A DNA stretch of 64,000 bases. Origin: Ensifer sp. LC163. Its GTDB lineage: Bacteria > Pseudomonadota > Alphaproteobacteria > Rhizobiales > Rhizobiaceae. The stretch is taken from the NCBI RefSeq assembly GCF_001695855.1, contig NZ_MBSS01000034.1, forward strand, positions 186,001-250,000. The letters are read 5' to 3'. The notes beneath the pieces are model-generated. The model was not told where the DNA came from. It did not search any database and saw only the letters and a program-made list of their open reading frames with translations. The position numbers were made by a program, and so were the translations under genes. Below, one piece after another: positions 1 to 64,000 of the stretch. How positions within the stretch are numbered: the first letter of the stretch is position 1; each line of letters opens with the position of its first letter.

Positions 1-1092
1 GTGTCGGTGCCGTCCTGGCGCCCGGATGTCGACGGCAAGGCCGATCTCGTCGAAGAGGTCATGCGCATTCACGGCGTCGACAACATCGTTGCAGCACCCT
101 TGCCAAGCCATGGCACCGTCAACGGCAAGATCCTGACGACGCTGCAGATCCGCACCCGCCTTGCCAAGCGCGCGCTGGCAAGCCGCGGCATGCTTGAAGC
201 CGTCACCTGGTCGTTCATTTCCGAAGATCATGCCAAGCTCTTCGGCGGCGGTGCGCCGGCCCTGAAGCTTGCCAACCCGATCGCCGCCGATATGTCGGAC
301 ATGCGCCCGTCGCTGTTGCCGGGTCTTCTGACTGCGGCGCAGCGCAATGCCGACAAGGGCTTTGGCGACGTTGCACTCTTCGAAGTCTCCGGTACCTACG
401 AGGGCGACGGCGCGGATCAGCAGCGCCGCGTTGCCGGTGGCGTGCGTCGTGGCACCGCATCGCTCAACGGCGCCGGACGGCTCTGGTCGAATGCGGCCAA
501 GGGCGGCGGCAAGCCGGTCGACGTCTTCGACGCCAAGGCCGATGCGATCGCGGTGCTGGAAGCCTGCGGCGTGCCGATGGGCAATATCCAGTTCGAAGCC
601 GGTGGCCCGGCCTGGTATCACCCCGGTCGCTCCGGCACGATCAAGCTCGGCCCGAAGATCGTGCTTGGCTCCTTCGGTGAATTCCACCCGAAGACGCTCG
701 AGGCGCTCGACGTCTCCGGCGCACTCTGCGGCTTCGAGATCTATGTCGATGCCATGCCGGAACCGAAGAAGAAGGCGACCCGCACCAAGCCGGCGCTCGA
801 CCTTTCGCCCTTCCAGGCCGTCAAGCGCGACTTCGCCTTCGTCGTCGACAAGGGCGTCGAGGCAGGTGCCATCCTGCGCGCGGCGTCCGGCGCCGACCGC
901 AAACTGGTGACCGGCGTTAGTGTCTTCGACGTGTTCGAGGGGGCTTCGCTGGGTGAAGACAAGAAGTCGATCGCCATCGAAGTGACGATCCAGCCGGTCG
1001 AGCGCACGCTCACCGACGAGGACTTCGAGGCTTTGACGGCCAAGATCGTCGCCAACGTCACCAAGACGACAGGCGGCGTGTTGCGCGCCTGA
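1..1092 (+). CDS. pheT: Phenylalanine-tRNA ligase beta subunit, C-terminal part (5' truncated by window edge)
   Basis: This is the C-terminal 363 residues of the beta chain of the alpha2-beta2 enzyme that charges tRNA-Phe in the cytoplasm. The reading frame is open from the first base, and family members are about 800 residues long, so more than half lies outside the window. The first residues ([20 protein letters not shown]) are the end of the B5 domain. The last ~95 residues, starting near [16 protein letters not shown], are the ferredoxin-fold anticodon-binding domain, closing with TTGGVLRA. A strong intrinsic terminator follows 28 bp after the stop, so this is the last gene of its operon, presumably pheS-pheT. 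Confidence 0.97.
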
Positions 1093-1120
1093 AAGCGGTT
1101 CGAACCGTAACCATCGTAAG

Positions 1121-1145
1121 GGCCGCTGCTCGCAGCGGCCTTTTT
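1121..1145 (+). terminator. Intrinsic terminator of pheT
   Basis: A perfect 8-bp stem (GGCCGCTG / CAGCGGCC) with a CTCG loop is followed directly by five Ts. It lies 28 bp after the pheT stop and in the same orientation. Confidence 0.9.
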
Positions 1146-1159
1146 CATGCGGCGTCCGA

Positions 1160-1267
1160 CTACTGCATAATTCCTTAAATCGGAATCGATTTAAGGAGAA
1201 AATTATGCAGCAAGTTTAGGGTGTTACAGCGTCCTTAGCGCGTCATATTTGACGCGCGGCGCTGTAG
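1160..1267. repeat. RIME-type intergenic mosaic element, copy 1
   Basis: About 108 bp made of two palindromes. The left one runs CTGCATAATT...AATTATGCAG around CCTTAAATCGG. The right one runs TTACAGCG...GCGCGTC...GACGCGC...CGCTGTA. Five more copies are in this window (4296, 7120, 43791, 56247, 61108). Size and two-palindrome structure match the published Rhizobium-specific intergenic mosaic elements. The left arm is almost identical to the copy at 43791, which makes them one subtype. Confidence 0.85.
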
Positions 1268-1304
1268 CGCTGTACTGGATCGAGGCCACCGCTCGATCCC
1301 GTCA

Positions 1305-1664
1305 TCAGGCGTGAAGGTGGTAGATCTTGTTGACGATGACCCAGCGTCCGTCGATCTTGACCAGCGACAGATAGTCGGAAAAGCGCTCGCCGGCGAAGCT
1401 GTCGACCACCTTGACGGTCGCCGCGTCGCCGCTGATGTCGGTCATCTCCACATCCATATCCGGCTGGGTTCCGGGCGGCGCGCTCCCCTGGTCCAGAACC
1501 GCCTTGATGAAGCCGTCGCGCGTCATCCATTCCAGCGCGCCTCTGTAATTGCCGATGATCGCCGCGTCTGGGTGAAACGCCTTGCGCAACGCACCTTCGT
1601 TGGCAAAGGCCATGCCGTCGACATAGAGATGCACCACCGCGCTGATCGCCTGCTCGTCGGACAT
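1305..1664 (-). CDS. Nuclear transport factor 2-like (SnoaL/lumazine-binding type) small protein
   Basis: A 119-residue protein starting MSDEQAISAVVHLYVDGMAF. It has the layout of the NTF2-like cone fold: an N-terminal helix, a hydrophobic pocket region (IIGNYRGALEWMTRDGFIKAV) and a C-terminal sheet ending DGRWVIVNKIYHLHA. Members of this fold are small-molecule binders or enzymes of many kinds, and no catalytic role can be assigned here. The ATG at 1662-1664 was chosen because GGAGG lies 8 bp upstream; the same frame continues upstream with low-complexity, unlike-protein sequence. It stands alone, transcribed toward the RIME copy. Confidence 0.8.
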   Translation of the reverse strand: MSDEQAISAVVHLYVDGMAFANEGALRKAFHPDAAIIGNYRGALEWMTRDGFIKAVLDQGSAPPGTQPDMDVEMTDISGDAATVKVVDSFAGERFSDYLSLVKIDGRWVIVNKIYHLHA

Positions 1665-1770
1665 TCCCGATCCTCCGGAATTGTTGGTCACGACAGGAGA
1701 GGTAGTGCGGGCGGCGGAAAATTCGATGGGGAGATGCCCCGCCTCTGCAAAGGAGGCGGGGCATGTGCGT

Positions 1771-1921
1771 TCAACGATTAGTGAGCGCCAGCGACGCATC
1801 GGTATACCGCTTGCCGGCAACCAGGGCCGGCGACAGGGCATCGCCGAGCCGGGCGAGTTCCTTGGCGGTGAGCACGATATCGGCCGCGGCCGCATTCCGT
1901 TCCAGGTGGTTGAGCTTGCGC
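1771..1921 (-). pseudogene. Aldo/keto reductase C-terminal stump
   Basis: Read on the minus strand, this frame gives KLNHLERNAAAADIVLTAKE, then LARLGDALSPALVAGKRYTD and ASLALTNR before a TGA at 1771-1773. That is the characteristic C-terminal end of aldo/keto reductases (HLE-N-AAADI-LT-EL-L and VAG-RY). Only about 50 residues survive. Homology breaks at about 1921, exactly where the LysR stump on the other strand begins. There is no start codon or ribosome site, so it is a dead remnant. It is not a fragment of the intact aldo/keto reductase at 3204-4154, whose C-terminus differs. Confidence 0.6.
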
Positions 1922-2017
1922 GCGCCCTATGCCGGCCCGTTTCTCTATTACCCCAGCCGACGCCAGATGCGTCCGGCGCTTCGCGCCTTCATCGATTTCT
2001 TCAAGCAGGTTGGCTAG
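1922..2017 (+). pseudogene. LysR-family regulator C-terminal stump
   Basis: The plus strand reads APYAGPFLYYPSRRQMRPAL followed by RAFIDFFKQVG and a TAG at 2015-2017. This is the typical last ~30 residues of a LysR-type regulator (FLYYPSRR...PALRAFIDF). The helix-turn-helix and nearly all of the effector domain are missing. It abuts the aldo/keto reductase stump, suggesting that a deletion took out the shared promoter region and the N-termini of a divergent lysR/aldo-keto reductase pair. Confidence 0.6.
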
Positions 2018-2126
2018 GTCGATTGGCGGGCTTCATCGCCCGCCTGTTGGAGTTTGCATCGGACTTGCAATTGCCTGTCGGCCCGGCACAGTCGTGCTCA
2101 CGCGGAATGTCATGAGGGGAAGCGCA

Positions 2127-2762
2127 GTGAAGAAACCCGGTTCGATGAAGGCGCTGGAAGATCTCGGGCGGGTGCGGCTGTCGAAAAACTTCTTCCTGCG
2201 CGAATTCCTGCATTCGGAGATTGCCGATTTCCATCGCATCCCGAACATACCCGATGATCCCGAACTCGCGATCGAGGCGGGTCGGCGATTATGTGAAGAG
2301 CTGCTGGAGCCGCTGGAGGCGACCTTCGGCCGTTTGACCATCCGCTCCGGTTACCGAAATCGAGCGGTCAACGGCTTTGGCAACGCCCATGGCCTCAACT
2401 GCTCGAGCAATGCCGCCTCGGCGGCCGATCACATCTGGGACATGCGCGATGCAGACGGCTGCATCGGTGCGTCCGCCTGCATCGTCATCCCCTGGGTCTG
2501 GGACCGTCGCGGAGAGATCGGCGGATGGCAGTCGATCGCCTGGTGGATCCACGACCATCTACCCTATTCGTCGCTCTGTTTCTTTCCGAAACTCTGGGCT
2601 TTCAACATCCAGTGGCACGAGCGCCCGGCGCGCCGCATCCGAAGCTTTGCCGAGCCGCGTGGCATGCTGACCAAGCCGGGCATGGCAAACCATCATGGTA
2701 GCCACAATGCGTTCTATGCGCTCTTCCCCGAGCCGGCGGGCGCGCCGAAATTCACCTTGTAA
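2127..2762 (+). CDS. Peptidase M15-like protein (putative zinc carboxypeptidase fold)
   Basis: A 211-residue protein without a signal peptide. Its layout recalls M15 D-Ala-D-Ala carboxypeptidases: LSKNFFLREFLHSE near the N-terminus, IRSGYRN in the middle, a His/Asp cluster in AADHIWDMRDADG, and a later His in FNIQWHERP. Whether all three zinc ligands are present cannot be settled by eye. The GTG at 2127 was chosen because AGGGGA lies about 5 bp upstream; an ATG at 2112 is the alternative. Its last 49 bp overlap the 3' end of the convergent GNAT gene. Confidence 0.65.
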   Translation: MKKPGSMKALEDLGRVRLSKNFFLREFLHSEIADFHRIPNIPDDPELAIEAGRRLCEELLEPLEATFGRLTIRSGYRNRAVNGFGNAHGLNCSSNAASAADHIWDMRDADGCIGASACIVIPWVWDRRGEIGGWQSIAWWIHDHLPYSSLCFFPKLWAFNIQWHERPARRIRSFAEPRGMLTKPGMANHHGSHNAFYALFPEPAGAPKFTL

Positions 2763-3187
2763 CGCACGTGGTCGTCGGTCGCCGAGTAACGGTCATAGAG
2801 CCGCCGCGCCGCGGCATTGTCGCGTTCCGTATACCAATAGAGCCGGTCCCAGTCCGATGTCCGGCAGAGCGCGATCAGGTCGTCGATCATGGCGCGGGCG
2901 ACACCCCGGCCGCGCGCCGACGGATCGACATAGAGATCCTCGATGTAGCAGATGGGACGCCGAAAGAAGGTTGCGAGCTGTTCCTGGCAGATGGCGAAAC
3001 CGACCGGTTCGCCACCGAGGATCGCCAGCCGGGCAAAGAGCGGTGCTGCGGGGTCGATGAGGCGGCTCCAGGTCAGGCTGATGATATCCTCCGCCAGCTC
3101 CGTGCCGGAGAAGGCGACATAGCCGGCCCACAGGCGGCGCCAATGCGTTTCATCGCCGGCGGTCGCCGCCCGTATGCTCAATGCCAT
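2714..3187 (-). CDS. GNAT-family N-acetyltransferase
   Basis: 157 residues with the complete GNAT fold. The acetyl-CoA pyrophosphate-binding motif is RGRGVARAMIDDL (residues ~92-104), preceded by the beta-4 strand CYIEDLYVDPSA and followed by the C-terminal DNAAARRLYDRYSA. The substrate cannot be predicted. It starts 16 bp after the stop of the aldo/keto reductase on the same strand, so the two are probably cotranscribed. Its 3' end overlaps the convergent M15-like gene by 49 bp. Confidence 0.88.
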   Translation of the reverse strand: MALSIRAATAGDETHWRRLWAGYVAFSGTELAEDIISLTWSRLIDPAAPLFARLAILGGEPVGFAICQEQLATFFRRPICYIEDLYVDPSARGRGVARAMIDDLIALCRTSDWDRLYWYTERDNAAARRLYDRYSATDDHVRYKVNFGAPAGSGKSA

Positions 3188-3203
3188 GGTCCTTGCCTTG
3201 CTC

Positions 3204-4154
3204 CTATTCGCTGACGTCGTTGAGCTGGCGCATCGCTTCGTCGCTCAAAGTCAGCCGGGTCGAACGAATGAGGCTTGCCAATTGGTCGAGATTGGTGGCG
3301 CTGGCGATGGGCGCGGTGATGCCCTTGCGGTTTCGCACCCAGGCGAGCGCAATCTCGGCCTGTGTCGCTCCGATTTCTTCGGCGATTTCATCGAGCACGC
3401 CGAGGATGCGCATGCCGCGGCCATCAAGATATTTTTCGACGCCCGAGCCGCGCGCCGATCCTTCCAGGTCCTTGTGGGTGCGGTACTTGCCCGAGAGGAA
3501 GCCACGCGCCAGCCCGAAATAGCTGATGACGCCGATCTCCTCGCCGATGCAGAGATCGCGCAACGGCCCGTCGAAGCTGTCGCGATCATAGAGATTGTAT
3601 TCCGGCTGCAGTACCGCATAGCGCGGCAGGCCGCCATTGGCGGCGACATCGAGCGCTTCGCGCAGCTGCAGCGAGTTCAGGTTCGACGCGCCGACGGCGC
3701 GCACCTTGCCCTCAGACAGCAGCTGGTCGTAGGCGGCAAGCGTTTCTTCGTGAGGGGTTTCGGGATCGGGCCAGTGCGAGAGGTAAAGGTCGATATAATC
3801 AGTCTGCAGGCGCTTCAGCGAATCCTCGACCGCCTGCAGGATCCAGCGGCGCGACAGGCCCTTGCGGTCCGGCCCAAGCTCCGAGCCGACCTTGGTGACG
3901 ATCACGGCCTGGTCGCGGCTGCGACCGGGCTGTTTCAGCCACTTGCCGATGATCGTCTCGGATTCGCCGCCCTGGTTTCCTGGCGCCCAGGAGGAGTAAA
4001 CGTCGGCGGTATCGATGGCATTGAGGCCGGCTTCGAAGAAGGCGTCGAGCAGGGCGAAGGACGTCTTTTCGTCCGCCGTCCAGCCGAAGACATTGCCGCC
4101 GAAGACGAGCGGCGCGATTGAAAGGTCGGTGCGGCCAAGTCTGCGTTTTTCCAT
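3204..4154 (-). CDS. Aldo/keto reductase
   Basis: A 316-residue NADPH-dependent aldehyde/ketone reductase of the (beta/alpha)8-barrel family. The catalytic tetrad is visible: Asp48 and Tyr53 in NAIDTADVYSS, Lys88 in VIVTKVGS, and His127 in LYLSHWPD. The cofactor-binding end shows GITAPIASATNLDQL. It resembles the YajO/Tas-like group, but the substrate is unknown. The start at 4154 is just upstream of the MEKRRLGRTDLSI opening typical of the family. A RIME copy lies 140 bp upstream. Confidence 0.92.
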   Translation of the reverse strand: MEKRRLGRTDLSIAPLVFGGNVFGWTADEKTSFALLDAFFEAGLNAIDTADVYSSWAPGNQGGESETIIGKWLKQPGRSRDQAVIVTKVGSELGPDRKGLSRRWILQAVEDSLKRLQTDYIDLYLSHWPDPETPHEETLAAYDQLLSEGKVRAVGASNLNSLQLREALDVAANGGLPRYAVLQPEYNLYDRDSFDGPLRDLCIGEEIGVISYFGLARGFLSGKYRTHKDLEGSARGSGVEKYLDGRGMRILGVLDEIAEEIGATQAEIALAWVRNRKGITAPIASATNLDQLASLIRSTRLTLSDEAMRQLNDVSE

Positions 4155-4295
4155 GGTTTCGCTCCATTGGACTGGATGAAAGCAAGTGCGCGATCGGGAG
4201 GATTGCCGGCAGGAACATAAGGCAAGCGAACAAAGATTGTCACCTGCCGCCTGGTTTTTTTATCGTCTGTCGCCGCTTGATAGGTACGTGCGCCG

Positions 4296-4400
4296 CTACA
4301 GCGCCACGCGTCAGATATGACGCGCCGGGCGCTGTAACGCCTAAATCTGCTGCATGGTTTTCTCCGTAATTCGATTCCGATTTAAGGAATCATGCAGTAG
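4296..4400. repeat. RIME-type intergenic mosaic element, copy 2
   Basis: Two palindromes in inverted order relative to copy 1: CTACAGCGCCACGCGTC...GCGCTGTAA first, then CTGCATGG...CATGCAG around CGATTCCGATTTAAGGAATC. It sits between divergent promoters, 30 bp before the oxidoreductase gene at 4430. Confidence 0.85.
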
Positions 4401-4429
4401 TCTCTGTCTCCAAATCAGGGAGCCCCGCC

Positions 4430-5416
4430 ATGTTTCGTTTTGGAATTCTGTCCACGGCCAAGATCGGCCGCGATCTCGTCGTGCCCGCCATCCAGGACGC
4501 CGAGAACTGCGTCGTTTCGGCGGTCGCCAGCCGCGACCTTTCAAAGGCGCGCGCCATGGCCGACCGCTTTTCCGCGCCGCATGCCTTTGGCTCCTACGAG
4601 GAAATGCTCGCCTCCGACACGATCGATGCGGTCTATATCCCGCTGCCGACGTCGCAGCATGTGGAATGGACGATCAAGGCCGCCAATGCCGGCAAACATG
4701 TGCTCTGCGAGAAGCCGATTGCGCTTCGGGCATCCGAGATCGATACGCTGATTGCCGCGCGCGACCGCAACAAGGTGCTGATCGCCGAGGCCTTCATGGT
4801 CACTTACAGCCCCGTCTGGCGCAAGGTCCGTTCGTTGCTGGCCGATGGCGCGATCGGCCGCCTGCGGCATGTGCAGGGTGCCTTCACCTATTTCAACCGC
4901 GACCCTAGCAATATGCGCAATATTCCGGCGCTTGGCGGCGGCGGCCTGCCGGATATCGGCGTCTACCCGACGATCACCACGCGCTTCGTAACGGCCAAGG
5001 AGCCGGTGCGCGTGCAGGCGAGCACCGATCGCGACCCGGAATTCGGCACCGACATCTATTCGAGTGTGCGCGCCGACTTCGGTGATTTCGAACTCAGCTT
5101 CTACATCTCCACGCAGCTTGCCGCCCGCCAGGTCATGGTCTTCCACGGCGACAAGGGTTTCATTGAGGTGAAGTCGCCGTTCAATGCCGATCGCTACGGC
5201 CGCGAGGAAGTGGAACTGACCAACCAGAACCACGCCCAGTCACAACTCTTCCGGTTCCAGGATGCACGCCAATACAAGCTGCAGGCCGAAGCGTTTGCCC
5301 GTGCTGCCAAGGGCCAGCAGGAGGAAGTGGTGACGCTTGAAAATTCGCGGCTCAATCAGAAGCTCATCGACGCGATCTATCGCGCCAGCGACAAGGACGG
5401 CTGGGAAAAGATCTGA
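4430..5416 (+). CDS. Gfo/Idh/MocA-family NAD(P)-dependent oxidoreductase
   Basis: 328 residues. The N-terminal Rossmann domain ([18 protein letters not shown]) is followed by the family signature CEKPIAL with the conserved Lys95. The C-terminal alpha/beta domain carries [13 protein letters not shown] and [11 protein letters not shown]. Family enzymes oxidise or reduce sugars, inositols or related polyols using a tightly bound dinucleotide. The substrate is not evident here, and no transporter or sugar gene lies next to it. Confidence 0.92.
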
Positions 5417-5423
5417 TCCGGCT

Positions 5424-5457
5424 AAACGCATTTCCAGGAAAAGTGCAAAGCGGCTTC
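5424..5457. repeat. Degenerate copy of the GGAAAAGTGCG hairpin repeat
   Basis: TTCCAGGAAAAGTGCAAAGC resembles the core of the repeat at 16037, 50717, 56354 and 63740 (GGAAAAGTGCGCAGCGGTTT), but the right half has decayed. It lies 8 bp after a stop codon, as expected for a 3' stem-loop. Confidence 0.5.
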
Positions 5458-5506
5458 AGCGGCTAGATATCGTGACAAAACTGATCTCGCGGATCGCCCC
5501 CTTCGT

Positions 5507-5600
5507 CGTCATCCTCGGGCTCGACCCGAGGATCCAGCCCTGTCCCGATTGCGCAAGGGCTTGAGGGCGCTGTATGCTCGGGTCGAGCCCGAGCATGACG
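5507..5600. repeat. Long inverted repeat around CTCGGGCTCGACCCGAG
   Basis: Two 27-bp arms (5507-5533 and 5574-5600) are inverted copies of each other with about two mismatches. Each arm is itself palindromic around CTCGGGCTCGACCCGAG. Palindromes of the CTCGGGCTTGACCCGAG kind are very common between genes in rhizobia and relatives. No coding potential. Confidence 0.7.
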
Positions 5601-5701
5601 CAGAGAGTGGAGTTGTTGGCGACCAGCGTTGCCGCGAGCGGGATTGCGTCAACGGTCTATGCTCGTCGGCGCAAGCCGGTGGGCATTTCGTTTTCGCTGG
5701 A

Positions 5702-6109
5702 TCAGGCGATGGCTGCCCGCTCCCTGGCAAAACCTTTCACCTTGAAGAACAGGAAGTCGGCGACGCCGATCATGCCGACGATCACCAGACCTGTGCCGAT
5801 TGCCGTGAGCGAGCCATAGGCTGTCGCAAGCAGTGCGAGGCTTGCGACCTGCCAGAGGATGTCGCCGGCGATGCTGACGCGGGCGGCTGCCGACACCGGG
5901 CCACCATTGCGGGCCGCCGAGAGATGGAAGATCCCCCAGGCGAGAAGTCCGACGCCGAGCAGCTTCATCATCAGCGGTGTGGCAGCGGGGCTTATGAGGG
6001 CGGCGAGTGGGGCAGCATCGAGGATGAGGACGGCGCCGACGAAGAGGGAAAATGCGCCGTCGGCGAGGAAGGTCTTGTTGAGCAGGCTGCGGTCGGAAAG
6101 GGGCAACAT
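5702..6109 (-). CDS. Small four-helix integral membrane protein, function unknown
   Basis: 135 residues, mostly four hydrophobic segments (FSLFVGAVLILDAAPLAALI, MMKLLGVGLLAWGIFHL, VSIAGDILWQVASLALLATA, IGTGLVIVGMIGVADFLFF). No recognised catalytic motif. The ATG at 6107-6109 has GGAG a few bases upstream; longer starts run into the repeated TTACCCC boxes and are rejected. It is transcribed divergently from an XRE regulator across an operator-like array, so it is a likely target of that regulator. Confidence 0.7.
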   Translation of the reverse strand: MLPLSDRSLLNKTFLADGAFSLFVGAVLILDAAPLAALISPAATPLMMKLLGVGLLAWGIFHLSAARNGGPVSAAARVSIAGDILWQVASLALLATAYGSLTAIGTGLVIVGMIGVADFLFFKVKGFARERAAIA

Positions 6110-6168
6110 TTTCGGCTCCGTTGGTTTGTCGATGGCCGGATGCTGCCGCCTTGGGATCATGAAGCCAA

Positions 6169-6282
6169 TTACCTCCGGGGTAAGACATGCCTTACCCCCC
6201 CGGGGTAAGGGATGCCTTGCCCCGGGGGGTAAGGCATCCATTTACCCCGACATAACGGAAGCCATTATGTCTGAGGTAATGG
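6169..6282. promoter_or_regulatory. Array of five TTACCCC/GGGGTAA inverted repeats (putative XRE operators)
   Basis: Between the divergent membrane-protein and XRE genes are five dyads: 6169-6183 (TTACCTCCGGGGTAA), 6190-6210 (CCTTACCCC / GGGGTAAGG), 6215-6234 (CCTTGCCCCGGGGGGTAAGG), 6238-6258 (TTACCCCGACATAA) and 6262-6282 (CCATTA / TAATGG enclosing TGTCTGAGG). Half-sites are TTACCYC or TTATGTC. The density of related dyads in one 114-bp control region points to cooperative binding by the regulator encoded at 6334. Confidence 0.65.
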
Positions 6283-6333
6283 ATTTTATGCCGCGCCTGC
6301 ATCAATGTGCCGGCACAATGGAGATCAGCATCG

Positions 6334-7113
6334 ATGGAATTCGGCAATCACCTGAAGGAATGGCGCGGGCACCGCCGCATGAGCCAGCTCGACCTGGCGG
6401 TCGCTGCCGGCATCTCGACGCGGCATCTCTCCTTTCTCGAGACTGGCCGCTCGAAGCCATCCGAAGGCATGATCCTGCGTCTGGCCTCGGTGCTTGACGT
6501 TCCCGCCCGCGACCAGGGCGCCTTGTTTTCGGCCGCCGGATACCGCCCGCGCATGACGACGCGTCCGGCGTCGGGGCTTGATGCCATGCCGCCGGCTGTG
6601 GCCAATGCCATCCGGCTCATCCTTGCCCGACACGATCCCTATCCGGGCCTTGTGCTCGATCACGAATACACGCTGCTGATCGTCAATCCCGCGCTGGCGG
6701 CGCTGGCCGTTTCGACTGATGTGCCCTTCAACCCCGGTCAGAATTTTCTCGATGCCTTTCTCTCCTCAGGAAATGTCCGCTCCCTCGTTGTCAACTGGGA
6801 GGCCGCCGCCGCCGATCTCGTCCAGCGCGTTCGCACCGAAGCCTGGCTGCAGGGGCCAAGGAGCCGCCTTGGCAAGCGGCTGGAGAAACTCGCAGCCGAT
6901 CCCGCCGTCAAGCGCGCGGTCGAAAATTATCCGGATACCGATCGGCTGCCGGTCTTGCCGGTCGAGCTGCGCGTCGGGTCTGTCAATCTGAGCTTCATCA
7001 CCACGCTCCAGACCTTCGGCTCGACACAGGACGCTTTGGTGGAGGGCGTGCTGATCGAATCCTTCTTTCCGGCCAATGAGGAAACGAAAGCGTTCTTCGA
7101 ACGAAAGGGCTGA
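6334..7113 (+). CDS. XRE-family regulator with MmyB-like ligand-binding domain
   Basis: 259 residues. Residues ~4-60 are a helix-turn-helix of the XRE/Cro type (GNHLKEWRGHRRMSQLDLAV, then ISTRHLSFLETGRSKPSEGM). The rest matches the MmyB-like ligand-binding region (DPYPGLVLDHEYTLLIVNPA; VNWEAAAADLVQRVR), a PAS-like pocket known to bind fatty-acid-like ligands in related proteins. The ATG at 6334 follows GGAG by about 10 bp. The divergent gene is a small membrane protein, and the dyad array between them suggests autoregulation and control of that neighbour. Confidence 0.9.
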   Translation: MEFGNHLKEWRGHRRMSQLDLAVAAGISTRHLSFLETGRSKPSEGMILRLASVLDVPARDQGALFSAAGYRPRMTTRPASGLDAMPPAVANAIRLILARHDPYPGLVLDHEYTLLIVNPALAALAVSTDVPFNPGQNFLDAFLSSGNVRSLVVNWEAAAADLVQRVRTEAWLQGPRSRLGKRLEKLAADPAVKRAVENYPDTDRLPVLPVELRVGSVNLSFITTLQTFGSTQDALVEGVLIESFFPANEETKAFFERKG

Positions 7114-7119
7114 ACGAGC

Positions 7120-7226
7120 CTACAGCGCCGCGCGTCCTATCAGACGCGCAAAGGTCGCTGCAGTACTTTGAATTGCTCCATGTTTTCATCCTTAAATCGG
7201 ATAGGATTTAAGGATAGGTGCAGTAG
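7120..7226. repeat. RIME-type intergenic mosaic element, copy 3
   Basis: Two palindromes: CTACAGCGCCGCGCGTC... and the TCCTTAAATCGGATAGGATT core. It shares this core and ACTTTGAATTGCT with the copy at 56247, which forms a second subtype. It begins 7 bp after the XRE gene stop and could act as its 3' stem-loop. Confidence 0.85.
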
Positions 7227-7235
7227 GCCCTGACC

Positions 7236-7463
7236 CTAGCGGCCGTTTGGCAGGCCGACAGCGATGGCGCCGCAAAGTGCGAGAGCGACACCCATGTTGT
7301 AACCACCGATCGCTGCCGCAATCTCCAGCGAATTGTCGGTTCCGGCGATCGAGCCGGACAGCGCGCCCGCTGCCGCCAGCACCACGGCAATGAGCACGCA
7401 TGCAAGTGCGGAGCGCAGACAGCAGGCGGTGATGCCAAGAACGAAGGCGGCGATGACGATCAT
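7236..7463 (-). CDS. Small two-helix membrane protein, function unknown
   Basis: 75 residues with two hydrophobic segments (VIAAFVLGITACCLRSALAC plus VLIAVVLAAAGAL, and GVALALCGAIAVGL) separated by a short polar loop (SIAGTDNSLE). No known motif. The start at 7461-7463 is preceded by GGAACGGAA. Codon use and the clean hydrophobic pattern support a real gene, though it is short. Confidence 0.55.
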   Translation of the reverse strand: MIVIAAFVLGITACCLRSALACVLIAVVLAAAGALSGSIAGTDNSLEIAAAIGGYNMGVALALCGAIAVGLPNGR

Positions 7464-7639
7464 GGAATTCCGTTCCGGAAAGGATGCCGACCATCCTGTC
7501 GCAACGGCGCTAAATTTCGTTTAACCGGCGCGGCAAACTCTGGCCTTTTGCGTCCTCAGCCGTTCCGGAAGGGCAAAAGGTCTGTTGAGCGTGGCGCCAA
7601 AGGCTGGCCTTCGACAGGCGCTGGCGGCAAACTGGAATC

Positions 7640-9238
7640 ATGAGCTCCATCTTCGACAACGATTCTCCGAGCAATCTCACCGAGTATTCGGTGTCCGAGC
7701 TTTCCGGTTCGATCAAGCGAACGGTCGAGCAGGCCTTCGATCAGGTCCGCGTGCGCGGCGAGATCTCGGGCTATCGTGGTCCGCACTCCTCCGGGCACGC
7801 CTATTTCGCGCTCAAGGACGACCGGGCGCGCATCGATGCGGTGATCTGGAAGGGCACGTTCTCGCGCCTGCGCTTCCGTCCCGAAGAGGGCATGGAAGTG
7901 ATCGCCACCGGCAAGGTCACGACCTTCCCCGGTTCGTCGAAATACCAGATCGTCATCGAGACGCTGGAGCCGGCCGGTGCCGGCGCACTGATGGCGCTGC
8001 TGGAGGAACGCAAGCGCAAGCTTGCGGCCGAGGGACTGTTCGACGCCGGGCGCAAGCGGCCGCTGCCCTATATGCCCAGCGTGATCGGCGTGGTCACTTC
8101 GCCGACCGGCGCCGTCATTCGCGATATTCTCCACCGCATCGCCGACCGGTTCCCCGTGCATGTCGTCGTGTGGCCGGTGCGGGTTCAGGGTGAGGGTTCC
8201 GGAGACGAGGTGGCGGCGGCCATTCGCGGCTTCAACGAATGTGAACCCGGTGGGCCGATCGCCCGGCCCGACGTGTTGATCGTCGCGCGCGGCGGCGGCA
8301 GCCTCGAAGATCTCTGGGGCTTCAACGACGAGGCGGTCGTGCGCGCGGCGGCGGCCTCCGCTATCCCGCTGATTTCGGCTGTCGGTCATGAGACCGACTG
8401 GACGCTGATCGACTATGCCGCCGACCAGCGGGCGCCGACCCCGACTGGAGCGGCGGAAATGGCCGTGCCTGTTAAGGCCGATCTGGAAGCGGAAGTGTCG
8501 GGCCTTTCGGCGCGACTGAAAGCCGGCATGGCAAGGCAGATGGAAAATCGCCGCCAGGCCGTGCGGTCGCTGGCGCGCGCGCTGCCGTCGCTCGATCAGT
8601 TGCTGGCGCTGCCGCGCCGCCGTTTCGACGAGGCTGCCCTCGGTCTCGGCCGCGGCTTGATGATGAACACTGCGAACAAGCGCCGGCTGTTCGAGCGCGC
8701 CTCCGCCGAGCTGCGGCCGGATCTGCTCAAGGCAAGGCTCGGCGATCGCCGGCAACGGATAAACGATGCGATGAACCGGGCGGAGCGCGTCATCGAGCGA
8801 CAGGTTCATCGCGGACAGTCGCGCGTATCGGCGGCGGATGCGTCGCTGCGCGCGCTGCCGTCACGTCTGCTCGCTCAGATCCACCGCTCGACGGATCGTG
8901 TTGCCGGTCTCGTCGCGCGCTCCGACGCGGCGATCCGCACGGATATCCGCCGCTTGACCGGTGTCATCGCAGCGCAGGACCGCGTCCTGCAATCGCTCTC
9001 CTATCGCAACGTCCTGCAGCGCGGCTTTGTGCTGGTGCGCGACGGGGAGGGCGGGCCCGTTCGCCAGGCCGCTGCCGTTGCGCCCGGCATGGCGTTGTCG
9101 CTGGAATTTGCCGACGGCAGCGTTTCGGCGATCGCCGGCGAGGGTGGGGAGCCGCCCGCCCAGGCGGCCGCCAGGAAGAAGCAGCCGAAAACCGGCGGTC
9201 CTGGCGGCGACCCGTCGAAGCAGGGGAGCCTGTTCTAG
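7640..9238 (+). CDS. xseA: Exodeoxyribonuclease VII large subunit
   Basis: 532 residues. The large subunit works with the small XseB chains to degrade single-stranded DNA from both ends. The N-terminal OB-fold (residues ~20-115; [20 protein letters not shown]) is followed by the catalytic domain with [36 protein letters not shown] and [21 protein letters not shown] long arginine-rich helical region precedes a C-terminal beta segment ([17 protein letters not shown]). It is longer than E. coli XseA (~456 aa), mainly through the C-terminal tail rich in Pro, Lys and Gln. No xseB is adjacent. Confidence 0.97.
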
Positions 9239-9379
9239 ACGGGGTTTGCGACCTTCGATCACCAAAGCCGTTCAATACGAAGGGGGCCAAGCGGTTTCGG
9301 CAGTGCCAGTCTTCATTTCGTTGTCATAGAGGCGGCATAACGCCACCGGCAACGGCAATCTGCGGGATGGAAGTCAGAC

Positions 9380-9514
9380 ATGGTCGAACGAGCCAAGATT
9401 ATCTTCATTGATGGCGCCTCCAGCAGTGGAACTCCACTTTTCGCTGCCAAACCTTGGTTTCGGGGCGAGCGCCGCGGCTCCAACGAATGTCATTGTAATG
9501 GATTGATTCCTTAG
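9380..9514 (+). pseudogene. Stump of a P-loop kinase resembling chloramphenicol phosphotransferase-like proteins
   Basis: The intergenic stretch 9239-9570 holds a 44-codon frame starting MVERAKIIFIDGASSSGTPL after GGAAG. The opening matches the IIFLNGASSSGKS/T P-loop of CPT-like kinases, but the essential Lys of the Walker A motif is absent (GASSSGTP). The frame ends at TAG after unrelated residues. It looks like the decayed 5' end of a lost gene. The rest of this 330-bp gap shows no gene. Confidence 0.35.
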
Positions 9515-9560
9515 ATCATTTTTTCCGTCGATCGATTTTGATTCCAAGTCTTCTGCAGTA
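9505..9560. repeat. Possible decayed half of a RIME element
   Basis: GATTCCTTAGATC ... GATCGATTTTGATTCC followed by CTGCAGTAG recalls one RIME palindrome (GATTCCTTAAATCGG and the terminal ATGCAGTAG of copies 2, 3 and 5). The second palindrome is missing. Confidence 0.35.
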
Positions 9561-9570
9561 GGAACAACGG

Positions 9571-10161
9571 ATGCGTATTCTGCTCGTGCTTGCCCACCCG
9601 CTTGAGGACAGCTTTGCCGCCAGCGTCGCCCGCGAAGCGCAGCAGGCGCTTGTTGCCGGCGGCCATTCCGTCGACCTGCTCGATCTCTATCGCGAGGACT
9701 TCGATCCGAGATTGAGCAAGGCGGAGCGCGGCAGTTATTTTACCGACAGCTACGATGTCGCCTCAACGGCCGGGTTGATCGCTCGGCTGCAGGCGGCGGA
9801 CGGGATCGTCCTGGTCTTTCCGCAATGGTGGTTCAATTTCCCGGCGATCCTCAAGGGCTTCTTCGATCGGGTCTTCGTGCCGGGCGTCGCCTTCGACAAC
9901 GATCCGGCCGGTGGCCGGATCATCCCGCGGCTGAAGAACATCAGGCTCTTCTGGGCGCTGACGACAACGGGATCGCCGTGGTGGGTGGTCCATCTCTATA
10001 TGGGCAACCCGGTGCGGCGACTGTTGAAGCGCGGCATCGCCGCCTTTTGCGCTAGAGACCTCGATTTCCGCATGCTCAGCCTGCACGATATGGACCGGGC
10101 CACCGACGGGAAGCGCAAGCGTCACCTGGCGCGCGTGCGGCAGCTGGTCGCGCGCATCTGA
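9571..10161 (+). CDS. Flavodoxin-fold NAD(P)H quinone oxidoreductase (MdaB/KefF type)
   Basis: 196 residues of the Flavodoxin_2 family. MRILLVLAHPLEDSFAASVA is the FMN/FAD phosphate-binding N-terminus. The hallmark FPQWWFNFPAILKGFFDRVF lies around residues 89-108, followed by GRIIPRLKNIRLFWALTTTG. Family enzymes do two-electron reduction of quinones or act as regulators of Kef potassium channels; no kef gene is adjacent. It converges on a MarR regulator 9 bp downstream. Confidence 0.9.
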   Translation: MRILLVLAHPLEDSFAASVAREAQQALVAGGHSVDLLDLYREDFDPRLSKAERGSYFTDSYDVASTAGLIARLQAADGIVLVFPQWWFNFPAILKGFFDRVFVPGVAFDNDPAGGRIIPRLKNIRLFWALTTTGSPWWVVHLYMGNPVRRLLKRGIAAFCARDLDFRMLSLHDMDRATDGKRKRHLARVRQLVARI

Positions 10162-10170
10162 ACGGTGGGC

Positions 10171-10653
10171 CTATTCATAGGCCTTCAGCAGCTTTCGCAG
10201 CAGCGCATCGAGCGCTTCGCGCTCGTCGGCCGCAAGGCTTGCAACGACGCGGTGCTGGTTGGCGACATGGGCCGTCGCAGCCTCATCCACGCGTTTCAAA
10301 CCTTCCGGCGTCAGCGCTATGATCACGCCGCGGCGGTCGTCCGGGTTGTCGAGGCGCTGGACGAGCCCCTGCTTTTCCAGCTGGTCGATGCGGTTCGTCA
10401 TCGTCCCGGAGCTGACCATGGTGGTCGCCAGCAGGTCGCCGGGCGAGAGCTGAAAGGGCGGTCCGGAGCGCCGCAGGGCCGCAAGCACGTCGAAGCTGGC
10501 CGACGTCAATCCGCGTTCGGCGAAGGTCTTTTCGATCTCGCGCCCGATATGGTTGCGCAGCCGCGTGAACCGGCCGAGAAGACCCATGGCCGAGACATCC
10601 AGGTCCGGCCTTTCGCGCTGCCACTGCGCCAGAATCCTGTCGACGTGATCCAT
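10171..10653 (-). CDS. MarR-family transcriptional regulator
   Basis: 160 residues. The winged helix-turn-helix spans FDVLAALRRSGPPFQLSPGD through LVQRLDNPDDRRGVIIALTP, with the wing DNPDDRR typical of MarR. The ATG at 10651-10653 was chosen because GGAGG lies 5-6 bp upstream. It is divergent from an EamA exporter, with two TATCTTGAnGT-type palindromes between them. The likely role is repression of itself and of the exporter until a ligand binds. Confidence 0.93.
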   Translation of the reverse strand: MDHVDRILAQWQRERPDLDVSAMGLLGRFTRLRNHIGREIEKTFAERGLTSASFDVLAALRRSGPPFQLSPGDLLATTMVSSGTMTNRIDQLEKQGLVQRLDNPDDRRGVIIALTPEGLKRVDEAATAHVANQHRVVASLAADEREALDALLRKLLKAYE

Positions 10654-10694
10654 CCCAACCTCCATCCGTTCGTTCGAAATCCCTAGGGCTACGA

Positions 10695-10749
10695 TATCTT
10701 GACGTCAAGATAATATCGGCTATAACGGAGATATCTTGATGTAGAGATA
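10695..10749. promoter_or_regulatory. Two MarR operator-like palindromes
   Basis: TATCTTGACGTCAAGATA at 10695-10712 is a perfect 18-bp palindrome. TATCTTGATGTAGAGATA at 10732-10749 is a near copy. Their centres are 37 bp apart, and they lie between divergent marR and the EamA transporter gene. The second ends 14 bp before the transporter start codon. Confidence 0.75.
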
Positions 10750-10763
10750 CTTGAGGAAGAGAC

Positions 10764-11642
10764 ATGATCGCCAACCGCAACGCCGACCTTGCCCTGACCG
10801 CGCTGGCGCCTGCCATCTGGGGCAGCACCTATCTGGTCACGACCGAACTGTTGCCTCCGGGCTATCCCTTGACGGTCGCCATGTTGCGCGCCCTGCCGGC
10901 GGGGCTCCTGCTCCTCCTCATCGTCCGCCGGCTGCCTTCAGGCATCTGGTGGCCGCGCACGATCCTGCTCGGCGCGCTCAATTTCTCGTTCTTCTGGGCG
11001 ATGCTGTTCGTATCCGCCTACCGGTTGCCCGGAGGTGTCGCCGCCACCGTCGGCGCGATCCAGCCGCTGATCGTCATCCTGTTGTCGCGCGTCTTTCTCG
11101 GCTCGCCGATCCGCGCGCTCAGCATCGTCGCCGGCGTCGCCGGCATCGTGGGCGTCGGCCTGCTCGTGCTGACGCCGGGTGCAACGCTCGATCCGCTCGG
11201 CGTCGTCGCCGGTCTTGCCGGTGCCGTTTCCATGGCCTTCGGCACGGTTCTGAGCCGTCATTGGGCGCCGCCGGTGCCGCCATTGACCTTCACCGCCTGG
11301 CAGCTCGCCGCCGGCGGGTTGCTGCTGGTGCCCGTGGCTCTGTTCTTCGAGCCGGCCTTGACGACCCTGACGGCGGCGAACGTCGCGGGCTTCGCCTATC
11401 TCGGTCTGATCGGCGCCGCCTTCACCTATCTGCTGTGGTTCCGGGGTCTGTCGCGTCTCGAGCCCTCGGCCGTGGCGCCGCTCGGCTTCCTGAGCCCGGT
11501 CGTCGCGATCCTGCTCGGCTGGGGTGTGCTCGATGAGCGCCTGACACCGGTCCAGGCCATGGGCATTCTCGTCGTGCTCGTCAGCGTCTGGCTGAGTCAG
11601 CGGGCGCAATTGGCGCCCCGGGTTCGGCCGGCCCGTGCGTAA
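10764..11642 (+). CDS. EamA/DMT-family transporter
   Basis: 292 residues with ten predicted membrane segments arranged as two EamA repeats. The first repeat begins LALTALAPAIWGSTYLVTTE; the second begins near GVVAGLAGAVSMAFGTVLSR and ends QAMGILVVLVSVWLSQR. Members export amino acids, metabolites or drugs. The divergent MarR gene and its operators suggest inducible efflux of an aromatic or toxic compound; this is inference. Confidence 0.92.
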   Translation: MIANRNADLALTALAPAIWGSTYLVTTELLPPGYPLTVAMLRALPAGLLLLLIVRRLPSGIWWPRTILLGALNFSFFWAMLFVSAYRLPGGVAATVGAIQPLIVILLSRVFLGSPIRALSIVAGVAGIVGVGLLVLTPGATLDPLGVVAGLAGAVSMAFGTVLSRHWAPPVPPLTFTAWQLAAGGLLLVPVALFFEPALTTLTAANVAGFAYLGLIGAAFTYLLWFRGLSRLEPSAVAPLGFLSPVVAILLGWGVLDERLTPVQAMGILVVLVSVWLSQRAQLAPRVRPARA

Positions 11643-11718
11643 ACGGTGAGCCTGCAGTTCGCTCCACCTGTCCAGGCAAGCGCTGAGGTTGGGCAAGGCA
11701 GGCGACCTGCGGAAAGAC

Positions 11719-12528
11719 CTACCCGAGGTCTCGGTCGCCGGGACCAGCCGCCGCCCTTGCCGCGGCGGCCGCCAAACCCCGGGCGATCGGCGTGCGGATA
11801 TCGGCCGCAGCCATTGCCTTGAGCCCGGATGCGGTCGTGCCGGCGTAGTCTAGAAAGGTTTGCACGATTTCGGCGGGCGTCTGCCCGCTCTCGAAGAGCA
11901 AGCTGCTGCCGCCGAGGAAGAGTTGGCGGACGGCGCGCTCGGCGATGCCTCGCTCGATGCCTTTCGTCACGGCATCGCAGATCATTGCATCGGCAAAGGC
12001 GGCAAGAAAGGCGGGGCCGGAGCCGGTCAGCCCCGTGAAATAGTCGAGCTCCGCTTCCGTCGCGATCCTTTGCGCCTTGCCGGACGCTTGGAAAAGTCGT
12101 TCGGCGAAAGCGCAGTCCGCATCCGTGGCATCGGGGCTCGCAAGCCATGGCGTGAAGGACAGCCGCCTTTCGGCGGCAGCGTTCGGCATCGCCCTGATGA
12201 TGCGACGGGCGTTGAAGCGGTCGGCAAGGTCGGCAAGCGAAACCATCGCCATCACCGAAATGACCAGCTTGCCCGAGAGATCGAGCGCGATGGCGTCGAG
12301 ATCCTGGGGGCGCACGGACAGCATCACCACATCCGCATCGGCCGCGAGCGCTGTGTTGCTTTTCGTCTGGCGGACACGCGGCCAGGGCTCGAAGCCCGGC
12401 ACAGCGCCGCTGCGCGAGGAGACGGTCACCGCCTCCTCGGCGATCACGCCATCGGCAAGCGCCGGCAGCAGCAGGGCCTTGCCCAGCCAGCCGCCGCCAC
12501 CGATGACACCAAGCTGCGTCAAGCCCAC
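11719..12528 (-). CDS. proC: Pyrroline-5-carboxylate reductase family protein
   Basis: 269 residues. It has an N-terminal Rossmann motif (LGVIGGGGWLGKALLLPAL) and the conserved dimerisation segment TGLTGSGPAFLAAFADAM. The family reduces pyrroline-5-carboxylate to proline with NADPH. The GTG at 12526-12528 overlaps the end of the upstream aminopeptidase by 10 bp; a TTG at 12522 is the alternative. Coupling to a peptidase suggests a role in amino-acid salvage. The sequence is somewhat divergent, so proline synthesis proper may also be served by another copy elsewhere. Confidence 0.82.
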   Translation of the reverse strand: MGLTQLGVIGGGGWLGKALLLPALADGVIAEEAVTVSSRSGAVPGFEPWPRVRQTKSNTALAADADVVMLSVRPQDLDAIALDLSGKLVISVMAMVSLADLADRFNARRIIRAMPNAAAERRLSFTPWLASPDATDADCAFAERLFQASGKAQRIATEAELDYFTGLTGSGPAFLAAFADAMICDAVTKGIERGIAERAVRQLFLGGSSLLFESGQTPAEIVQTFLDYAGTTASGLKAMAAADIRTPIARGLAAAAARAAAGPGDRDLG

Positions 12529-13772
12529 TCGCCCTGACGCATGACCGGCACGCGGCTGCCGTCGGCGCGCAGGCCGTCGATATCGACCTGGCCAGAGCCG
12601 ATCATCCAGTCGATGTGGATCAGGCTGGAATTGCCGCCTTGGGCGCGGATCTGTTCCGGCGTCAGGCTGGTGTCGTCGACGAAGCAGCCCGAGTAGCACT
12701 GGCCGAGCGCGATGTGGCACGAGGCGTTTTCGTCGAACAGGGTGTTGTAGAACAGGATGCCGCTCGCCGAGATCGGCGAGGAATGCGGCACAAGCGCCAC
12801 TTCGCCGAGCCGTCGCGCGCCTTCGTCGGTGTCGAGCACCTTGTTCAGCACTTCCTCGCCGCGCGATGCCTTCGCCTCGACGATACGCCCACCTTCGAAC
12901 CGCACCTGGATGTTGTCGATCAGCGTACCCTGATGCGACAGCGGCTTGGTGCTGGAGACGTATCCCTCGACGCGCAGTGCATGTGGGGTGGTGAAGACCT
13001 CTTCGGTCGGGATGTTGGGATTGCAGATGATGCCGTTTTTCGCTTCCGACGCGCCGCCGCACCAGAGATGTCCGTCGGCCAGCCCAACGACGAGGTCGGT
13101 GCCGGGGCCGGTGAAATGCAGCGAGGCGAAACGTTCGCCGTTGAGCCACGCGGAGCGTCGCGCCAGGTTGGCATTGTGCGCGTTCCACGCGGCGACGGGA
13201 TCGTCGAGATCGACGCGCGACGCTGCAAAGATGGCGTTGGCCAGCTTTTCCACAGCGATCGGCTCGGGATCGTTCGGGAACACCAGCCGCGCCCAGGAGG
13301 GGTTGGGATAGGAGACGATGTTCCAGTTGATGTCGAAGTTCGAGATCTTTTCGAGCGCCGGCTTGTAGGCGATGGAATTGGCCTTGTTGGCTCGCGCGAC
13401 CTTGCTCGGGTCCTGGGCGGACAGCATCATCGGGTTGTCGCCGGAGATGGCGAGACGAGCAGCGCCGCCGGCAAAGGCCTTGGCCATGCCTTCGTAGAGC
13501 CAGTCGCTGGCTCGATCGAAGCTCTCGTCGGGGGCATAGGCATAACGCGCAAGCGTCGTTTCCTCGTCGGAATAGAAGGTCGTCACCAGACCCGCGCCGG
13601 CCTTATAGGCATGCTTGGTGATATCGCGCACGAGCGGCATGGCGGCGATCGGCGCCGTCATCACCAGGTCCTGGCCCTTCTGCAACTGCAGGCCGACCTT
13701 GATGGCGACTTCCGCGAGCTTGTCGAGTTTGACCGGGTCGATCGGGGTGGGGGTGTTGGCGGGATATGTCAT
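12519..13772 (-). CDS. Aminopeptidase, peptidase family M29
   Basis: 417 residues of the M29 (AmpS/aminopeptidase T) family, co-catalytic metal exopeptidases of the cytosol. Metal-ligand regions are visible: NIPTEEVFTTP, GEVALVPHSSPI, HIALGQCYSG and HIDWMIGSGQVDIDG. The N-terminal domain holds LAEVAIKVGLQLQKGQDLVM. It ends by overlapping the start of proC, so the two are translationally coupled. Confidence 0.93.
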   Translation of the reverse strand: MTYPANTPTPIDPVKLDKLAEVAIKVGLQLQKGQDLVMTAPIAAMPLVRDITKHAYKAGAGLVTTFYSDEETTLARYAYAPDESFDRASDWLYEGMAKAFAGGAARLAISGDNPMMLSAQDPSKVARANKANSIAYKPALEKISNFDINWNIVSYPNPSWARLVFPNDPEPIAVEKLANAIFAASRVDLDDPVAAWNAHNANLARRSAWLNGERFASLHFTGPGTDLVVGLADGHLWCGGASEAKNGIICNPNIPTEEVFTTPHALRVEGYVSSTKPLSHQGTLIDNIQVRFEGGRIVEAKASRGEEVLNKVLDTDEGARRLGEVALVPHSSPISASGILFYNTLFDENASCHIALGQCYSGCFVDDTSLTPEQIRAQGGNSSLIHIDWMIGSGQVDIDGLRADGSRVPVMRQGEWA

Positions 13773-13852
13773 GATCTGCCTGTCTTTATGAATTCGATGT
13801 GAGAAGGTTTAATGCTGTTTGCGGCGAAAATGAAGGCTGGTGATGGCAAAGG

Positions 13853-14737
13853 TCAGATGCGTCTGGCTGCCGCGCGCATTCTGCCGACATTGCTGTCGTG
13901 GACCTCTTCATAGGGTTCGAAATAAAGGATCGAGCCGGCGGCGATCTCATCGGCGGCGAAGTCCTTGAGCGACCCGATCGGCGTTCCGCCTGCGGCCGCG
14001 TCCATCAAACGTTCGAGATAGCGTCGGTTCGCGTCGATCAAAGCCCTGTCATAGCCGCCACCGGCAATGCGATCGCGATCGCCATGGCTTGGCAGGATGC
14101 GGGCGATCGGCCAGTCGCGCAGGCGCTTCAGTTCGGCGATATGCGTGGCGACCTGTTCGGCTTCGGCGATAAAGGTGGCGCAGTCTTCCACCGTGTCCCC
14201 GGCCAGCAGCAGCTGTTCTTCAGGCAGCCAGAGGACATTGCCATCGGCGCTGTGAATGACGAAATGATGCAGTTCCACCTTCCGCTGCCCGACCTTCAGG
14301 TCAAGCCGGCCCTCAAACAGGCGGTTGGGCATGACGAGGGGATGGATCGGCGGCGTCGCCGTTTCAATCTTTTCGCGGTTTTCCGCCAGCCGTGCTGCCG
14401 TCAACGCCAATGCGATGATCTCGCAATCGGCAAAAGCGGCGTTTCCGGCCACGTGGTCCTTGTGCCAATGGCTGAGCACGACCCGGATCGAGGTCACGCC
14501 GAGGCCTTCGAGGTGGCCCCGAATGGCCTCGGCGTGAGGCACGGAGATGTGGGTGTCGTAGACGAGCGCCTCGCCGCCATCGACGATGGCATAGGAAGCG
14601 ACGCCGAGTACATAGGCACCGTCGTCAAGCCAGTTTGGCCCTTCGGAGTGCAGCCGGGTCCCGGCAATCCGCCCGTCGTAATAGGCGAAGATGCCGGGAT
14701 AGGGCTGCAATATCGTCAGGCTCGACGTCTCTGGCAT
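13853..14737 (-). CDS. Metallo-beta-lactamase-fold hydrolase
   Basis: 294 residues. The zinc-binding signature HWHKDH is at residues 90-95, with further ligands in HSADGN, LLLAGDTVEDCATF and LPSHGDRDR. The fold covers lactonases, thioesterases and glyoxalase II-like enzymes; the substrate is not evident. It lies 80 bp upstream of the M29 aminopeptidase gene on the same strand and may share its transcript. Confidence 0.9.
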   Translation of the reverse strand: MPETSSLTILQPYPGIFAYYDGRIAGTRLHSEGPNWLDDGAYVLGVASYAIVDGGEALVYDTHISVPHAEAIRGHLEGLGVTSIRVVLSHWHKDHVAGNAAFADCEIIALALTAARLAENREKIETATPPIHPLVMPNRLFEGRLDLKVGQRKVELHHFVIHSADGNVLWLPEEQLLLAGDTVEDCATFIAEAEQVATHIAELKRLRDWPIARILPSHGDRDRIAGGGYDRALIDANRRYLERLMDAAAGGTPIGSLKDFAADEIAAGSILYFEPYEEVHDSNVGRMRAAARRI

Positions 14738-14814
14738 GGCGCGCTTGCTCCTCCCGCAGGTTCGCCACCGTCATAGGACGGCGCGTGCCGAAAAAGAAGG
14801 GCCGGCACGATGCT

Positions 14815-15489
14815 CTATTGCGCGCGCAGCAGATAGGCGTCGTGCTGCTTCAGGAAAGTCATCAGGCGCTCGCCGTAATCAGCGGCCACCGCTTTCCTGA
14901 CGCTCGGCCGTTCCGCCAGCGCCTGCCGCCAGGCGGAAACGCGGTCAAGGCCGTTGAAGATCCCGTGGTCGACCAGCGTGTCGAAGAGGTCGAAATAGCG
15001 GAAGATCGGCGCAAAGACGGCGTCGACCAGAGAGAAGTCCGTTCCAGCGAAATACGGGCCATCGCCGAGCGCGGTTTCGACCGTTGCGAATTTTGCGGCG
15101 ACCGCCTGGCGCTTCTGCTCGAAGGTTTCGGCATCCCCGGTGGTCTCAAAACCCCAGAGGTCCGAGAGGATTGATGAGCCGTATTCCATCCAGCCGCGGT
15201 GGCGCGCCCGTTCCAGGGCATCGGTCGGATGCAGCCTGACACCGGCCTGCGTCTCTTCGAGGTACTCGCAGATCACCGAGCTTTCGAACAGGACAGCCTC
15301 GCCCGTCTCGTGCGGGATCTGCAGCAACGGCACCTTGCCGAGCGGCGAGATTTTCAGGAACCAGTCCGGCTTGGCGGCCAGATCGATGTTGACGCGGTCG
15401 AAGGCGGCGCCTTTTTCGGCAAGCGCGATCGCGGCCCGCTGCACATAGGGGCAGAGATGATGGCTGATCAAGGTGAGGGTATTGCTCAT
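14815..15489 (-). CDS. Glutathione S-transferase family protein
   Basis: 224 residues. The thioredoxin-like N-terminal domain begins LTLISHHLCPYVQRAAIALA with a CPY motif typical of omega/GSTO-like and dichloroacetate-type enzymes, and has the GSH-binding GKVPLLQI and ESSVICEYLEE. The C-terminal helical domain follows (YFAGTDFSLVDAVFAPIFRY). The ATG at 15487-15489 has AGGAGAT 7 bp upstream; longer frames upstream are antisense to the divergent regulator. It is probably controlled by the adjacent MarR protein. Confidence 0.92.
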   Translation of the reverse strand: MSNTLTLISHHLCPYVQRAAIALAEKGAAFDRVNIDLAAKPDWFLKISPLGKVPLLQIPHETGEAVLFESSVICEYLEETQAGVRLHPTDALERARHRGWMEYGSSILSDLWGFETTGDAETFEQKRQAVAAKFATVETALGDGPYFAGTDFSLVDAVFAPIFRYFDLFDTLVDHGIFNGLDRVSAWRQALAERPSVRKAVAADYGERLMTFLKQHDAYLLRAQ

Positions 15490-15515
15490 GGGCGATCTCC
15501 TGGGTTGGCTGAAGT

Positions 15516-15573
15516 ATATGCATTTGCATGTATGTGCGCTTGCCAATAGTTTCAAGATCGATGTAATTGCATC
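15516..15573. promoter_or_regulatory. Two MarR operator-like dyads between gst and marR
   Basis: ATGCATTTGCAT (15518-15529) and GATGTAATTGCATC (15560-15573) are imperfect palindromes sharing ATGyAaTTGCAT. Their centres are about 43 bp apart in the region between divergent gst and marR. The second ends one base before the marR start codon, so binding would block its own translation start region. Confidence 0.6.
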
Positions 15574-15574
15574 T

Positions 15575-16030
15575 ATGAGCGATGTTCCAAAAAACACAGC
15601 GCCGCGGCCGACACCGGCCGTCACGCAGGCCTGGGTCGGCCTCATGCGCGCGCAGCGGCGCGTGCTTTGGGCGATCGAAGTCGACTTCAAGAGGGCCGAC
15701 CTGCCGCCGCTCGGCTGGTATGACGTGCTCTGGGAACTGGTGCAGGCGGAAGGCGGCAAGCTGCGCCCCTTCGAGATCGAGTCCCGCACCTTGCTTGCCC
15801 AATACAATCTCTCGCGGTTGATTGATCGCCTGGAGCGGGAAGGGCTTGTCCGTCGCGAGGCTTTCGATGCCGATGGGCGCGGACACTGGGTGGTCGTCAC
15901 CGACGAGGGGCGCGCGATGCGCGCGCGCATGTGGCAGATCTACTCCGGCTCGATAGAAGCCCATGTCGGCGCGAAACTGAGTGCGGACGAAGCGCTGCAA
16001 CTGGCGAGCCTACTCACCAAACTCCGGTAG
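15575..16030 (+). CDS. MarR-family transcriptional regulator
   Basis: 151 residues. The winged helix-turn-helix includes LPPLGWYDVLWELVQAEGGK, LLAQYNLSRLIDRLEREGLV and the wing AFDADGRGHWVVVTDEGRA. No strong ribosome site precedes the ATG at 15575; an operator-like dyad occupies that place. It is divergent from a glutathione S-transferase, a common arrangement for MarR sensors of electrophiles. Confidence 0.9.
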   Translation: MSDVPKNTAPRPTPAVTQAWVGLMRAQRRVLWAIEVDFKRADLPPLGWYDVLWELVQAEGGKLRPFEIESRTLLAQYNLSRLIDRLEREGLVRREAFDADGRGHWVVVTDEGRAMRARMWQIYSGSIEAHVGAKLSADEALQLASLLTKLR

Positions 16031-16036
16031 AACTCT

Positions 16037-16084
16037 AAGGCATGTCGCGCAAAAGTGTGCAGCGGTTTTGCGATAACGACATGC
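16037..16084. repeat. GGAAAAGTGCG-type hairpin repeat, copy B
   Basis: The core GCGCAAAAGTGTGCAGCGGT is flanked by GGCATGTCG on the left and CGACATGC on the right, which pair with each other. It lies 7 bp after the marR stop. Confidence 0.65.
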
Positions 16085-16138
16085 GCAAAAACAAGAGCTT
16101 AAAGCGCAGTAGGCGAGTCTGAAGGATCGCTACGCGCT

Positions 16139-16723
16139 TTAACTGTCGAGGCCGAAGGATTTCTCCAGCGCCTCCCAGGTTTCATCCATGGCGAAGGTCG
16201 AGGAGAGATAGGGCAGCGCCACATGGCCGTAGATCGGCGATAGCTGCCATTCGGCCGTTTCTTCATCCACACCGGCGATCTGCTGCAGGTAGATCGTCGA
16301 GACCAGGCCCGTCCGGTCCGCACCGGCCTTGCAATGGATCAGGAGCGGTTTCGGCGCATCGCGCAGGATCGCCATCAGCGTCTCTGTCTCGGCAAGGCTG
16401 ATGGCGGACGACGACGACATCGGGAAATTGATGAGGCGGATGCCGTTGCGCTCGGCGGCCGCCGCTTCGTCGCGGTACCAGCGTGCATTGCTTTCGCCGC
16501 GCAGGTTGAGAATGGTGCGGATGCCGTAGCTCTTGGAATAGGCGGCAATCGAACTCGAACTCGGCTGGGCCGACCGGTAGACTTCGCCGGCAACGAGCGT
16601 ATGGAAGTTGCCCGTCCATTGCAGCGCGACCAGATAAAGCACGGTGGCTGTCGCGACGACCGCGATCGCAATGGTGAGGCGGCGGGCGAAACGCTTTGGG
16701 CGCAGGATCAATCCGGACAGCAT
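16139..16723 (-). CDS. Membrane-anchored tyrosine/dual-specificity phosphatase-like protein
   Basis: 194 residues. One N-terminal transmembrane helix (residues ~16-36) puts the catalytic domain in the periplasm if the anchor is type II. The signature HCKAGADRTG (Cys131, Arg137) is the HCxxGxxR phosphate loop. LNLRGESNARWYRDE resembles the start of the DSP/SIW14-like group. The substrate could be a phosphotyrosine, a polysaccharide-associated protein or an inositol phosphate. It is the last gene of a minus-strand run starting with the aminotransferase at 19545. Confidence 0.87.
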   Translation of the reverse strand: MLSGLILRPKRFARRLTIAIAVVATATVLYLVALQWTGNFHTLVAGEVYRSAQPSSSSIAAYSKSYGIRTILNLRGESNARWYRDEAAAAERNGIRLINFPMSSSSAISLAETETLMAILRDAPKPLLIHCKAGADRTGLVSTIYLQQIAGVDEETAEWQLSPIYGHVALPYLSSTFAMDETWEALEKSFGLDS

Positions 16724-16791
16724 GGACGGGCTTTCAAGGACTTCGAGGATCTGAGGTCTAGCCGGCGTCCATGATGTTTTGATGGCGAGCG

Positions 16792-17265
16792 TCAGGCGAT
16801 CAGCGACGCCGCCACGGCCTTCAGCGCGGCCCTTGCGTCGCCGGGCGCAAGCCGCACCTGAAGGCCGCGCTGACCGCCGTTGATGTAGACCCGCGTTTCA
16901 GAAAGGGCAGCCTCTTCGATCGCGGTCGGCACCAGCTTCTTCTGTCCGAACGGACTGATGCCGCCGACATGATACCCGGTCAGACGTTCGGCATCGGCCG
17001 GCTTCATCATCGCTGCCGACTTGCCGCCGAAGGCTGCGGCCAGCTTCTTCATGCTGACTTCGCGATCGGACGGCACGACACAGCAGACCGGCTTGCCGTC
17101 GACCTCGGCCATCAGCGTCTTCAACACCCGGCTCGGATCCTCGCCGAGCGCTTCCGCCGCCTGCAGGCCGACGCGTTCGGCGTTCGGGTCGTAGTCGTAG
17201 GTGTGGACGGTGAAGGCAACGCCGGCCTTGGCAAGCGTCTGCGTCGCGCGGGTGGTCTTGGACAT
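16792..17265 (-). CDS. ybaK: Cys-tRNA(Pro)/Cys-tRNA(Cys) deacylase YbaK
   Basis: 157 residues of the YbaK/EbsC family, which hydrolyses mischarged Cys-tRNA-Pro in trans. Visible motifs are RVLKTLMAEVDGKPVCCVVP, DREVSMKKLAAAFGGKSAAM with the conserved Lys, and GYHVGGISPFGQKK. Its length matches E. coli YbaK (159 aa). It lies 16 bp after the Spx-like gene and is probably cotranscribed. Confidence 0.95.
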   Translation of the reverse strand: MSKTTRATQTLAKAGVAFTVHTYDYDPNAERVGLQAAEALGEDPSRVLKTLMAEVDGKPVCCVVPSDREVSMKKLAAAFGGKSAAMMKPADAERLTGYHVGGISPFGQKKLVPTAIEEAALSETRVYINGGQRGLQVRLAPGDARAALKAVAASLIA

Positions 17266-17281
17266 CGTGCCTCTCCAGGCG

Positions 17282-17641
17282 TCAGGCGTTCGCCCTGTCG
17301 AGCAGGGTTTCGTAGAGCTCCGGCTTGAAGCCGATCAGCAGATTGCCGTTGGCTTCGAGCACCGGGCGCTTGATCATCGACGGTTGCGCCAGCATCAGCG
17401 CGATTGCCCTGTCGGCATCGAGGTTCTGTTTGTCGGCATCGGCCAGGTTGCGGAAAGTGGTGCCGGCGCGGTTGAGCACGATCTCCCAGCCTGCCTCCGT
17501 GCACCAGCGCTCGAGACGGGCGCGATCGATCCCTTCGGCCTTGTAATCGTGGAAGCGATAGGCAATGCCCTGGCCGTCGAGCCAGGTGCGCGCCTTTTTC
17601 ATCGTGTCGCAGTTCTTGATGCCGTAGATCGTGACCGTCAT
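17282..17641 (-). CDS. ArsC/Spx-family protein (YffB type)
   Basis: 119 residues with a thioredoxin-like fold. TIYGIKNCDTMKKARTWLDG carries a single active-site Cys11, and the conserved RPVLE loop follows (MIKRPVLEANGNLLIGF). This matches the YffB branch of the arsenate reductase family, whose function is not settled. The ATG at 17639-17641 was preferred because AGGAAAGG lies 7-8 bp upstream; the ATG six bases earlier is too close. Confidence 0.9.
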   Translation of the reverse strand: MTVTIYGIKNCDTMKKARTWLDGQGIAYRFHDYKAEGIDRARLERWCTEAGWEIVLNRAGTTFRNLADADKQNLDADRAIALMLAQPSMIKRPVLEANGNLLIGFKPELYETLLDRANA

Positions 17642-17724
17642 TCCCATGCCTTTCCTGCCTTGCGGCAAATCCGTGCCGGGAGTGATAGCCTCCCTCTCGG
17701 ACAGAGGGAAGAGCTTGTGGTGTC

Positions 17725-18360
17725 TCAGGTCACGCCGGCGTAGCGGCCCGGCTTGTGGTTGATGGCGAGCGTCATGTTGACGACGGCCGCACCCACCACC
17801 GACAGAACCAGGTTGGCCGGCGGCAGCACGAAGAAGGCCGCGGCAAGGATTGCAAGGTCCACGGCAAGCTGGAAATAGCCGGCGCGGATGCCGAACTGCT
17901 CCTGCAGATAGATCGCCAGAATATTGATGCCACCGAGCCCGGTGCGATGGCGAAAGAGGATCAGCAGGCCGGTGCCCATCAGCCCGCCGCCGACAATGGT
18001 AGCATAGATCGGATCCAGCCTGGCGAACTCCACCCAACCCGCCGTCAACTTCGAAAACAGCGCCACGAGGGTGACGGCAAGGAATGTGCGCAGCGCAAAC
18101 ATCCAGCCGAGCCGTTTGATCGCCAGGATGTAGAACGGCAGATTGATGAGCGAGAACACCAGCCAGAACTGCGCGCCGGTCGCATATTGCAAGAGAAGCG
18201 CGAGGCCCGAGGTACTGCCCGTCAGCAGCATCGCCTTGCTGTAGATGATGACGCCGAGCGACATGATCAGTGTGCCCGTCAGGATCGCCAGCGCATCCTC
18301 GTAGAGGCGGTGGCGCTCGGCGGGCACCTCGTTTGCATCGATCATTCGCTCGGCCTTCAT
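17725..18360 (-). CDS. YitT-family membrane protein
   Basis: 211 residues with five or six membrane segments. ILTGTLIMSLGVIIYSKAML and TGSTSGLALLLQYATG are the YitT (DUF161) signature, and GGGLMGTGLLILFRHRTGLG marks the conserved second half. The function is not known. It starts 15 bp after the stop of the aminotransferase gene, pointing to one transcript. Confidence 0.88.
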   Translation of the reverse strand: MKAERMIDANEVPAERHRLYEDALAILTGTLIMSLGVIIYSKAMLLTGSTSGLALLLQYATGAQFWLVFSLINLPFYILAIKRLGWMFALRTFLAVTLVALFSKLTAGWVEFARLDPIYATIVGGGLMGTGLLILFRHRTGLGGINILAIYLQEQFGIRAGYFQLAVDLAILAAAFFVLPPANLVLSVVGAAVVNMTLAINHKPGRYAGVT

Positions 18361-18375
18361 CGTCTTCGTCAGTCC

Positions 18376-19545
18376 TTAGAGGTTCTTGAACTTGCCGATG
18401 ACGTCATCGACTTCGGCCGTCTTCAGCCCGGCAATGTTGATGCGACCGGAGCCCGGCATGTAGATGCCGTGCTCGTTCCTGAGCCGCATGACATCCGCTT
18501 CCATAAGCGGCAGCAGCGAGAACATGCCCTCCTGGCCGGCAATGGCGCCGAGCGCCTGCCAGCGGTCGCGCAGGCCTTCGGCAAGCGACCGGCGAATGCC
18601 TGTAATGCGCTGGCGCATGGTTTCGAGCTCTTCTCTCCAGTCGCGCGCGAGGTCAGCGTCCGACAGGATGGTGCGCACGATGGCAGCACCATGATCCGGC
18701 GGCATCGAGTAGCTGGTGCGGGCCAGACCGGCGAGGTTGGAGCGAACCGTGTCGGCCGACGAAGGCGAGGTGGTCACGGCAAAGATGGCGCCGGTGCGCT
18801 CGCGGTAGAGCCCGAACGACTTCGAGCAGGAGACGGCGATAAGGGTTTCCGGCACGATGCCGATGAGGTGGCGAAGGCCGACAACGTCCTCGTTCAGTCC
18901 GCGGCCGAAGCCCTGATAGGCAAGGTCGATCAGCGGCAGCAGGCCGCGCTCGGCGGCAACCGCCGCGATCTCCAGCCACTGCGCCTCGGTGATCACGCCG
19001 CCCGTCGGATTGTGGCAGCCGGCATGCAGCAGCACGGCGTCGCCGGCCGAGGCACCCTCGAGCGCGCTCATCAGATTGTCGAAGAGCACGGTCTGGGACG
19101 GCACGTCGAAGAACGGATAGCCGGCTGTCTCGAGGCCTGCTGCCTTGAAGATGCTGGCATGGTTCGGCCAGCTCGGCAGGCCGATCCAGATGCGCTTGCC
19201 GCCCATTTGGCGGATGAGGTCGGCCGCAAGCCGGAGCGCGCCGGAGCCGCCCGGCGTCTGCACGCCGGCAAGATGGCTTCGGTTGACCGTGTCGCCGCCG
19301 ACCAGCGTCCAGAGATGATCGACGAAGACGAGATCGCCTTCGGGACCGACATAGGCCTTGCTGTCCTGCGTTTCGAGAAGCCGCTTTTCCGCTTCCTTGA
19401 CCGCGCGGAAGATCGGCGTGTGGCCGGTTTCGTCGCGATAGACGCCGACGCCGAGATCGACCTTTCCGGGGCGCTCATCCCTGCGATAGAGCCCGATCAG
19501 GGCCAGCAACGGATCGTCGGGTTGGCGGGTCAGAGCGTCGAACAT
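18376..19545 (-). CDS. Aromatic amino acid / aspartate aminotransferase (class I)
   Basis: 389 residues of PLP-dependent fold type I, AspC/TyrB subfamily. VDLGVGVYRDETGHTPIFRA opens the enzyme, LHAGCHNPTGGVI holds the PLP-contact Asn, and VSCSKSFGLYRERTGAIF contains the Schiff-base Lys; the substrate-carboxylate Arg lies near GRINIAGL. The ATG at 19543-19545 is preceded by AGGGGG. It is divergent from an Lrp/AsnC regulator and is the likely target of that regulator. Confidence 0.93.
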   Translation of the reverse strand: MFDALTRQPDDPLLALIGLYRRDERPGKVDLGVGVYRDETGHTPIFRAVKEAEKRLLETQDSKAYVGPEGDLVFVDHLWTLVGGDTVNRSHLAGVQTPGGSGALRLAADLIRQMGGKRIWIGLPSWPNHASIFKAAGLETAGYPFFDVPSQTVLFDNLMSALEGASAGDAVLLHAGCHNPTGGVITEAQWLEIAAVAAERGLLPLIDLAYQGFGRGLNEDVVGLRHLIGIVPETLIAVSCSKSFGLYRERTGAIFAVTTSPSSADTVRSNLAGLARTSYSMPPDHGAAIVRTILSDADLARDWREELETMRQRITGIRRSLAEGLRDRWQALGAIAGQEGMFSLLPLMEADVMRLRNEHGIYMPGSGRINIAGLKTAEVDDVIGKFKNL

Positions 19546-19775
19546 GCCGGAATTCCCCCTTGGCAGTGACAGAATAGCGATGAGCGGTCGAGAAGGTCGT
19601 GCGGGTAGCCGCACTCCGGCTGCTCGACAGACTTCTTCATTAAGGCAATGATCGCGCAAAATCGACGCCGGATTTGCCGCAGGGACAATATTCGCCTAGA
19701 TCGAATTGCGTAGATCGGCGCATTTCTTTTGCTGATTTGCGCAGACCCTGGAAAATGTGAGGAAAGGGCTGGCCG
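19546..19775. promoter_or_regulatory. Divergent control region between aminotransferase and lrp genes
   Basis: 230 bp without a gene. Several related GCGCAAA/TTTGCGC and GATCG-containing elements occur (near 19651, 19681 and 19735), for example GATCGCGCAAAATC and GATTTGCGCAGAC. Repeated TTTGCGC-like half-sites are what one expects for a multimeric Lrp-family protein, but no exact consensus could be proved by eye. Confidence 0.4.
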
Positions 19776-20249
19776 ATGGCGGAGCGTGGTACGACCGAAC
19801 TCGACGCGATCGACAGGCGGATCATCCGGTTGCTTGTCGAGGATGCGTCGCGAAGCAACAACGAGCTTGCGGCGCGCGTCGGCCTATCGCCGGCACCGCT
19901 TTCGCGCCGGTTGGCGCGGCTTTATTCGGCAGGTGTTATCCGGCAAACGGTCGTCGTCGACCCCAAGGCGGCAGGGGTGGGCTTTCAGGCTTTTCTGGAA
20001 GTGACGCTGGAGCGAACCGCAAGCAAGGTCGGGCAACGCTTTATCGAATTGGTGTCGCGCATGCCCGAAGTGGTGGAGTGCCACACGGTTGCCGGCGATT
20101 TCGACTTCCTGCTGAAGATCGCCGTGCGCGATGTCGCCGACTACAAGCGGCTGCTGTGGAGCGAGTTCGAGCAGATCGGCGAGATCAAGACGCTGCGCTC
20201 GACCATCCTTCTCGACAGTCCGAAGATGACCGCCACGATGGCGCCGTGA
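19776..20249 (+). CDS. Lrp/AsnC-family transcriptional regulator
   Basis: 157 residues. The N-terminal helix-turn-helix is ELDAIDRRIIRLLVEDASRS to LSPAPLSRRLARLYSAGVIR. The C-terminal RAM domain includes MPEVVECHTVAGDFDFLLKI. Such regulators form octamers that respond to amino acids. It is divergent from the aromatic aminotransferase gene, its probable target. Confidence 0.93.
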   Translation: MAERGTTELDAIDRRIIRLLVEDASRSNNELAARVGLSPAPLSRRLARLYSAGVIRQTVVVDPKAAGVGFQAFLEVTLERTASKVGQRFIELVSRMPEVVECHTVAGDFDFLLKIAVRDVADYKRLLWSEFEQIGEIKTLRSTILLDSPKMTATMAP

Positions 20250-20303
20250 ACACCGGAACGCCCTGCGGGCGTTCCGGATAAAAGCCACGGTGCGGCGTTT
20301 CCT

Positions 20304-21365
20304 TTAAGCTTCCAGCGGCCCCGGCTTGCGTGCGGCGCTGGAGGCGGTTGCGCAGGCAATCTTCATCAGGTCCGAGCGCCGACGGGCGAGCCTTGTCGAT
20401 ACCCGGGTAACGATCAACCCGTCCTGCGGGGCGCGGACTTCGATGGCGCCGTCCGGCCGGCCGGGACGATTAAGGATCGTCACGAGCAGATCGCCGGCCT
20501 TCACCTTGTCGCCAATGTCGCGGTGGAAGAGAATGGCGCCGGATTCCGGGGCGCGGATCATTTCGATGTTGTCGAGCGGTGCGATGATGCCACTGAACGC
20601 GGGAAGTGCTGCCCTGTCGCCGGCGACAACGCCGCGCGCAACGAGGAAGCGCAAGACGCCCTCGGCGTCCTTGCGTGCCATCTCAGGATAGACGTCGCGT
20701 GTGCCGCGAAGCTCGACCGTGACGGAAAGCCGCCCGGGCAGGCTCGTCTTCTTCTGACCCGCCGTCTCATATTTCCAGGCGTAGGCGACAGCCTCTTCGA
20801 AGGCGGAGCTTTCGCCATCGGAAAGAAACACCGCTTCCATGTCGAGCGCCGTGGCGAGGTCGGCGGCTTCCGGCCAGAAGGCGTCATCGATATAGGCATA
20901 TTGCAGCGCTTCGTCGTCGCAGTGCAGGTCGAGCATCAGCTCGGCGCCGAGCGCCATGTGCAGCAATTGCCGTTTCAGGCGATCCGTCGCCGAGTGGCGC
21001 TCGAGATCGCTCAGAAGGCTGTCGCGCTCGCCGAGCGCGATCAGCGGGAAATCACGGTTGAAATTGGTGCGCGAACCGAGATCGAACCGGCCCTGCAACT
21101 CGCCGAAATGCGATTGCGCGGTACCGATCGGATTGGCCTGCGGCACGACGGTGATGTCGCCGAGAATGGCGCCGTTCTTCTCTGCCTCGGCAAGCATCTG
21201 CAGGAGGAAATGAGCGAGTGCCGTCCCCGGCAGTTCGTTGGCGTGCAGCGCCGCTTGAATATAGGTTTTCGGCGCGTCGGGGTTCTTGCCCTTGAAACGG
21301 AAGACCGGCAGGCGCCATTCGATGCCTGCGGTGTCGCCGGCGATGATGATTTCCGAGATGTCCAT
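20304..21365 (-). CDS. Succinylglutamate desuccinylase/aspartoacylase-family hydrolase (M14-like)
   Basis: 353 residues. It is a zinc hydrolase of the AstE/AspA branch of the carboxypeptidase A superfamily. Zinc ligands are His41 and Glu44 in AALHANELPG and a later His in LMLDLHCDDEA; the catalytic Glu is in LSVTVELRGTRDV. A C-terminal beta-rich domain with a lipoyl-like hairpin (GDKVKAGDLLVTIL) is present, as in many deacylases of N-acyl amino acids. The substrate is unknown. It converges on the Lrp gene. Confidence 0.9.
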   Translation of the reverse strand: MDISEIIIAGDTAGIEWRLPVFRFKGKNPDAPKTYIQAALHANELPGTALAHFLLQMLAEAEKNGAILGDITVVPQANPIGTAQSHFGELQGRFDLGSRTNFNRDFPLIALGERDSLLSDLERHSATDRLKRQLLHMALGAELMLDLHCDDEALQYAYIDDAFWPEAADLATALDMEAVFLSDGESSAFEEAVAYAWKYETAGQKKTSLPGRLSVTVELRGTRDVYPEMARKDAEGVLRFLVARGVVAGDRAALPAFSGIIAPLDNIEMIRAPESGAILFHRDIGDKVKAGDLLVTILNRPGRPDGAIEVRAPQDGLIVTRVSTRLARRRSDLMKIACATASSAARKPGPLEA

Positions 21366-21595
21366 GGTCTCCCCCGCTTGTCTCGTTTCGTAGGCTTATC
21401 GGCATTCCCGATATGCTCTGCAAGTGGCTAGAAACGGGGGGCGCAGACCTTGGCGGCGGCGGAGCAAGGCTTTGACTTTTACCGTGCGGTCGGTGTCTTC
21501 TGGTGGCGCTCGCACCAGACGGGAACCCGCACATGATCGTGATCGGCCAATAGGATTCCCCCCTTTGTCCGCCGTGTCGGCATCGCGCTGACCCT

Positions 21596-21706
21596 CTACG
21601 ACGTGGATTTCGAGCACCGCCCCTGGTCCTCCTTCGGCGATGCGGACAGAGCGAGCGCCGGGACGGCGAAGGCGATTGTTGCGCCGGTGATGAGGAAACG
21701 AAGCAT
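21596..21706 (-). CDS. Putative small secreted peptide (36 aa), doubtful
   Basis: The 477-bp gap 21366-21842 contains one short frame with a good ribosome site (AGGAGA, 5 bp before ATG at 21704-21706). It reads MLRFLITGATIAFAVPALAL then SASPKEDQGRCSKSTS, which looks like a Sec signal peptide cut after ALALSA. After the TAG at 21596-21598 the same frame stays open for 38 codons to a TAA at 21479-21481 (with GILLADHDHVRVPVWCERHQ), so this could be a longer secreted protein broken by a nonsense mutation. Nothing else in the gap looks coding. Confidence 0.35.
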   Translation of the reverse strand: MLRFLITGATIAFAVPALALSASPKEDQGRCSKSTS

Positions 21707-21842
21707 TGGTCTCTCCTGTTTGTCGGCGTGTGCCGAAAGGTGTTTCGATGGAGAGAAGATGACAGTCGCCTGCTGTTCGCACTAGCCGCCGGAAGGCGGA
21801 CTTACGGTTCGGCAATTCCGAACACGTCTCAACCGTACTGGT

Positions 21843-22418
21843 TCATGTCCGCCTCGAAAGCGGCCAGCGTCGGAGAACCTTGGTTTCGCTGAGGCCCTTG
21901 CGGGTGTGGACCAGTGCAAAGTCGAGCGCCGTCCAGGTGATGGGCGTTCCCAAGTCGGTGTAGGGCGCGAAGCGATCGCCGTAATAGAGCGTCATATGCG
22001 GGACGACCTCGCCTCCCGGAGCCTTGCCATCGGAAAGCTGGTTCACCAGCTCATCGAGCAGCTGGCTTCCGCTTCCGCACGTCAATATCCTTGGGTATCG
22101 GCGACCCTGGTCGATACTGACGAGCCGATCGAACCGGATGTCGAAAGATGCCGCATCGACACGTGCGCCGAGGCGCGTGGCGTAGTGGACGGCCTCATTC
22201 GGCAATCCGAGCCCTTTCCAGACCCGGTGGAGCGAGACGTGCAGCCGGTCGGGATCGTAGATCTCGCCCGCAGCCCCGTGCCTCTCCTGATCGTCTCGCG
22301 CCAAGTGCAAAGCCGTGTCGGCGGCGGCAGCGCCAGGGAGTATGGCGAAATAAAGCAGGTCGAGGGACCGTCGTGGTGACGGCGGCCCCAGGTCCAGGGA
22401 AAACTGGTCGATCGGCAT
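21843..22418 (-). CDS. 2H phosphoesterase (2'-5' RNA ligase / cyclic phosphodiesterase family)
   Basis: 191 residues with both catalytic histidine motifs of the 2H family, HVSLH at residues 60-64 and HMTLYY starting at residue 141. Relatives hydrolyse 2',3'-cyclic phosphates at RNA ends. The start MPIDQF at 22418 follows GGAGG by 5 bp; the frame extends 7 codons further upstream without a ribosome site. No RNA ligase or repair partner lies next to it. Confidence 0.88.
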   Translation of the reverse strand: MPIDQFSLDLGPPSPRRSLDLLYFAILPGAAAADTALHLARDDQERHGAAGEIYDPDRLHVSLHRVWKGLGLPNEAVHYATRLGARVDAASFDIRFDRLVSIDQGRRYPRILTCGSGSQLLDELVNQLSDGKAPGGEVVPHMTLYYGDRFAPYTDLGTPITWTALDFALVHTRKGLSETKVLRRWPLSRRT

Positions 22419-22552
22419 GCGACCCTCCATCAACGGCAAGTCGATTGGTCATGTCCCGTCGTTTCTTTTGGTCGGTCGCTAGCAGATGGGGATGGAGGCG
22501 GGGCATGCCAAGGCACGCCCGCGAAAACTTCGATACCCTTTTCCCCGGCACA

Positions 22553-22966
22553 CTACATCGGCGGCATCTTCTCGAATTTCGGCAGCGCCGGGTCAAGTTG
22601 ATCCCAGGCGTAGCCGCGGCTGCTGTAAAACACCACCTGCGGCTTGTACCGGGCAGGATCGTCGAGGCTCGCCGCGCGGATGACGAAGAACTCGGGCTTT
22701 GCCGCCAGGGTCATGTAAACAGGCGAGCCGCAGGTGGGGCAGAAGGCCCTGGTCTTCACATTGCCGCTGTCGGCGACCATGTCCCACTGTGCCGCTTCGC
22801 CTTCAAGTTTCACCCCTTCGCGGCGAAAGGTCAGGTGCGAGCCATGGCCGGTGCCGCTCTCGCGCTGGCAGTCGCGGCATTGGCAGTCGCTGGAGACGAC
22901 GGGTTCGCCGGAGATTTCATAGCGGATCGCGCCGCAGGCGCATCCACCGGTGTAGGGTTTGCTCAT
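22553..22966 (-). CDS. GFA-family (glutathione-dependent formaldehyde-activating enzyme/CENP-V fold) protein
   Basis: 137 residues with the zinc-binding cysteine set of the Gfa/CENP-V fold: GGCACG (Cys9, Cys11), CQCRDC (Cys28, 30, 33) and FCPTCG (Cys76, Cys79). The family is named for formaldehyde-glutathione binding, but most members have no proven function. The ATG at 22964-22966 is preceded by AAGGAG. Confidence 0.92.
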   Translation of the reverse strand: MSKPYTGGCACGAIRYEISGEPVVSSDCQCRDCQRESGTGHGSHLTFRREGVKLEGEAAQWDMVADSGNVKTRAFCPTCGSPVYMTLAAKPEFFVIRAASLDDPARYKPQVVFYSSRGYAWDQLDPALPKFEKMPPM

Positions 22967-23143
22967 GTCATTGCTCCTTGCGCTCTGGGGTCGGGAATGC
23001 GCGCGCGGCATCGAGCGCGCTCGATGGTCGGGCATCGCAGACGGTTGTTTCGCTGCTGTTCAGACGGGCGCCGCAGCGCCCCGCGCCGAATAGGACGCGT
23101 CCGGACGCGGGCACGGCGCCCGCGTCAGGCTTTGGGCGTGGTC

Positions 23144-23608
23144 TCAGTCCTGCCCTTCGGTCACGGCACCGATCTGCCGCAGAACCTTCTTCCAGCCTTC
23201 GCTCATGTTCCTGTAGGCCGTGTCGTTTCTCGGCGTCACAAAGCCGGAATGGACGAGGCGAAGGTGCGTTCCGTTGTCGACCCTGGCTAGCGTCCAGGTG
23301 ACGACGGTGTTCAGCCGCGAGCCATAGCCGGCGTTGCCTTCGTGTCCGCCCTTCCAGGCGTAGACGAACCGTTCGTTTGGCAGCACCTCCAACACCTGGC
23401 AGTGGATGACACCATCCCAGGCGCCGGCCGGCGTCGTCTGAAAGGTGAAACGACTGCCCTCGACCGGCTCGAAGCCTGTCGGAACCATCATCCAGCGGCT
23501 CATCAACGCACCGCTTGTTAGCGTTTTCCAGATCGTCTCCGGGGCGTGGGGGAAGACCTCGTCGACCACGATGTCCTGCGTGTGGGGCTGCAACGCTACT
23601 TCATTCAT
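23144..23608 (-). CDS. SRPBCC/AHSA1-domain protein
   Basis: 154 residues. The AHSA1-type START-like fold opens with DIVVDEVFPHAPETIWKTLT and has FTFQTTPAGAWDGVIHCQVL and VVTWTLARVDNGTHLRLVHS. Such proteins bind a hydrophobic ligand in a deep pocket. Its start codon overlaps the stop of the ArsR regulator gene (ATGA), a widespread ArsR-SRPBCC pair. Confidence 0.92.
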   Translation of the reverse strand: MNEVALQPHTQDIVVDEVFPHAPETIWKTLTSGALMSRWMMVPTGFEPVEGSRFTFQTTPAGAWDGVIHCQVLEVLPNERFVYAWKGGHEGNAGYGSRLNTVVTWTLARVDNGTHLRLVHSGFVTPRNDTAYRNMSEGWKKVLRQIGAVTEGQD

Positions 23609-23934
23609 GGATCGATCTCCTTCAAGAGAGTGCGCAGGTTTGCAAACCGTTCCCGCCAGAAGACGCCGTAATGGCTCATCCAGTCGACCAGCGGCTCGAG
23701 GCCCTCGGGTTGGGCGCGATAGTAGACGTTGCGGCCTTCGGGGCGCTCGGTGACGAGACCCGCCTGCTTCAACGATTTGAGGTGCTGCGAAATGGCGCCT
23801 TGCGTCACGCCGCTGCCGCGCGTCAGTTCGACCACCGTGATTTCGTCGGCATTGGTGATGCGCTCGAACACGGCGCGCCGGGTCGGATCAGCAAGGGCGC
23901 GCATGATGGTGGTGATGGGTGCGGCTTCAATCAT
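23605..23934 (-). CDS. ArsR-family transcriptional regulator
   Basis: 109 residues. The winged helix-turn-helix has ALADPTRRAVFERITNADEI, GSGVTQGAISQHLKSLKQAG and the wing EGRNVYYR. The metal-binding ELCVCD motif of ArsR/SmtB metal sensors is absent, so this is the non-metal subgroup that often regulates AHSA1 genes. The ATG at 23932-23934 has no clear ribosome site and the upstream region carries two AGTnnnnACT dyads. Confidence 0.92.
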   Translation of the reverse strand: MIEAAPITTIMRALADPTRRAVFERITNADEITVVELTRGSGVTQGAISQHLKSLKQAGLVTERPEGRNVYYRAQPEGLEPLVDWMSHYGVFWRERFANLRTLLKEIDP

Positions 23935-23946
23935 GGTAAAATGATT

Positions 23947-23974
23947 AGTGCATACTGATTGATTAGTAAATACT
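23947..23974. promoter_or_regulatory. Two AGTnnnnACT dyads upstream of arsR
   Basis: AGTGCATACT (23947-23956) and AGTAAATACT (23965-23974) lie 18 bp apart, 13-40 bp upstream of the arsR start. They are plausible autoregulatory operators for this ArsR-SRPBCC operon. Confidence 0.5.
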
Positions 23975-24096
23975 ATTGTTTTCGAGAGCTTTTGTTGCAG
24001 GAGCCAAAGCGGCATGCCGAAAGGAGGGTCGCCCCTTATAGGAGCGACCAAAGCGCCGATCGGGCTTGGATGTAGTTGCTTCGCTATCGGAAACGC

Positions 24097-24122
24097 AAAA
24101 AGGGCGCCGTGGCACGCCCTTT
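24097..24122 (-). terminator. Intrinsic terminator, probably the original terminator of guaA
   Basis: On the minus strand the stem AAAGGGCG / CGCCCTTT with an 8-base loop runs into a T tract. The only minus-strand coding remnant just upstream of it is the duplicated guaA 3' end at 24166-24183. This suggests that it terminated guaA before a 3.1 kb insertion separated them. Confidence 0.75.
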
Positions 24123-24165
24123 CAAATGCTCTTGCCTGATGCAGATCAGGTCCTGCGCGACGGGC

Positions 24166-24183
24166 CTATTCCCACTCGATTGT
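24166..24183 (-). other. Left attachment site: duplicated 3' end of guaA
   Basis: The minus strand reads codons for Thr-Ile-Glu-Trp-Glu followed by TAG, the same five C-terminal residues as intact guaA 3.1 kb away. The shared DNA core is TCCCACTCGAT (24170-24180 and 27293-27303), and 14 of 16 bases match over 24168-24183 versus 27291-27306, in direct orientation. No guaA homology continues beyond the Thr codon. Confidence 0.72.
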
Positions 24184-24391
24184 TCTAAATCTAGTTAGGC
24201 CATTGATATAGCTAGGTTTTTTATTCGTTGCCGCGCAAGAAGCCGACCCATGGGCCGTCAAAACGTTACAGTCTTGATTTCAAAGGGAAAAATAGCACGA
24301 AAATTTTTTGTGCGGTTTCGGCATCTATCGAAGTCGATCGCTTTTCCGGACCCACTTTGGGCAACTCAGGTGGATTTCACAGCGAACGAAG

Positions 24392-24403
24392 AAAGTACCG
24401 TCA
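24392..24403 (+). other. Integrase arm-like site, left end
   Basis: AAAGTACCGTCA, identical to sites at 26949 and 27096 near the right end. It lies about 210 bp inside the left guaA repeat. A weaker match (GGGCCGTCA) is at 24252-24260. Confidence 0.55.
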
Positions 24404-24486
24404 CTAACTTTCATAGCACAGCGCGCGCCACAACGCGACCCGCCGCGGCAGCGTCATCCAAGCGCCATCCCTCTCCGTTTGTAGGT

Positions 24487-24544
24487 GAACTGGATACCGC
24501 TGACAGTGCAAACTGGACACTCCCGGTAGCATAAACTGGACACC
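24487..24544. repeat. Three tandem AACTGGA(C/T)AC repeats at 23-bp spacing (possible insertion-sequence end)
   Basis: GAACTGGATACC (24487), AAACTGGACACT (24510) and AAACTGGACACC (24533) are spaced exactly 23 bp apart. Regularly spaced TGTCCAGTTT-type repeats are seen at the ends of some insertion sequences, IS21-like ones among them. No transposase frame accompanies them, so this is probably a solo end. Confidence 0.45.
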
Positions 24545-24563
24545 TCAAGACCCACCCGCTCCA

Positions 24564-24603
24564 AGGGCGCGACAGCACGGTTCAAGGTGCAATGTCGCGC
24601 CCT
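24564..24603. other. 11-bp perfect inverted repeat, AGGGCGCGACA / TGTCGCGCCCT
   Basis: The perfect stem (24564-24574 with 24593-24603) has an 18-base loop. It lies in the non-coding left part of the guaA island, just after the tandem AACTGGAC repeats. No T tract follows, so it is not a standard terminator. The rest of 24184-24850 shows no gene. Confidence 0.45.
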
Positions 24604-24850
24604 CACTTGCTGAACTTCTTCCCGGAGGGGGGCCGGGGGAGGTTGAATAACCTGTGGAAAGCCTGTGGGTCTTTTGGGACCGTTTGCGGACCGGCCTGAG
24701 CCTAGGAATCGTTTTGCTCAACTGCCCCTTCGAGACGGCTGACCGGCCAAAGACGCCCCTCAGGGGAGAGGGGGCCCGCGTTCCGTGGCACCGGCCCGCA
24801 ACCTTCAGAATATGATAGCCCGCGGCAACCGGAGAAGGGAATCTGTGCTT

Positions 24851-25744
24851 TCAAACCAGCATCGACTGCTGGGCGAAGATACCCGCCATCGCGCCGTGCG
24901 ATGATGCCGTGGTGACCGAGGGCATGAGGGGGTTGGCGAGGTCGCCCGCGGCGTAAATGCCGGGCATGCTGGTTTCGCGGCGCTCGTCGACCTTGAGGGC
25001 GATGCCGAGGGGCGTATTGACCGTGGCGAGGCCCAGTGATTCATGCAGGCTTGCGGACGGCTTGTTGCGCGGATGCGCGAACAGGATGTCAACCGCAACA
25101 TTGGCGCCGGTATCGAGCTTGACGTTGGCGGTATGGCCCCCGTGATGGGCGATCTCGATGATCCGGCCATCGACGACAGGTGTGTTGCGGCGCGCCAGAT
25201 CCTCCCGGATATCGGGCGGAATGTCGTGACCATCGGCGAAGAGCGTCAACGTTTCGGTCCAATCGTGGAAGAGCCTGACATGATTGTGCGACTGCGGGCC
25301 GGACCAGACGAGGCCCCAATGCTGGCCGGCGACTTCAAAACCGTCGCAATAGGGGCACGGCACGATGGAGGTGCCCCAGCCTTCGGCAAAGCCCGGAACA
25401 TCAGGCATCTGGTCGGCGACGCCATAGCTCAGGATCAGGCGGCGCGCCCCAAGGCTTTCGCCATCGGCAGTGAGGACAGAGAAATCGTCGATGGTGCCGG
25501 AGATGCTGTCGGCCCGAGCATTGACCAGCCTGACCGTGGGATAACGCGCCAGTTGCTGCCGCGCCTCGGCCAGGATGTCCAGCGGTGGCTTGTGATCGTG
25601 ACCGAGCAGGCCATGCGAGTGGCCGGCGAAGCGATTGCGCGGCAGGCCGGTATCGAGAACGGTGACCTTGCGGCGGGCACGGCCGAGCTGCAGGGCGCCG
25701 GCGAGACCGGCAAAGCTGCCGCCGATGATGATGACGTCATCCAT
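24851..25744 (-). CDS. Thioredoxin-reductase-like NAD(P)/FAD-dependent oxidoreductase
   Basis: 297 residues. The FAD-binding GGSFAGLAGALQLGRAR is at the N-terminus and the redox pair CPYCDG has Cys130 and Cys133. A distal FAD motif, GIYAAGDLANPLMPSVTTAS, lies near the C-terminus. The NADPH-domain glycine motif (GLVWSGPQSHNHVRL) is poor, so electron-donor binding may differ from true TrxB. The ATG at 25742-25744 has GGAG 9 bp upstream. It is transcribed with the upstream Rrf2-like stump from a promoter covered by a palindrome facing tetR. Confidence 0.87.
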   Translation of the reverse strand: MDDVIIIGGSFAGLAGALQLGRARRKVTVLDTGLPRNRFAGHSHGLLGHDHKPPLDILAEARQQLARYPTVRLVNARADSISGTIDDFSVLTADGESLGARRLILSYGVADQMPDVPGFAEGWGTSIVPCPYCDGFEVAGQHWGLVWSGPQSHNHVRLFHDWTETLTLFADGHDIPPDIREDLARRNTPVVDGRIIEIAHHGGHTANVKLDTGANVAVDILFAHPRNKPSASLHESLGLATVNTPLGIALKVDERRETSMPGIYAAGDLANPLMPSVTTASSHGAMAGIFAQQSMLV

Positions 25745-25787
25745 GGTGATAAGCTCCGTGTTGTGGATGGAGGGGATTGGGCTGGGC

Positions 25788-25934
25788 CTAGCGCGAAATA
25801 TCGTCCAGCGATACGCGCTCGAGACGGGCAGCGAGCAGGGCTTCGGCATCGGCGAGAAAGTCGCACATCACTGTGTTGACCGACCGGACGATGCCGCATT
25901 CGATATCGCCGGGCGGCCCGGATTTGGAGGACAT
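25788..25934 (-). pseudogene. Short frame resembling the C-terminal tail of an Rrf2-family regulator
   Basis: A 48-codon frame starting MSSKSGPPGDIECGIVRSVN. Its last part, CDFLADAEALLAARLERVSL followed by DDISR, matches the dimerisation helix and the terminal LADI-like segment of YwnA-type Rrf2 proteins. The DNA-binding half is missing; an in-frame TAG lies just upstream. It precedes the thioredoxin-reductase-like gene by 43 bp. Rrf2 regulators often sit next to such reductases, so this is probably the remains of the original regulator; a genuine small protein cannot be excluded. Confidence 0.45.
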
Positions 25935-25978
25935 CGTTGAAACCTACCCAATGGCTTGCACATTTTAGAAACTGTATG

Positions 25979-26010
25979 GTATCGTAATTCAAGAATTAGG
26001 ATACTGTCAA
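25979..26010. promoter_or_regulatory. TetR-type operator overlapping a sigma-70-like promoter
   Basis: A 26-bp near-perfect palindrome (25979-26004) reads GTATC, G, TAATTCAAGAATTA, G, GATAC. On the minus strand TTGACA (26005-26010) and TACGAT (25981-25986) form a promoter with an 18-bp spacer for the reductase operon. The palindrome covers the whole spacer and -10. On the plus strand TTGCAC (25956-25961) and TATCGT (25980-25985), also 18 bp apart, could drive tetR. Confidence 0.7.
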
Positions 26011-26024
26011 GGACTGGAATTGTC

Positions 26025-26672
26025 GTGACCGAAAACAGCCAGGGCCGACGCGGCCGGCCCGCCAACCAGGCGCTCGGCCAAACGATTGTCGACGCAGCAT
26101 ACGAACTCTTTGTGGAATTGGGTTTTCAAGCGGCGACATTGGACAAGGTCGCCCAGCGAGCGAAGATATCCAAGCTCAGCATCTATCGGCACTTCGAGAA
26201 CAAGGAGGCGCTGTTCAGCGCGGCCATCGCGGCCCGCTGCCATCAGTTTGCACCACAGGCCCTTTTTGAAGGCGTCGAGGGATCGGCCGAAGAGCAGCTC
26301 ATGGTGGCGGGATCATCCCTGCTTCGCACGCTGTTGAGCCCGGACGTCCGCAGTGTCGAAGCCATGGTTATGGCCGACAAGACGAATCAAAAGTCGTTAA
26401 GCAAGCTCCATTACGAAGCCGGCCCCGCCCATGTCATCGCCCAAATCGAGGCCCTCTTGCGTCAGTTGCACGCGAAGGCGGTTCTGAACGTGCCCGATCC
26501 TCTTCGGTCCGCCCGCTTGTTTGCCGCGCTTTTCAAAGGATCCGATCTCCTGATTATCGCACGCTTCGATGAGGCGAGAGCAGAGGACGACAACGAAATC
26601 GAATCCTATTGCCGGTCGGCCGTCACCATGTTCATCGCCGCGCACGGTGGCAACGACCACGCGGGCGGATAA
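26025..26672 (+). CDS. TetR-family transcriptional regulator
   Basis: 215 residues. The N-terminal helix-turn-helix is IVDAAYELFVELGFQAATLD, KVAQRAKISKLSIYRHFENK and EALF. The C-terminal ligand domain resembles the TetR_C AefR-like group (SLLRTLLSPDVRSVEAMVMA). The GTG at 26025 gives MTENSQGRRGRPANQ and is preceded by AAGGA. Divergent from the reductase-like gene, it is the probable repressor of that operon through the palindrome at 25979. Confidence 0.9.
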   Translation: MTENSQGRRGRPANQALGQTIVDAAYELFVELGFQAATLDKVAQRAKISKLSIYRHFENKEALFSAAIAARCHQFAPQALFEGVEGSAEEQLMVAGSSLLRTLLSPDVRSVEAMVMADKTNQKSLSKLHYEAGPAHVIAQIEALLRQLHAKAVLNVPDPLRSARLFAALFKGSDLLIIARFDEARAEDDNEIESYCRSAVTMFIAAHGGNDHAGG

Positions 26673-26948
26673 GCATTTGATTGCTCCGGGCAGCTTGGGC
26701 CGGCGCGCGCGGCCGAGCTTGCACAGATCGCGGCACCTCATCTTTCTCCCAACGATAAAAAGACGCTCGCATCTACCGCGGTCCAAGCTCCGGCCTGGAT
26801 GCGGTCGACGCTTCTCTCCATCGCAGATCCGGCAGCAGTCGGGACAACATTTGATAGATGATGCGACGGTGCCATCCGACGATATGCGATCGGGTCCGGA
26901 ACATCATCGGTACCGCAGCCAAAGCTGAAACTATGTATGTCGATAACT

Positions 26949-27107
26949 AAAGTACCGTCAGCGCGGAAATGTCATGCTACGGGCAATTTTCGTTATATAT
27001 TTCAAAGCGTTGACACACAGAAAAGTGCCGTCAAACCCTAAAAACGAATGACGGTACTTTTTAGAATGCTCTGTCGGATACGAAAAGCACCGTCAAAAGT
27101 ACCGTCA
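26949..27107. repeat. Cluster of five AAAGTRCCGTCA sites (putative integrase arm sites)
   Basis: Sites: 26949-26960 AAAGTACCGTCA (+), 27022-27033 AAAGTGCCGTCA (+), 27049-27060 TGACGGTACTTT (-), 27084-27095 AAAGCACCGTCA (+) and 27096-27107 AAAGTACCGTCA (+). The last two are directly adjacent. All lie 180-345 bp inside the guaA end of the island. Clustered repeats beside an attachment core are typical of arm-type sites of tyrosine recombinases. The gap 26673-27288 contains no gene. Confidence 0.62.
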
Positions 27108-27288
27108 GAGTGATCTGCTACAAGCTGCGAGCTGCGCCAGGCGCTCCGATAAACTTAACGATTTCAATGACTTGATAGGTTTGTCAATTCCATTGATAAT
27201 GTGCCCTGGCTAGCAGCCGGCCCTGCCCGCAAATCATTGTATTTTCTGCGAAATTCTACGCTAGAGCCGCCTATCATCGCCGTTTCCC

Positions 27289-27306
27289 TCACTCCCACTC
27301 GATCGT
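27289..27306 (-). other. Right attachment site within the last codons of guaA
   Basis: The last codons of intact guaA (Thr-Ile-Glu-Trp-Glu, TGA) share TCCCACTCGAT with 24170-24180. Everything after the stop, reading in guaA direction, belongs to the island. Confidence 0.68.
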
Positions 27307-28851
27307 GCCAGGCGGCTTCGAGGTCACGTCGTAGACCACGCGGTTGATGCCACGGACCTCGTTGATGATGCGCGTTGCCGCGCGGCCGAGGAATTCCATG
27401 TCGTAGTGGTAGAAGTCCGCCGTCATGCCGTCGACCGAGGTGACGGCGCGCAGCGCACAGACGAACTCGTAGGTGCGGCCGTCGCCCATCACGCCGACCG
27501 TCTGGACCGGCAGCAGCACGGCGAACGCCTGCCAGATGGCGTCGTAAAGGCCGGCCTTGCGGATCTCATCGAGATAGATCGCGTCGGCTTCGCGCAGGAT
27601 CTCGAGCTTCTCGCGGCTGATGCCGCCCGGGCAGCGGATGGCGAGGCCCGGTCCCGGGAAGGGATGGCGGCCGATGAAGCTGTCGGGCAGGCCGAGTTCG
27701 CGGCCGAGCACGCGGACTTCGTCCTTGAACAGCTCGCGCAGCGGCTCGACCAGCTGCATGTTCATGCGTTCCGGCAGGCCGCCGACATTGTGGTGCGACT
27801 TAATCGTCACCGACGGACCGCCGGTGAAGGAAACGCTTTCGATAACGTCGGGGTAGAGCGTGCCCTGGGCAAGGAAATCCGCGCCGCCGAGCTTCTTTGC
27901 CTCTTCCTCGAACACCTCGATGAACAGCCGGCCGATGATCTTGCGCTTGGTTTCCGGATCGCTGACGCCTTCCAATTCGCCGATGAAGCGGTCGGAGGCA
28001 TCGACGTGCAGGAGGTGCAGGTTGTAGTGCTCCTGGAACATCGAAACGACGTTCTTCGCCTCGTCCTTGCGCATCAGGCCATGGTCGACGAGGATGCAGG
28101 TCAGTTGGTCGCCGACCGCCTCGTGGATCAGGAGGGCCGCGACCGAGCTGTCGACGCCGCCCGAAAGCGCGCAGATCACCTTCTTGTCGCCGACCTGTTT
28201 GCGGATCGCGTCCACCGCCTTGGCGCGGTAGGCCGACATCGACCAGTCGCCCTTGATGCCGGCGATCTTGTGGACGAAGTTGGCGATCAGCTTGGCGCCG
28301 TCGGGCGTGTGCACCACTTCCGGGTGGAACTGCACGGCGTAGTATTTGCGCTTCTCGTCGGCGATAAAGGCAAAGGGGGCGTTGGCGGAGGTCGCCACGA
28401 CCTCAAAGTCCTCGGGGATCGCCGTCACGCGGTCGCCATGCGACATCCAGACCTGGTGGCGCGAGCCAAGGGACCAGACGCCGTCGAACAGTGCGCAGTC
28501 CTTTTCGACCTCGAGGAAGGCGCGGCCGAATTCGCGGTGGTGGCCGCTTTCGACCTTGCCGCCGAGCTGGGCGCACATGGTCTGCTGGCCGTAACAGATG
28601 CCGAAGACCGGCAGGCCGGAATCGAAGATCACCGACGGAGCGCGTGGCGAGCCGATGTCGAGGGTGGAGGCCGGGCTGCCGGAGAGGATGACGGCCTTCG
28701 GCTTCAGCCGCTGAAAACCTTCTTCCGCCGACTGGAACGGCACGATTTCGCAATAGACACCGGATTCGCGCACGCGCCGGGCGATGAGCTGCGTCACCTG
28801 GCTGCCGAAATCGACGATGAGAACGGTGTCGGGATGGGCTGTCTGGGTCAT
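27289..28851 (-). CDS. guaA: GMP synthase (glutamine-hydrolysing)
   Basis: 520 residues. It converts XMP to GMP using ATP and glutamine. The N-terminal class I amidotransferase domain has the nucleophile Cys86 in [10 protein letters not shown], and a His in QFHPEV. The central ATP-pyrophosphatase domain has the P-loop [15 protein letters not shown]. The C-terminal dimerisation domain ends KPPGTIEWE. The full length shows that island integration left the gene intact. Its own downstream flank, including the likely terminator, is now 3.1 kb away. Confidence 0.99.
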
Positions 28852-28945
28852 GTCGGGCCTTCAAACAAGCTTGATCATGGCGAGCCTTTAATGAAAGCCC
28901 GTCTTCTGCGCAACGATTAGATTGCACCCGGACAATCCCGGGCTT

Positions 28946-29584
28946 TCAGAGCCGGACTTCTCCAGTGCCGATCGCGGTCTCAAGGCTGTCGATGACGCCA
29001 GCAAGCTTCTCGTCGATGACGTGAAGATACTCCGTCCAGTCGTTGACGTGCTTGAGCTCCGCCTTGCCGTCGGAAATACCGCGAAGCGCAATGAGCGGTA
29101 CGCCAAAGGATTGGCAGGCGCGCAACACCGCATAGGTCTCCATCTCGACCATGTCGGCGTCGATGCCGTCATAGGCGGGGCCCGAGACAATGTTGGCGCC
29201 GGTCGAGAGCTTGGCCTCCTTGATGCCGGGAATGCGGTGCGGCAGCGAAACGACGGCGGGAAGATCGAGAAACGGCGTTGCTCCCTTCTCGAAGCCGAGC
29301 GCCGAGGCGTCCATGTCGCGGTAGCCGACCGATATCGCCTGATAGACTTCGGTCTGCTCGAGTTTGGCGGCACCCGCCGAGCCGAGCGAGACGACGAGAT
29401 CGGGAAGGCTGTCCTTGGCGGCAAGGCCGGCCAGCGCCTTCGTCAGGGTGACGGCGGCCTCGACCGGTCCGACGCCGGTCATCAACGGTGCGATCCGCGC
29501 CTTCAGATGAGGGCCGTATTCGGCATCGACCGCCATGACATAGAGAACCTTGCGGCCGGCGACGTCCTTCATTTCAAAATTCAT
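28946..29584 (-). CDS. mtnN: 5'-methylthioadenosine/S-adenosylhomocysteine nucleosidase-like protein
   Basis: 212 residues of the PNP/UDP phosphorylase superfamily. LYVMAVDAEYGPHLKARIAP holds the N-terminal catalytic Glu, MVEMETYAV the substrate-ribose Glu, and RGISDGK the catalytic Asp. MTAN removes adenine from methylthioadenosine and S-adenosylhomocysteine. The start overlaps the stop of the upstream thioesterase gene (ATGA). It lies 94 bp before guaA on the same strand, grouping two purine-salvage steps. Confidence 0.88.
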   Translation of the reverse strand: MNFEMKDVAGRKVLYVMAVDAEYGPHLKARIAPLMTGVGPVEAAVTLTKALAGLAAKDSLPDLVVSLGSAGAAKLEQTEVYQAISVGYRDMDASALGFEKGATPFLDLPAVVSLPHRIPGIKEAKLSTGANIVSGPAYDGIDADMVEMETYAVLRACQSFGVPLIALRGISDGKAELKHVNDWTEYLHVIDEKLAGVIDSLETAIGTGEVRL

Positions 29585-30033
29585 CCTTCGATACCCTCGC
29601 GTCCGCGGATGACCATCATCGTGCCGGTCATCGAGGCGATCAGCTTGGCCGGCCCGTCGGAGCGGATCGCGTAGCCGCGCCCGTCGGAGACGATGATGGT
29701 CGTGCCCGGCTTGGTGACCTCGCCGCGAAACAGGAAGCGCTCGCCGCGCCCCGGCGACAAAAGGTTGACCTTGAATTCGATCGTCAGGATCGAGGCGTCG
29801 GGATCGATGACGGAATAGGCGGCGTAGGTGCCGGCCGAATCGAGCGCTGCGGAGATCACGCCCGCATGCAGGAAACCGTGCTGCTGCGTCAGCTTCTCGT
29901 CGAAGGGCAGTTCGATCTCGACCGTGCCCTGCTCGACCAGCGTCAATTCCGCGCCGATCGTTTCCATGGCCGCCTGTCGTGCGAAGCTTTCCCTTATGCG
30001 TCTGCGGAAATCTGGGGGATCGCTCTCGTCCAT
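29581..30033 (-). CDS. PaaI-family hotdog-fold thioesterase
   Basis: 150 residues with the hotdog fold. QQHGFLHAGVISAALDSAGT contains the HGxxHxG-like catalytic loop of PaaI enzymes, and TIEFKVNLLSPGRGERFLFR the central strand. It probably hydrolyses an acyl-CoA. Translationally coupled to mtnN by a 4-bp overlap. Confidence 0.92.
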   Translation of the reverse strand: MDESDPPDFRRRIRESFARQAAMETIGAELTLVEQGTVEIELPFDEKLTQQHGFLHAGVISAALDSAGTYAAYSVIDPDASILTIEFKVNLLSPGRGERFLFRGEVTKPGTTIIVSDGRGYAIRSDGPAKLIASMTGTMMVIRGREGIEG

Positions 30034-30122
30034 CAGTCAACACGGCCTTGGTTGTCGTGGGAGGCCCATTGCCTCCCCTATCGATCGACGGACAGTGGCA
30101 CGGCCGCACCGGTGCGACAAGC

Positions 30123-30590
30123 TCAATTCATGAGGAAAATCGAGCCGTTGAGCACCGTCGCGAACGCCACCCAGGCGAGATATGGCAGGAACAGCAGAGC
30201 CGAAGCGCGGTCCCTGCGCCAGCTTGCGGCGATGACGCCGGCGATCGCGATCAGCAGCGCGATGATGACGATCAATGCCGACGAGATGTCCTGCATGCCG
30301 AAGAACAGCGGCGACCACAGGAAGTTGAGGATCATCTGTGCGAGCCACAATCACATCGCGGCGGTGCGGCGGTGGTCAAGAAACAGGCGGCGCCGACAAT
30401 GCCGATCATCACGTAGAGGATCGACCAGACCGGGGCGAAGACCCAGTTGGGCGGATTGAAGGCCGGTTTTGCCAGCGACCGATACCATTCGCCGGGGATG
30501 TTGTTGTAGCCGATGAGAAGGCCCAGACCGAGAACGGCTACGACGAAGACCGCGTATACGATGGTTTTGTTCTTGGCATCGGCAGATAGA
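30123..30590 (-). pseudogene. tspO: tspO (TspO/MBR tryptophan-rich sensory protein), frameshifted
   Basis: The N-terminal half (GYNNIPGEWYRSLAKPAFNP, then PNWVFAPVWSILYVMIGI) and the C-terminal half (WLAQMILNFLWSPLFFG, then FLPYLAWVAFATVLNGSIFL) are both clearly TspO but lie in different frames. The shift occurs near 30350-30365. There is also no ATG, GTG or TTG in frame near the expected N-terminus, around 30590. TspO is a five-helix membrane protein that binds tetrapyrroles. Either the gene is dead or the assembly has an indel here. Confidence 0.75.
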
Positions 30591-30658
30591 GCGCCCGTGA
30601 GTGCTTTCCAGCGGGGATGGCTGTTTCGAAGCGCCCATGCGCCACCTATATCTCTGCC

Positions 30659-31213
30659 ATGAAAAGCTTTCGCCGCATCGACATCCGGCCAGCCGAACCG
30701 GACGACATCATGATGATCGCCTCCGTCATCGTCGAAACCTGGCGATCGACCTTTCGCGGGCTGATCTCCGATGCCTATCTCGATGCCATGAGCATCGAGG
30801 AACAGGCGCTGCGCCATGCCAGGCGCATGCGCGTTGCCGACGTCTTCCATCTGGTTGCCGTCGACATGGGCACCAACAGGGTGATCGGCTTTGCCAATTA
30901 TGGAAAAGCCCGCTCGATGCCGCCGCGTTTCGACCGCGAGCTCTATGCGCTCTATATCCTCAAGGACTTTCAAGGCGCGGGCATCGGCTCGGCGCTCGTG
31001 CGGAGCGTCGCGGCCCATTGCCGGGAGCTGGGCGGGGCGTCGCTGTTTGCCTGGGTGCTTTCCACCAACCCGAACAGGGCGTTTTACGAGCGTCTGGGCG
31101 CCGTCGCGGTCGGCCAGGGGCAGGTGAGCCTCGGCGGGGAGAACCACGACCAGACCGCCTATCGATGGGACAATCTGGCAAAGCTCGCCGGCGAGGGCCG
31201 GTTTTCAGCCTGA
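30659..31213 (+). CDS. GNAT-family N-acetyltransferase
   Basis: 184 residues from MKSFRRIDIRPAEPDD. The acetyl-CoA-binding motif is FQGAGIGSALVRSVAAHCRE, preceded by ALYILKDF and followed by STNPNRAFYERLGA. The substrate is unknown. The same frame opens 42 bp earlier at 30617, also without a convincing ribosome site; the shorter form was chosen because the domain begins immediately. Confidence 0.88.
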   Translation: MKSFRRIDIRPAEPDDIMMIASVIVETWRSTFRGLISDAYLDAMSIEEQALRHARRMRVADVFHLVAVDMGTNRVIGFANYGKARSMPPRFDRELYALYILKDFQGAGIGSALVRSVAAHCRELGGASLFAWVLSTNPNRAFYERLGAVAVGQGQVSLGGENHDQTAYRWDNLAKLAGEGRFSA

Positions 31214-31222
31214 GACCCATTG

Positions 31223-32332
31223 TCAGCTGCGAGCGAGCCGGACGATATGCTGGTCCCAGGCGACCCGGTTCGGGTGATCCTTGAAGCGGCCGTCATAGGA
31301 CGACACGGCAAAACCGTGATCGGCGGCGGCGACGCCGGCAGCATCGGCAACGCGCTGTTCCTTTAGCACTGCGCCGGTGCGGGCATCGAGTGTCACGGCG
31401 ATGCCGCCCTTGGGCGAGGTGAGGCCGATCAGTCCTTCGTGGCGGTTGACGGCGATGGCGCCGACATAGTTGGCGAGCGCCTCCGTCGTGCTTTCTGGCA
31501 GCGACACGAAGGCGAGATCTTCGCCATGCGAGAAATGACCGACGAGCGGCGGCAGGTCGTCGCGCGCCCCCTCGTACTGGCAGGCAAACCAGATCTCGCC
31601 TTTCGGGCCGATATCGACGTGGCGGGTGGAAAGCCGGCTGAGCTCGCCAGGCAGCGTGTGCTTCTGGATCAGGGCGCCGGTCTCGGTATCGACCAGCGTC
31701 AGGCTCGGTTCCATATGGTCGAGATTGAGCTTGGTACGGCCGAAATCCGGATGGGTCTCGATGCCGCCATTGGCGATGACGAGCATCCGTCCATTGGCGG
31801 AAAGCGTCATGTCGTGCGGGCCGATGCCGTAGGTCGGAAATTCGCCGATGCGGGCAAAGCGCCTGGTGCCGTCGTAGATGCCGATCATGCCTCGATTGGC
31901 GGCAAAGTCGTTTTCGGTTGCGTAGAGCAGGCGGCCGTCGGCGGAAAAGCAGCCATGGCCATAGAAGTGCCGGCCGTCGGCGGCGGCAATGACCACCGGC
32001 TCGGCGCGGCCGTCGGTCGCTAGGATCATCGCATAGGTGCCGGGGCGGCGGGCGAAGGCCACCATCCGTTTGCTGGCCGCGGAATACGCCATGCCGTGCG
32101 CGCGTGCCGGCAGCGCCGTGCGCTCGACGATCTCGCCGGCCTCCGTCAGCGTCGCAACGCCATAGCTTCCGTCCGGCGCCATGAAAGCGGAGGCAAAGAC
32201 CGCGTCGGCGCGCTCAAGGGCAAAGGCGCCGCGAGCGCCGAGCGTCGCCACCCAGGCGGCGCCGGCCATCTTGATGAAATTGCGTCGGTCGATCAGACCC
32301 GTGGTGGCGCGCATGCCATTCTCGCCTGCCAT
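31223..32332 (-). CDS. DUF1513 beta-propeller-like periplasmic protein of an imelysin locus
   Basis: 369 residues. A twin-arginine-like signal (DRRNFIKMAGAAWVATLGAR) indicates Tat export to the periplasm. The body has repeated beta-propeller-like strands (SFAS-like blades such as GRLLYATENDFAANRGMIGI and GEIWFACQYEGARDD). DUF1513 genes regularly accompany imelysin and di-haem oxidase genes in iron-linked loci, as here, though a CorA gene lies between. Biochemical function unknown. Confidence 0.88.
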   Translation of the reverse strand: MAGENGMRATTGLIDRRNFIKMAGAAWVATLGARGAFALERADAVFASAFMAPDGSYGVATLTEAGEIVERTALPARAHGMAYSAASKRMVAFARRPGTYAMILATDGRAEPVVIAAADGRHFYGHGCFSADGRLLYATENDFAANRGMIGIYDGTRRFARIGEFPTYGIGPHDMTLSANGRMLVIANGGIETHPDFGRTKLNLDHMEPSLTLVDTETGALIQKHTLPGELSRLSTRHVDIGPKGEIWFACQYEGARDDLPPLVGHFSHGEDLAFVSLPESTTEALANYVGAIAVNRHEGLIGLTSPKGGIAVTLDARTGAVLKEQRVADAAGVAAADHGFAVSSYDGRFKDHPNRVAWDQHIVRLARS

Positions 32333-32397
32333 TTTGTCGGACCGGCAGCAGAATTCCGCCGCCGGTCCTTGTCGCTACGATGTAGCAGATTGCTCTT

Positions 32398-33387
32398 TCA
32401 GAGCCAGCCCCGCCGCTTGAAGTAGAGGAAAGGCACGATCGCCGAAAGCACCATCAGTGCCAGGGCATAGGGGTATCCGAACCGCCATTGCAGCTCGGGC
32501 ATGATCTCGAAGTTCATGCCGTAGATCGAGGCGACCAGCGTCGGCGGCAGGAACACCACGGCGGCGACCGAGAAGATCTTGATGATCTGGTTCTGCTCCA
32601 GATTGATCAGGCCGAGCGTCGCGTCGAGCAGGAAGTTGATCTTGTTCGACAGGAACAGCGCGTGGTCGCCGAGCGACGTCGCATCGCGCTGGATCAGCTT
32701 GATCCGCTGCCGGCTTTCCTTTGCCGCTTTGCGCGGGCCGATGCCTTCGAGCGCCACATGATAGGCGACGAGCCGACCGATGCTGACCAGGCTTTCGCGG
32801 ATGATCGTCAGAAGGTCGCCCTTCTGGCCGATCTGCTCGATCAGCGACTGCAGGTCGCGCGTCTTCTTCGTGGCGCTGGCATTGGTCTTGCGGAACACTT
32901 CGCGCGAAATGCCGTCGACCTCGCTGCCGGCCCGCTCCAGCGCGTCGGCGGTGCGGTCGATCATCGCTTCGAGAAGCCCCAGCATGGCCAGTTCACCCGT
33001 TTCACAGCCCTGGCCGTTGGCCTTCTGCAGCCGGTTGGCATAGGTCTGGAACGGCTTCGGGTCGGCATGGCGAACGGTCACGAGCGTCACGCCCTTGACG
33101 ATGAAGGTCACGGGGACCTTGACCGGATAGTCGCTGTCGAGCTTGGCGACGGCCGTCATGGTCATGAACTGCGCGCCGTCTTCCTGATAGAGCCGGTCGG
33201 ACAGCTCGATTTCCTGCATCTCGTCGCGGGTCGGGATTTCGATGCCGAGTTGGCCCTCGACCAGTCGGGTCTCCTCAACGGAGGGATTGAGCAGATCGAA
33301 CCAGATAACCGGCGTCGGAGAGGCAAGGCTGTCGAGCATATCGACGAGCACGAGGTGGCTGTTCTGGCTTTTGTAGATGCGCAGCAT
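32398..33387 (-). CDS. CorA-family magnesium/divalent-cation transporter
   Basis: 329 residues. A long cytoplasmic alpha/beta funnel is followed by two C-terminal transmembrane helices. The signature YGMNFE after the first helix (FSVAAVVFLPPTLVASIYGM) is the GMN selectivity motif. The start at 33387 (MLRIYKSQNS) has GGAG 8 bp upstream; 33411 is an alternative. It lies between imelysin and DUF1513 genes on the same strand, so it could move divalent iron or balance magnesium in that context. Confidence 0.93.
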   Translation of the reverse strand: MLRIYKSQNSHLVLVDMLDSLASPTPVIWFDLLNPSVEETRLVEGQLGIEIPTRDEMQEIELSDRLYQEDGAQFMTMTAVAKLDSDYPVKVPVTFIVKGVTLVTVRHADPKPFQTYANRLQKANGQGCETGELAMLGLLEAMIDRTADALERAGSEVDGISREVFRKTNASATKKTRDLQSLIEQIGQKGDLLTIIRESLVSIGRLVAYHVALEGIGPRKAAKESRQRIKLIQRDATSLGDHALFLSNKINFLLDATLGLINLEQNQIIKIFSVAAVVFLPPTLVASIYGMNFEIMPELQWRFGYPYALALMVLSAIVPFLYFKRRGWL

Positions 33388-33593
33388 TTTGGGCTCCATA
33401 GGGCGAGTCATCCGACCGCCACGAAGCCCTGATCAATCAGGACCGAGCGGTCGTGAGCATGAAGGCTCGACTTCGACTGTCGGGGTTCATTGCAAGTTGA
33501 TCCTTGTGGTGAAACGTGCCCGCGAGAGCGGACACGAGAGCGCTTTGCGCCCAAACGGAGGGATTGTCAACACCTTGGCTGGTGGCTGCCTGT

Positions 33594-34721
33594 TCAGTCG
33601 CCGTCGGCAAAGGAGAAGCCGGCGCCAAGGCCGATGGCACCGCCGAAATCCTTGTTCAGCCGGTCAAGAAGATCGGCGGTGTTGAGCGTGAGGAAGTCGA
33701 GCTTGGCGCGGCTCTTATCGTCGGCAATCGCCTCGCCGATCGGGCCGTCGATGTTCTGCGAGATGGCGATGACCGACTTGAAGACGAAGTCTGCCGATCC
33801 GGCGACGGAGCGGCTGTCTTCCGGAAGCAGGCTTTCCATGTCCGCCACCTTGAACAGGGTCTGCAGGCCGCGGAAGTTGGCGGCGATCGAGGGCATGGTG
33901 TTTTCCGATCGCCAGTAGATCGCCAGCTTCGGATGCCCCTTGTCCTGCCTGCCGTCGACCGTTCCGGCATAGAACGGCTTTAGCCGCTGGTCTTTCACCA
34001 TCTCGACGCCGTGCACGAAAATGCCGAGCAGCTCGGTTGCCGCTTCCTTGCTATCGCGAAACTGAGGATTTCCAGGGCCGGGCTTCTTCCAGGCGGATTG
34101 GATGCCGTCGGGCTTTTGCCACTCCGCCAGGAATTCGTTAGCGATGGTGTCGAGGTTCTGCGAGATCGCCACGCCATAGCGGCAACGGAAGTCGCCCTCC
34201 TTGCTCGCAAGCGCCTCGGAACCGTTGCCATAGAGCACGTATTCCAGCGCGCCCAGCCCTTGCGCGGCGACGCTCTTGCCCTTGAGCGATGCGACGTCGA
34301 TCGCCGTCTCATCGCCCTTGGCAAGAATGGCCTGCACCTGCTTCAGGCCGGTGCTCTTGCGGTCGGGGTAGAACAGGAACCGTTCGAAGCGGTTCTGCTC
34401 GAGCGCCGGCCCAAGACGGATGATTTCGACCGTCGACCAGGCCCGCACCAGCTCGGAAAATGCGGTTCGCGCATTGTCCTGCGACGCCGCCGAAGGGGTT
34501 TCGCAAAGGGCTGCCGAAGCCTTGGTCAGGAGTGCCGTCTTATCTGACAGATTGCGATAGCCGGGGATGATGAAATCGTCGACCGCCTTTGCCATCACGG
34601 CCGGCACGGCCGCTTCATTGACGATGCGGGGCGACAAGGGGCTTCCCTCCTGCGCCATGGCAGGCGGCGCTATCGCCGCCAGGAAAAGGCCTAGGGCGAG
34701 CGTGGGCATGTGAGGCATCAA
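33594..34721 (-). CDS. Imelysin-family periplasmic protein (second copy)
   Basis: 375 residues with a signal peptide (ALGLFLAAIAPPAMAQEG). It is a helical imelysin domain; the position of the family GxHxxE motif reads QGLGALEYVLYG, keeping the Glu but lacking the His. FLFYPDRKSTGLKQ and NLDTIANEFLAEWQ are typical. The start overlaps the stop of the di-haem gene (ATGA), so it is in the same operon. Probably part of periplasmic iron handling. Confidence 0.9.
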   Translation of the reverse strand: MMPHMPTLALGLFLAAIAPPAMAQEGSPLSPRIVNEAAVPAVMAKAVDDFIIPGYRNLSDKTALLTKASAALCETPSAASQDNARTAFSELVRAWSTVEIIRLGPALEQNRFERFLFYPDRKSTGLKQVQAILAKGDETAIDVASLKGKSVAAQGLGALEYVLYGNGSEALASKEGDFRCRYGVAISQNLDTIANEFLAEWQKPDGIQSAWKKPGPGNPQFRDSKEAATELLGIFVHGVEMVKDQRLKPFYAGTVDGRQDKGHPKLAIYWRSENTMPSIAANFRGLQTLFKVADMESLLPEDSRSVAGSADFVFKSVIAISQNIDGPIGEAIADDKSRAKLDFLTLNTADLLDRLNKDFGGAIGLGAGFSFADGD

Positions 34722-36259
34722 AGGGACTCCAGAAATGCGATGAGGTCACGGCGGTCGCGCGTGGAAAGACGGGCGAAGGCATCGCGGGCAGCCTGGCCTT
34801 CGCCGCCGTGCCATAGAATGGCTTCCGTCAAATTGCGGGCGCGCCCGTCATGAAGCAGATATGTGTGAGCGCTGATGGTTTTCGTCAGGCCGATGCCCCA
34901 GAGCGGCGGCGTGCGCCACTCGCTGCCGTTCGCGCTGCCCACGGCCTGGCCATCGGCAAGGCCTTCGCCCATATCGTGCAACAGGAAATCGGAATAGGGC
35001 CAGATCAACTGAAACGCCTGGGCCTTGCGGGCGGCATCCCGGCGGGTCACGAATTTCGGCGTATGGCAGGCCGTGCAGCCGATTTCGTAGAACACCTGCT
35101 TGCCGCGCAGTGTCTTCGGAAAGCTCGCCTGGCGGCGGGCAGGGACGGCGAGGTTGGCGGTGTAGAAGGCCACGAGACCAAGCACCGGATCGGGCGCCTC
35201 GACCGCGCCAAGGCGCGCCTGCACGCCGGTGGGCATTGCAAGGCAGGCGGCCTGGGCTTGGGTACAGTCACCGTAGCTGCGATCGGCATCCGGCGTCGAC
35301 AGGCCGATGTCGGCAGCGAAGGCATCCGCTGTCTGCTGTCGGACCGTCGGGTTTTGGGCCTTCCAGCCGAAGCGTCCGAGCACGATGTTGGCGGTTTTGC
35401 GGTCGCGGGCAAGGGCCGCGCGTCCGCTGATGTCATCGCCGTCGCGATCGTCGGGATCGGCGCCCGCGAGAATGTCGGCCTCGTGAATGGCTTCGATCAG
35501 CCCGAGACCGATCATCTGCGGTGCTACGCGAGGAGAGAGCGTCGTTGTCGGGTCGAGATCGCCATAACCGAGGTCGGTGACGGTGTAGGATGGCTTGCGC
35601 AGGAACACGAGTTCGCCGTCGGCCAATGTGACCGGCAGCTCGGAGTAGGTCATCTTCATATGACCTTCCGCAGCAAGTCCTGGAACGGCGCTATCCTGCA
35701 ACTGACCACCGTACACAGGATCGGGAAAGTTCAGCAGATCGTAGTTGGCCAGCATCTCGCGCTCGCGATCATTGTGCGGCGCGCGCGCCAGACGGTAGAG
35801 CATCGATGTGGCGTCAGGCGAGCCTTCCGGCGGGCGGCCGCGCCCATCGCGCGGATGACAGCTTTCGCAGGCCCGGGCGTTGTAGAGCGGTCCCAATCCA
35901 TCCGACGCCTGGGTCGAGGAGGGCGACGACACCCAGAGTTTCTCGAAGAGCGCATCGCCCAGCTTGAAGGCCTCCTCGTCCGAGAAGGCAAGATTGGCGG
36001 AAAACAGCGTGAAGCTGTCCTGGTCGACAGGGGCGATCGAGGTCCCGGCGCCACCGGACATTGCCTCGTACCGCTCGGCTTTGGAAAAGTCAGTCGTCGG
36101 TCGGACGATGGTTTCAACGCGGCTGCGGTCGGATTCGGAAAGATCGTCGCGTGTCCGTGACAGGTTGGAGGCGTCGTCAGACGCGGCAACAGCTGTTGCA
36201 AGCAGGCAGAGCAGCGCTGCGAGCTGTCGCGACAGGGATTGGACAATCCGTGCATTCAT
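34718..36259 (-). CDS. Di-haem oxidoreductase (DHOR, DUF1111 family)
   Basis: 513 residues with a signal peptide (residues ~10-26). Two c-type haem motifs are visible: CESCH at residues 131-135 with the following PRDGRGRPPEGS, and CTACH near residue 397 followed by TPKFVTRR. Family members resemble MauG/cytochrome c peroxidases and are linked to iron uptake loci. It lies 48 bp after the IrpA-like gene and overlaps the next imelysin gene by 4 bp. Confidence 0.93.
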   Translation of the reverse strand: MNARIVQSLSRQLAALLCLLATAVAASDDASNLSRTRDDLSESDRSRVETIVRPTTDFSKAERYEAMSGGAGTSIAPVDQDSFTLFSANLAFSDEEAFKLGDALFEKLWVSSPSSTQASDGLGPLYNARACESCHPRDGRGRPPEGSPDATSMLYRLARAPHNDREREMLANYDLLNFPDPVYGGQLQDSAVPGLAAEGHMKMTYSELPVTLADGELVFLRKPSYTVTDLGYGDLDPTTTLSPRVAPQMIGLGLIEAIHEADILAGADPDDRDGDDISGRAALARDRKTANIVLGRFGWKAQNPTVRQQTADAFAADIGLSTPDADRSYGDCTQAQAACLAMPTGVQARLGAVEAPDPVLGLVAFYTANLAVPARRQASFPKTLRGKQVFYEIGCTACHTPKFVTRRDAARKAQAFQLIWPYSDFLLHDMGEGLADGQAVGSANGSEWRTPPLWGIGLTKTISAHTYLLHDGRARNLTEAILWHGGEGQAARDAFARLSTRDRRDLIAFLESL

Positions 36260-36307
36260 CGATCGAGGATCGGGCCGCGTTGTTGCGACGCGGCCCGCCT
36301 TTTCAGC

Positions 36308-37588
36308 TCATTGGAACACAGCGTTAGGATTATCCAAGCTGTCGGAACCTTCAAGCTCAATTGTTCCAAGATCGAGCGATGCAATGACACGTTGTACGGT
36401 CTTGGCCTGGGCAACGAGGCCGTCAATGGCGGCTTGAACCGTGGCATTGCCCTCGGCATTGCCTTCGCCGATCATCTGGTCGTAGGCCTCGACGGTTTCG
36501 GCGCGCTTGGCCATGGCCTGCATCTTCTCGACCGTGGTGGCCAGATCCTTGGTCATTTCCTTGTCGAGTGCAGCGTCCTTGGCGGCAACGAGTTCGGAAA
36601 GCGAGGCGCCGGTCAGCTTGGTGCCGTCGACGCGGGTATATTCGCCGGTATAGGCCGACTGGATGCCGATGGCGTCGTGCAGGTGCGAGTTGTGGGTGTT
36701 GTCGGAGAAGCAATCGTGCTCTTCCTCCGGATCATGCAGCAGGATGCCGAGCTTCATGCGCTCGCCGGCCAGTTCGCCGTAGGAGAGCGACCCCATGCCG
36801 GTGAGGATGGCGGTGAGGCCAGCCTTCGGGTCGGCTTCCACGGCCTTGCTCGCCGCGCCATCCGGCGTCCAGTTGGCGACCATTTCCTTCAGGTCCGAGA
36901 CGAGCAGCTCGGAAGCAGCCTTCAGATAGGCGGCTCGGCGGTCGCAATTGCCGCCGGTGCAGGCCTTGGCGTCGAAGTCCGTGTAGGGGCGGTTGCCGGC
37001 ACCCGGGCCGGTGCCGTTCAGGTCCTGGCCCCAGAGCAGGAATTCGATGGCGTGATATCCGGTGGCGACGTTCGCCTCGACGCCGCCAGCTTCCTGAAGG
37101 GTACCCGCCAGCAGTTCAGGCGTGATGTTGGTGGCGTCGACATCCTTGCCGTCGATCTTGATCGTCTTGTTGGCGATCACGTTGGCGGTGAAGAGGCCGT
37201 TCTCGTCGCTCTCGCTGCCGTAGCTCGGATCGACATAATCGATCAGGCCTTCGTCCAGCGGCCAGGCGTTGACCTTGCCTTCCCACTCGTCAACGATGGC
37301 GTTGCCGAAGCGGTAGACTTCCGTTTCCTGATAGGGGTTGCGGGCCTTGAGCCACGCCTCGCGCGCCGCCTTCAGCGTTGCTTCGCTGGGGGTGGCGATC
37401 AGCGCGTCGATCGCCTTGTCGAGCGCCTCTGCGGTGATCAGCGCATCTTCGAACTTGGCGTGCGCAACGACGGTGTAGTGCTTTACCACGGCGGCTGCAT
37501 CGGTGGCCGCCTGGGCCGGCTGCAGGGCCAGCGTCGACGTTGCCGTCATGAGCGCCAGCGCCGCGGCGCGGATGAAATTCTTGGTCAT
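36308..37588 (-). CDS. Imelysin-family iron-regulated protein IrpA-like
   Basis: 426 residues. The signal peptide is MTKNFIRAAALALMTATSTL..AQA. The imelysin fold has the GxHxxE motif in GYHAIEFLLWGQD and the IrpA-type segments HDCFSDNTHNSHLHDAIGIQ and YGELAGERMKLGILLHDPEE. IrpA-like proteins are periplasmic or outer-surface and induced by iron limitation in several bacteria. The ATG at 37586-37588 has AGGAGAGGG upstream. First gene of the imelysin operon. Confidence 0.93.
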   Translation of the reverse strand: MTKNFIRAAALALMTATSTLALQPAQAATDAAAVVKHYTVVAHAKFEDALITAEALDKAIDALIATPSEATLKAAREAWLKARNPYQETEVYRFGNAIVDEWEGKVNAWPLDEGLIDYVDPSYGSESDENGLFTANVIANKTIKIDGKDVDATNITPELLAGTLQEAGGVEANVATGYHAIEFLLWGQDLNGTGPGAGNRPYTDFDAKACTGGNCDRRAAYLKAASELLVSDLKEMVANWTPDGAASKAVEADPKAGLTAILTGMGSLSYGELAGERMKLGILLHDPEEEHDCFSDNTHNSHLHDAIGIQSAYTGEYTRVDGTKLTGASLSELVAAKDAALDKEMTKDLATTVEKMQAMAKRAETVEAYDQMIGEGNAEGNATVQAAIDGLVAQAKTVQRVIASLDLGTIELEGSDSLDNPNAVFQ

Positions 37589-37735
37589 GACCCTCTCCTG
37601 TTCTTTTCCCGGCGGGACCGGAACGGACACCGCGGGACGGCGCCATCGCTCGGCAAGGGTCGTCGGAAATCCCCCGCCGACCCGCCGGAGCCGACTTGTC
37701 ATGAACCAAAAGTAAACTGGTGTCAAAGTGTATAG

Positions 37736-37750
37736 TTTAGAACGTTTTCA
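37736..37750. promoter_or_regulatory. Weak match to an Irr (ICE-box-like) site upstream of irpA
   Basis: TTTAGAACGTTTTC, about 150 bp upstream of the irpA-like start, shares the TTTAGAAC half of the rhizobial iron-control element (TTTAGAA...TTCTAAA); the other half is poor. Suggestive only. Confidence 0.25.
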
Positions 37751-37798
37751 ATCTGATGCCGGCGGTTTGACGGTGTGCCGAAGCCGCCGACGAGGCGT

Positions 37799-39088
37799 TC
37801 AGGCCTTGCGCTGCATCAGGCAGAAGAAGAAGCCGTCCGTACCGGTCGAGGCAGGCGTCAGCGTCACCGTCTTCATGTCGGCAGACCACGGCTGCGGCTT
37901 GTCTGTGCCGAACAGCCCGGCCCAGATGTCGGCGGCCGACAGGATCTCGAATTCCGGATTGTCCTCGCAGAAGCCGTAGACCTGCGCTTCGTTCTCCTCG
38001 GGAAGGACCGAGCAGGTGACATAGATCAGGTGTCCGCCCGGCCGCACGAACTGAGCGGCGCTCGCCAGCGCCTCTTCCTGCTGGGAGATGCGCTCCTCGA
38101 GGTTCTTCTGGTTCAGTCGCCACTTGGTATCAGGGCGACGGCGCCAGGTTCCGGTGCCGGTGCAGGGCGCATCGACGAGAACCCGGTCGAAGCGGCCGGC
38201 AAGCGGCGCCAGGCTGTCGGCGGATTCGTGCACCTGGACATTGCGCGTTCCCGCGCGCTTCAGCCGTTCGATGATCGGCGCCAGGCGCTTGCGGTCGGTG
38301 TCGTAGGCGTGCACCTGGCCCTTGTTGTTCATGGCTGCCGACATGGCGAGCGTCTTGCCGCCGCCGCCGGCGCAATAGTCGAGCACCTGTTCGCCTTCCT
38401 GCGGGAAGGCGAGATCGGCAACGATCTGCGATCCCTCGTCCTGAACTTCGAACCAGCCTTTCTGGAACGAAAGTTCGGCGGTGACGTTCGGCAGACGCGA
38501 GGCGCCTTCGCCGGCCGGAATGCGGATGCCGTTGCGCGCGATCGTCGCCGGCTCGGCGCCGCTGCGCTCCAGTGCCTTCAGAACCTTGGTGCGCGTTGCC
38601 TTGAGCGTGTTGGCACGCAGGTCGAGCGTGGGGCGCCCGGCGAGCGCCTTGGCTTCGTCGAGCCAATCCTCGGAGAAGTTTTCTTCGAAGGATGCCTGGA
38701 CCCACTCGGGAATGTCGCCCTGGATGTGGGCAGCAGCGTCCTCGAGCCGGCGTGTCGCGAAAGCCTGCGCCATTTCGGCAGACGGCATCTCGGGGGCGAA
38801 CTTGTCGCCATCGAGTTCGGCGGCCAGCGTTTTGGGCGAAAACCCCCACTGGCGGTACATCACGGCATGGCCAAGCGCGGTGGCGCTGTCGCTGTCCATC
38901 AGATAGGCGTGGGAGAGCTTCATGCGAAGCGCGTCATAGACGATATTGCCGATCGCCGACCGATCGCCCGAACCGGCGAACCGATGGGAAAGGCCCCAGT
39001 CCTTGAGTGCGTCGGCGACCGGGCGCTTCCGCTTCTCGATATCCTCAAGAACTTCGATGGCTCCTGCGAGCCTGCCGCCCAATCGCAT
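37799..39088 (-). CDS. rsmB: RsmB-like 16S rRNA (cytosine-5) methyltransferase
   Basis: 429 residues. The N-terminal NusB-like helical region is followed by the Rossmann methyltransferase domain. The SAM site is VLDYCAGGGGKTLAMSAAMN, and the two catalytic cysteines are in VLVDAPCTGTGTWRRRP and IYVTCSVLPEENEAQV. This matches the RsmB/NOL1/NOP2 family. The start at 39088 (MRLGGRLAGAIEVLED) has AGGAG 11 bp upstream; a longer start at 39130 is possible but encodes a basic low-complexity tail. Confidence 0.92.
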   Translation of the reverse strand: MRLGGRLAGAIEVLEDIEKRKRPVADALKDWGLSHRFAGSGDRSAIGNIVYDALRMKLSHAYLMDSDSATALGHAVMYRQWGFSPKTLAAELDGDKFAPEMPSAEMAQAFATRRLEDAAAHIQGDIPEWVQASFEENFSEDWLDEAKALAGRPTLDLRANTLKATRTKVLKALERSGAEPATIARNGIRIPAGEGASRLPNVTAELSFQKGWFEVQDEGSQIVADLAFPQEGEQVLDYCAGGGGKTLAMSAAMNNKGQVHAYDTDRKRLAPIIERLKRAGTRNVQVHESADSLAPLAGRFDRVLVDAPCTGTGTWRRRPDTKWRLNQKNLEERISQQEEALASAAQFVRPGGHLIYVTCSVLPEENEAQVYGFCEDNPEFEILSAADIWAGLFGTDKPQPWSADMKTVTLTPASTGTDGFFFCLMQRKA

Positions 39089-39225
39089 CTTCGATCTACT
39101 CCTTTTTCGCCGTGGTAGCGGCGATGGCATCGAAGAGCAAGACGCTGGCCGGGATTAAACGCGGGGAACAGTATTTCTCAAAGCAGAACCGCCGGGAATG
39201 AATGCCGGACGGAAGTAAACTGCGA

Positions 39226-39600
39226 TCAAGAATTGACGACGCGATAACAGATGCTGGCGGTGCCGGAACTGACCATGCCGATCTGCGAGGCGGCTGCCTT
39301 GGAAAGGTCGAGTACGCGGCCGCGGATGAACGGACCACGATCGTTGATGCGAACAACGACGGTCTTGCCGTTGCGCTTGTTGACCACCTGCACCTTGGTG
39401 CCGAATTTCAGACTGCGGTGGGCGGCGGTGAGGCGGGCGGCGTTCATGCGTTCGCCGGAAGCCGTCTTGGAGGTCAGCGCATACCAGGACGCGCCGCCGC
39501 AGCCGGCGCCTGCTGCCTGGCTATCGGAAACGGAAACGAGGCCGATCCCGGCGGTGAACAGCGCTGCCGCGGCAACAGTCTTGATTTTCGCTGGCGTCAA
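39226..39600 (-). CDS. RlpA-like double-psi beta-barrel septal protein
   Basis: 124 residues. A signal peptide ([21 protein letters not shown]) is followed by the DPBB domain: [38 protein letters not shown] and [20 protein letters not shown]. RlpA proteins are lytic transglycosylases acting on stem-peptide-free glycan at the septum. No SPOR domain is present, unlike E. coli RlpA, so septal targeting must differ. Confidence 0.92.
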
Positions 39601-40071
39601 ACTGGCGACCCCCGGTTAGAGCCCTTGGGCTGGAGCTCTTGGTTAATTCTGTCGAAGATCGCTAATTGGGGCGAAAAATGGCGAAAACGTGCTTCAACCA
39701 TTTACGTTCTATTAGGAATTGTTAAAAAAGGACGAAAATTAAAAATCGAAGATTGTTTGAAATAGTTTAAGCGAGACCAGGAAGTTCTTTGGAATCAGCG
39801 GTTGAACGTGAACCGCGGCACGCACGCGAGCCGAGATATCGGCTTAACGAAAAAAATCATTAAAAATTTCGAATTGAACGAAATGTCCGGAATCCGGATG
39901 GTTCAAAACACGCTACTACCGCTGTGGTTGCATTCAATTCGCAGAGTATAGAATGAATATCTCAGGAGGATCACAATTCAGCGGCCCGTGAGATCGCCAT
40001 TACTAACGATCATGCTATCGGGTTTGTTCCATTGCGAGCGGGATATGTTGACCGGTTCGCGCAGCAATTGT
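39601..40071. other. AT-rich intergenic stretch with no gene found
   Basis: 471 bp between the start of rlpA and the stop of the SDR gene. It is visibly more AT-rich than its surroundings (runs such as GTTAAAAAAGGACG and CGAAAAAAATCATT). There is a short hairpin AGCCGA-gata-TCGGCT near 39832 but no T tract. It could hold the rlpA promoter and a small RNA; nothing coding was convincing. Confidence 0.5.
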
Positions 40072-40947
40072 TCATTCTCCGCGCCAGCTGTCCGCCTGCC
40101 ACATTTGCGCAAGCGAAACGCGATAGTCGGGATAGGCGAATTCGAAGCCGGTTTCCCGCATGCGTGCATTCGAGACGCGTTTGTTCTCGCCATAGAAGGA
40201 ACGGGCCATCGGCGAAAGCTCGGCGGTTTCGAACGGCGTTTCGGGCGGCGGCTCGACGCCCATCAACCGTGCGGCCTCGGCAACGATGTCCTGCGGCGGC
40301 GCCGGCTCGTTGTCAGTGATATTGAAGATCCCGCCCTGAAGTCTTTCGGAGAGATAGGATGTGGCAGCGGCGATATCTTCCACGCGGATGCGATTGAACA
40401 CCTGCCCCGGCTTGATCAGCCGGCGGGCCGTGCCGTTGGCGAGATTGCAGAAGGCATTGCGTCCGGGGCCGTAAATGCCGGAAAGCCGGAGAACCGCGAC
40501 GGGAATGTCGTTCCGGGCGCCAAAGGCAAGCCATGCGTCTTCCGCCTCGACCCGCTCGACCGAGCGTGCCGAGACCGGCTTGGACAACATGTCTTCCGTC
40601 ACCCATTGGCCGCCATGGTCGCCATAGACCCCGACGGTGGAGAGATAGCCGACCCAGCGAAGAGCAGGGGCAAGCTCGGCGAGGTCGGCGCTGCCGGGCC
40701 GAAACATCGGGTCGCCGTCGCGGCCGGGAGCGATCGACTGGATCAGATGGGTCGCCTGCCGCAGGGCGGTTGCCAGCTCGTCGGAAACCACGTCGCCGTC
40801 GAAGACGATCGGTCGGATGCCCGCTTTTTCGAGCTTGGCGGCCTTGTCCGCGCTTCGGGTCGTGCCGCTGACGCTTTCGGCCCTGCCGGCCAGTGCGCGC
40901 GCGATTGCCATGCCGGAATAGCCGGCGCCAAGAACTAGGACATGCAT
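40072..40947 (-). CDS. SDR-family NAD(P)-dependent oxidoreductase/epimerase
   Basis: 291 residues. The N-terminal [20 protein letters not shown] is an atypical extended-SDR dinucleotide motif (GAGYSG). The catalytic Tyr lies near [16 protein letters not shown], but the YxxxK pair is not clear, as in the YeeZ-like group. The start at 40947 overlaps the end of queG by 13 bp. Function unknown. Confidence 0.85.
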
Positions 40948-42107
40948 CGGCTCACTCCCGCCATTTGCCATTCGGACAACACTTCCTCGTCGCTCTCCGC
41001 ACCGCATTGCCTCTGATAGGCCGCAAGCGCGTCATGCGAGATCAATCGCGACAAAGCCCACACCGCCATCGCCCTCACCACCGGCGAGGCATCGTTGGTC
41101 AGCGCCTTGCAGGCTTCCACCAGGCTCTCATCGCCGGAATTGCCCGCTGCGATCAAGACATTTCTGACGAAGCGGTCACGCCCGATGCGCTTGACCGGCG
41201 AGCCAGAGAAGAAAGTTCGGAAGGTCGGGTCGTCGAGGGTCAGCAGAAAGCCAAGGGACGGCGCCTTCAGGTCGTCGCGCGCCTTCAGCTTCATCTCCGA
41301 TGCCTCTTGCGCGAACTTGTTCCACGGGCAGGCGGCAAGACAGTCGTCGCAGCCATAGATGCGATTGCCGATCAGCGGACGGATCGCTGGATCGATCGGC
41401 CCCTTGTGCTCGATCGTCAGGTAGGAAATGCAGCGCCGCGCGTCGATCTGGTAGGGCGCCGGAAACGCGCCGGTCGGACAGGCATCGACGCAGGCACGGC
41501 AGGAGCCGCAATGGTCGCGCTCGGCGGCGTCGAAGGCAAGTTCCGCCGTGGTGAACAGGCTGCCGAGAAACAGCCACGAGCCGAACTCGCGGCTGACGAG
41601 ATTGGTGTGTTTGCCCTGCCAGCCGATGCCGGCCTTCTCGGCGAGCGGCTTTTCCATCACCGGTGCCGTGTCGACGAACACCTTCACATCCTCGCCGGCG
41701 CGCGCTGCAAAGCGGGTCGCGACCTCCTTCAGGCGGCCCTTGATGATGTCGTGATAGTCGCGGTTCTGGGCATAGACGGAGATCGCGCCGCGGTCCGGCT
41801 GGTCGAGAATGCCGCGCGGGTCTTGCTTGGGGCCGTAGTTCATGCCGAACATGACGACCGAGCGCACGTCGCTCCAGAGGGTTCGCGGATCGGATCGGCG
41901 CTCCGCCGTTTCGGCGAGCCACTCCATCGTGCCATGGAAGCCCTCGTCGAGGAACTCTACGAGGCGCGCCGGCGCCTCCGGTATGGCATCGGGCCGGGTG
42001 ATGCGGCAGACGTCGAAGCCCTTGTCGGCCGCCTCGGCCTTCAGGAATTCCGTCAGCCTCTGCCGCCGTCGCTCTTGGTTTTCAGCCTTGGCAGCACTGC
42101 CGGGCAC
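40935..42107 (-). CDS. queG: Epoxyqueuosine reductase
   Basis: 390 residues. It reduces epoxyqueuosine to queuosine in tRNA using cobalamin and two 4Fe-4S clusters. The ferredoxin region [16 protein letters not shown] plus [10 protein letters not shown] supplies the cluster cysteines, and [20 protein letters not shown] is the conserved core. A HEAT-like tail ([18 protein letters not shown]) follows. The GTG at 42107 was chosen because GAGGATA lies 6 bp upstream, right after the stop of the GST-like gene; longer starts at 42137 and 42158 would overlap that gene. Confidence 0.95.
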
Positions 42108-42117
42108 GGCACTATCC

Positions 42118-42810
42118 TCAGAAGTCGAGATCCGCATAGTGCGGAACCGGGGTGACACCGCGCACGCGCTCGGAGAGCAGCGGGCGGAAGGAGGGGCGGG
42201 ACTTCAGTCGCTGGTACCATTCCTTGGCGGTTGGCGCGTCCGACCAGTCGATTTCGCCGAGATAGTCGAGCACCGAGACCGTCGCCGCCGCCGCAAGGTC
42301 GGCATAGGAAATCCGGTCGCCGGCAAGCCAGGGGCGCGAGCCGGCAAGCCACGACAGGTACTTCATGTGCTGACGGATATTGGCGCGCGACGTGCGCAGC
42401 ACCTTGCTATCCGGTGCGCCGCCGCCCTGGTCGGGCGTCATCTGCAGCTTGAAGATACGCTCGCGCACCAGCGGCCGCGTCACGTCGGCTTCCATCTTGT
42501 GCAGGAACCATTCGGCCAGGCGACGGATTTCGGCGCGCTGGAACGGATCCTCGGCCAGAAGCCGCCGATCTCGTTTCATGATGCCGTTCGTCTCGTCGAG
42601 ATATTCCGAGATGATCGTGGCGCCACAGAGCGCCCTCATACTGTCGTCAACATAGACCGGTAGCGTCCCGGCCGGATTCAGCGCCAGAAAGTCTCGCCGG
42701 TTTTCCCACGGCTGTTCCTCGGTCAATTCCGTCTGGTAGCCGTATTCCGAAAGGATAAGGCGCACGAACCGCGAAGCGGAGGACATGGGGTGATGGTACA
42801 GTGTCGGCAT
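42118..42810 (-). CDS. fzlA: Glutathione S-transferase-fold protein, probable FzlA division factor
   Basis: 230 residues. The thioredoxin-like domain opens [20 protein letters not shown] and continues with [14 protein letters not shown]; a helical C-terminal domain includes [20 protein letters not shown]. The C-terminus ends in a conserved-looking HYADLDF tail. Length, the N-terminal YHHP-SS-SR segment and the acidic tail match FzlA, an FtsZ-binding GST-fold protein of alphaproteobacteria that controls septal curvature. It lies upstream of queG and divergent from uppP. Confidence 0.72.
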
Positions 42811-42972
42811 CGATGATCTGGCTTCTTATGGTCTTTTTTCAGGGGACGTCAGCGTGGCGGCGCATGCGTCTGGCCACGGCTCATCAGAAAAAGCTATAGG
42901 AACTTGTGGTGGCAAACACAAGCGAATCAGCCTTTTCCTCCCACTCCAAAACTTGTCAGGAAAATCTTATAT

Positions 42973-43779
42973 ATGGCGGATCAATCGATCATCAGCGCGC
43001 TCGTCCTCGGCCTCATCGAGGGGCTGACGGAATTCATACCCGTATCGTCGACGGCGCATGTTCTCCTCGCCGGGCATTTCCTCGGCTTCAGATCGCCGGG
43101 CAACACTTTTGCGGTTCTGATACAGCTCGGTGCCATCCTGGCGATCCTGCTCGTCTATTTCCAAAGGCTTCTGTCGATCGCGCTGGCGCTGCCGACGAGC
43201 GTCAAGGCTCGCCGCTTCGTCGTCTCGGTGCTGTTCGCCTTCCTGCCGGCCGCCGTCATCGGCGCCATCGCCCATGACTTCATCAAGACCGTGCTGTTCG
43301 AAACGCCGATCCTGATCTGTGTCGTGCTGATCATCGGCGGCCTCATCCTTCTGGCGATCGATCGCCTGCCGCTGACGCCGCGCTACACCGACGTCATGGA
43401 CTATCCGCCGTCGCTGGCGCTGAAGATCGGCCTGTTCCAGTGCCTGGCGATGATTCCGGGTACGTCCCGCTCCGGCGCGACGATTGCCGGCGCTCTGCTG
43501 ATGGGAACGGACAAGCGGTCGGCGGCGGAATTCTCGTTCTTCCTCGCCATGCCGACGATGCTCGGCGCGTTCACGCTCGACCTCTACAAGAACCGTGATG
43601 CGCTGTCGTTCGACGATTTCACCGTGATCGCCGTTGGCTTCATCGCGGCGTTCGTCGCCGGCATCTTCGTCGTCCGCTCGCTGCTGGACTTCGTCTCGCG
43701 CCGCGGCTTCACGCCCTTTGCGATCTGGCGCATCGTTGTCGGCACCGCCGGCCTCGTCGGTCTCTGGATGCTTGGCTGA
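42973..43779 (+). CDS. uppP: Undecaprenyl-diphosphate phosphatase
   Basis: 268 residues, an integral membrane protein that recycles the lipid carrier of peptidoglycan and polysaccharide synthesis. The BacA signatures are [20 protein letters not shown] and [16 protein letters not shown], each followed by membrane helices. The ATG at 42973 ([10 protein letters not shown]) follows AGGAAAA; a longer frame upstream is low-complexity. It is divergent from the FzlA-like gene. Confidence 0.97.
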
Positions 43780-43790
43780 GGGTCGCTACT

Positions 43791-43897
43791 TCACTGCATA
43801 ATTCCTTAAATCGGAATCGATCTAAGGAGAAAATTATGCAGCAACTCAAAGTGTTACAGCCACCTTTGCGCGTCTAAATAGACGCGCGGCGCTGTAA
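43791..43897. repeat. RIME-type intergenic mosaic element, copy 4
   Basis: Same order and nearly the same left palindrome as copy 1 (CTGCATAATTCCTTAAATCG), then TTACAGCC...GCGCGTC...GACGCGC...GCTGTAA. It lies 12 bp after the uppP stop and can act as its transcript end. Confidence 0.85.
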
Positions 43898-43905
43898 AAA
43901 CAAAA

Positions 43906-43935
43906 CCGCGTGCGTTTCAGATGAAACGCACGCGG
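43906..43935 (-). terminator. Intrinsic terminator of the small secreted-protein gene
   Basis: A perfect 14-bp stem (CCGCGTGCGTTTCA / TGAAACGCACGCGG) with a 2-base loop is followed on the minus strand by TTTTG and TTTTT. Confidence 0.85.
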
Positions 43936-43985
43936 TCCCTGGCCCCCGCCAAAAACTTGAGATCTATCGCCCCAAGGGCGCCGGC

Positions 43986-44147
43986 TTACTTGCCGGAAAG
44001 GTCGATCGACGCCGTCGTGCACGGGTCGACACCATAGGCGGGCGTGCAGCCCTTGCGGCTGCTCGCGACCGTGTTCGGCGCGACGAATGAGCCAGCCAGA
44101 ATGATCAGTGCCGCACACGCAAAAAAGATTGCGATCGACTTGCCCAT
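43986..44147 (-). CDS. Small exported or membrane-anchored protein with two cysteines
   Basis: 53 residues: MGKSIAIFFACAALIILAGS then a mature-like part with GCTPAYGVDPCTTASIDLSG. The N-terminal hydrophobic stretch is a signal peptide or single anchor, and the two cysteines ten residues apart could form a disulphide. The ATG at 44145-44147 follows AAAGG by 10 bp. It ends 51 bp before a strong terminator, which supports a real gene. Too short for the usual gene-length cut-offs. Confidence 0.65.
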   Translation of the reverse strand: MGKSIAIFFACAALIILAGSFVAPNTVASSRKGCTPAYGVDPCTTASIDLSGK

Positions 44148-44330
44148 GGACGCCATGCCTTTCGAGAGTGATGCTGTCGCCGCCGAGACTTTCTTGCGAC
44201 CGGGGCGCGGGGCGGTTTTTATGCGTTGGATATGTCTTGATCAATATCAGGACATGTTGAATCTGCGGTAAATGCCATTCGCTTTTGTGACTGCGGCAGA
44301 ACTGCAACGCTGTTGCCTGAACGACACAGC

Positions 44331-44357
44331 AAAAAAGCCGCCGGCAAGGCCGGCGGC
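44331..44357 (-). terminator. Intrinsic terminator of the NDUFA9-like gene
   Basis: A perfect stem GCCGCCGGC / GCCGGCGGC (44337-44345 with 44349-44357), 3-base loop, followed on the minus strand by six Ts. Confidence 0.88.
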
Positions 44358-44386
44358 GGTCAAAGAAGGCGTCATGGGACGCTGCC

Positions 44387-45367
44387 TTAGGCGGCGCGAC
44401 CGCCGCGCGTATACTGGCCCCGCGGGCGATAGCGCACGAGATAGGTCGACAGGATCGATTCCAGCATCGTCGGAGTGATGCCGATGCCGCGAAGCGTCCG
44501 GTCTTCGGATTCGGCCTTGGTCGAGACGATATTGTCGGATTTCAGCAACACTACCTGATCGGCCGTCACCGGCGGCGTGATGAAGGGGATCATCGACGCG
44601 ATGCTGCCCATCAGCGAGGCGAGGCCGAAGGGCACCGATACCAGCGAGCGCTTGCGATCGATCGTCTTGAGCATGATCTCAAGACATTGGCGGAAGGTGA
44701 GCACTTCAGGCCCGCCGAGCTCGTAGATCGTGCCGGCCGACAGCTGGCCATCGACCGAGCGGGCAACAGCCTCGGCGACATCGGTGACATAGACCGGCTG
44801 GAACTTGGTGTTGCCGCCGCCGATCAGCGGCAGCGCCGGTGCGAACCGGGCCATGCTGGCGAACTTGTTGAAGAAGCCGTCTTCGGGTCCGAAGATGATC
44901 GACGGGCGCAGGATGATCGCATCCGGCAGCGTTTCGAGGATCGCGGCTTCCGCCCGGCCCTTGGTGCGGGCATAGCTCGATTCCGACTTGGCGTCCGCGC
45001 CGATCGCCGAGATGTGCGTCAGCTTTGCGCCGACATTGCGGGCGGCTTCCGCAACCGCCCGCGCGCCGAAATCCTGCACGGCGTCAAAGGTGTTGCGGCC
45101 GCTCTCGAACAGGACGCCGACGCAGTTGATGACGTGGTCGGAGCCTTCGACGGCGCGGTCGACCGACTTGCGATAGCGCAGGTTGGCCTGGACGAAGGAG
45201 ATCTGGCCGACATTGCCGAGCGGCTGCAGGTGGCCTGCAAGGTCCGGGCGGCGAACGGCGACGCGGATGCGATAGCCACGCTTGGCAAGCGCGCGCACGA
45301 CATGACGGCCGACGAACCCGGATCCGCCGAAAATCGTCACCAGCGGCGGAAGGTTGGACAAGGTCAT
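44387..45367 (-). CDS. Complex I NDUFA9-like NAD(P)-binding protein (atypical SDR)
   Basis: 326 residues. VTIFGGSGFVGRHVVRALAK is the dinucleotide-binding motif; HVINCVGVLFESGRNTF, LTHISAIGADAKSESSYART and LRPSIIFGPEDGFFNKFASM are typical of the NDUFA9/39-kDa subunit family. The mitochondrial protein is an accessory subunit of respiratory complex I; the bacterial role is less defined. It stands alone between two terminators. Confidence 0.9.
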   Translation of the reverse strand: MTLSNLPPLVTIFGGSGFVGRHVVRALAKRGYRIRVAVRRPDLAGHLQPLGNVGQISFVQANLRYRKSVDRAVEGSDHVINCVGVLFESGRNTFDAVQDFGARAVAEAARNVGAKLTHISAIGADAKSESSYARTKGRAEAAILETLPDAIILRPSIIFGPEDGFFNKFASMARFAPALPLIGGGNTKFQPVYVTDVAEAVARSVDGQLSAGTIYELGGPEVLTFRQCLEIMLKTIDRKRSLVSVPFGLASLMGSIASMIPFITPPVTADQVVLLKSDNIVSTKAESEDRTLRGIGITPTMLESILSTYLVRYRPRGQYTRGGRAA

Positions 45368-45488
45368 GGGAAACGCACTCCTGATCTCATTTGGACGAAT
45401 TGGTTGCTACATAGCCCAACAGCCGCGAGAGGTGAAGGCCAATCCTCGCGGCCGGCGGCGGCGCCGCAGCTTGGCAGTGTTCCGCGTG

Positions 45489-45776
45489 TCAGATGCCCTC
45501 TACGACCACCATCTCGGCGTCTGCCACCTGTTGGCGGATCGCGGCGGCAATCTGGTATTCGGGGGAATTATAACAGTCGACGGCGGCCTGCAGCGAGGGA
45601 AACTCGATGATGACGTTTCGGGCGCGAACGGCACCTTCCAGACGCTCGAATTCACCGCCGCGCGCCAGGAAATTGGCGCCGTATTTCTCGAACGCCGGCT
45701 TTGCGGCCGCCACGTAGTCCTTGTAGCGTTCCAGGTCCCGCACATCGACCCGTGCGATCCAGTATCCTTTGGCCAT
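45489..45776 (-). CDS. DUF1330-family dimeric alpha/beta-barrel protein
   Basis: 95 residues: AKGYWIARVDVRDLERYKDY, GGEFERLEGAVRARNVIIEF, then SPEYQIAAAIRQQVADAEMV. The pattern is DUF1330, a small ferredoxin-like fold related to antibiotic-biosynthesis monooxygenases. No catalytic role known. The ATG at 45776 has GAGGAGG 5 bp upstream. Confidence 0.9.
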   Translation of the reverse strand: MAKGYWIARVDVRDLERYKDYVAAAKPAFEKYGANFLARGGEFERLEGAVRARNVIIEFPSLQAAVDCYNSPEYQIAAAIRQQVADAEMVVVEGI

Positions 45777-45916
45777 GCTGACCTCCTCGTCTTCAGGCAA
45801 TAAAAGCAGACGGGAGTGTTACTTCCGGCAAATTCCGACCGAGGTCAAGCACAACGGTGGCAACCGGCGGCGATGTATGGTGCTCAACGCCGACCTGTTG
45901 CAGGCGGGTGTCACGA

Positions 45917-46621
45917 TCAGCGCGAAAGCGCGTCGTTCATCTCCTTGAGAATGCCGCGAGCGGCGACAAGCGGGTCGCTGGCTGCGACGATTGGGCGCGC
46001 GACGACGAGATGGCTCGATCCGGCCTTCAATGCATCGGCGGGCGTCATGACGCGCTTCTGGTCGCCCTTCTCGGCGCCGGCCGGGCGGATGCCCGGGGTC
46101 ACCAGCGCCATGTTAGGGCCGATGATCTTGCGCACCGCCGAGGATTCTTCCGCCGAGCAGACGATGCCGCCCATGCCGGCAGCACGGGCCTGTTCGGCCC
46201 GTCGCAGCACCAGCGTGTGCGGGTCGTATTCGTAGCCGGCGTCGATCACGTCCTGCTCGTCCATTGAGGTCAGCACGGTGACGCCGAGCAGGCAGAGGTC
46301 CGATCCCCTGGCTGCTTCGACGGCTGCCTTCATCGCTTTGGGGTAAGCGTGCAATGTCAGCATCGACATGCCCATCTTCACGATGTTCTCGACGCCCTTG
46401 GCCACCGTGTTGTCGATGTCGAGCAGCTTCATGTCGAGGAAGACCTTCTTGCCGCCTGCCGCCAGATCGCGCGCGAACTCGAGGCCGCCGGCAAACACCA
46501 GCTGGTAGCCGATCTTGTAGAAAGCCACGTCGTCACCGAGCGTGGTGACGATCTTTTCGGCCTCTGCGATTGTCGGAAGATCCAGGCCGACGATCAGTCG
46601 GTCGCGTGCGGTTTTGGTCAT
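45917..46621 (-). CDS. pyrF: Orotidine 5'-phosphate decarboxylase
   Basis: 234 residues, a TIM-barrel enzyme for the last step of UMP synthesis. The catalytic Lys/Asp tetrad is in [20 protein letters not shown], the phosphate-binding end in [20 protein letters not shown]. The start at 46621 ([16 protein letters not shown]) follows the upstream gene by 7 bp, so it is probably the last gene of an operon with the phosphatase and pmtA-like genes. Confidence 0.97.
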
Positions 46622-46628
46622 GTCGCGG

Positions 46629-47213
46629 TCACCCCTGCCAGAATTCCATCGGGGTCCAGTCGCATGTGAGGGCGCGATCCGCAAGGCGGAACGCGAAGAG
46701 ATTGCCGCCGCCGCCGCCCTTCTGGTCGGCGCTGCGGCTGATGGCGGTGCCGCCCAGCCTGCACTTCAGCAGGGTGCCGACGCCACCATGGCCGACGAAT
46801 GCGATGGGAACTTTTGGGTCGTGTTCGTCAAGGATGCGAAAGACGGCAGCCGAGATGCGGGCCTGCGCGTCGACGGCGCGCTCCCAGCCGTTGAAGCTTT
46901 CTGTCGGATTGGCAAAGAACCAGTCCGCCGCCTTCTCGAATTCCGGAGGCGGCAGGAAGCCGGTGGCCGAGCGGTCGTTTTCGCCCATCGTGTCGTCGGT
47001 TTCGACAACGACGCCGGCAGCCGCGGCCAGAAGGTTCGCGGTTTCGGTCGCCTTGGTCTCGTCGCTCGAAACGATCCGCCCGAGCGTTCGAACCCAAGGC
47101 TGCAGCGACGTCGCTTCCGCGCGTGCGCGTCCGATCTCCGACAGCCCCCATTTCGGTACCGGAACTGTCGGATCGATCTGCACCTGCGGGTGCGTGATAT
47201 AGAGGCCGAGCAC
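46629..47213 (-). CDS. Histidine-phosphatase-superfamily protein with an altered RHG motif
   Basis: 194 residues. The N-terminal strand is [12 protein letters not shown] where classical members have RHG, so the catalytic His is kept but the Arg and Gly are not. The second His is present in [31 protein letters not shown] and [17 protein letters not shown] are otherwise typical. It may be a phosphatase with changed phosphate contacts or an inactive relative. It starts 12 bp after the upstream methyltransferase gene. Confidence 0.82.
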
Positions 47214-47225
47214 TGGCGCGCTCCG

Positions 47226-47828
47226 TCAGTGCGCCTTGCGATAGACCCAGAGCTGCGCCGGGGGAATGTTGCGCACGACGAAGTCGAGATGCTGGATGCT
47301 GTAGCGGTCGGGCATGGCAACGACCGGAGACAGCGGGCCATAGGAAATCTGCACGACGGGGCGACCGACCGGGATGCGAGACAAGAGATCCTCGATCAGC
47401 TCGACGCGACGGTGCATTGGGAAATTGAGCAACGGCACGGCGGAGACGACGCTGTCGAAGGTCCGGTCCTTCATTGCGCCAAGCGTCTGCTCGAGATCGA
47501 ACGCGTCGCCATTGATGAAGTTGACGTCGGCAAAGTTCGCCTTGAGCTGCTGGTAGAAGTCGGTGGAGTACTCGACGGACACCAGATCCTCCGGCGCGAT
47601 ACCACGCTCCAGGATCGCCTTGGTGATGACGCCGGTTCCAGGGCCGAGTTCAAGAACCGGCAGTCCGGAATGGGGATTGATGACGCTCGCCATGCGGCGG
47701 GCGGTGACGGACGACGTCGGCAGGATTGCCCCGACCGCCTTCGCATTGCTCATCCACCCTTTGAAGAAACGGATCTCCTCGTCGAATTTCCGGCCAAGCC
47801 GTTCCTTCACCTTCACGCGCAAATTCAT
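47226..47828 (-). CDS. pmtA: Phosphatidylethanolamine N-methyltransferase, PmtA type
   Basis: 200 residues. It is a soluble SAM-dependent methyltransferase: VLELGPGTGVITKAILERGI is the SAM motif, DSVVSAVPLLNFPMHRRVEL and VVQISYGPLSPVVAMPDRYS are typical of rhizobial PmtA. The enzyme makes phosphatidylcholine from phosphatidylethanolamine. The amphipathic N-terminus (MNLRVKVKERLGRKFDEEIR) fits membrane association. The ATG at 47826-47828 has GAGGGG 5 bp upstream. A relation to other small methyltransferases cannot be excluded. Confidence 0.75.
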   Translation of the reverse strand: MNLRVKVKERLGRKFDEEIRFFKGWMSNAKAVGAILPTSSVTARRMASVINPHSGLPVLELGPGTGVITKAILERGIAPEDLVSVEYSTDFYQQLKANFADVNFINGDAFDLEQTLGAMKDRTFDSVVSAVPLLNFPMHRRVELIEDLLSRIPVGRPVVQISYGPLSPVVAMPDRYSIQHLDFVVRNIPPAQLWVYRKAH

Positions 47829-47991
47829 TGAACCCCTCAAAACCGTCGTCCTCTCATACGGATCGTCCGGTCTCGCTGATTCGAGCGGGGCGCGGACATT
47901 GCGGATATAATGTGCTCTCATCTGCGGCAAAAACAAGTCTGTCTGCGGCTAAAGGCGTCGTCTTATCAACAGCACGCGAATATCAGCACAA

Positions 47992-48023
47992 ACAAAAAAC
48001 CCGCCACGCGCGGCGTGACGGGT
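47992..48023 (-). terminator. Intrinsic terminator of dnaN
   Basis: On the minus strand ACCCGTCACGC / GCGTGGCGGGT (one G-T pair) is followed by six Ts, 25 bp after the dnaN stop. Confidence 0.85.
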
Positions 48024-48048
48024 CGCATTTTCATTGCGGCACGGGCGA

Positions 48049-49167
48049 CTAAACCCGCATCGGCATCAGCACATAGAGCGCGTCTTCGGCCGCCAGATCG
48101 CGCACCAGCGTCGGCGAACCCGGGTCCGCCAGCATGAAGATGGCGTCGGTTCCGGTCAGCTGCGAGGTGATGTCGAGCAGGTATTTTGCGTTGAAGCCGA
48201 TTTCGAGCGGGTCGTGATCGTAGCCGACCGGCAGCTCTTCCGTGGCGCTGCCCGAATCCGGGTTGTTGACCGTCAGCGTCATCTGGCCGTCGGTCAGTGC
48301 CAGCTTCACGGCGCGCCCGCGTTCGGAGGAAATCGTCGAAACGCGGTCGACGGCCTGGGCGAACGACTGGCAATCGACGCGCAGCTCCTTGTCGTTGTTG
48401 GCCGGGATGACGCGCTGGTAATCCGGGAAGGTGCCGTCGATCAGCTTCGAGGTCATCACGATCGAGCCGATTGTCAGGCGGATTTTTGCGTCCGATACTT
48501 CGAGCGTGACGACGAGATCGGGATTGTCGAGCAGCTTCTGCAATTCGCTGACGGTCTTGCGCGGGATGATGATGCCCGGCATGCCCTCGGAGCCGGACGG
48601 CGCTTCGACGTCGGCGCGCGCAAGGCGGTGGCCGTCGGTTGCCACGGCGCGCAGCTTCAGGTCGCCCTTGCTCTCGACCGTGTGCACGAAGATGCCGTTG
48701 AGGTAGTAGCGGGTTTCCTCGGTCGAGATCGCGAATTGCGTCCGGTCGATCAGCATCTTCAGGTCGGTCGCCTTGAGGCGGAAAGTGTGCGAGAAGCTGC
48801 CGGCCGTCAGGTCGGGGAAGTCGGATTGCGGCAGGCACTGCAGCGAGAATTTCGACCGGCCGGAGGCGACCGTCATCGCCGTGCCTTCGGCGTTGGTCGC
48901 CAGCAGCACTTCCGAGCCGTCGGGAAGCTTGCGCACGATGTCGTAGAGCAGGTGTGCCGGAACCGTGGTCGCGCCGGCCTGTTCCACTTGCGCCGGCGTC
49001 GCCTCGGTGATCTCGAGGTCGAGGTCGGTCGCCTTCATTTCGAGGCTCGCACCGTCGGAGCGCAAAAGAACGTTCGAGAGGATCGGGATCGTGTTTCGCC
49101 GTTCGACCACGCGATGCACGTGGTTCAGCGACTTCAGAAGATTGGACCGCTCGAGAGTAATGCGCAT
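48049..49167 (-). CDS. dnaN: DNA polymerase III beta subunit (sliding clamp)
   Basis: 372 residues, with three repeated clamp domains. It opens MRITLERSNLLKSLNHVHRV; the hydrophobic cleft region that binds polymerases is visible near the C-terminus, which ends EDALYVLMPMRV. The clamp rings DNA and gives polymerase processivity. It is not next to dnaA, as usual in Rhizobiales. It has its own terminator and stands as a single-gene unit. Confidence 0.98.
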   Translation of the reverse strand: MRITLERSNLLKSLNHVHRVVERRNTIPILSNVLLRSDGASLEMKATDLDLEITEATPAQVEQAGATTVPAHLLYDIVRKLPDGSEVLLATNAEGTAMTVASGRSKFSLQCLPQSDFPDLTAGSFSHTFRLKATDLKMLIDRTQFAISTEETRYYLNGIFVHTVESKGDLKLRAVATDGHRLARADVEAPSGSEGMPGIIIPRKTVSELQKLLDNPDLVVTLEVSDAKIRLTIGSIVMTSKLIDGTFPDYQRVIPANNDKELRVDCQSFAQAVDRVSTISSERGRAVKLALTDGQMTLTVNNPDSGSATEELPVGYDHDPLEIGFNAKYLLDITSQLTGTDAIFMLADPGSPTLVRDLAAEDALYVLMPMRV

Positions 49168-49422
49168 GGGATGCTACCGCTTTCAACCGTTGCCCGGCGG
49201 GCGAGGCTCCCGCCGCAGCGTCAACTGCGAGTGTCCCGGCCAACCGACCGGAAGGATGTGGACCGGCAAAATGGCAGAAACAGCGCCTGAAAAGCAAGGG
49301 GTTTGACTGGCGCTGTCCCCAGATGACACGCGGGCCGGCCGCTTGACGCCCTTGCCCTGCCATGTCGGCTCACTCATAAAGGCTAAAACCGGTGCGCCGG
49401 CATTGCCATCAGGAAGCTGCAG

Positions 49423-50341
<919 letters not shown>

Positions 50342-50352
<11 letters not shown>

Positions 50353-50710
50353 CGGGCCCGATCGGCGGAAGCTCAAGGCTGAGAGGCGCGGGCGGTTCGC
50401 CGAGTATCGCGCAGCACTTTGCCTGATGTTGAAGGGCTACCGGATCGTCGCGATGCGCCATCGCACCAGGCTGGGCGAAATCGACATCATCGCGCGCCGG
50501 GGCGATCTCATCGCCTGCGTCGAGGTCAAGGCCCGGCGTTCTGCCGACGACGGCGTCTTCGCCGTCACCGGAACGGCCCAACGCCGCATCCGCGCGGCCA
50601 GCGATCTCTGGCTCGGGCGTCAGCCCGATTTCGCCAGGCTTTCCGTGCGTTACGACATTATCACTGTGACACCCTGGGGCTGGCCGCGACACCTGCCCGA
50701 TGCGTTCTGA
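50342..50710 (+). CDS. yraN: YraN/UPF0102 endonuclease-fold protein
   Basis: 122 residues. The restriction-endonuclease-like core is [20 protein letters not shown], then [20 protein letters not shown], giving the D...E-x-K metal site. The role in vivo is unclear. It overlaps rsmI by 11 bp. In rhizobia this pair is usually followed directly by gshB; here the ugp operon lies between. Confidence 0.93.
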
Positions 50711-50716
50711 ATACGG

Positions 50717-50763
50717 ACGCGGGATGAGGAAAAGTGTGCGCGGTTTTCCGCCCGCATCCGCGT
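50717..50763. repeat. GGAAAAGTGCG-type hairpin repeat, copy C
   Basis: The core GATGAGGAAAAGTGTGCGCG, then GTTTTCCGCC, lies between complementary arms ACGCGG and CCGCGT. It is 6 bp after the yraN stop. A near-identical copy in the same orientation is at 56354, just before gshB. Confidence 0.7.
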
Positions 50764-50791
50764 GGATCATATTCGAAGATTTGTAATCGTC

Positions 50792-50820
50792 CCGACATAA
50801 AAGCGTTACCGGCCTGTCAT
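50792..50820 (+). promoter_or_regulatory. Candidate triple Pho box upstream of ugpB
   Basis: CCGACAT (50792), GCGTTAC (50803) and CTGTCAT (50814) are spaced exactly 11 bp apart, the period of PhoB half-sites (CTGTCAT consensus). The last ends 50 bp before the ugpB start. The first two are weaker matches. Phosphate control of ugp genes is well established. Confidence 0.65.
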
Positions 50821-50870
50821 GGAAGGCCACTAGTCCACTGCCATCCGCAACCCGGTGGAGAGGACCAGTC

Positions 50871-52169
50871 ATGTTCAAGAAAATTTCACTCGCAGCTTTC
50901 ACGCTTGCATTTTCGGCAACCTCGTCGTTTGCCGCAACCAATATTACCTGGTGGCACGGCATGGCCGGCCGCAATGGCGAGGTCATCAACGAGATCTCGC
51001 AGAAGTTCAACGAAGCCCAGAGCGCCTGCGCGCTGACCCCGGTTTCGAAGGGCACCTATGAGGAAGCGCTCGCTTCCGGCATCGCCGCATTCCGTTCGGG
51101 CGAACAGCCGAACATCCTGCAGGTCTTCGACGCCGGTGCAGCGACCATCATCAACGCCAAGGGCGCCGTCGTTCCCGCCGAAGACCTGATCATCAAGGCC
51201 GGCCACAGCTTCGACCGCAACGCCTTCATCGACGGCGTGCGTTATTTCTACGCCGATAGCGAAGGCAAGTTCGTCGGCATGCCGTTCAACTCGTCGGCCC
51301 CGATCATGTACATCAACGACGAAGCCCTGAAGAAGGCCGGCGTCGAAGCGCCGAAGACCTGGGAAGAGTTCGAGGCCGCAGCCCCGAAGCTGAAGGCCGC
51401 CGGTTACATTCCGCTTGTCCAGTCGCAGCTCACCTGGCAGTTCACGGAAAACTTCTTCTCGCGCAACAACATCCAGTTCGCGACCAACAATAACGGCTAT
51501 GACAGCGTTGCCGACACGAAGCTGAAGGTCACCGACCCGAACCTCGTCATGATGTTCGACAAGCTCAAGGCCTGGAAGGACGAAGGCTACTTCGCCTTCT
51601 ACGGCGCCGGCTGGAACGACAACCAGAAGGTCTTCGAAGAAGGCAAGGCTGCATTCTGGATCGGTTCGTCCGGTTCGTTCGGCGGCCTGCAGAAGACGGC
51701 GCAGATGCCGTTCTCGGCAACCTTCCTGCCCTATTGGAACGCGATCGAAGGTGCCGGCACCAACTCCTTCATCGGCGGCGCGGCACTGTTTGCCATGTCG
51801 GGCAAGTCGGACGAGGAAAACAAGTGCGTCGCCGACTTCTTCCAGTTCCTGACCTCGCCCGAGATCCAGTATTTCTACCACAAGGCAACCGGCTACGTGG
51901 CGATCACCAAGGCAGCCTACGAGCTTGCCCAGAAGGACGGCTACTACAAGGAAAAGCCGGTGGCAGAAGTCGGCATCAAGCAGCTGATGCTGCCGGCCGG
52001 CGACTGGTCGAAGGGCTACCGCCTCGGCTTCTACCCGCAGATCCGCGAGATCATGGAGCGCGAATACGGCCGCATCTTCTCCGGTGAAACGACGGTCAAG
52101 GACGCCTTCGACACCATCGAGAAGGAAGGCAACGACCTGCTCGCCCGCTTCGCCAAGACTGCCGGCTGA
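50871..52169 (+). CDS. ugpB: sn-Glycerol-3-phosphate ABC transporter substrate-binding protein
   Basis: 432 residues. The signal peptide is MFKKISLAAFTLAFSATSSF..A. The mature protein begins TNITWWHGMAGRNGEVINEI, the UgpB opening; GYIPLVQSQLTWQFTENFFS and KAAFWIGSSGSFGGLQKT are typical of extracellular solute-binding family 1. It binds glycerol-3-phosphate or glycerophosphodiesters in the periplasm and hands them to UgpAE. First gene of the operon, with a good ribosome site (GGAGAGGA). Confidence 0.96.
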   Translation: MFKKISLAAFTLAFSATSSFAATNITWWHGMAGRNGEVINEISQKFNEAQSACALTPVSKGTYEEALASGIAAFRSGEQPNILQVFDAGAATIINAKGAVVPAEDLIIKAGHSFDRNAFIDGVRYFYADSEGKFVGMPFNSSAPIMYINDEALKKAGVEAPKTWEEFEAAAPKLKAAGYIPLVQSQLTWQFTENFFSRNNIQFATNNNGYDSVADTKLKVTDPNLVMMFDKLKAWKDEGYFAFYGAGWNDNQKVFEEGKAAFWIGSSGSFGGLQKTAQMPFSATFLPYWNAIEGAGTNSFIGGAALFAMSGKSDEENKCVADFFQFLTSPEIQYFYHKATGYVAITKAAYELAQKDGYYKEKPVAEVGIKQLMLPAGDWSKGYRLGFYPQIREIMEREYGRIFSGETTVKDAFDTIEKEGNDLLARFAKTAG

Positions 52170-52174
52170 TCTCG

Positions 52175-53170
52175 ATGACATCGGGAACGGAACTCCTCCC
52201 CGCGCCGCGGGGAGGGACGGGAACGGACGGGCGTCGCTTCGGCGCCCTCCGGCTGTTTGGCGGCAAGGCGAAGGGCAGCGAAGAAGCGGCCAAGCGCGTG
52301 CAGTTCTCTTCGCCTTACCTGCCTTACCTCTTTCTGGCGCCACAGCTGGCGATCATCTTCGTGTTCTTCTACTGGCCGTCGATCCAGGCGATCCAGTCGT
52401 CCTTCTACCTCGAAGACCCGTTCGGTTTCGGCTCGACCTTCGTCGGCATGACGAACTACACCGACGTGCTGAAGTCCGGCGAATATCTGGGCATCGCGCG
52501 CTTCACGGCGATCTTCACCACGCTCGTCACCTTCTTTGCCCTGTCGATCGGCCTGCTGCTCGCCGTCAAGGCGGATGGTGTCATCCGCGGCAACACCACC
52601 TACAAGATGCTGCTCATCTGGGTCTATGCGATCGCGCCACCGGTTGCCGGCCTCATCGGCATGATGTTCTTCGACCAGCACATCGGCCCGATCGTCGAGC
52701 TTGCGGGCTGGTTCGGCTGGGACATCAAGGTCGGCCTCAACTATTTCGATACCGCTTTCTCGATGATCGTCGTCTCGGTCTGGAAGCAGATCCCCTACAA
52801 TTTCATCTTTTTCCTCTCCGGCCTGCAGGGCATTCCGGTGGCGGTGCGCGAGGCGGCGGCGATCGATTGCCGCTCCGGCTTCCGCCGTTTCTGGACGGTG
52901 ATCCTGCCGCTTCTGGCGCCGACCGCCTTCTTCCTGCTGATCATCAACGTCACCTATGCGCTGTTCGACACCTTCGGCGTCATCGACGTCATGGTGAAGG
53001 ACAAGGCGGCGAACAATCCGATCACCCTTGTCTACAAGGTCTACATGGATGGTTTCCGCGGCAACGACCTCGGCGGCTCCTCGGCCCAGTCGGTCATCCT
53101 AATGCTCATCGTCTTCGTGCTCACCATCTTCCAGTTCCGCTTCATCGAGCGGCGCGTGCACTACAACTGA
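52175..53170 (+). CDS. ugpA: sn-Glycerol-3-phosphate ABC transporter permease UgpA
   Basis: 331 residues as given, six membrane helices; the permease loop is VAVREAAAIDCRSGFRRFWT. The typical UgpA opening is VQFSSPYLPYLFLAPQLAII, so the first ~41 residues are an unusual addition. They are read across a 9-bp hairpin (52195-52203 with 52207-52215). A GTG at 52298 would give a protein of normal length (~290). The ATG at 52175 lies 5 bp after the ugpB stop. Neither start has a clear ribosome site. Confidence 0.93.
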   Translation: MTSGTELLPAPRGGTGTDGRRFGALRLFGGKAKGSEEAAKRVQFSSPYLPYLFLAPQLAIIFVFFYWPSIQAIQSSFYLEDPFGFGSTFVGMTNYTDVLKSGEYLGIARFTAIFTTLVTFFALSIGLLLAVKADGVIRGNTTYKMLLIWVYAIAPPVAGLIGMMFFDQHIGPIVELAGWFGWDIKVGLNYFDTAFSMIVVSVWKQIPYNFIFFLSGLQGIPVAVREAAAIDCRSGFRRFWTVILPLLAPTAFFLLIINVTYALFDTFGVIDVMVKDKAANNPITLVYKVYMDGFRGNDLGGSSAQSVILMLIVFVLTIFQFRFIERRVHYN

Positions 53171-53180
53171 GGCGGGGCCG

Positions 53181-54023
53181 ATGTATCGCACCAAGTTTTT
53201 CGACCACGTCATCCTTCTCATCGGCGTCTTCATCATGGTTGCGCCGGTCGTGGTCGCGTTCATGACGTCGACGCACGAGGCGGCGGATATCCACCGCAAC
53301 GGCCTCAGCCTGACCTGGGGCGGCCATTTCGTCGAGACCTACGAGACCGTGCTCACCCGCAAGGGCGGTTTCACCGGCAAGATCACCGGCCTCAACATGA
53401 TGATGAACTCGATGATCCTTGGCCTTGGCTTCGCGCTCGGCAAGATCATCCTGTCGATGCTGGCCGCCTACGCGATCGTCTATTTCCGCTTCCGGCTCGC
53501 CACCTTCTTCTTCTGGATCATCTTCACGACGCTGCTCTTGCCGCTCGAAGTGCGCATTCTTCCCTCCTACGAGGTGATGAACACGCTGAAGCTGACCAAC
53601 ACCTATACCGGCCTGATCGTGCCGCTGCTCGCGTCGGCGACGGGCACTTTCTATTTCCGGCAGTTCTTCAAGTCTGTGCCGGACGAGCTGCTCGAGGCGG
53701 CGCGCATCGATGGCGCCGGCCCGTTCAAGTTCTTCATCGACGTGCTGGTGCCACTGTCGCGCACGATGATGGCGGCGATCTTCATCATCATGTTCGTCTA
53801 TGGCTGGAACCAGTATCTCTGGCCGACATTGATGACCACGGATGAAGGCTTCTTCACGCTGGTGCGCGGCATCAAGCAGATCCTGCTCGTCTGGGTCGGC
53901 TCGAACATCCCCGATTACAACGAGGCCTTTGCGCTCGCGATCCTCGCCATGTTGCCGCCGGTCCTGATCGTGGTGATCTTCCAGCGCTGGTTCATCAAGG
54001 GCCTGACGGAAAGCGACAAGTAG
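53181..54023 (+). CDS. ugpE: sn-Glycerol-3-phosphate ABC transporter permease UgpE
   Basis: 280 residues, six membrane helices. LLEAARIDGAGPFKFFIDVL is the conserved permease (EAA) loop that contacts UgpC. It pairs with UgpA to form the membrane channel. It starts 10 bp after ugpA and ends with an RWFIKGLTESDK tail typical of UgpE. Confidence 0.96.
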   Translation: MYRTKFFDHVILLIGVFIMVAPVVVAFMTSTHEAADIHRNGLSLTWGGHFVETYETVLTRKGGFTGKITGLNMMMNSMILGLGFALGKIILSMLAAYAIVYFRFRLATFFFWIIFTTLLLPLEVRILPSYEVMNTLKLTNTYTGLIVPLLASATGTFYFRQFFKSVPDELLEAARIDGAGPFKFFIDVLVPLSRTMMAAIFIIMFVYGWNQYLWPTLMTTDEGFFTLVRGIKQILLVWVGSNIPDYNEAFALAILAMLPPVLIVVIFQRWFIKGLTESDK

Positions 54024-54086
54024 ACAACGGAGAGGCGAAGCCGTCTTCGCCGCTCCCTCAAACGCAATTTACCAACGGAGGCAGCC

Positions 54087-55202
54087 ATGGCGGCCATCAC
54101 CATCGCCGAGGTCTCGAAAATCTATACCGGCAATGTCGAAGCGGTGAAGTCCGTCTCGATCGATATCGAAGACGGCGAATTCATCGTGCTGGTCGGCCCG
54201 TCCGGCTGCGGCAAGTCCACGCTCCTGCGCATGGTCGCCGGCCTCGAATCTATCTCGAAGGGGACGGTGAAGATCGGCCCGCGCATCATCAACGAGGTCG
54301 ACCCGGCCGAGCGCGATATCGCCATGGTCTTCCAGAACTATGCGCTCTATCCGCATATGACGGTCTACCAGAACCTCGCCTACGGCCTGAAGAACCGCAA
54401 GACGCCGAAGGCCGAGATCGACGCCCGCGTCGCGGAAGCGGCGCGCATGCTGGAGATCGGGCCCTATCTCGACCGCAAGCCGCGCGCGCTTTCCGGTGGC
54501 CAGCGGCAGCGCGTGGCCATGGGCCGCGCCATCGTGCGCAAGCCGGCCGCCTTCCTCTTCGACGAGCCGCTGTCCAACCTTGATGCCAAGCTGCGCGTCT
54601 CCATGCGCGGCGAGATCAAGCGGCTGCAGAAGCGCCTCGGCACCACATCGCTCTACGTCACCCACGACCAGCTCGAGGCGATGACGCTGGCCGACCGGCT
54701 CGTGGTGCTGAACGGTGGCCGGATCGAGCAGATCGGTCGCCCGCTCGATGTCTACCATCGTCCGGCCTCCACCTTTGTTGCCAGCTTCATCGGCTCGCCG
54801 GCCATGAACCTGATCAAGGGCCGCATCGATGGCACGCGCCTCAATGTCGGCACCTACATGATCGAGCTTGGCGAGCGTGCTCCGGTCGAAGGGCCGGTTA
54901 CCGTCGGTCTGCGCGCCGAGGATCTGCGGCTTGCCGGCGTCGGCGAGGACGCGATGCTGTTCCAGGTCGACTATGTCGAGGAGCTCGGGGCGCAACGCCT
55001 CGTCCACGGCACCATCGAAGATCAGGCACTGACGGTGGCGCTTTCTCCCGAAATCCCCTTGTCCGGCGATCTCGCCGTGACGATCGCGACCGACCGCCTG
55101 CATTTCTTCTCGACCGAGAACGGCAAGCGACTGGAGCGCGGCGCGTCTTTCGCCACTATTGATGAAAGCGCTCGCCCCCTCGGCCTGGAGCCGGCACTAT
55201 GA
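54087..55202 (+). CDS. ugpC: sn-Glycerol-3-phosphate ABC transporter ATP-binding protein
   Basis: 371 residues. The Walker A motif is GPSGCGKST, the signature [16 protein letters not shown], and Walker [15 protein letters not shown]. The C-terminal TOBE-like regulatory domain ([20 protein letters not shown]) is of the MalK/UgpC type. It powers uptake through UgpAE. The stop overlaps the start of the next gene by 4 bp. Confidence 0.97.
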
Positions 55203-56191
55203 TCGAAAAGTCTGTCAGCATCCTCTCCGTGCCGTCGCAGGAAACCCGCGCCGGTTTCACGACGATCGAACGTTCGATCGCTGCCCATGACGCCGTGATG
55301 GCGGCGCTTCCCGAGATGAACAGCATCGAGATCGGCGGCGAGCCGTCATCGAACGAGCCGCTTGCCTTCCCGTTTGCCGTCGCCGCCTGGAACCTGGAAC
55401 GCTGCCTGTTTGCGCCGGAAAGCGCCACGCACCTGGCGGCAACCGCCGCGCCGGTCGTGCTGCTTTCGGAAATGGACAATGGCATGGCCCGCACTGGCCA
55501 ACGCCACCCGACCGCCGAGGTCGCAGCCACGCTTCGGATGCAATACGCCTACGGCGTCGAGTTCATCGAGCTTGGCCTCGGCTCCGATACGGAACTGGAA
55601 TTCTGCAAGGACGATGTCAACGAGAAGGGCTTCCACGGCAATGCCGTGATGGCCAAAGTAGCGCTCAGCCAGCCGTTCATGATCCGCCTCTGGGGCGAGC
55701 GGCTCTGGTTCATGGATGGCGGCGACCAGCCGCGCGTCGGCGAGCGTTTTGCCATCGGTGCCCTGATCGAGACGGAAGCGGGGCCCTTCGTCGCCGTTTC
55801 CACCCATCTCGAAAGCGCGACGACGGCGCCCTATCGCGAGCGCCAGGTCAAGGAACTCATCGATGCGCTCGATGAAGCCTTCCCGGCCATGCCTGTTCTG
55901 ATCGGCGGCGATCTCAACACCGGCAACCATGCCGGCGGTGACTTCGAGGCGGAAGGGCTGTTCGCCATGAGTGCCGCGCGCGGCTTCACCCGCCATGGCG
56001 GACCGATCGAGCTGATGACGACCCGACCAAGCCTGATCACGCGCTGGCCGGAGCGGGCGATGAAGCTCGACTGGTTCCTCACGCGCGGGCTGAAGATCGG
56101 CGAAAGCCGGATCATTCCATCGCTCGACGCGACCGGTCGTCCGCTCTCCGACCACGATCTCATCACCTGCACGGTCGAGGGTTTTGAATAG
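55199..56191 (+). CDS. Endonuclease/exonuclease/phosphatase-family protein coupled to the ugp operon
   Basis: 330 residues of the EEP fold (DNase I/sphingomyelinase-like). Metal and catalytic positions are visible: [10 protein letters not shown] (Asn), [13 protein letters not shown] (Glu), VSTHLES (His), [11 protein letters not shown] (Asp/Asn) and SDHDLI (Asp/His). The start overlaps ugpC (ATGA), so it is translated as part of the operon. In other bacteria the last ugp gene is ugpQ, a glycerophosphodiesterase of a different fold; this protein may do the same job on imported phosphodiesters. No signal peptide, so it would be cytoplasmic. Confidence 0.88.
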
Positions 56192-56246
56192 GCCGGCCCC
56201 TCTCCTTGCCTAAGGCGCGCCCGCACTCTACATGTTGCGGGCTTTT

Positions 56247-56353
56247 CTACAGCGCCGCGCGGCTTGTCAGACGCGCAAAGGTCGCCGTAGCACTTTGAAT
56301 TGCTGCATGTTTTTATCCTTAAATCGGATAGGATTTAAGGAAACATGCAGTAG
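56247..56353. repeat. RIME-type intergenic mosaic element, copy 5
   Basis: Same subtype as copy 3 (core ATCCTTAAATCGGATAGGAT, ACTTTGAATTGCTGCATG). It lies 55 bp after the last ugp-operon gene and is directly joined to hairpin repeat copy D. Confidence 0.85.
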
Positions 56354-56399
56354 AGCGGGATGAGGAAAAGTGCGCGCGGTTTTCCGCCCATATTCCGCT
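56354..56399. repeat. GGAAAAGTGCG-type hairpin repeat, copy D
   Basis: The core GATGAGGAAAAGTGCGCGCG, then GTTTTCCGCC, is flanked by AGCGG and CCGCT, which pair. It starts at the base after RIME copy 5. It is a direct copy of repeat C, which follows yraN at 50717. Confidence 0.7.
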
Positions 56400-56480
56400 C
56401 GAACGTATTAAAATCGATCATGTTGATGATTCTGGGTCGATCGACCCAAAATCATGAACTGATCCAACAGGGACGGGAAG

Positions 56481-57428
56481 ATGGCGAAAATCGTCAATGT
56501 CGGGGTCCAGATGGACCATGTTTCGGGCATCAACATCGCGGGTGATTCCACCTTCGCGATGAGTCTCGAGGCGCAGACACGCGGCTATCGCCTCTTCCAC
56601 TACACGCCCGAGAAGCTGTCCTTGCGTGACGGCAAGGTTTTCGCGACAGCGCAGCAGATGACACTGCGCGACGTCAAGGGCGATCACTTCACGCTCGGCG
56701 AGCCGGAGCGGCTGGATCTTTCGACCATGGACGTGATCATGCTGCGTCAGGACCCGCCCTTCGACATGGCCTACATCACCTCGACGCATCTGCTCGAGCG
56801 CCTGCATCCGAAGACGTTGGTGGTCAACGACCCGGCCTGGGTGCGCAACTCGCCGGAAAAGATCTTCGTCACCGAATTTGCCGATCTGATGCCGAAGACG
56901 CTGATTACCCGCGATGCCGCCGAGATCGCGCGTTTCCGTGAGGAAATGGGCGACATCATCCTGAAGCCGCTCTACGGCAATGGCGGCGCCGGCGTATTCC
57001 ACTCCACGCGCGACGACCGCAACCTGTCGTCGCTGCTTGAAATGTTCGGCCAGATGTTCCGCGAACCCTTCATCGCGCAGGAATATTTGCCGGCGGTGCG
57101 CAAGGGCGACAAGCGCATCCTGCTCGTCGACGGCGAGCCGGTCGGCGCCATCAACCGCGTGCCGGCCGAAGATGACGCCCGCTCCAACATGCATGCCGGC
57201 GGCCGGCCGGAGCCGACCGAACTGACGGCGCGCGAGAAGGAAATCTGCGCCCGCATCGCCCCGGCGCTGAAGGAACGCGGCTTCCTCTTCGTCGGCATCG
57301 ATGTCATCGGCGACTACATGACCGAGATCAATGTGACGTCGCCGACCGGCATCCGCGAGGTCAAGAAATTCGGCGGCGCCGACGTCGCCAGCCTGCTGTG
57401 GGACGCGATCGAGCGCAAGCGCGCCTAA
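56481..57428 (+). CDS. gshB: Glutathione synthetase
   Basis: 315 residues of the ATP-grasp fold. [20 protein letters not shown] is the ATP-binding segment; [20 protein letters not shown] and [20 protein letters not shown] complete the active site. The enzyme joins gamma-glutamylcysteine and glycine. The ATG at 56481 follows GGGACGGGAAG. In relatives it usually lies directly after yraN. Confidence 0.98.
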
Positions 57429-57615
57429 GGCACAGCGATGGGTTGCGATCCGGTTCTCCCGTTGCCGGGCTTCGGAGACTGATAGCAACCGATCGCCTGC
57501 GACGGCGATGTTCTATTATTGTTCTTGTTTTTGTGCGTGATCCGTGCAAGATTTTTCGCTGCAACCGAGAGGGGTTGCGGCGGCACGGCGGGCCGCCCTG
57601 GTCGAAGAGGCGGTC

Positions 57616-59148
57616 ATGGTTGCGCGTGTCAGTACGGTTGCATTCCAGGGGATAGAGGGTGTCCCGGTCGACGTCCAGGTCATGGTCGCGCCCGGACGGG
57701 TCGGCATGCAGATCGTCGGCCTGCCTGACAAGGCGGTCGCCGAGAGCCGCGAGCGTGTGCAGGCCGCCCTTCATGCGTCAGGCCTGGCGCTGCCGGCCAA
57801 GAAAGTCACCGTCAATCTCGCGCCCGCGGATCTGCCGAAGGAAGGCAGCCATTTCGATCTGGCAATCGCCCTCGGTTTGATGGCCGCGCTCGGCGCCATT
57901 CCCGGCGATGCGCTGAACGGCTATGTCGTGATCGGCGAGCTCAATCTCGACGGCACGGTCGCGGCCGTCGCCGGCGCGCTGCCGGCGGCAATCGGCGCCA
58001 ACGCGCTCGGAAAAGGGCTGATCTGCCCGGCCGAAAGCGGGCCGGAGGCAGCCTGGGCCGGTGCCGAGATCGATATTCTCGCACCCCGCAGCCTGATCGC
58101 CATCGCCAATCATTTCAGAGGGACGCAGGTTCTCTCCCGGCCGGAACCGGCCATTCGTGCCGGTGCTGCCGATCTGCCTGATCTCGCCGATATCAAGGGA
58201 CAGGAAAGCGCCAAGCGGGCGCTCGAAGTCGCGGCCGCCGGCAACCACAATCTGCTGATGGTCGGTCCGCCGGGCTCGGGAAAATCGATGCTGGCGGCGC
58301 GCCTGCCGTCGATCCTGCCGCCGTTGACTCCGGCCGAGCTGCTCGAAGTTTCAATGATCCACTCGATTGCCGGGCAACTGCCGGGCGGCAAGCTGTCCGA
58401 CCGGCGGCCATTCCGCACCCCGCATCATTCCGCCACCATGGCGGCGATGATTGGCGGCGGTGTGCGGGCAAAGCCAGGCGAGGCATCGCTTGCCCATAAC
58501 GGCGTCCTGTTTCTCGACGAGTTTCCGGAGTTCTCGCCACAGGTGCTCGATGCGCTGCGTCAGCCGCTGGAAACGGCCGAATGCATCATCGCCCGTGCCA
58601 ATCATCGGGTCAGCTATCCCGCCGCGATCCAACTGGTGGCGGCCATGAACCCGTGCCGCTGCGGCATGGCGGGCGAGCCCGGCCGCACCTGCGCCCGTGG
58701 CCCGCGCTGCCTGACCGATTACCAGGCCCGCATCTCCGGTCCGCTGATGGACCGGATCGATCTGCGCATCGACGTGCCGGCCGTCAGCGCCGCGGACCTG
58801 ATCCGGCCGATGGCGGCAGAAGCAAGTGCTGCGGTGGCAAGACGTGTCGCCCGCGCCCGCGAATTGCAGATCGATCGGTTTATGGCGCTCGGCAGTCGCG
58901 AACCGGCCAGCAACGCCCGCTGCTCGACGGCGATGATCGAGCGGATCGCCGAGCCCGACGCATCGGGACTGCAATTGCTGCGGGACGCTGCGGAGAAGCT
59001 GAAGTTTTCAGCACGCGGCTATCACCGGGTGCTGAAGGTTGCGCGAACGCTTGCCGATCTCGACGGAGCCGCAACCGTCGGCCGGCTGCATCTCGCCGAA
59101 GCGATCTCCTACCGCATCGCCGGCGAACGCCTGCAGGCGGCCGCATAG
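57616..59148 (+). CDS. comM: YifB/ComM-family Mg-chelatase-like AAA+ ATPase
   Basis: 510 residues, matching ComM/YifB length. The N-terminal Lon-protease-like ChlI domain (DLPKEGSHFDLAIALGLMAA) precedes an AAA+ core with Walker A MVGPPGSGKSMLAARLPSIL and Walker B GVLFLDEFPEFSPQVLDALR. ComM is a hexameric helicase that promotes branch migration during natural transformation. The ATG at 57616 (MVARVSTVAFQGIEG) follows AAGAGG; the frame is open 72 bp further upstream without homology. Confidence 0.95.
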   Translation: MVARVSTVAFQGIEGVPVDVQVMVAPGRVGMQIVGLPDKAVAESRERVQAALHASGLALPAKKVTVNLAPADLPKEGSHFDLAIALGLMAALGAIPGDALNGYVVIGELNLDGTVAAVAGALPAAIGANALGKGLICPAESGPEAAWAGAEIDILAPRSLIAIANHFRGTQVLSRPEPAIRAGAADLPDLADIKGQESAKRALEVAAAGNHNLLMVGPPGSGKSMLAARLPSILPPLTPAELLEVSMIHSIAGQLPGGKLSDRRPFRTPHHSATMAAMIGGGVRAKPGEASLAHNGVLFLDEFPEFSPQVLDALRQPLETAECIIARANHRVSYPAAIQLVAAMNPCRCGMAGEPGRTCARGPRCLTDYQARISGPLMDRIDLRIDVPAVSAADLIRPMAAEASAAVARRVARARELQIDRFMALGSREPASNARCSTAMIERIAEPDASGLQLLRDAAEKLKFSARGYHRVLKVARTLADLDGAATVGRLHLAEAISYRIAGERLQAAA

Positions 59149-59189
59149 CGCTCGTCTGAAGTGGGTCTGGCTAATTGATGGGCAGAACA

Positions 59190-59212
59190 GAAGGGCGCCA
59201 ATGACGCCCTTC
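59190..59212. terminator. Hairpin between convergent comM and cysK
   Basis: The stem GAAGGGCG / CGCCCTTC with a 7-base loop lies between the two stop codons. The T tracts are poor on both sides, so it is a weak, possibly bidirectional terminator. Confidence 0.55.
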
Positions 59213-59238
59213 CGACAATTTGCGGAGGTGGCGGCTAC

Positions 59239-60207
<969 letters not shown>

Positions 60208-60345
60208 TAAGTTTCTCCCTTGGATTTGAACCGTTTGGTTGTGACAATAGGGACAATGCCCGTTCTATTCCAGAACGGTAAACGCGACGCGACGATCCGC
60301 CGGAGGAAAAACCACCGGCGCAGGCGCTGTCCGGGGAATGTTTTT

Positions 60346-60963
60346 TCAGGCGGCGCGGGTGGCGATATAGGCGGCGGTACCGGCGAGCACGCCTGCGGCG
60401 ACGCGGTTCAGCGCCTGCAACGCCTTCGGCTGTTTGAGCAGCGTGCGCGCCCGTGCCGCAAGCAAGATATAGGGCAGGAGCACGGTCAGCAGCACGAGGA
60501 ATGTGGCCATCAGCAACAGTGCGTATTCGCGCGGCCCGATCGCGGCGATGTTGATCAGCGTCGGCACGAGCGCCACGTAAAACAGCATCGTCTTGGGATT
60601 GCCGAGCGTGACCAGCAGGCCCGAAAGAAACGACATTGACGCGTTTGTCGACGTCTTCGCCTTGATGTCCTGCGGCAGGAGGCCAGCCGTCCAGAGCTTC
60701 CAGGCGATGTAGCCGAGATAGAGCACGCCGGCGAACTTGACGATCAGGAAAACGGTGGTGAAGGTCTGGGCGATCAGCGCCAGGCCGAGCACCACGGCGG
60801 TCAGGTAAACCATGTCGCCGAGGATCAGGCCGAGACCCATGAAGAATGTCTCGCGAAAGCCGGAGCCGAGCGCCCGCGCGACGAGGGCGGTGACGCCGGG
60901 ACCGGGAATGATGGCTGCGATGAAGAGAGCGCCGCTATAGGCAAGCAGGGCTGCAAGCGTCAT
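60346..60963 (-). CDS. LysE/RhtB-family amino acid exporter
   Basis: 205 residues, six membrane helices. AAIIPGPGVTALVARALGSG is the LysE-family opening, and LSGLLVTLGNPKTMLFYVAL the conserved mid-segment. It probably exports an amino acid or homoserine lactone-like compound. The start at 60963 (MTLAALLAYSGAL) has GGGAGGAAC upstream. A second LysE gene lies divergent, 272 bp away across a RIME copy. Confidence 0.92.
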   Translation of the reverse strand: MTLAALLAYSGALFIAAIIPGPGVTALVARALGSGFRETFFMGLGLILGDMVYLTAVVLGLALIAQTFTTVFLIVKFAGVLYLGYIAWKLWTAGLLPQDIKAKTSTNASMSFLSGLLVTLGNPKTMLFYVALVPTLINIAAIGPREYALLLMATFLVLLTVLLPYILLAARARTLLKQPKALQALNRVAAGVLAGTAAYIATRAA

Positions 60964-61107
60964 GATCGTTCCTCCCGGTGGCGACGCCGTTCTTAGCGCA
61001 GAGGGTCTGAAATGGAAATCCGGATCGTCATGCAGGCGGCAATTTCGCGATAAAATTGATCGGGTGACAAGTCTGGCATTGCCCGGAACCGGCAGATGCG
61101 TAGAGCT

Positions 61108-61210
61108 CTGCTGCATGTTTGCGTAAATCCTAGCCGATTTAAGCAAACATGCAGCAATTCAAAGCGTTACAGCGACCTTTGCGCGTCTGATAGGACGCGT
61201 GGCGCTGTAG
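61108..61210. repeat. RIME-type intergenic mosaic element, copy 6
   Basis: CTGCATGTTTGCGTAAATCC...GATTTAAGCAAACATGCAG followed by GTTACAGCG...GCGCGTC...GGACGCG...CGCTGTAG. It lies between the two divergent LysE-type genes, an unusual position for an element mostly found after genes. Confidence 0.82.
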
Positions 61211-61235
61211 GAAATCCGCAACAAAGGCGCGCGTC

Positions 61236-61868
61236 ATGCCCGAGATACAAAACCTCATTGGCTTTGCCCTCATTGCCCTCGGCATGGTGCTGACGCCCGG
61301 GCCGAACATGATCTATCTGATTTCCCGCTCGATCAGTCAGGGACCGGCTGCGGGGCTGATCTCGCTCGGCGGCGTCGCGCTCGGTTTCGTCGTCTACATG
61401 GTCTCGGCGGCGCTCGGCATCACCGCGCTGCTGTTTGCAGTGCCTTTTGCCTACGATGCTTTGCGCCTGGCCGGTGCCGGCTATCTCGTCTATCTCGCCT
61501 GGCAGGCGGTCAGGCCCGGCGGCCGCTCGCCCTTCCAGGTCAAGAACCTGCCGAAGGACGGCCCGCGCAAGCTGTTCCTGATGGGCTTCCTCACCAGCCT
61601 CTTGAACCCCAAGGTCGCCGTGCTCTATCTCTCACTCTTGCCGCAGTTCATCCGTCCTGAGGCGGGCAACGTGCTGGCGCAGTCGATGATCTTCGGCTCG
61701 ATCCAGATCGCCACCAGTGTCTCGGTCAACGCCATGATCGCGCTGGCGGCAAGCTCGATTGCCGCCTTCCTGGCCGGGCGTCCCTTGTTCATGGTGGTGC
61801 AGCGCTGGGCCATGGGCACGGCCCTTTTCGGCTTTGCCCTCAGCATGGCTGCGGAAGCGCGCCGCTGA
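61236..61868 (+). CDS. LysE/RhtB-family amino acid exporter
   Basis: 210 residues, six membrane helices. LGMVLTPGPNMIYLISRSIS and FLTSLLNPKVAVLYLSLLPQ are the family signatures. It differs clearly from the neighbouring LysE gene, so the two are not a recent tandem duplication. The RIME copy ends 25 bp before its start codon. Confidence 0.92.
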   Translation: MPEIQNLIGFALIALGMVLTPGPNMIYLISRSISQGPAAGLISLGGVALGFVVYMVSAALGITALLFAVPFAYDALRLAGAGYLVYLAWQAVRPGGRSPFQVKNLPKDGPRKLFLMGFLTSLLNPKVAVLYLSLLPQFIRPEAGNVLAQSMIFGSIQIATSVSVNAMIALAASSIAAFLAGRPLFMVVQRWAMGTALFGFALSMAAEARR

Positions 61869-61943
61869 GGGAGCATGCCACTATTAGGCTTCAGGCGCGT
61901 CGCTGTCTATGGCGGCTGCCGCGCGCCACGCGGCATGGTGTTC

Positions 61944-62249
61944 CTACTCGAACACCGGCCGCATGAAGCTGCGTTCGTAGCTGACGATGCAGCGCGTCTT
62001 TTCGGCAAAGGCGAAGGCCTCCAGGCATTCCGGGTCCTTGGCCATTTTCTCGCGATAGATCTCGTATTCGGCCAGGCTCGGAAAGGTGAAGAGCGCCAGC
62101 GCGATGTTGTTGGCGCCCTCGTGCGGCATAAAATAGCCGTGATGGGTGCCGCCGAGCCGATTGACGAGCGGAATCCAGAGCTTGGCGTAATGTTCGAACT
62201 CGGCCAGCTTGTAGGGGTCGATGACGTATTTCAGATAGCAGGTGATCAT
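61944..62249 (-). CDS. NIPSNAP-family protein
   Basis: 101 residues: MITCYLKYVIDPYKLAEFEH, HHGYFMPHEGANNIALALFT, and EKTRCIVSYERSFMRPVFE. The ferredoxin-like fold is that of NIPSNAP/antibiotic-monooxygenase-related proteins. The function in bacteria is unknown. The start overlaps the stop of the upstream EamA gene by 4 bp. Confidence 0.9.
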   Translation of the reverse strand: MITCYLKYVIDPYKLAEFEHYAKLWIPLVNRLGGTHHGYFMPHEGANNIALALFTFPSLAEYEIYREKMAKDPECLEAFAFAEKTRCIVSYERSFMRPVFE

Positions 62250-63160
62250 GCGGTTCTCCCTTCGCGTCTCCGCTTGATAGGCGAGGGCAGGCGAAGTTTC
62301 CAGCCGAGATTCATGCCGGCCGCGGCGAGCAGAATGGCGATCGAGCCGAAGATCTGAATCGGCTGCAGCGCATGGCCGAAGGCCAGCCGGTCGACGACGA
62401 TGGCGGCGATCGGATAGATGAAGGACAAAGCCCCGGTCATGTGTGTCGGCAGCCGCTGGATCGCGCCGTAGAGCAGCACATACATGATGCCCGTATGAAT
62501 GACGCCGACGGCGATCAGGATCGACCATTGTTCGGCGCCGGAAGGGGCGGCGGCGGCAAAGGCCATCGGCGCCAGCATCAGCGTGCCGGTGACCACCTGG
62601 ATCAGCGCGATCAGGTGTGGCGGCGTTCCCCTGAGCAACTTGGTCAACAGGGCCGCGATCGCATAGAAGAAGGCGGCGCCGATCGCAAGGGCGATGCCGA
62701 TCAGATAATCCTGCGGCGCAAACCCGCCGCCGGGCTTAGCCGAGATGATCGCCAGCATGCCGGCAAAGGAGATCGAAAGCCAGAAGACCTTGGTCGTGGT
62801 GATCTTTTCGCCGAGGAATAGCGCGCCGAGCCCCAAAAGCATGAACGGCTGGGTGTTGTAGACCATCGTCGCGATCGAGATCGAGGCATGCGAATAGGCG
62901 GCAAACAGCAGCAACCAGTTGACGACGATGGCGATACCGCCGGCAATCGACAGGAGCACGGCCCGCCGGGTGAAATGGCGCCGGTCGAGCAGACCGAGCA
63001 TGGCCGCGATCGCGACCAGCGTCACTGCGCCGAACACGCAGCGCCAGAAGACGACGCTCGTCACCGGCTGGCCCGACATCAGCACGAACCAGCCGATCGT
63101 GCCCGATATCAGCATGGCCGCCGTCATCTCGGCACTGCCTCGTTTAATGTCTGCGCCCAT
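62246..63160 (-). CDS. EamA/DMT-family transporter
   Basis: 304 residues with ten membrane helices in two EamA repeats (MTAAMLISGTIGWFVLMSGQ to FLGEKITTTKVFWLSISFAG; IGIALAIGAAFFYAIAALLT to LSFIYPIAAIVVDRLAFGHA). It is coupled to the NIPSNAP gene and divergent from an Lrp/AsnC regulator, which often controls such exporters. Confidence 0.92.
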   Translation of the reverse strand: MGADIKRGSAEMTAAMLISGTIGWFVLMSGQPVTSVVFWRCVFGAVTLVAIAAMLGLLDRRHFTRRAVLLSIAGGIAIVVNWLLLFAAYSHASISIATMVYNTQPFMLLGLGALFLGEKITTTKVFWLSISFAGMLAIISAKPGGGFAPQDYLIGIALAIGAAFFYAIAALLTKLLRGTPPHLIALIQVVTGTLMLAPMAFAAAAPSGAEQWSILIAVGVIHTGIMYVLLYGAIQRLPTHMTGALSFIYPIAAIVVDRLAFGHALQPIQIFGSIAILLAAAGMNLGWKLRLPSPIKRRREGRTA

Positions 63161-63293
63161 GGCGATCGCTCCTCGGTTGATGGCCCAAGATTAATCGGCG
63201 TCCGCGGCGGTTTATACGGAAGATCGCAGGCATTTTTGCTATTATTCCTAATCGTAGAAGATAGTTTCGATGTTTTGGCTTATGAGGCTGCCG

Positions 63294-63731
63294 ATGCTCG
63301 ATGAACTCGATCGCCGCATTCTGGATATTTTGGCGGCAAATGCGCGTGTCTCGCTGAAGGAACTGGCGCAGGAGGCGGGCCTCTCGTCGCCAAGCGCTGC
63401 CGACCGCCTGCGCAAGCTTGAAGAGCGCGGCGTCCTCGACGGTTTCACCATCGCCATCAATCCGGTGAAGCTCGGTTATCCCCTGCAGGCGATCATCCGC
63501 GTGCGGCCGATGCCGGGCATGCTGCATATCGTCGAGAAATTGATTCAGGAGACGCCGGAGATCGTCGAATGCGACAAGGTTACCGGTGACGATTGCTTCA
63601 TCGCCAAGCTGTTCGTGCGTGACATGGGGCAGCTGGACACGTTGCTCGATCGCATCGCCGAGAAGGCGCAGACCAATACGTCGATCGTCAAGTCGACGCC
63701 GGTCAAGCGGCGCTTGCCACCGCTTATCTGA
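63294..63731 (+). CDS. Lrp/AsnC-family transcriptional regulator
   Basis: 145 residues. LDELDRRILDILAANARVSL to LSSPSAADRLRKLEERGVLD is the helix-turn-helix. The RAM domain holds TPEIVECDKVTGDDCFIAKL. The ATG at 63294 follows GAGG by 6 bp; earlier in-frame ATGs at 63270 and 63282 add only a few residues. Divergent from the EamA-NIPSNAP operon, its likely target. Confidence 0.93.
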   Translation: MLDELDRRILDILAANARVSLKELAQEAGLSSPSAADRLRKLEERGVLDGFTIAINPVKLGYPLQAIIRVRPMPGMLHIVEKLIQETPEIVECDKVTGDDCFIAKLFVRDMGQLDTLLDRIAEKAQTNTSIVKSTPVKRRLPPLI

Positions 63732-63739
63732 TCGTAAGA

Positions 63740-63783
63740 GCAATTCCAGGAAAAGTGCGCAGCGGTTTTCCGTCCGGGATTGC
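63740..63783. repeat. GGAAAAGTGCG-type hairpin repeat, copy E
   Basis: The core CAGGAAAAGTGCGCAGCGGT, then TTTCCGTCC, lies between paired arms GCAATTCC and GGGATTGC. It sits between convergent lrp and dut. Confidence 0.72.
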
Positions 63784-63794
63784 GTAATTCCAGA

Positions 63795-64000
63795 TCAGAC
63801 GCCGGTCGAGCCGAAGCCGCCGGCGCCGCGTATGGTCTCGCTGGCGCTGTCGGCCTCGCGAACGCTCACCTGCGTCACCGGCGCGATCACCATCTGCGCA
63901 ATGCGCATGCCGCGCTCGATGACGAAGTCCTCGTCGCCGAGATTGATCAGCAGAACCTTTACTTCGCCGCGATAATCGCTGTCGATCGTGCCCGGGGTGT
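63795..64000 (-). CDS. dut: dUTP diphosphatase, C-terminal part (5' truncated by window edge)
   Basis: The last 67 residues of the trimeric dUTPase, which turns dUTP into dUMP and keeps uracil out of [23 protein letters not shown] is the conserved motif 3/4 region, [20 protein letters not shown] follows, and the C-terminal arm [14 protein letters not shown] is the flexible motif 5 (RGxGGFGSTG) that closes over the substrate of a neighbouring subunit. The gene continues beyond the right edge. Confidence 0.97.

Follow-up and report, generated by a model that had tools for sequence, protein, structure and literature searches.

A probable cis-mobilizable element without an integrase at the 3' end of guaA in Ensifer sp. 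LC163

Description

The 3' end of guaA is the target of IntG of the Mesorhizobium tripartite ICEs. Here, we describe a 3.1-kb interval beside guaA in a 64,000-nucleotide stretch of the Ensifer sp. LC163 genome (contig NZ_MBSS01000034.1; the window), with features and positions in Table 1. The original prediction had pointed to a direct copy of the guaA end about 3.1 kb away: positions 24168-24183 and 27291-27306 agree in 14 of 16 bases, the far core copy translates to T-I-E-W-E-stop when read by eye, and TCCCACTCGATYGT, at up to one mismatch, has exactly two matches in the 64 kb against a mean of 0.08 in shuffled sequence (0 of 100 shuffles reach two). The repeat thus beats chance in this form, whereas the bare 11-mer core is weak, occurring six times in the 6.52-Mb genome, and was dropped as proof by itself. 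A GAACA-like context, as at the distal core, is also found at the distal ends of other guaA islands. Where a terminator had been proposed past the far copy, a hairpin lies 43 bp beyond the far stop and is like that of relatives with an empty site, but a terminator scan of the window returned none and missed it, so the label of terminator depends on the match to relatives.

Table 1. Features of the guaA-adjacent interval (positions are those of the window)
Feature	Position	Strand	Remarks
Whole mini-island	24166..27306		3,123 bp core to core, flanked by directly repeated final guaA codons
guaA (GMP synthase), intact	27289..28851	-	3' end is the attachment target; match in 16/16 genus genomes
Core repeat ATCGAGTGGGA, guaA side (attL)	27293..27303	-	
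Core repeat ATCGAGTGGGA, distal side (attR)	24170..24180	-	element-type GAACA before core
Hairpin	24099..24122	-	matches hairpin 3' of guaA in empty-site relatives
Conserved distal-end DNA common to other guaA islands	24254..24340		G040 81%, G023 77%
Distal arm-type site AAAGTACCGTCA	24392..24403	+	distance to distal core 222 bp; 221 bp for the G070 ICE
NAD(P)/FAD oxidoreductase, thioredoxin-reductase-like (Pyr_redox_2)	24851..25744	-	start follows plasmid annotation; open frame extends to 25849
TetR-family regulator (TetR_N and AefR-like C domain)	26025..26672	+	start follows plasmid annotation; open frame extends to 25956
AbiEi-like antitoxin (DUF6088) gene, decayed C-terminal remnant	26672..26830	+	
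Arm-type site	26949..26960	+	integrase start codon ~20 bp past the equivalent site in autonomous relatives
Inverted arm-type pair	27022..27060	27022 + (1 mismatch), 27049 -	15 bp between 11-bp arms
Extra doubled arm-type sites	27084..27107	+	27084 with 1 mismatch, 27096 exact

By ORF content the element is without conjugation or mobilization genes, its main ORFs being the oxidoreductase and the TetR regulator, plus the antitoxin remnant. A methyltransferase origin for 26672-26830 was unsupported; the C-terminus of the antitoxin matches instead. DNA of the oxidoreductase/TetR cassette occurs in 86 plasmid records, none spanning 80% of the query, and among the 20 matches listed the alignment is confined to query positions 614-2505, that is, without the element ends. 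Because the cassette occurs alone on so many plasmids, its identity across genera is uninformative on transfer of the element and was dropped as a sign of it; what counts is the ends and the junction that is shared. The interval proved integrase-free, as had been claimed: no integrase lies in the element, and none of the 14 matches to the PF00589 profile in the genome is on the window's contig. A guaA integrase used as query gave no match in this genome at E 1e-3, although it did match in 32 of 397 genomes, 30 of which are covered by loci L105-L134. With no helper integrase found in its genome the element may be immobile at present, and, its own integrase gene being absent, it is not classed as an ICE or IME at guaA.

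The repeated short sites noted in the interval are copies of an arm motif. AAGTACCGTCA, at up to one mismatch, has six matches in the 64 kb, every one within the element (shuffle mean 0.25), and the four exact copies of AAAGTACCGTCA in the 6.5-Mb genome are likewise all within it. One copy lies near the distal core and five near guaA (two of these with one mismatch), and the inverted pair is spaced by 15 bp versus 16 in most integrase-bearing relatives. Doubled arm-type sites have so far been seen only in integrase-free relatives (132 pattern matches at 125 of 148 loci, with L228, outside the regular expression, and L234, incomplete, judged by eye). These sites would bind a guaA-type tyrosine integrase. 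The arm motif differs between integrase clades. The arm pattern had no match among viral contigs. Pattern matches at L175, L176, L183 and L251 (Paenibacillus, Bacillota, Clostridiales) come without core or integrase, are probably other inverted repeats, and were set aside.

A search for ends like those of the window beside guaA-type integrases, which the original prediction had proposed, yielded loci alike in core, arm sequence and spacing. In one of these, the trb-type ICE of G070, the cores are 70.5 kb apart, one of them in guaA, with exact arm motifs at 795842 at one end and at 865846, 865918 and 865946 at the other, and a 418-aa tyrosine integrase (Arm-DNA-bind_3, Phage_int_M, Phage_integrase) starts about 20 bp past the last arm site. 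The island encodes TrbE-, TrbL- and T2SSE-type proteins, a DUF3363 protein and AbiEii (Pfam search of 20 of its 31 large ORFs). From core to arm, the distal end of the window aligns with G040, G023 (arm diverged) and G070. A layout in which the core is followed by about 180 bp, an inverted arm pair, a further 71-73 bp, an arm and then the ATG recurs at 10 of 14 fetched integrase loci (at least 86% identity), the other 4 close loci being without the complete layout at one mismatch; the window retains the inverted arm pair and a 73-bp step, with no integrase after it. In the genomes of two scan loci, M. neociceri and M. metallidurans, the guaA-family integrases show 73-74% identity and belong to a clade with a different arm motif. 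Both the ends and the antitoxin remnant of the window match the G070 trb-type ICE; a direct parent was not found.

An empty site had been expected in other Ensifer genomes, and three of 15 (G005, G007 and G010) have guaA joined to the matching hairpin, 35-40 bp past its stop. None of the 15 shows the element: the approximately 18 kb examined 3' of guaA contains neither a further exact core nor a stretch of at least 60 bp similar to the element at E 1e-4, and arm motifs form no cluster there. Within these 15 genomes, neither outcome that would have refuted the original prediction (the same 3.1 kb in all relatives with no empty site, or a repeat no better than chance) came about. A single stray match to the arm motif lies 13.2 kb from guaA in G001. 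DNA downstream of guaA is hypervariable across these 15 genomes, over 0.8-6 kb, so unlike distal flanks are no proof of separate insertions. The element is rare: a right-end match longer than 500 bp occurs in 2 of 394 Rhizobiaceae genomes surveyed, its own included.

Integrase-free relatives with the same right end were found in Sinorhizobium, Mesorhizobium, Rhizobium and one Rhizobiales genome. Five genomes share a single derived right end, made up of the TetR cassette, the antitoxin remnant and a doubled-arm attL, with no integrase, and all five copies are at guaA or within an adjoining array. With the comparison restricted to non-coding DNA and the cassette left out, the right end of the window is 98.5% identical (610/619) to that of Mesorhizobium sp. 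LSJC280B00, 95.6% to Sinorhizobium sp. 8-89, 95.3% to P40RR and 94.0% to AFS091992, versus 85.0% (over just 966 bp of the LSJC280B00 guaA), 90.0%, 86.5% and 80.2% for guaA, respectively. In all 10 pairs the right ends are more alike than the guaA genes, and the closest right end to the window is that of Mesorhizobium while the closest guaA is that of 8-89. Right ends at 94-98.5% beside guaA at 80-90% suggest dispersal following integrase loss. Distal similarity of the window to 8-89 and P40RR ends at the core. In P40RR the distal arm and some of attL are gone, and the left parts of AFS091992 and LSJC280B00 are different or rearranged, leaving both ends intact only in the window and 8-89. LSJC280B00 carries, beside guaA, three core-bounded units that have no guaA-family integrase, with the element bordered by other core-bounded DNA and not by guaA; tandem core-bounded units are found there and in M. 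neociceri.

Because arm sites are present and an integrase is absent, the interval is very probably a cis-mobilizable element (CIME), one that would have kept the ends of an ICE and lost the integrase. The cores and arm sites found at either end, like those of integrase-bearing relatives by sequence, correspond to the retained attL and attR that define a CIME, and the element is of a known kind, an unusually clear example of it. There is next to no probability that the repeat arose by chance in merely variable intergenic DNA with no element there: the region 3' of guaA does vary in the 15 other genus genomes and the bare core does recur in the genome, but the arm motifs are clustered, both ends match an integrase-bearing ICE, and an empty site and core-bounded relatives exist.

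We consider it unlikely that every integrase-free copy is a dead relic, decayed separately and never mobile again. Integrase loss is common, as at least 82 loci with a core include 62 with a full-length integrase match, 13 with a partial match and 7 with none (from a scan of at least 118 loci; those counted have the core and at least 1,400 bp beyond the arms, leaving out 27 with too little DNA there, L234 among them, and 9 without the core); in G223, what is left of a G070-like island measures 1.83 kb and is without the attL arms, and the want of a helper integrase in the window's genome fits as well. Independent decay would, however, hardly yield the identical arrangement of five genomes with the same derived right end, and the higher identity of the right end than of guaA in every pair argues against it too. 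Less probable still is that the element spread when the guaA region underwent homologous recombination, through transformation or transduction and not an integrase; flanking homology exists, since all five copies are at guaA or in the array beside it, but in all 10 pairs guaA shows lower identity than the right end next to it, the resemblance to 8-89 and P40RR on the distal side goes no further than the core, and the LSJC280B00 element is flanked by core-bounded DNA other than guaA.

For the CIME, the parent would have been an ICE inserting in the last guaA codons via a tyrosine integrase whose N-terminal domain binds arm sites. Integrase, toxin and conjugation genes would have been lost by deletion, while both attachment ends, each with its core and arm-type sites, and a fragment of the antitoxin gene stayed behind. 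The widespread plasmid oxidoreductase/TetR cassette lies between the ends. Excision and integration could be performed in trans by the integrase of a co-resident guaA ICE, or that ICE could carry the element in cis after tandem insertion (accretion); movement of either kind may have spread it between genera once the integrase was gone. Given the near-identical integrase-free copies in further soil bacteria, the 3.1-kb element was probably moved by borrowed machinery. The two readings first offered, a decayed island and a small non-autonomous element with ends that an integrase could use in trans, both fit and are compatible: the ends are like those of integrase-bearing guaA islands in core, arm sequence and spacing, the element is without an integrase, and an empty site exists. 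As the unit is naturally dispersed, its ends are defined and there is a candidate clade of integrases, trans movement driven by ICEs is directly testable. More tentatively, and less probably than not, the guaA 3' end in rhizobia may host a family of transmissible integrase-free cassettes that share a distinct doubled-arm attachment end, use passing guaA ICE integrases in trans and accumulate in tandem; if true, ICE integrases would be operating cassettes much as integrons do, the integron being an analogy for the tandem array. Integrase-free elements are also suggested as one source of the variable DNA 3' of guaA in rhizobia.

A system of this sort had been called not commonly described, which is too strong, as CIMEs are named in the accounts consulted (PMC5704250, PMC7563491) and an example with a guaA-type integrase is described (PMC9376610). 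Streptococcal CIMEs, as presented in those accounts, keep attL and attR, have lost integration and transfer genes, and measure 1.2-13 kb in S. salivarius (PMC5704250, PMC7563491). Like the element here they are small, with cargo that includes some redox-protein genes, and they are found in tandem with other elements; unlike them, with their other target genes and hosts, the window's element has defined arm-site arrays at both ends, stands alone beside guaA and has the same integrase-free right end in several genera. In the description of GIsul2, a guaA-type integrase experimentally excises and integrates an att-bounded CR2-sul2 unit smaller than GIsul2 (PMC9376610). The guaA 3'-end target is shared, a likeness by description, whereas the CR2-sul2 unit is at the GIsul2 3' end and has a putative CR2 transposase gene (PMC9376610). 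Mesorhizobium, of the same bacterial order, is described as having guaA ICEs, site-specific IntG in tripartite ICEs, and alpha regions that have no integrase gene and rely on those of the other parts (PMC8627217); the window's element is likened to IntG systems by description and differs from these ICEs in being without transfer genes. In Dehalococcoides, 15 ssrA islands without an integration module were proposed as possible CIMEs (PMC3146451); as reported, these are tandem islands that are likewise bounded by repeats of a gene 3' end, but they belong to a serine recombinase system and have a different target. The published CIME survey places standalone integrase-free elements beyond its method by its own account (PMC7563491), and such mobile elements can be found by arm-site motifs and core instead of by an integrase gene.

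Description

The direct-orientation copy of the last guaA codons that the original prediction placed 3.1 kb downstream of the gene, with 14 of 16 bases identical, was confirmed at 3,123 bp, and a degenerate 14-mer of this core (≤1 mismatch) matches the window at these two copies only, against a mean of 0.08 in shuffled sequence. The bare core 11-mer occurs six times in the genome and is thus insufficient as proof on its own. The predicted repeated short sites are also present: across 64 kb, AAGTACCGTCA (≤1 mismatch) is matched six times, always within the interval (once close to the distal core and five times close to guaA), and all four exact occurrences of AAAGTACCGTCA in the 6.5-Mb genome lie there. 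Their occurrence at both ends suggests, by analogy, that they are arm sites such as lambda-type integrases use. The interval had been called integrase-free, and indeed none of the 14 PF00589 matches in the genome falls on this contig, and a guaA integrase query returned nothing from the genome at E 1e-3.

Features of the guaA-adjacent element (window positions)
Feature	Position	Strand	Remark
Hairpin	24099-24122
Distal core copy	24168-24183
Variable stretch	24356-24840		between distal arm region and cassette
Worn C-terminus of AbiEi-like antitoxin (DUF6088)	26672-26830		directly past TetR stop
guaA-side core copy	27291-27306
guaA	27289-28851	minus

Related strains do not all carry this 3.1 kb: among 15 further members of the genus, compared over ~18 kb past guaA, none showed the exact core a second time, clustered arm sites or ≥60 bp of similarity to the interval. 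The post-guaA region is variable across the genus, with 0.8 to 6 kb until the conserved flanking genes return. For the terminator predicted beyond the far copy, a hairpin lies 43 bp past that copy's stop and has counterparts 35-40 bp past the guaA stop in three genomes (G005, G007 and G010), which thus show the empty site; it was not called by a terminator scan.

The distal end shares a similar stretch of ~80 bp with two other genomes (G040 and G023), in each case beside a guaA-like core, and the alignment can be continued from core to arm. Of 397 genomes from the order, a pattern built on this end picks out three (the window's own, G040 and G070). In G070 the cores are 70.5 kb apart, one of them within guaA; the distal one has an arm motif at a distance of 221 bp, three more sit beside guaA, and a 418-aa integrase (arm-binding, central and catalytic domains) starts beside these arms. 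Searches with 20 of the island's 31 large ORFs identified proteins of the TrbE and TrbL types and of type I restriction, an ATPase of T2SSE type, AbiEii and a DUF3363 protein, and the island therefore looks like an ICE.

At E 1e-110, the G070 integrase has matches in 32 of the 397 genomes and none in the window's genome. Ten of 14 fetched loci with an integrase ≥86% identical share one layout, in which ~180 bp separates the core from the inverted arm pair, a further 71-73 bp leads to another arm, and the start codon follows. The arm motif is AAAGTACCGTCA in 11 of these 14, TATACCGTCA or GATACCGTCA where the integrase is ~80% identical, and of other forms at lower identity still, as expected if the integrase reads the motif. 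The window has the same inverted pair and 73-bp step, followed by no integrase, and a doubled arm adjoining the pair; among the matches listed, a regular expression detects this doubling in 3 of 132 pattern hits and in 0 of the 69 with a full integrase. In Novosphingobium pokkalii (L141), the guaA integrase match skips from residue 26 to 249, so that the catalytic part is kept while the arm-binding and central domains are largely lost.

An arm-pair scan of species genomes gave at least 118 stretches; among the matches listed, 82 have a core and enough DNA, with a full integrase match in 62, a partial one in 13 and none in 7. The window's right end is shared by Sinorhizobium sp. 8-89, Mesorhizobium sp. 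LSJC280B00, Rhizobium sp. P40RR-XXII and Rhizobiales AFS091992, in whose genomes a search for the guaA-family integrase gave nothing above 37% identity. The LSJC280B00 unit is flanked by other core-bounded units, with no such integrase in the 33 kb read. Three tandem units follow guaA there (L264-L265, contig 205648-220188), the outermost adjoining 162 bp of duplicated guaA 3'-end sequence, and ORFs of the array, named by eye, include SDR, LysR, methyltransferase and sigma-factor-like proteins. In AFS091992 (L268-L270) the redox cassette is present twice in the 22 kb next to guaA, at ~93% and ~88% identity to that of the window, and another distal-type end lies 57 kb away from guaA, at 296831. 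The doubled-arm end of Mesorhizobium neociceri is diverged (75%), and the 80 kb read around it contains no guaA; that gene is on a different contig, together with a guaA-type integrase of 74% identity. This doubled-arm end belongs to a region of 53.5 kb bounded by cores, of which one has a mismatch (L271-L274, contig C3), and next to the region stand the clustered arms of a second element of this kind.

Identity to the window over the non-coding right end is 98.5% in LSJC280B00, 95.6% in 8-89, 95.3% in P40RR-XXII and 94.0% in AFS091992, compared with 85.0% (966 bp only), 90.0%, 86.5% and 80.2% for guaA; the element is thus nearest to the Mesorhizobium copy, yet for guaA the closest strain is 8-89. 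On the distal side, similarity to 8-89 and P40RR-XXII ends at the core, and the bases past it differ. These comparisons suggest that the element has moved. Against movement between genomes, P40RR-XXII is without the distal arm, the left parts differ in LSJC280B00 and AFS091992, and the redox cassette is common on plasmids (86 records), for which reason the ends alone were compared.

The cargo is a thioredoxin-reductase-like NAD(P)/FAD oxidoreductase with a divergent TetR regulator. The antitoxin gene whose worn end follows is whole in other genomes, and the G070 ICE carries it close to its distal end. At guaA in G223 (L291, 2611-4455), a 1.83-kb core-bounded remnant without a guaA-family integrase carries this gene and is 90.7% identical over 1,236 bp to that same distal end. 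The simplest history may be that an ancestral ICE lost its middle, from antitoxin to integrase start, and that a plasmid-type cassette was placed between the ends. The variable stretch differs among relatives, with an extra PEMT/ICMT-type methyltransferase gene in 8-89 (L173, 2488-2973).

Having no enzyme of its own for movement, the element was probably mobilized either by the integrase of a co-resident guaA ICE, which would pair its ends, or by accretion, in which it would travel with an ICE that had inserted next to it. A limited search of titles and abstract openings found no description of this element, which we read as a CIME as defined in excerpts of PMC5704250 and PMC7563491. A related case of a unit moved by a guaA integrase is that of GIsul2, whose integrase, according to excerpts of PMC9376610, excises and integrates the CR2-sul2 unit.
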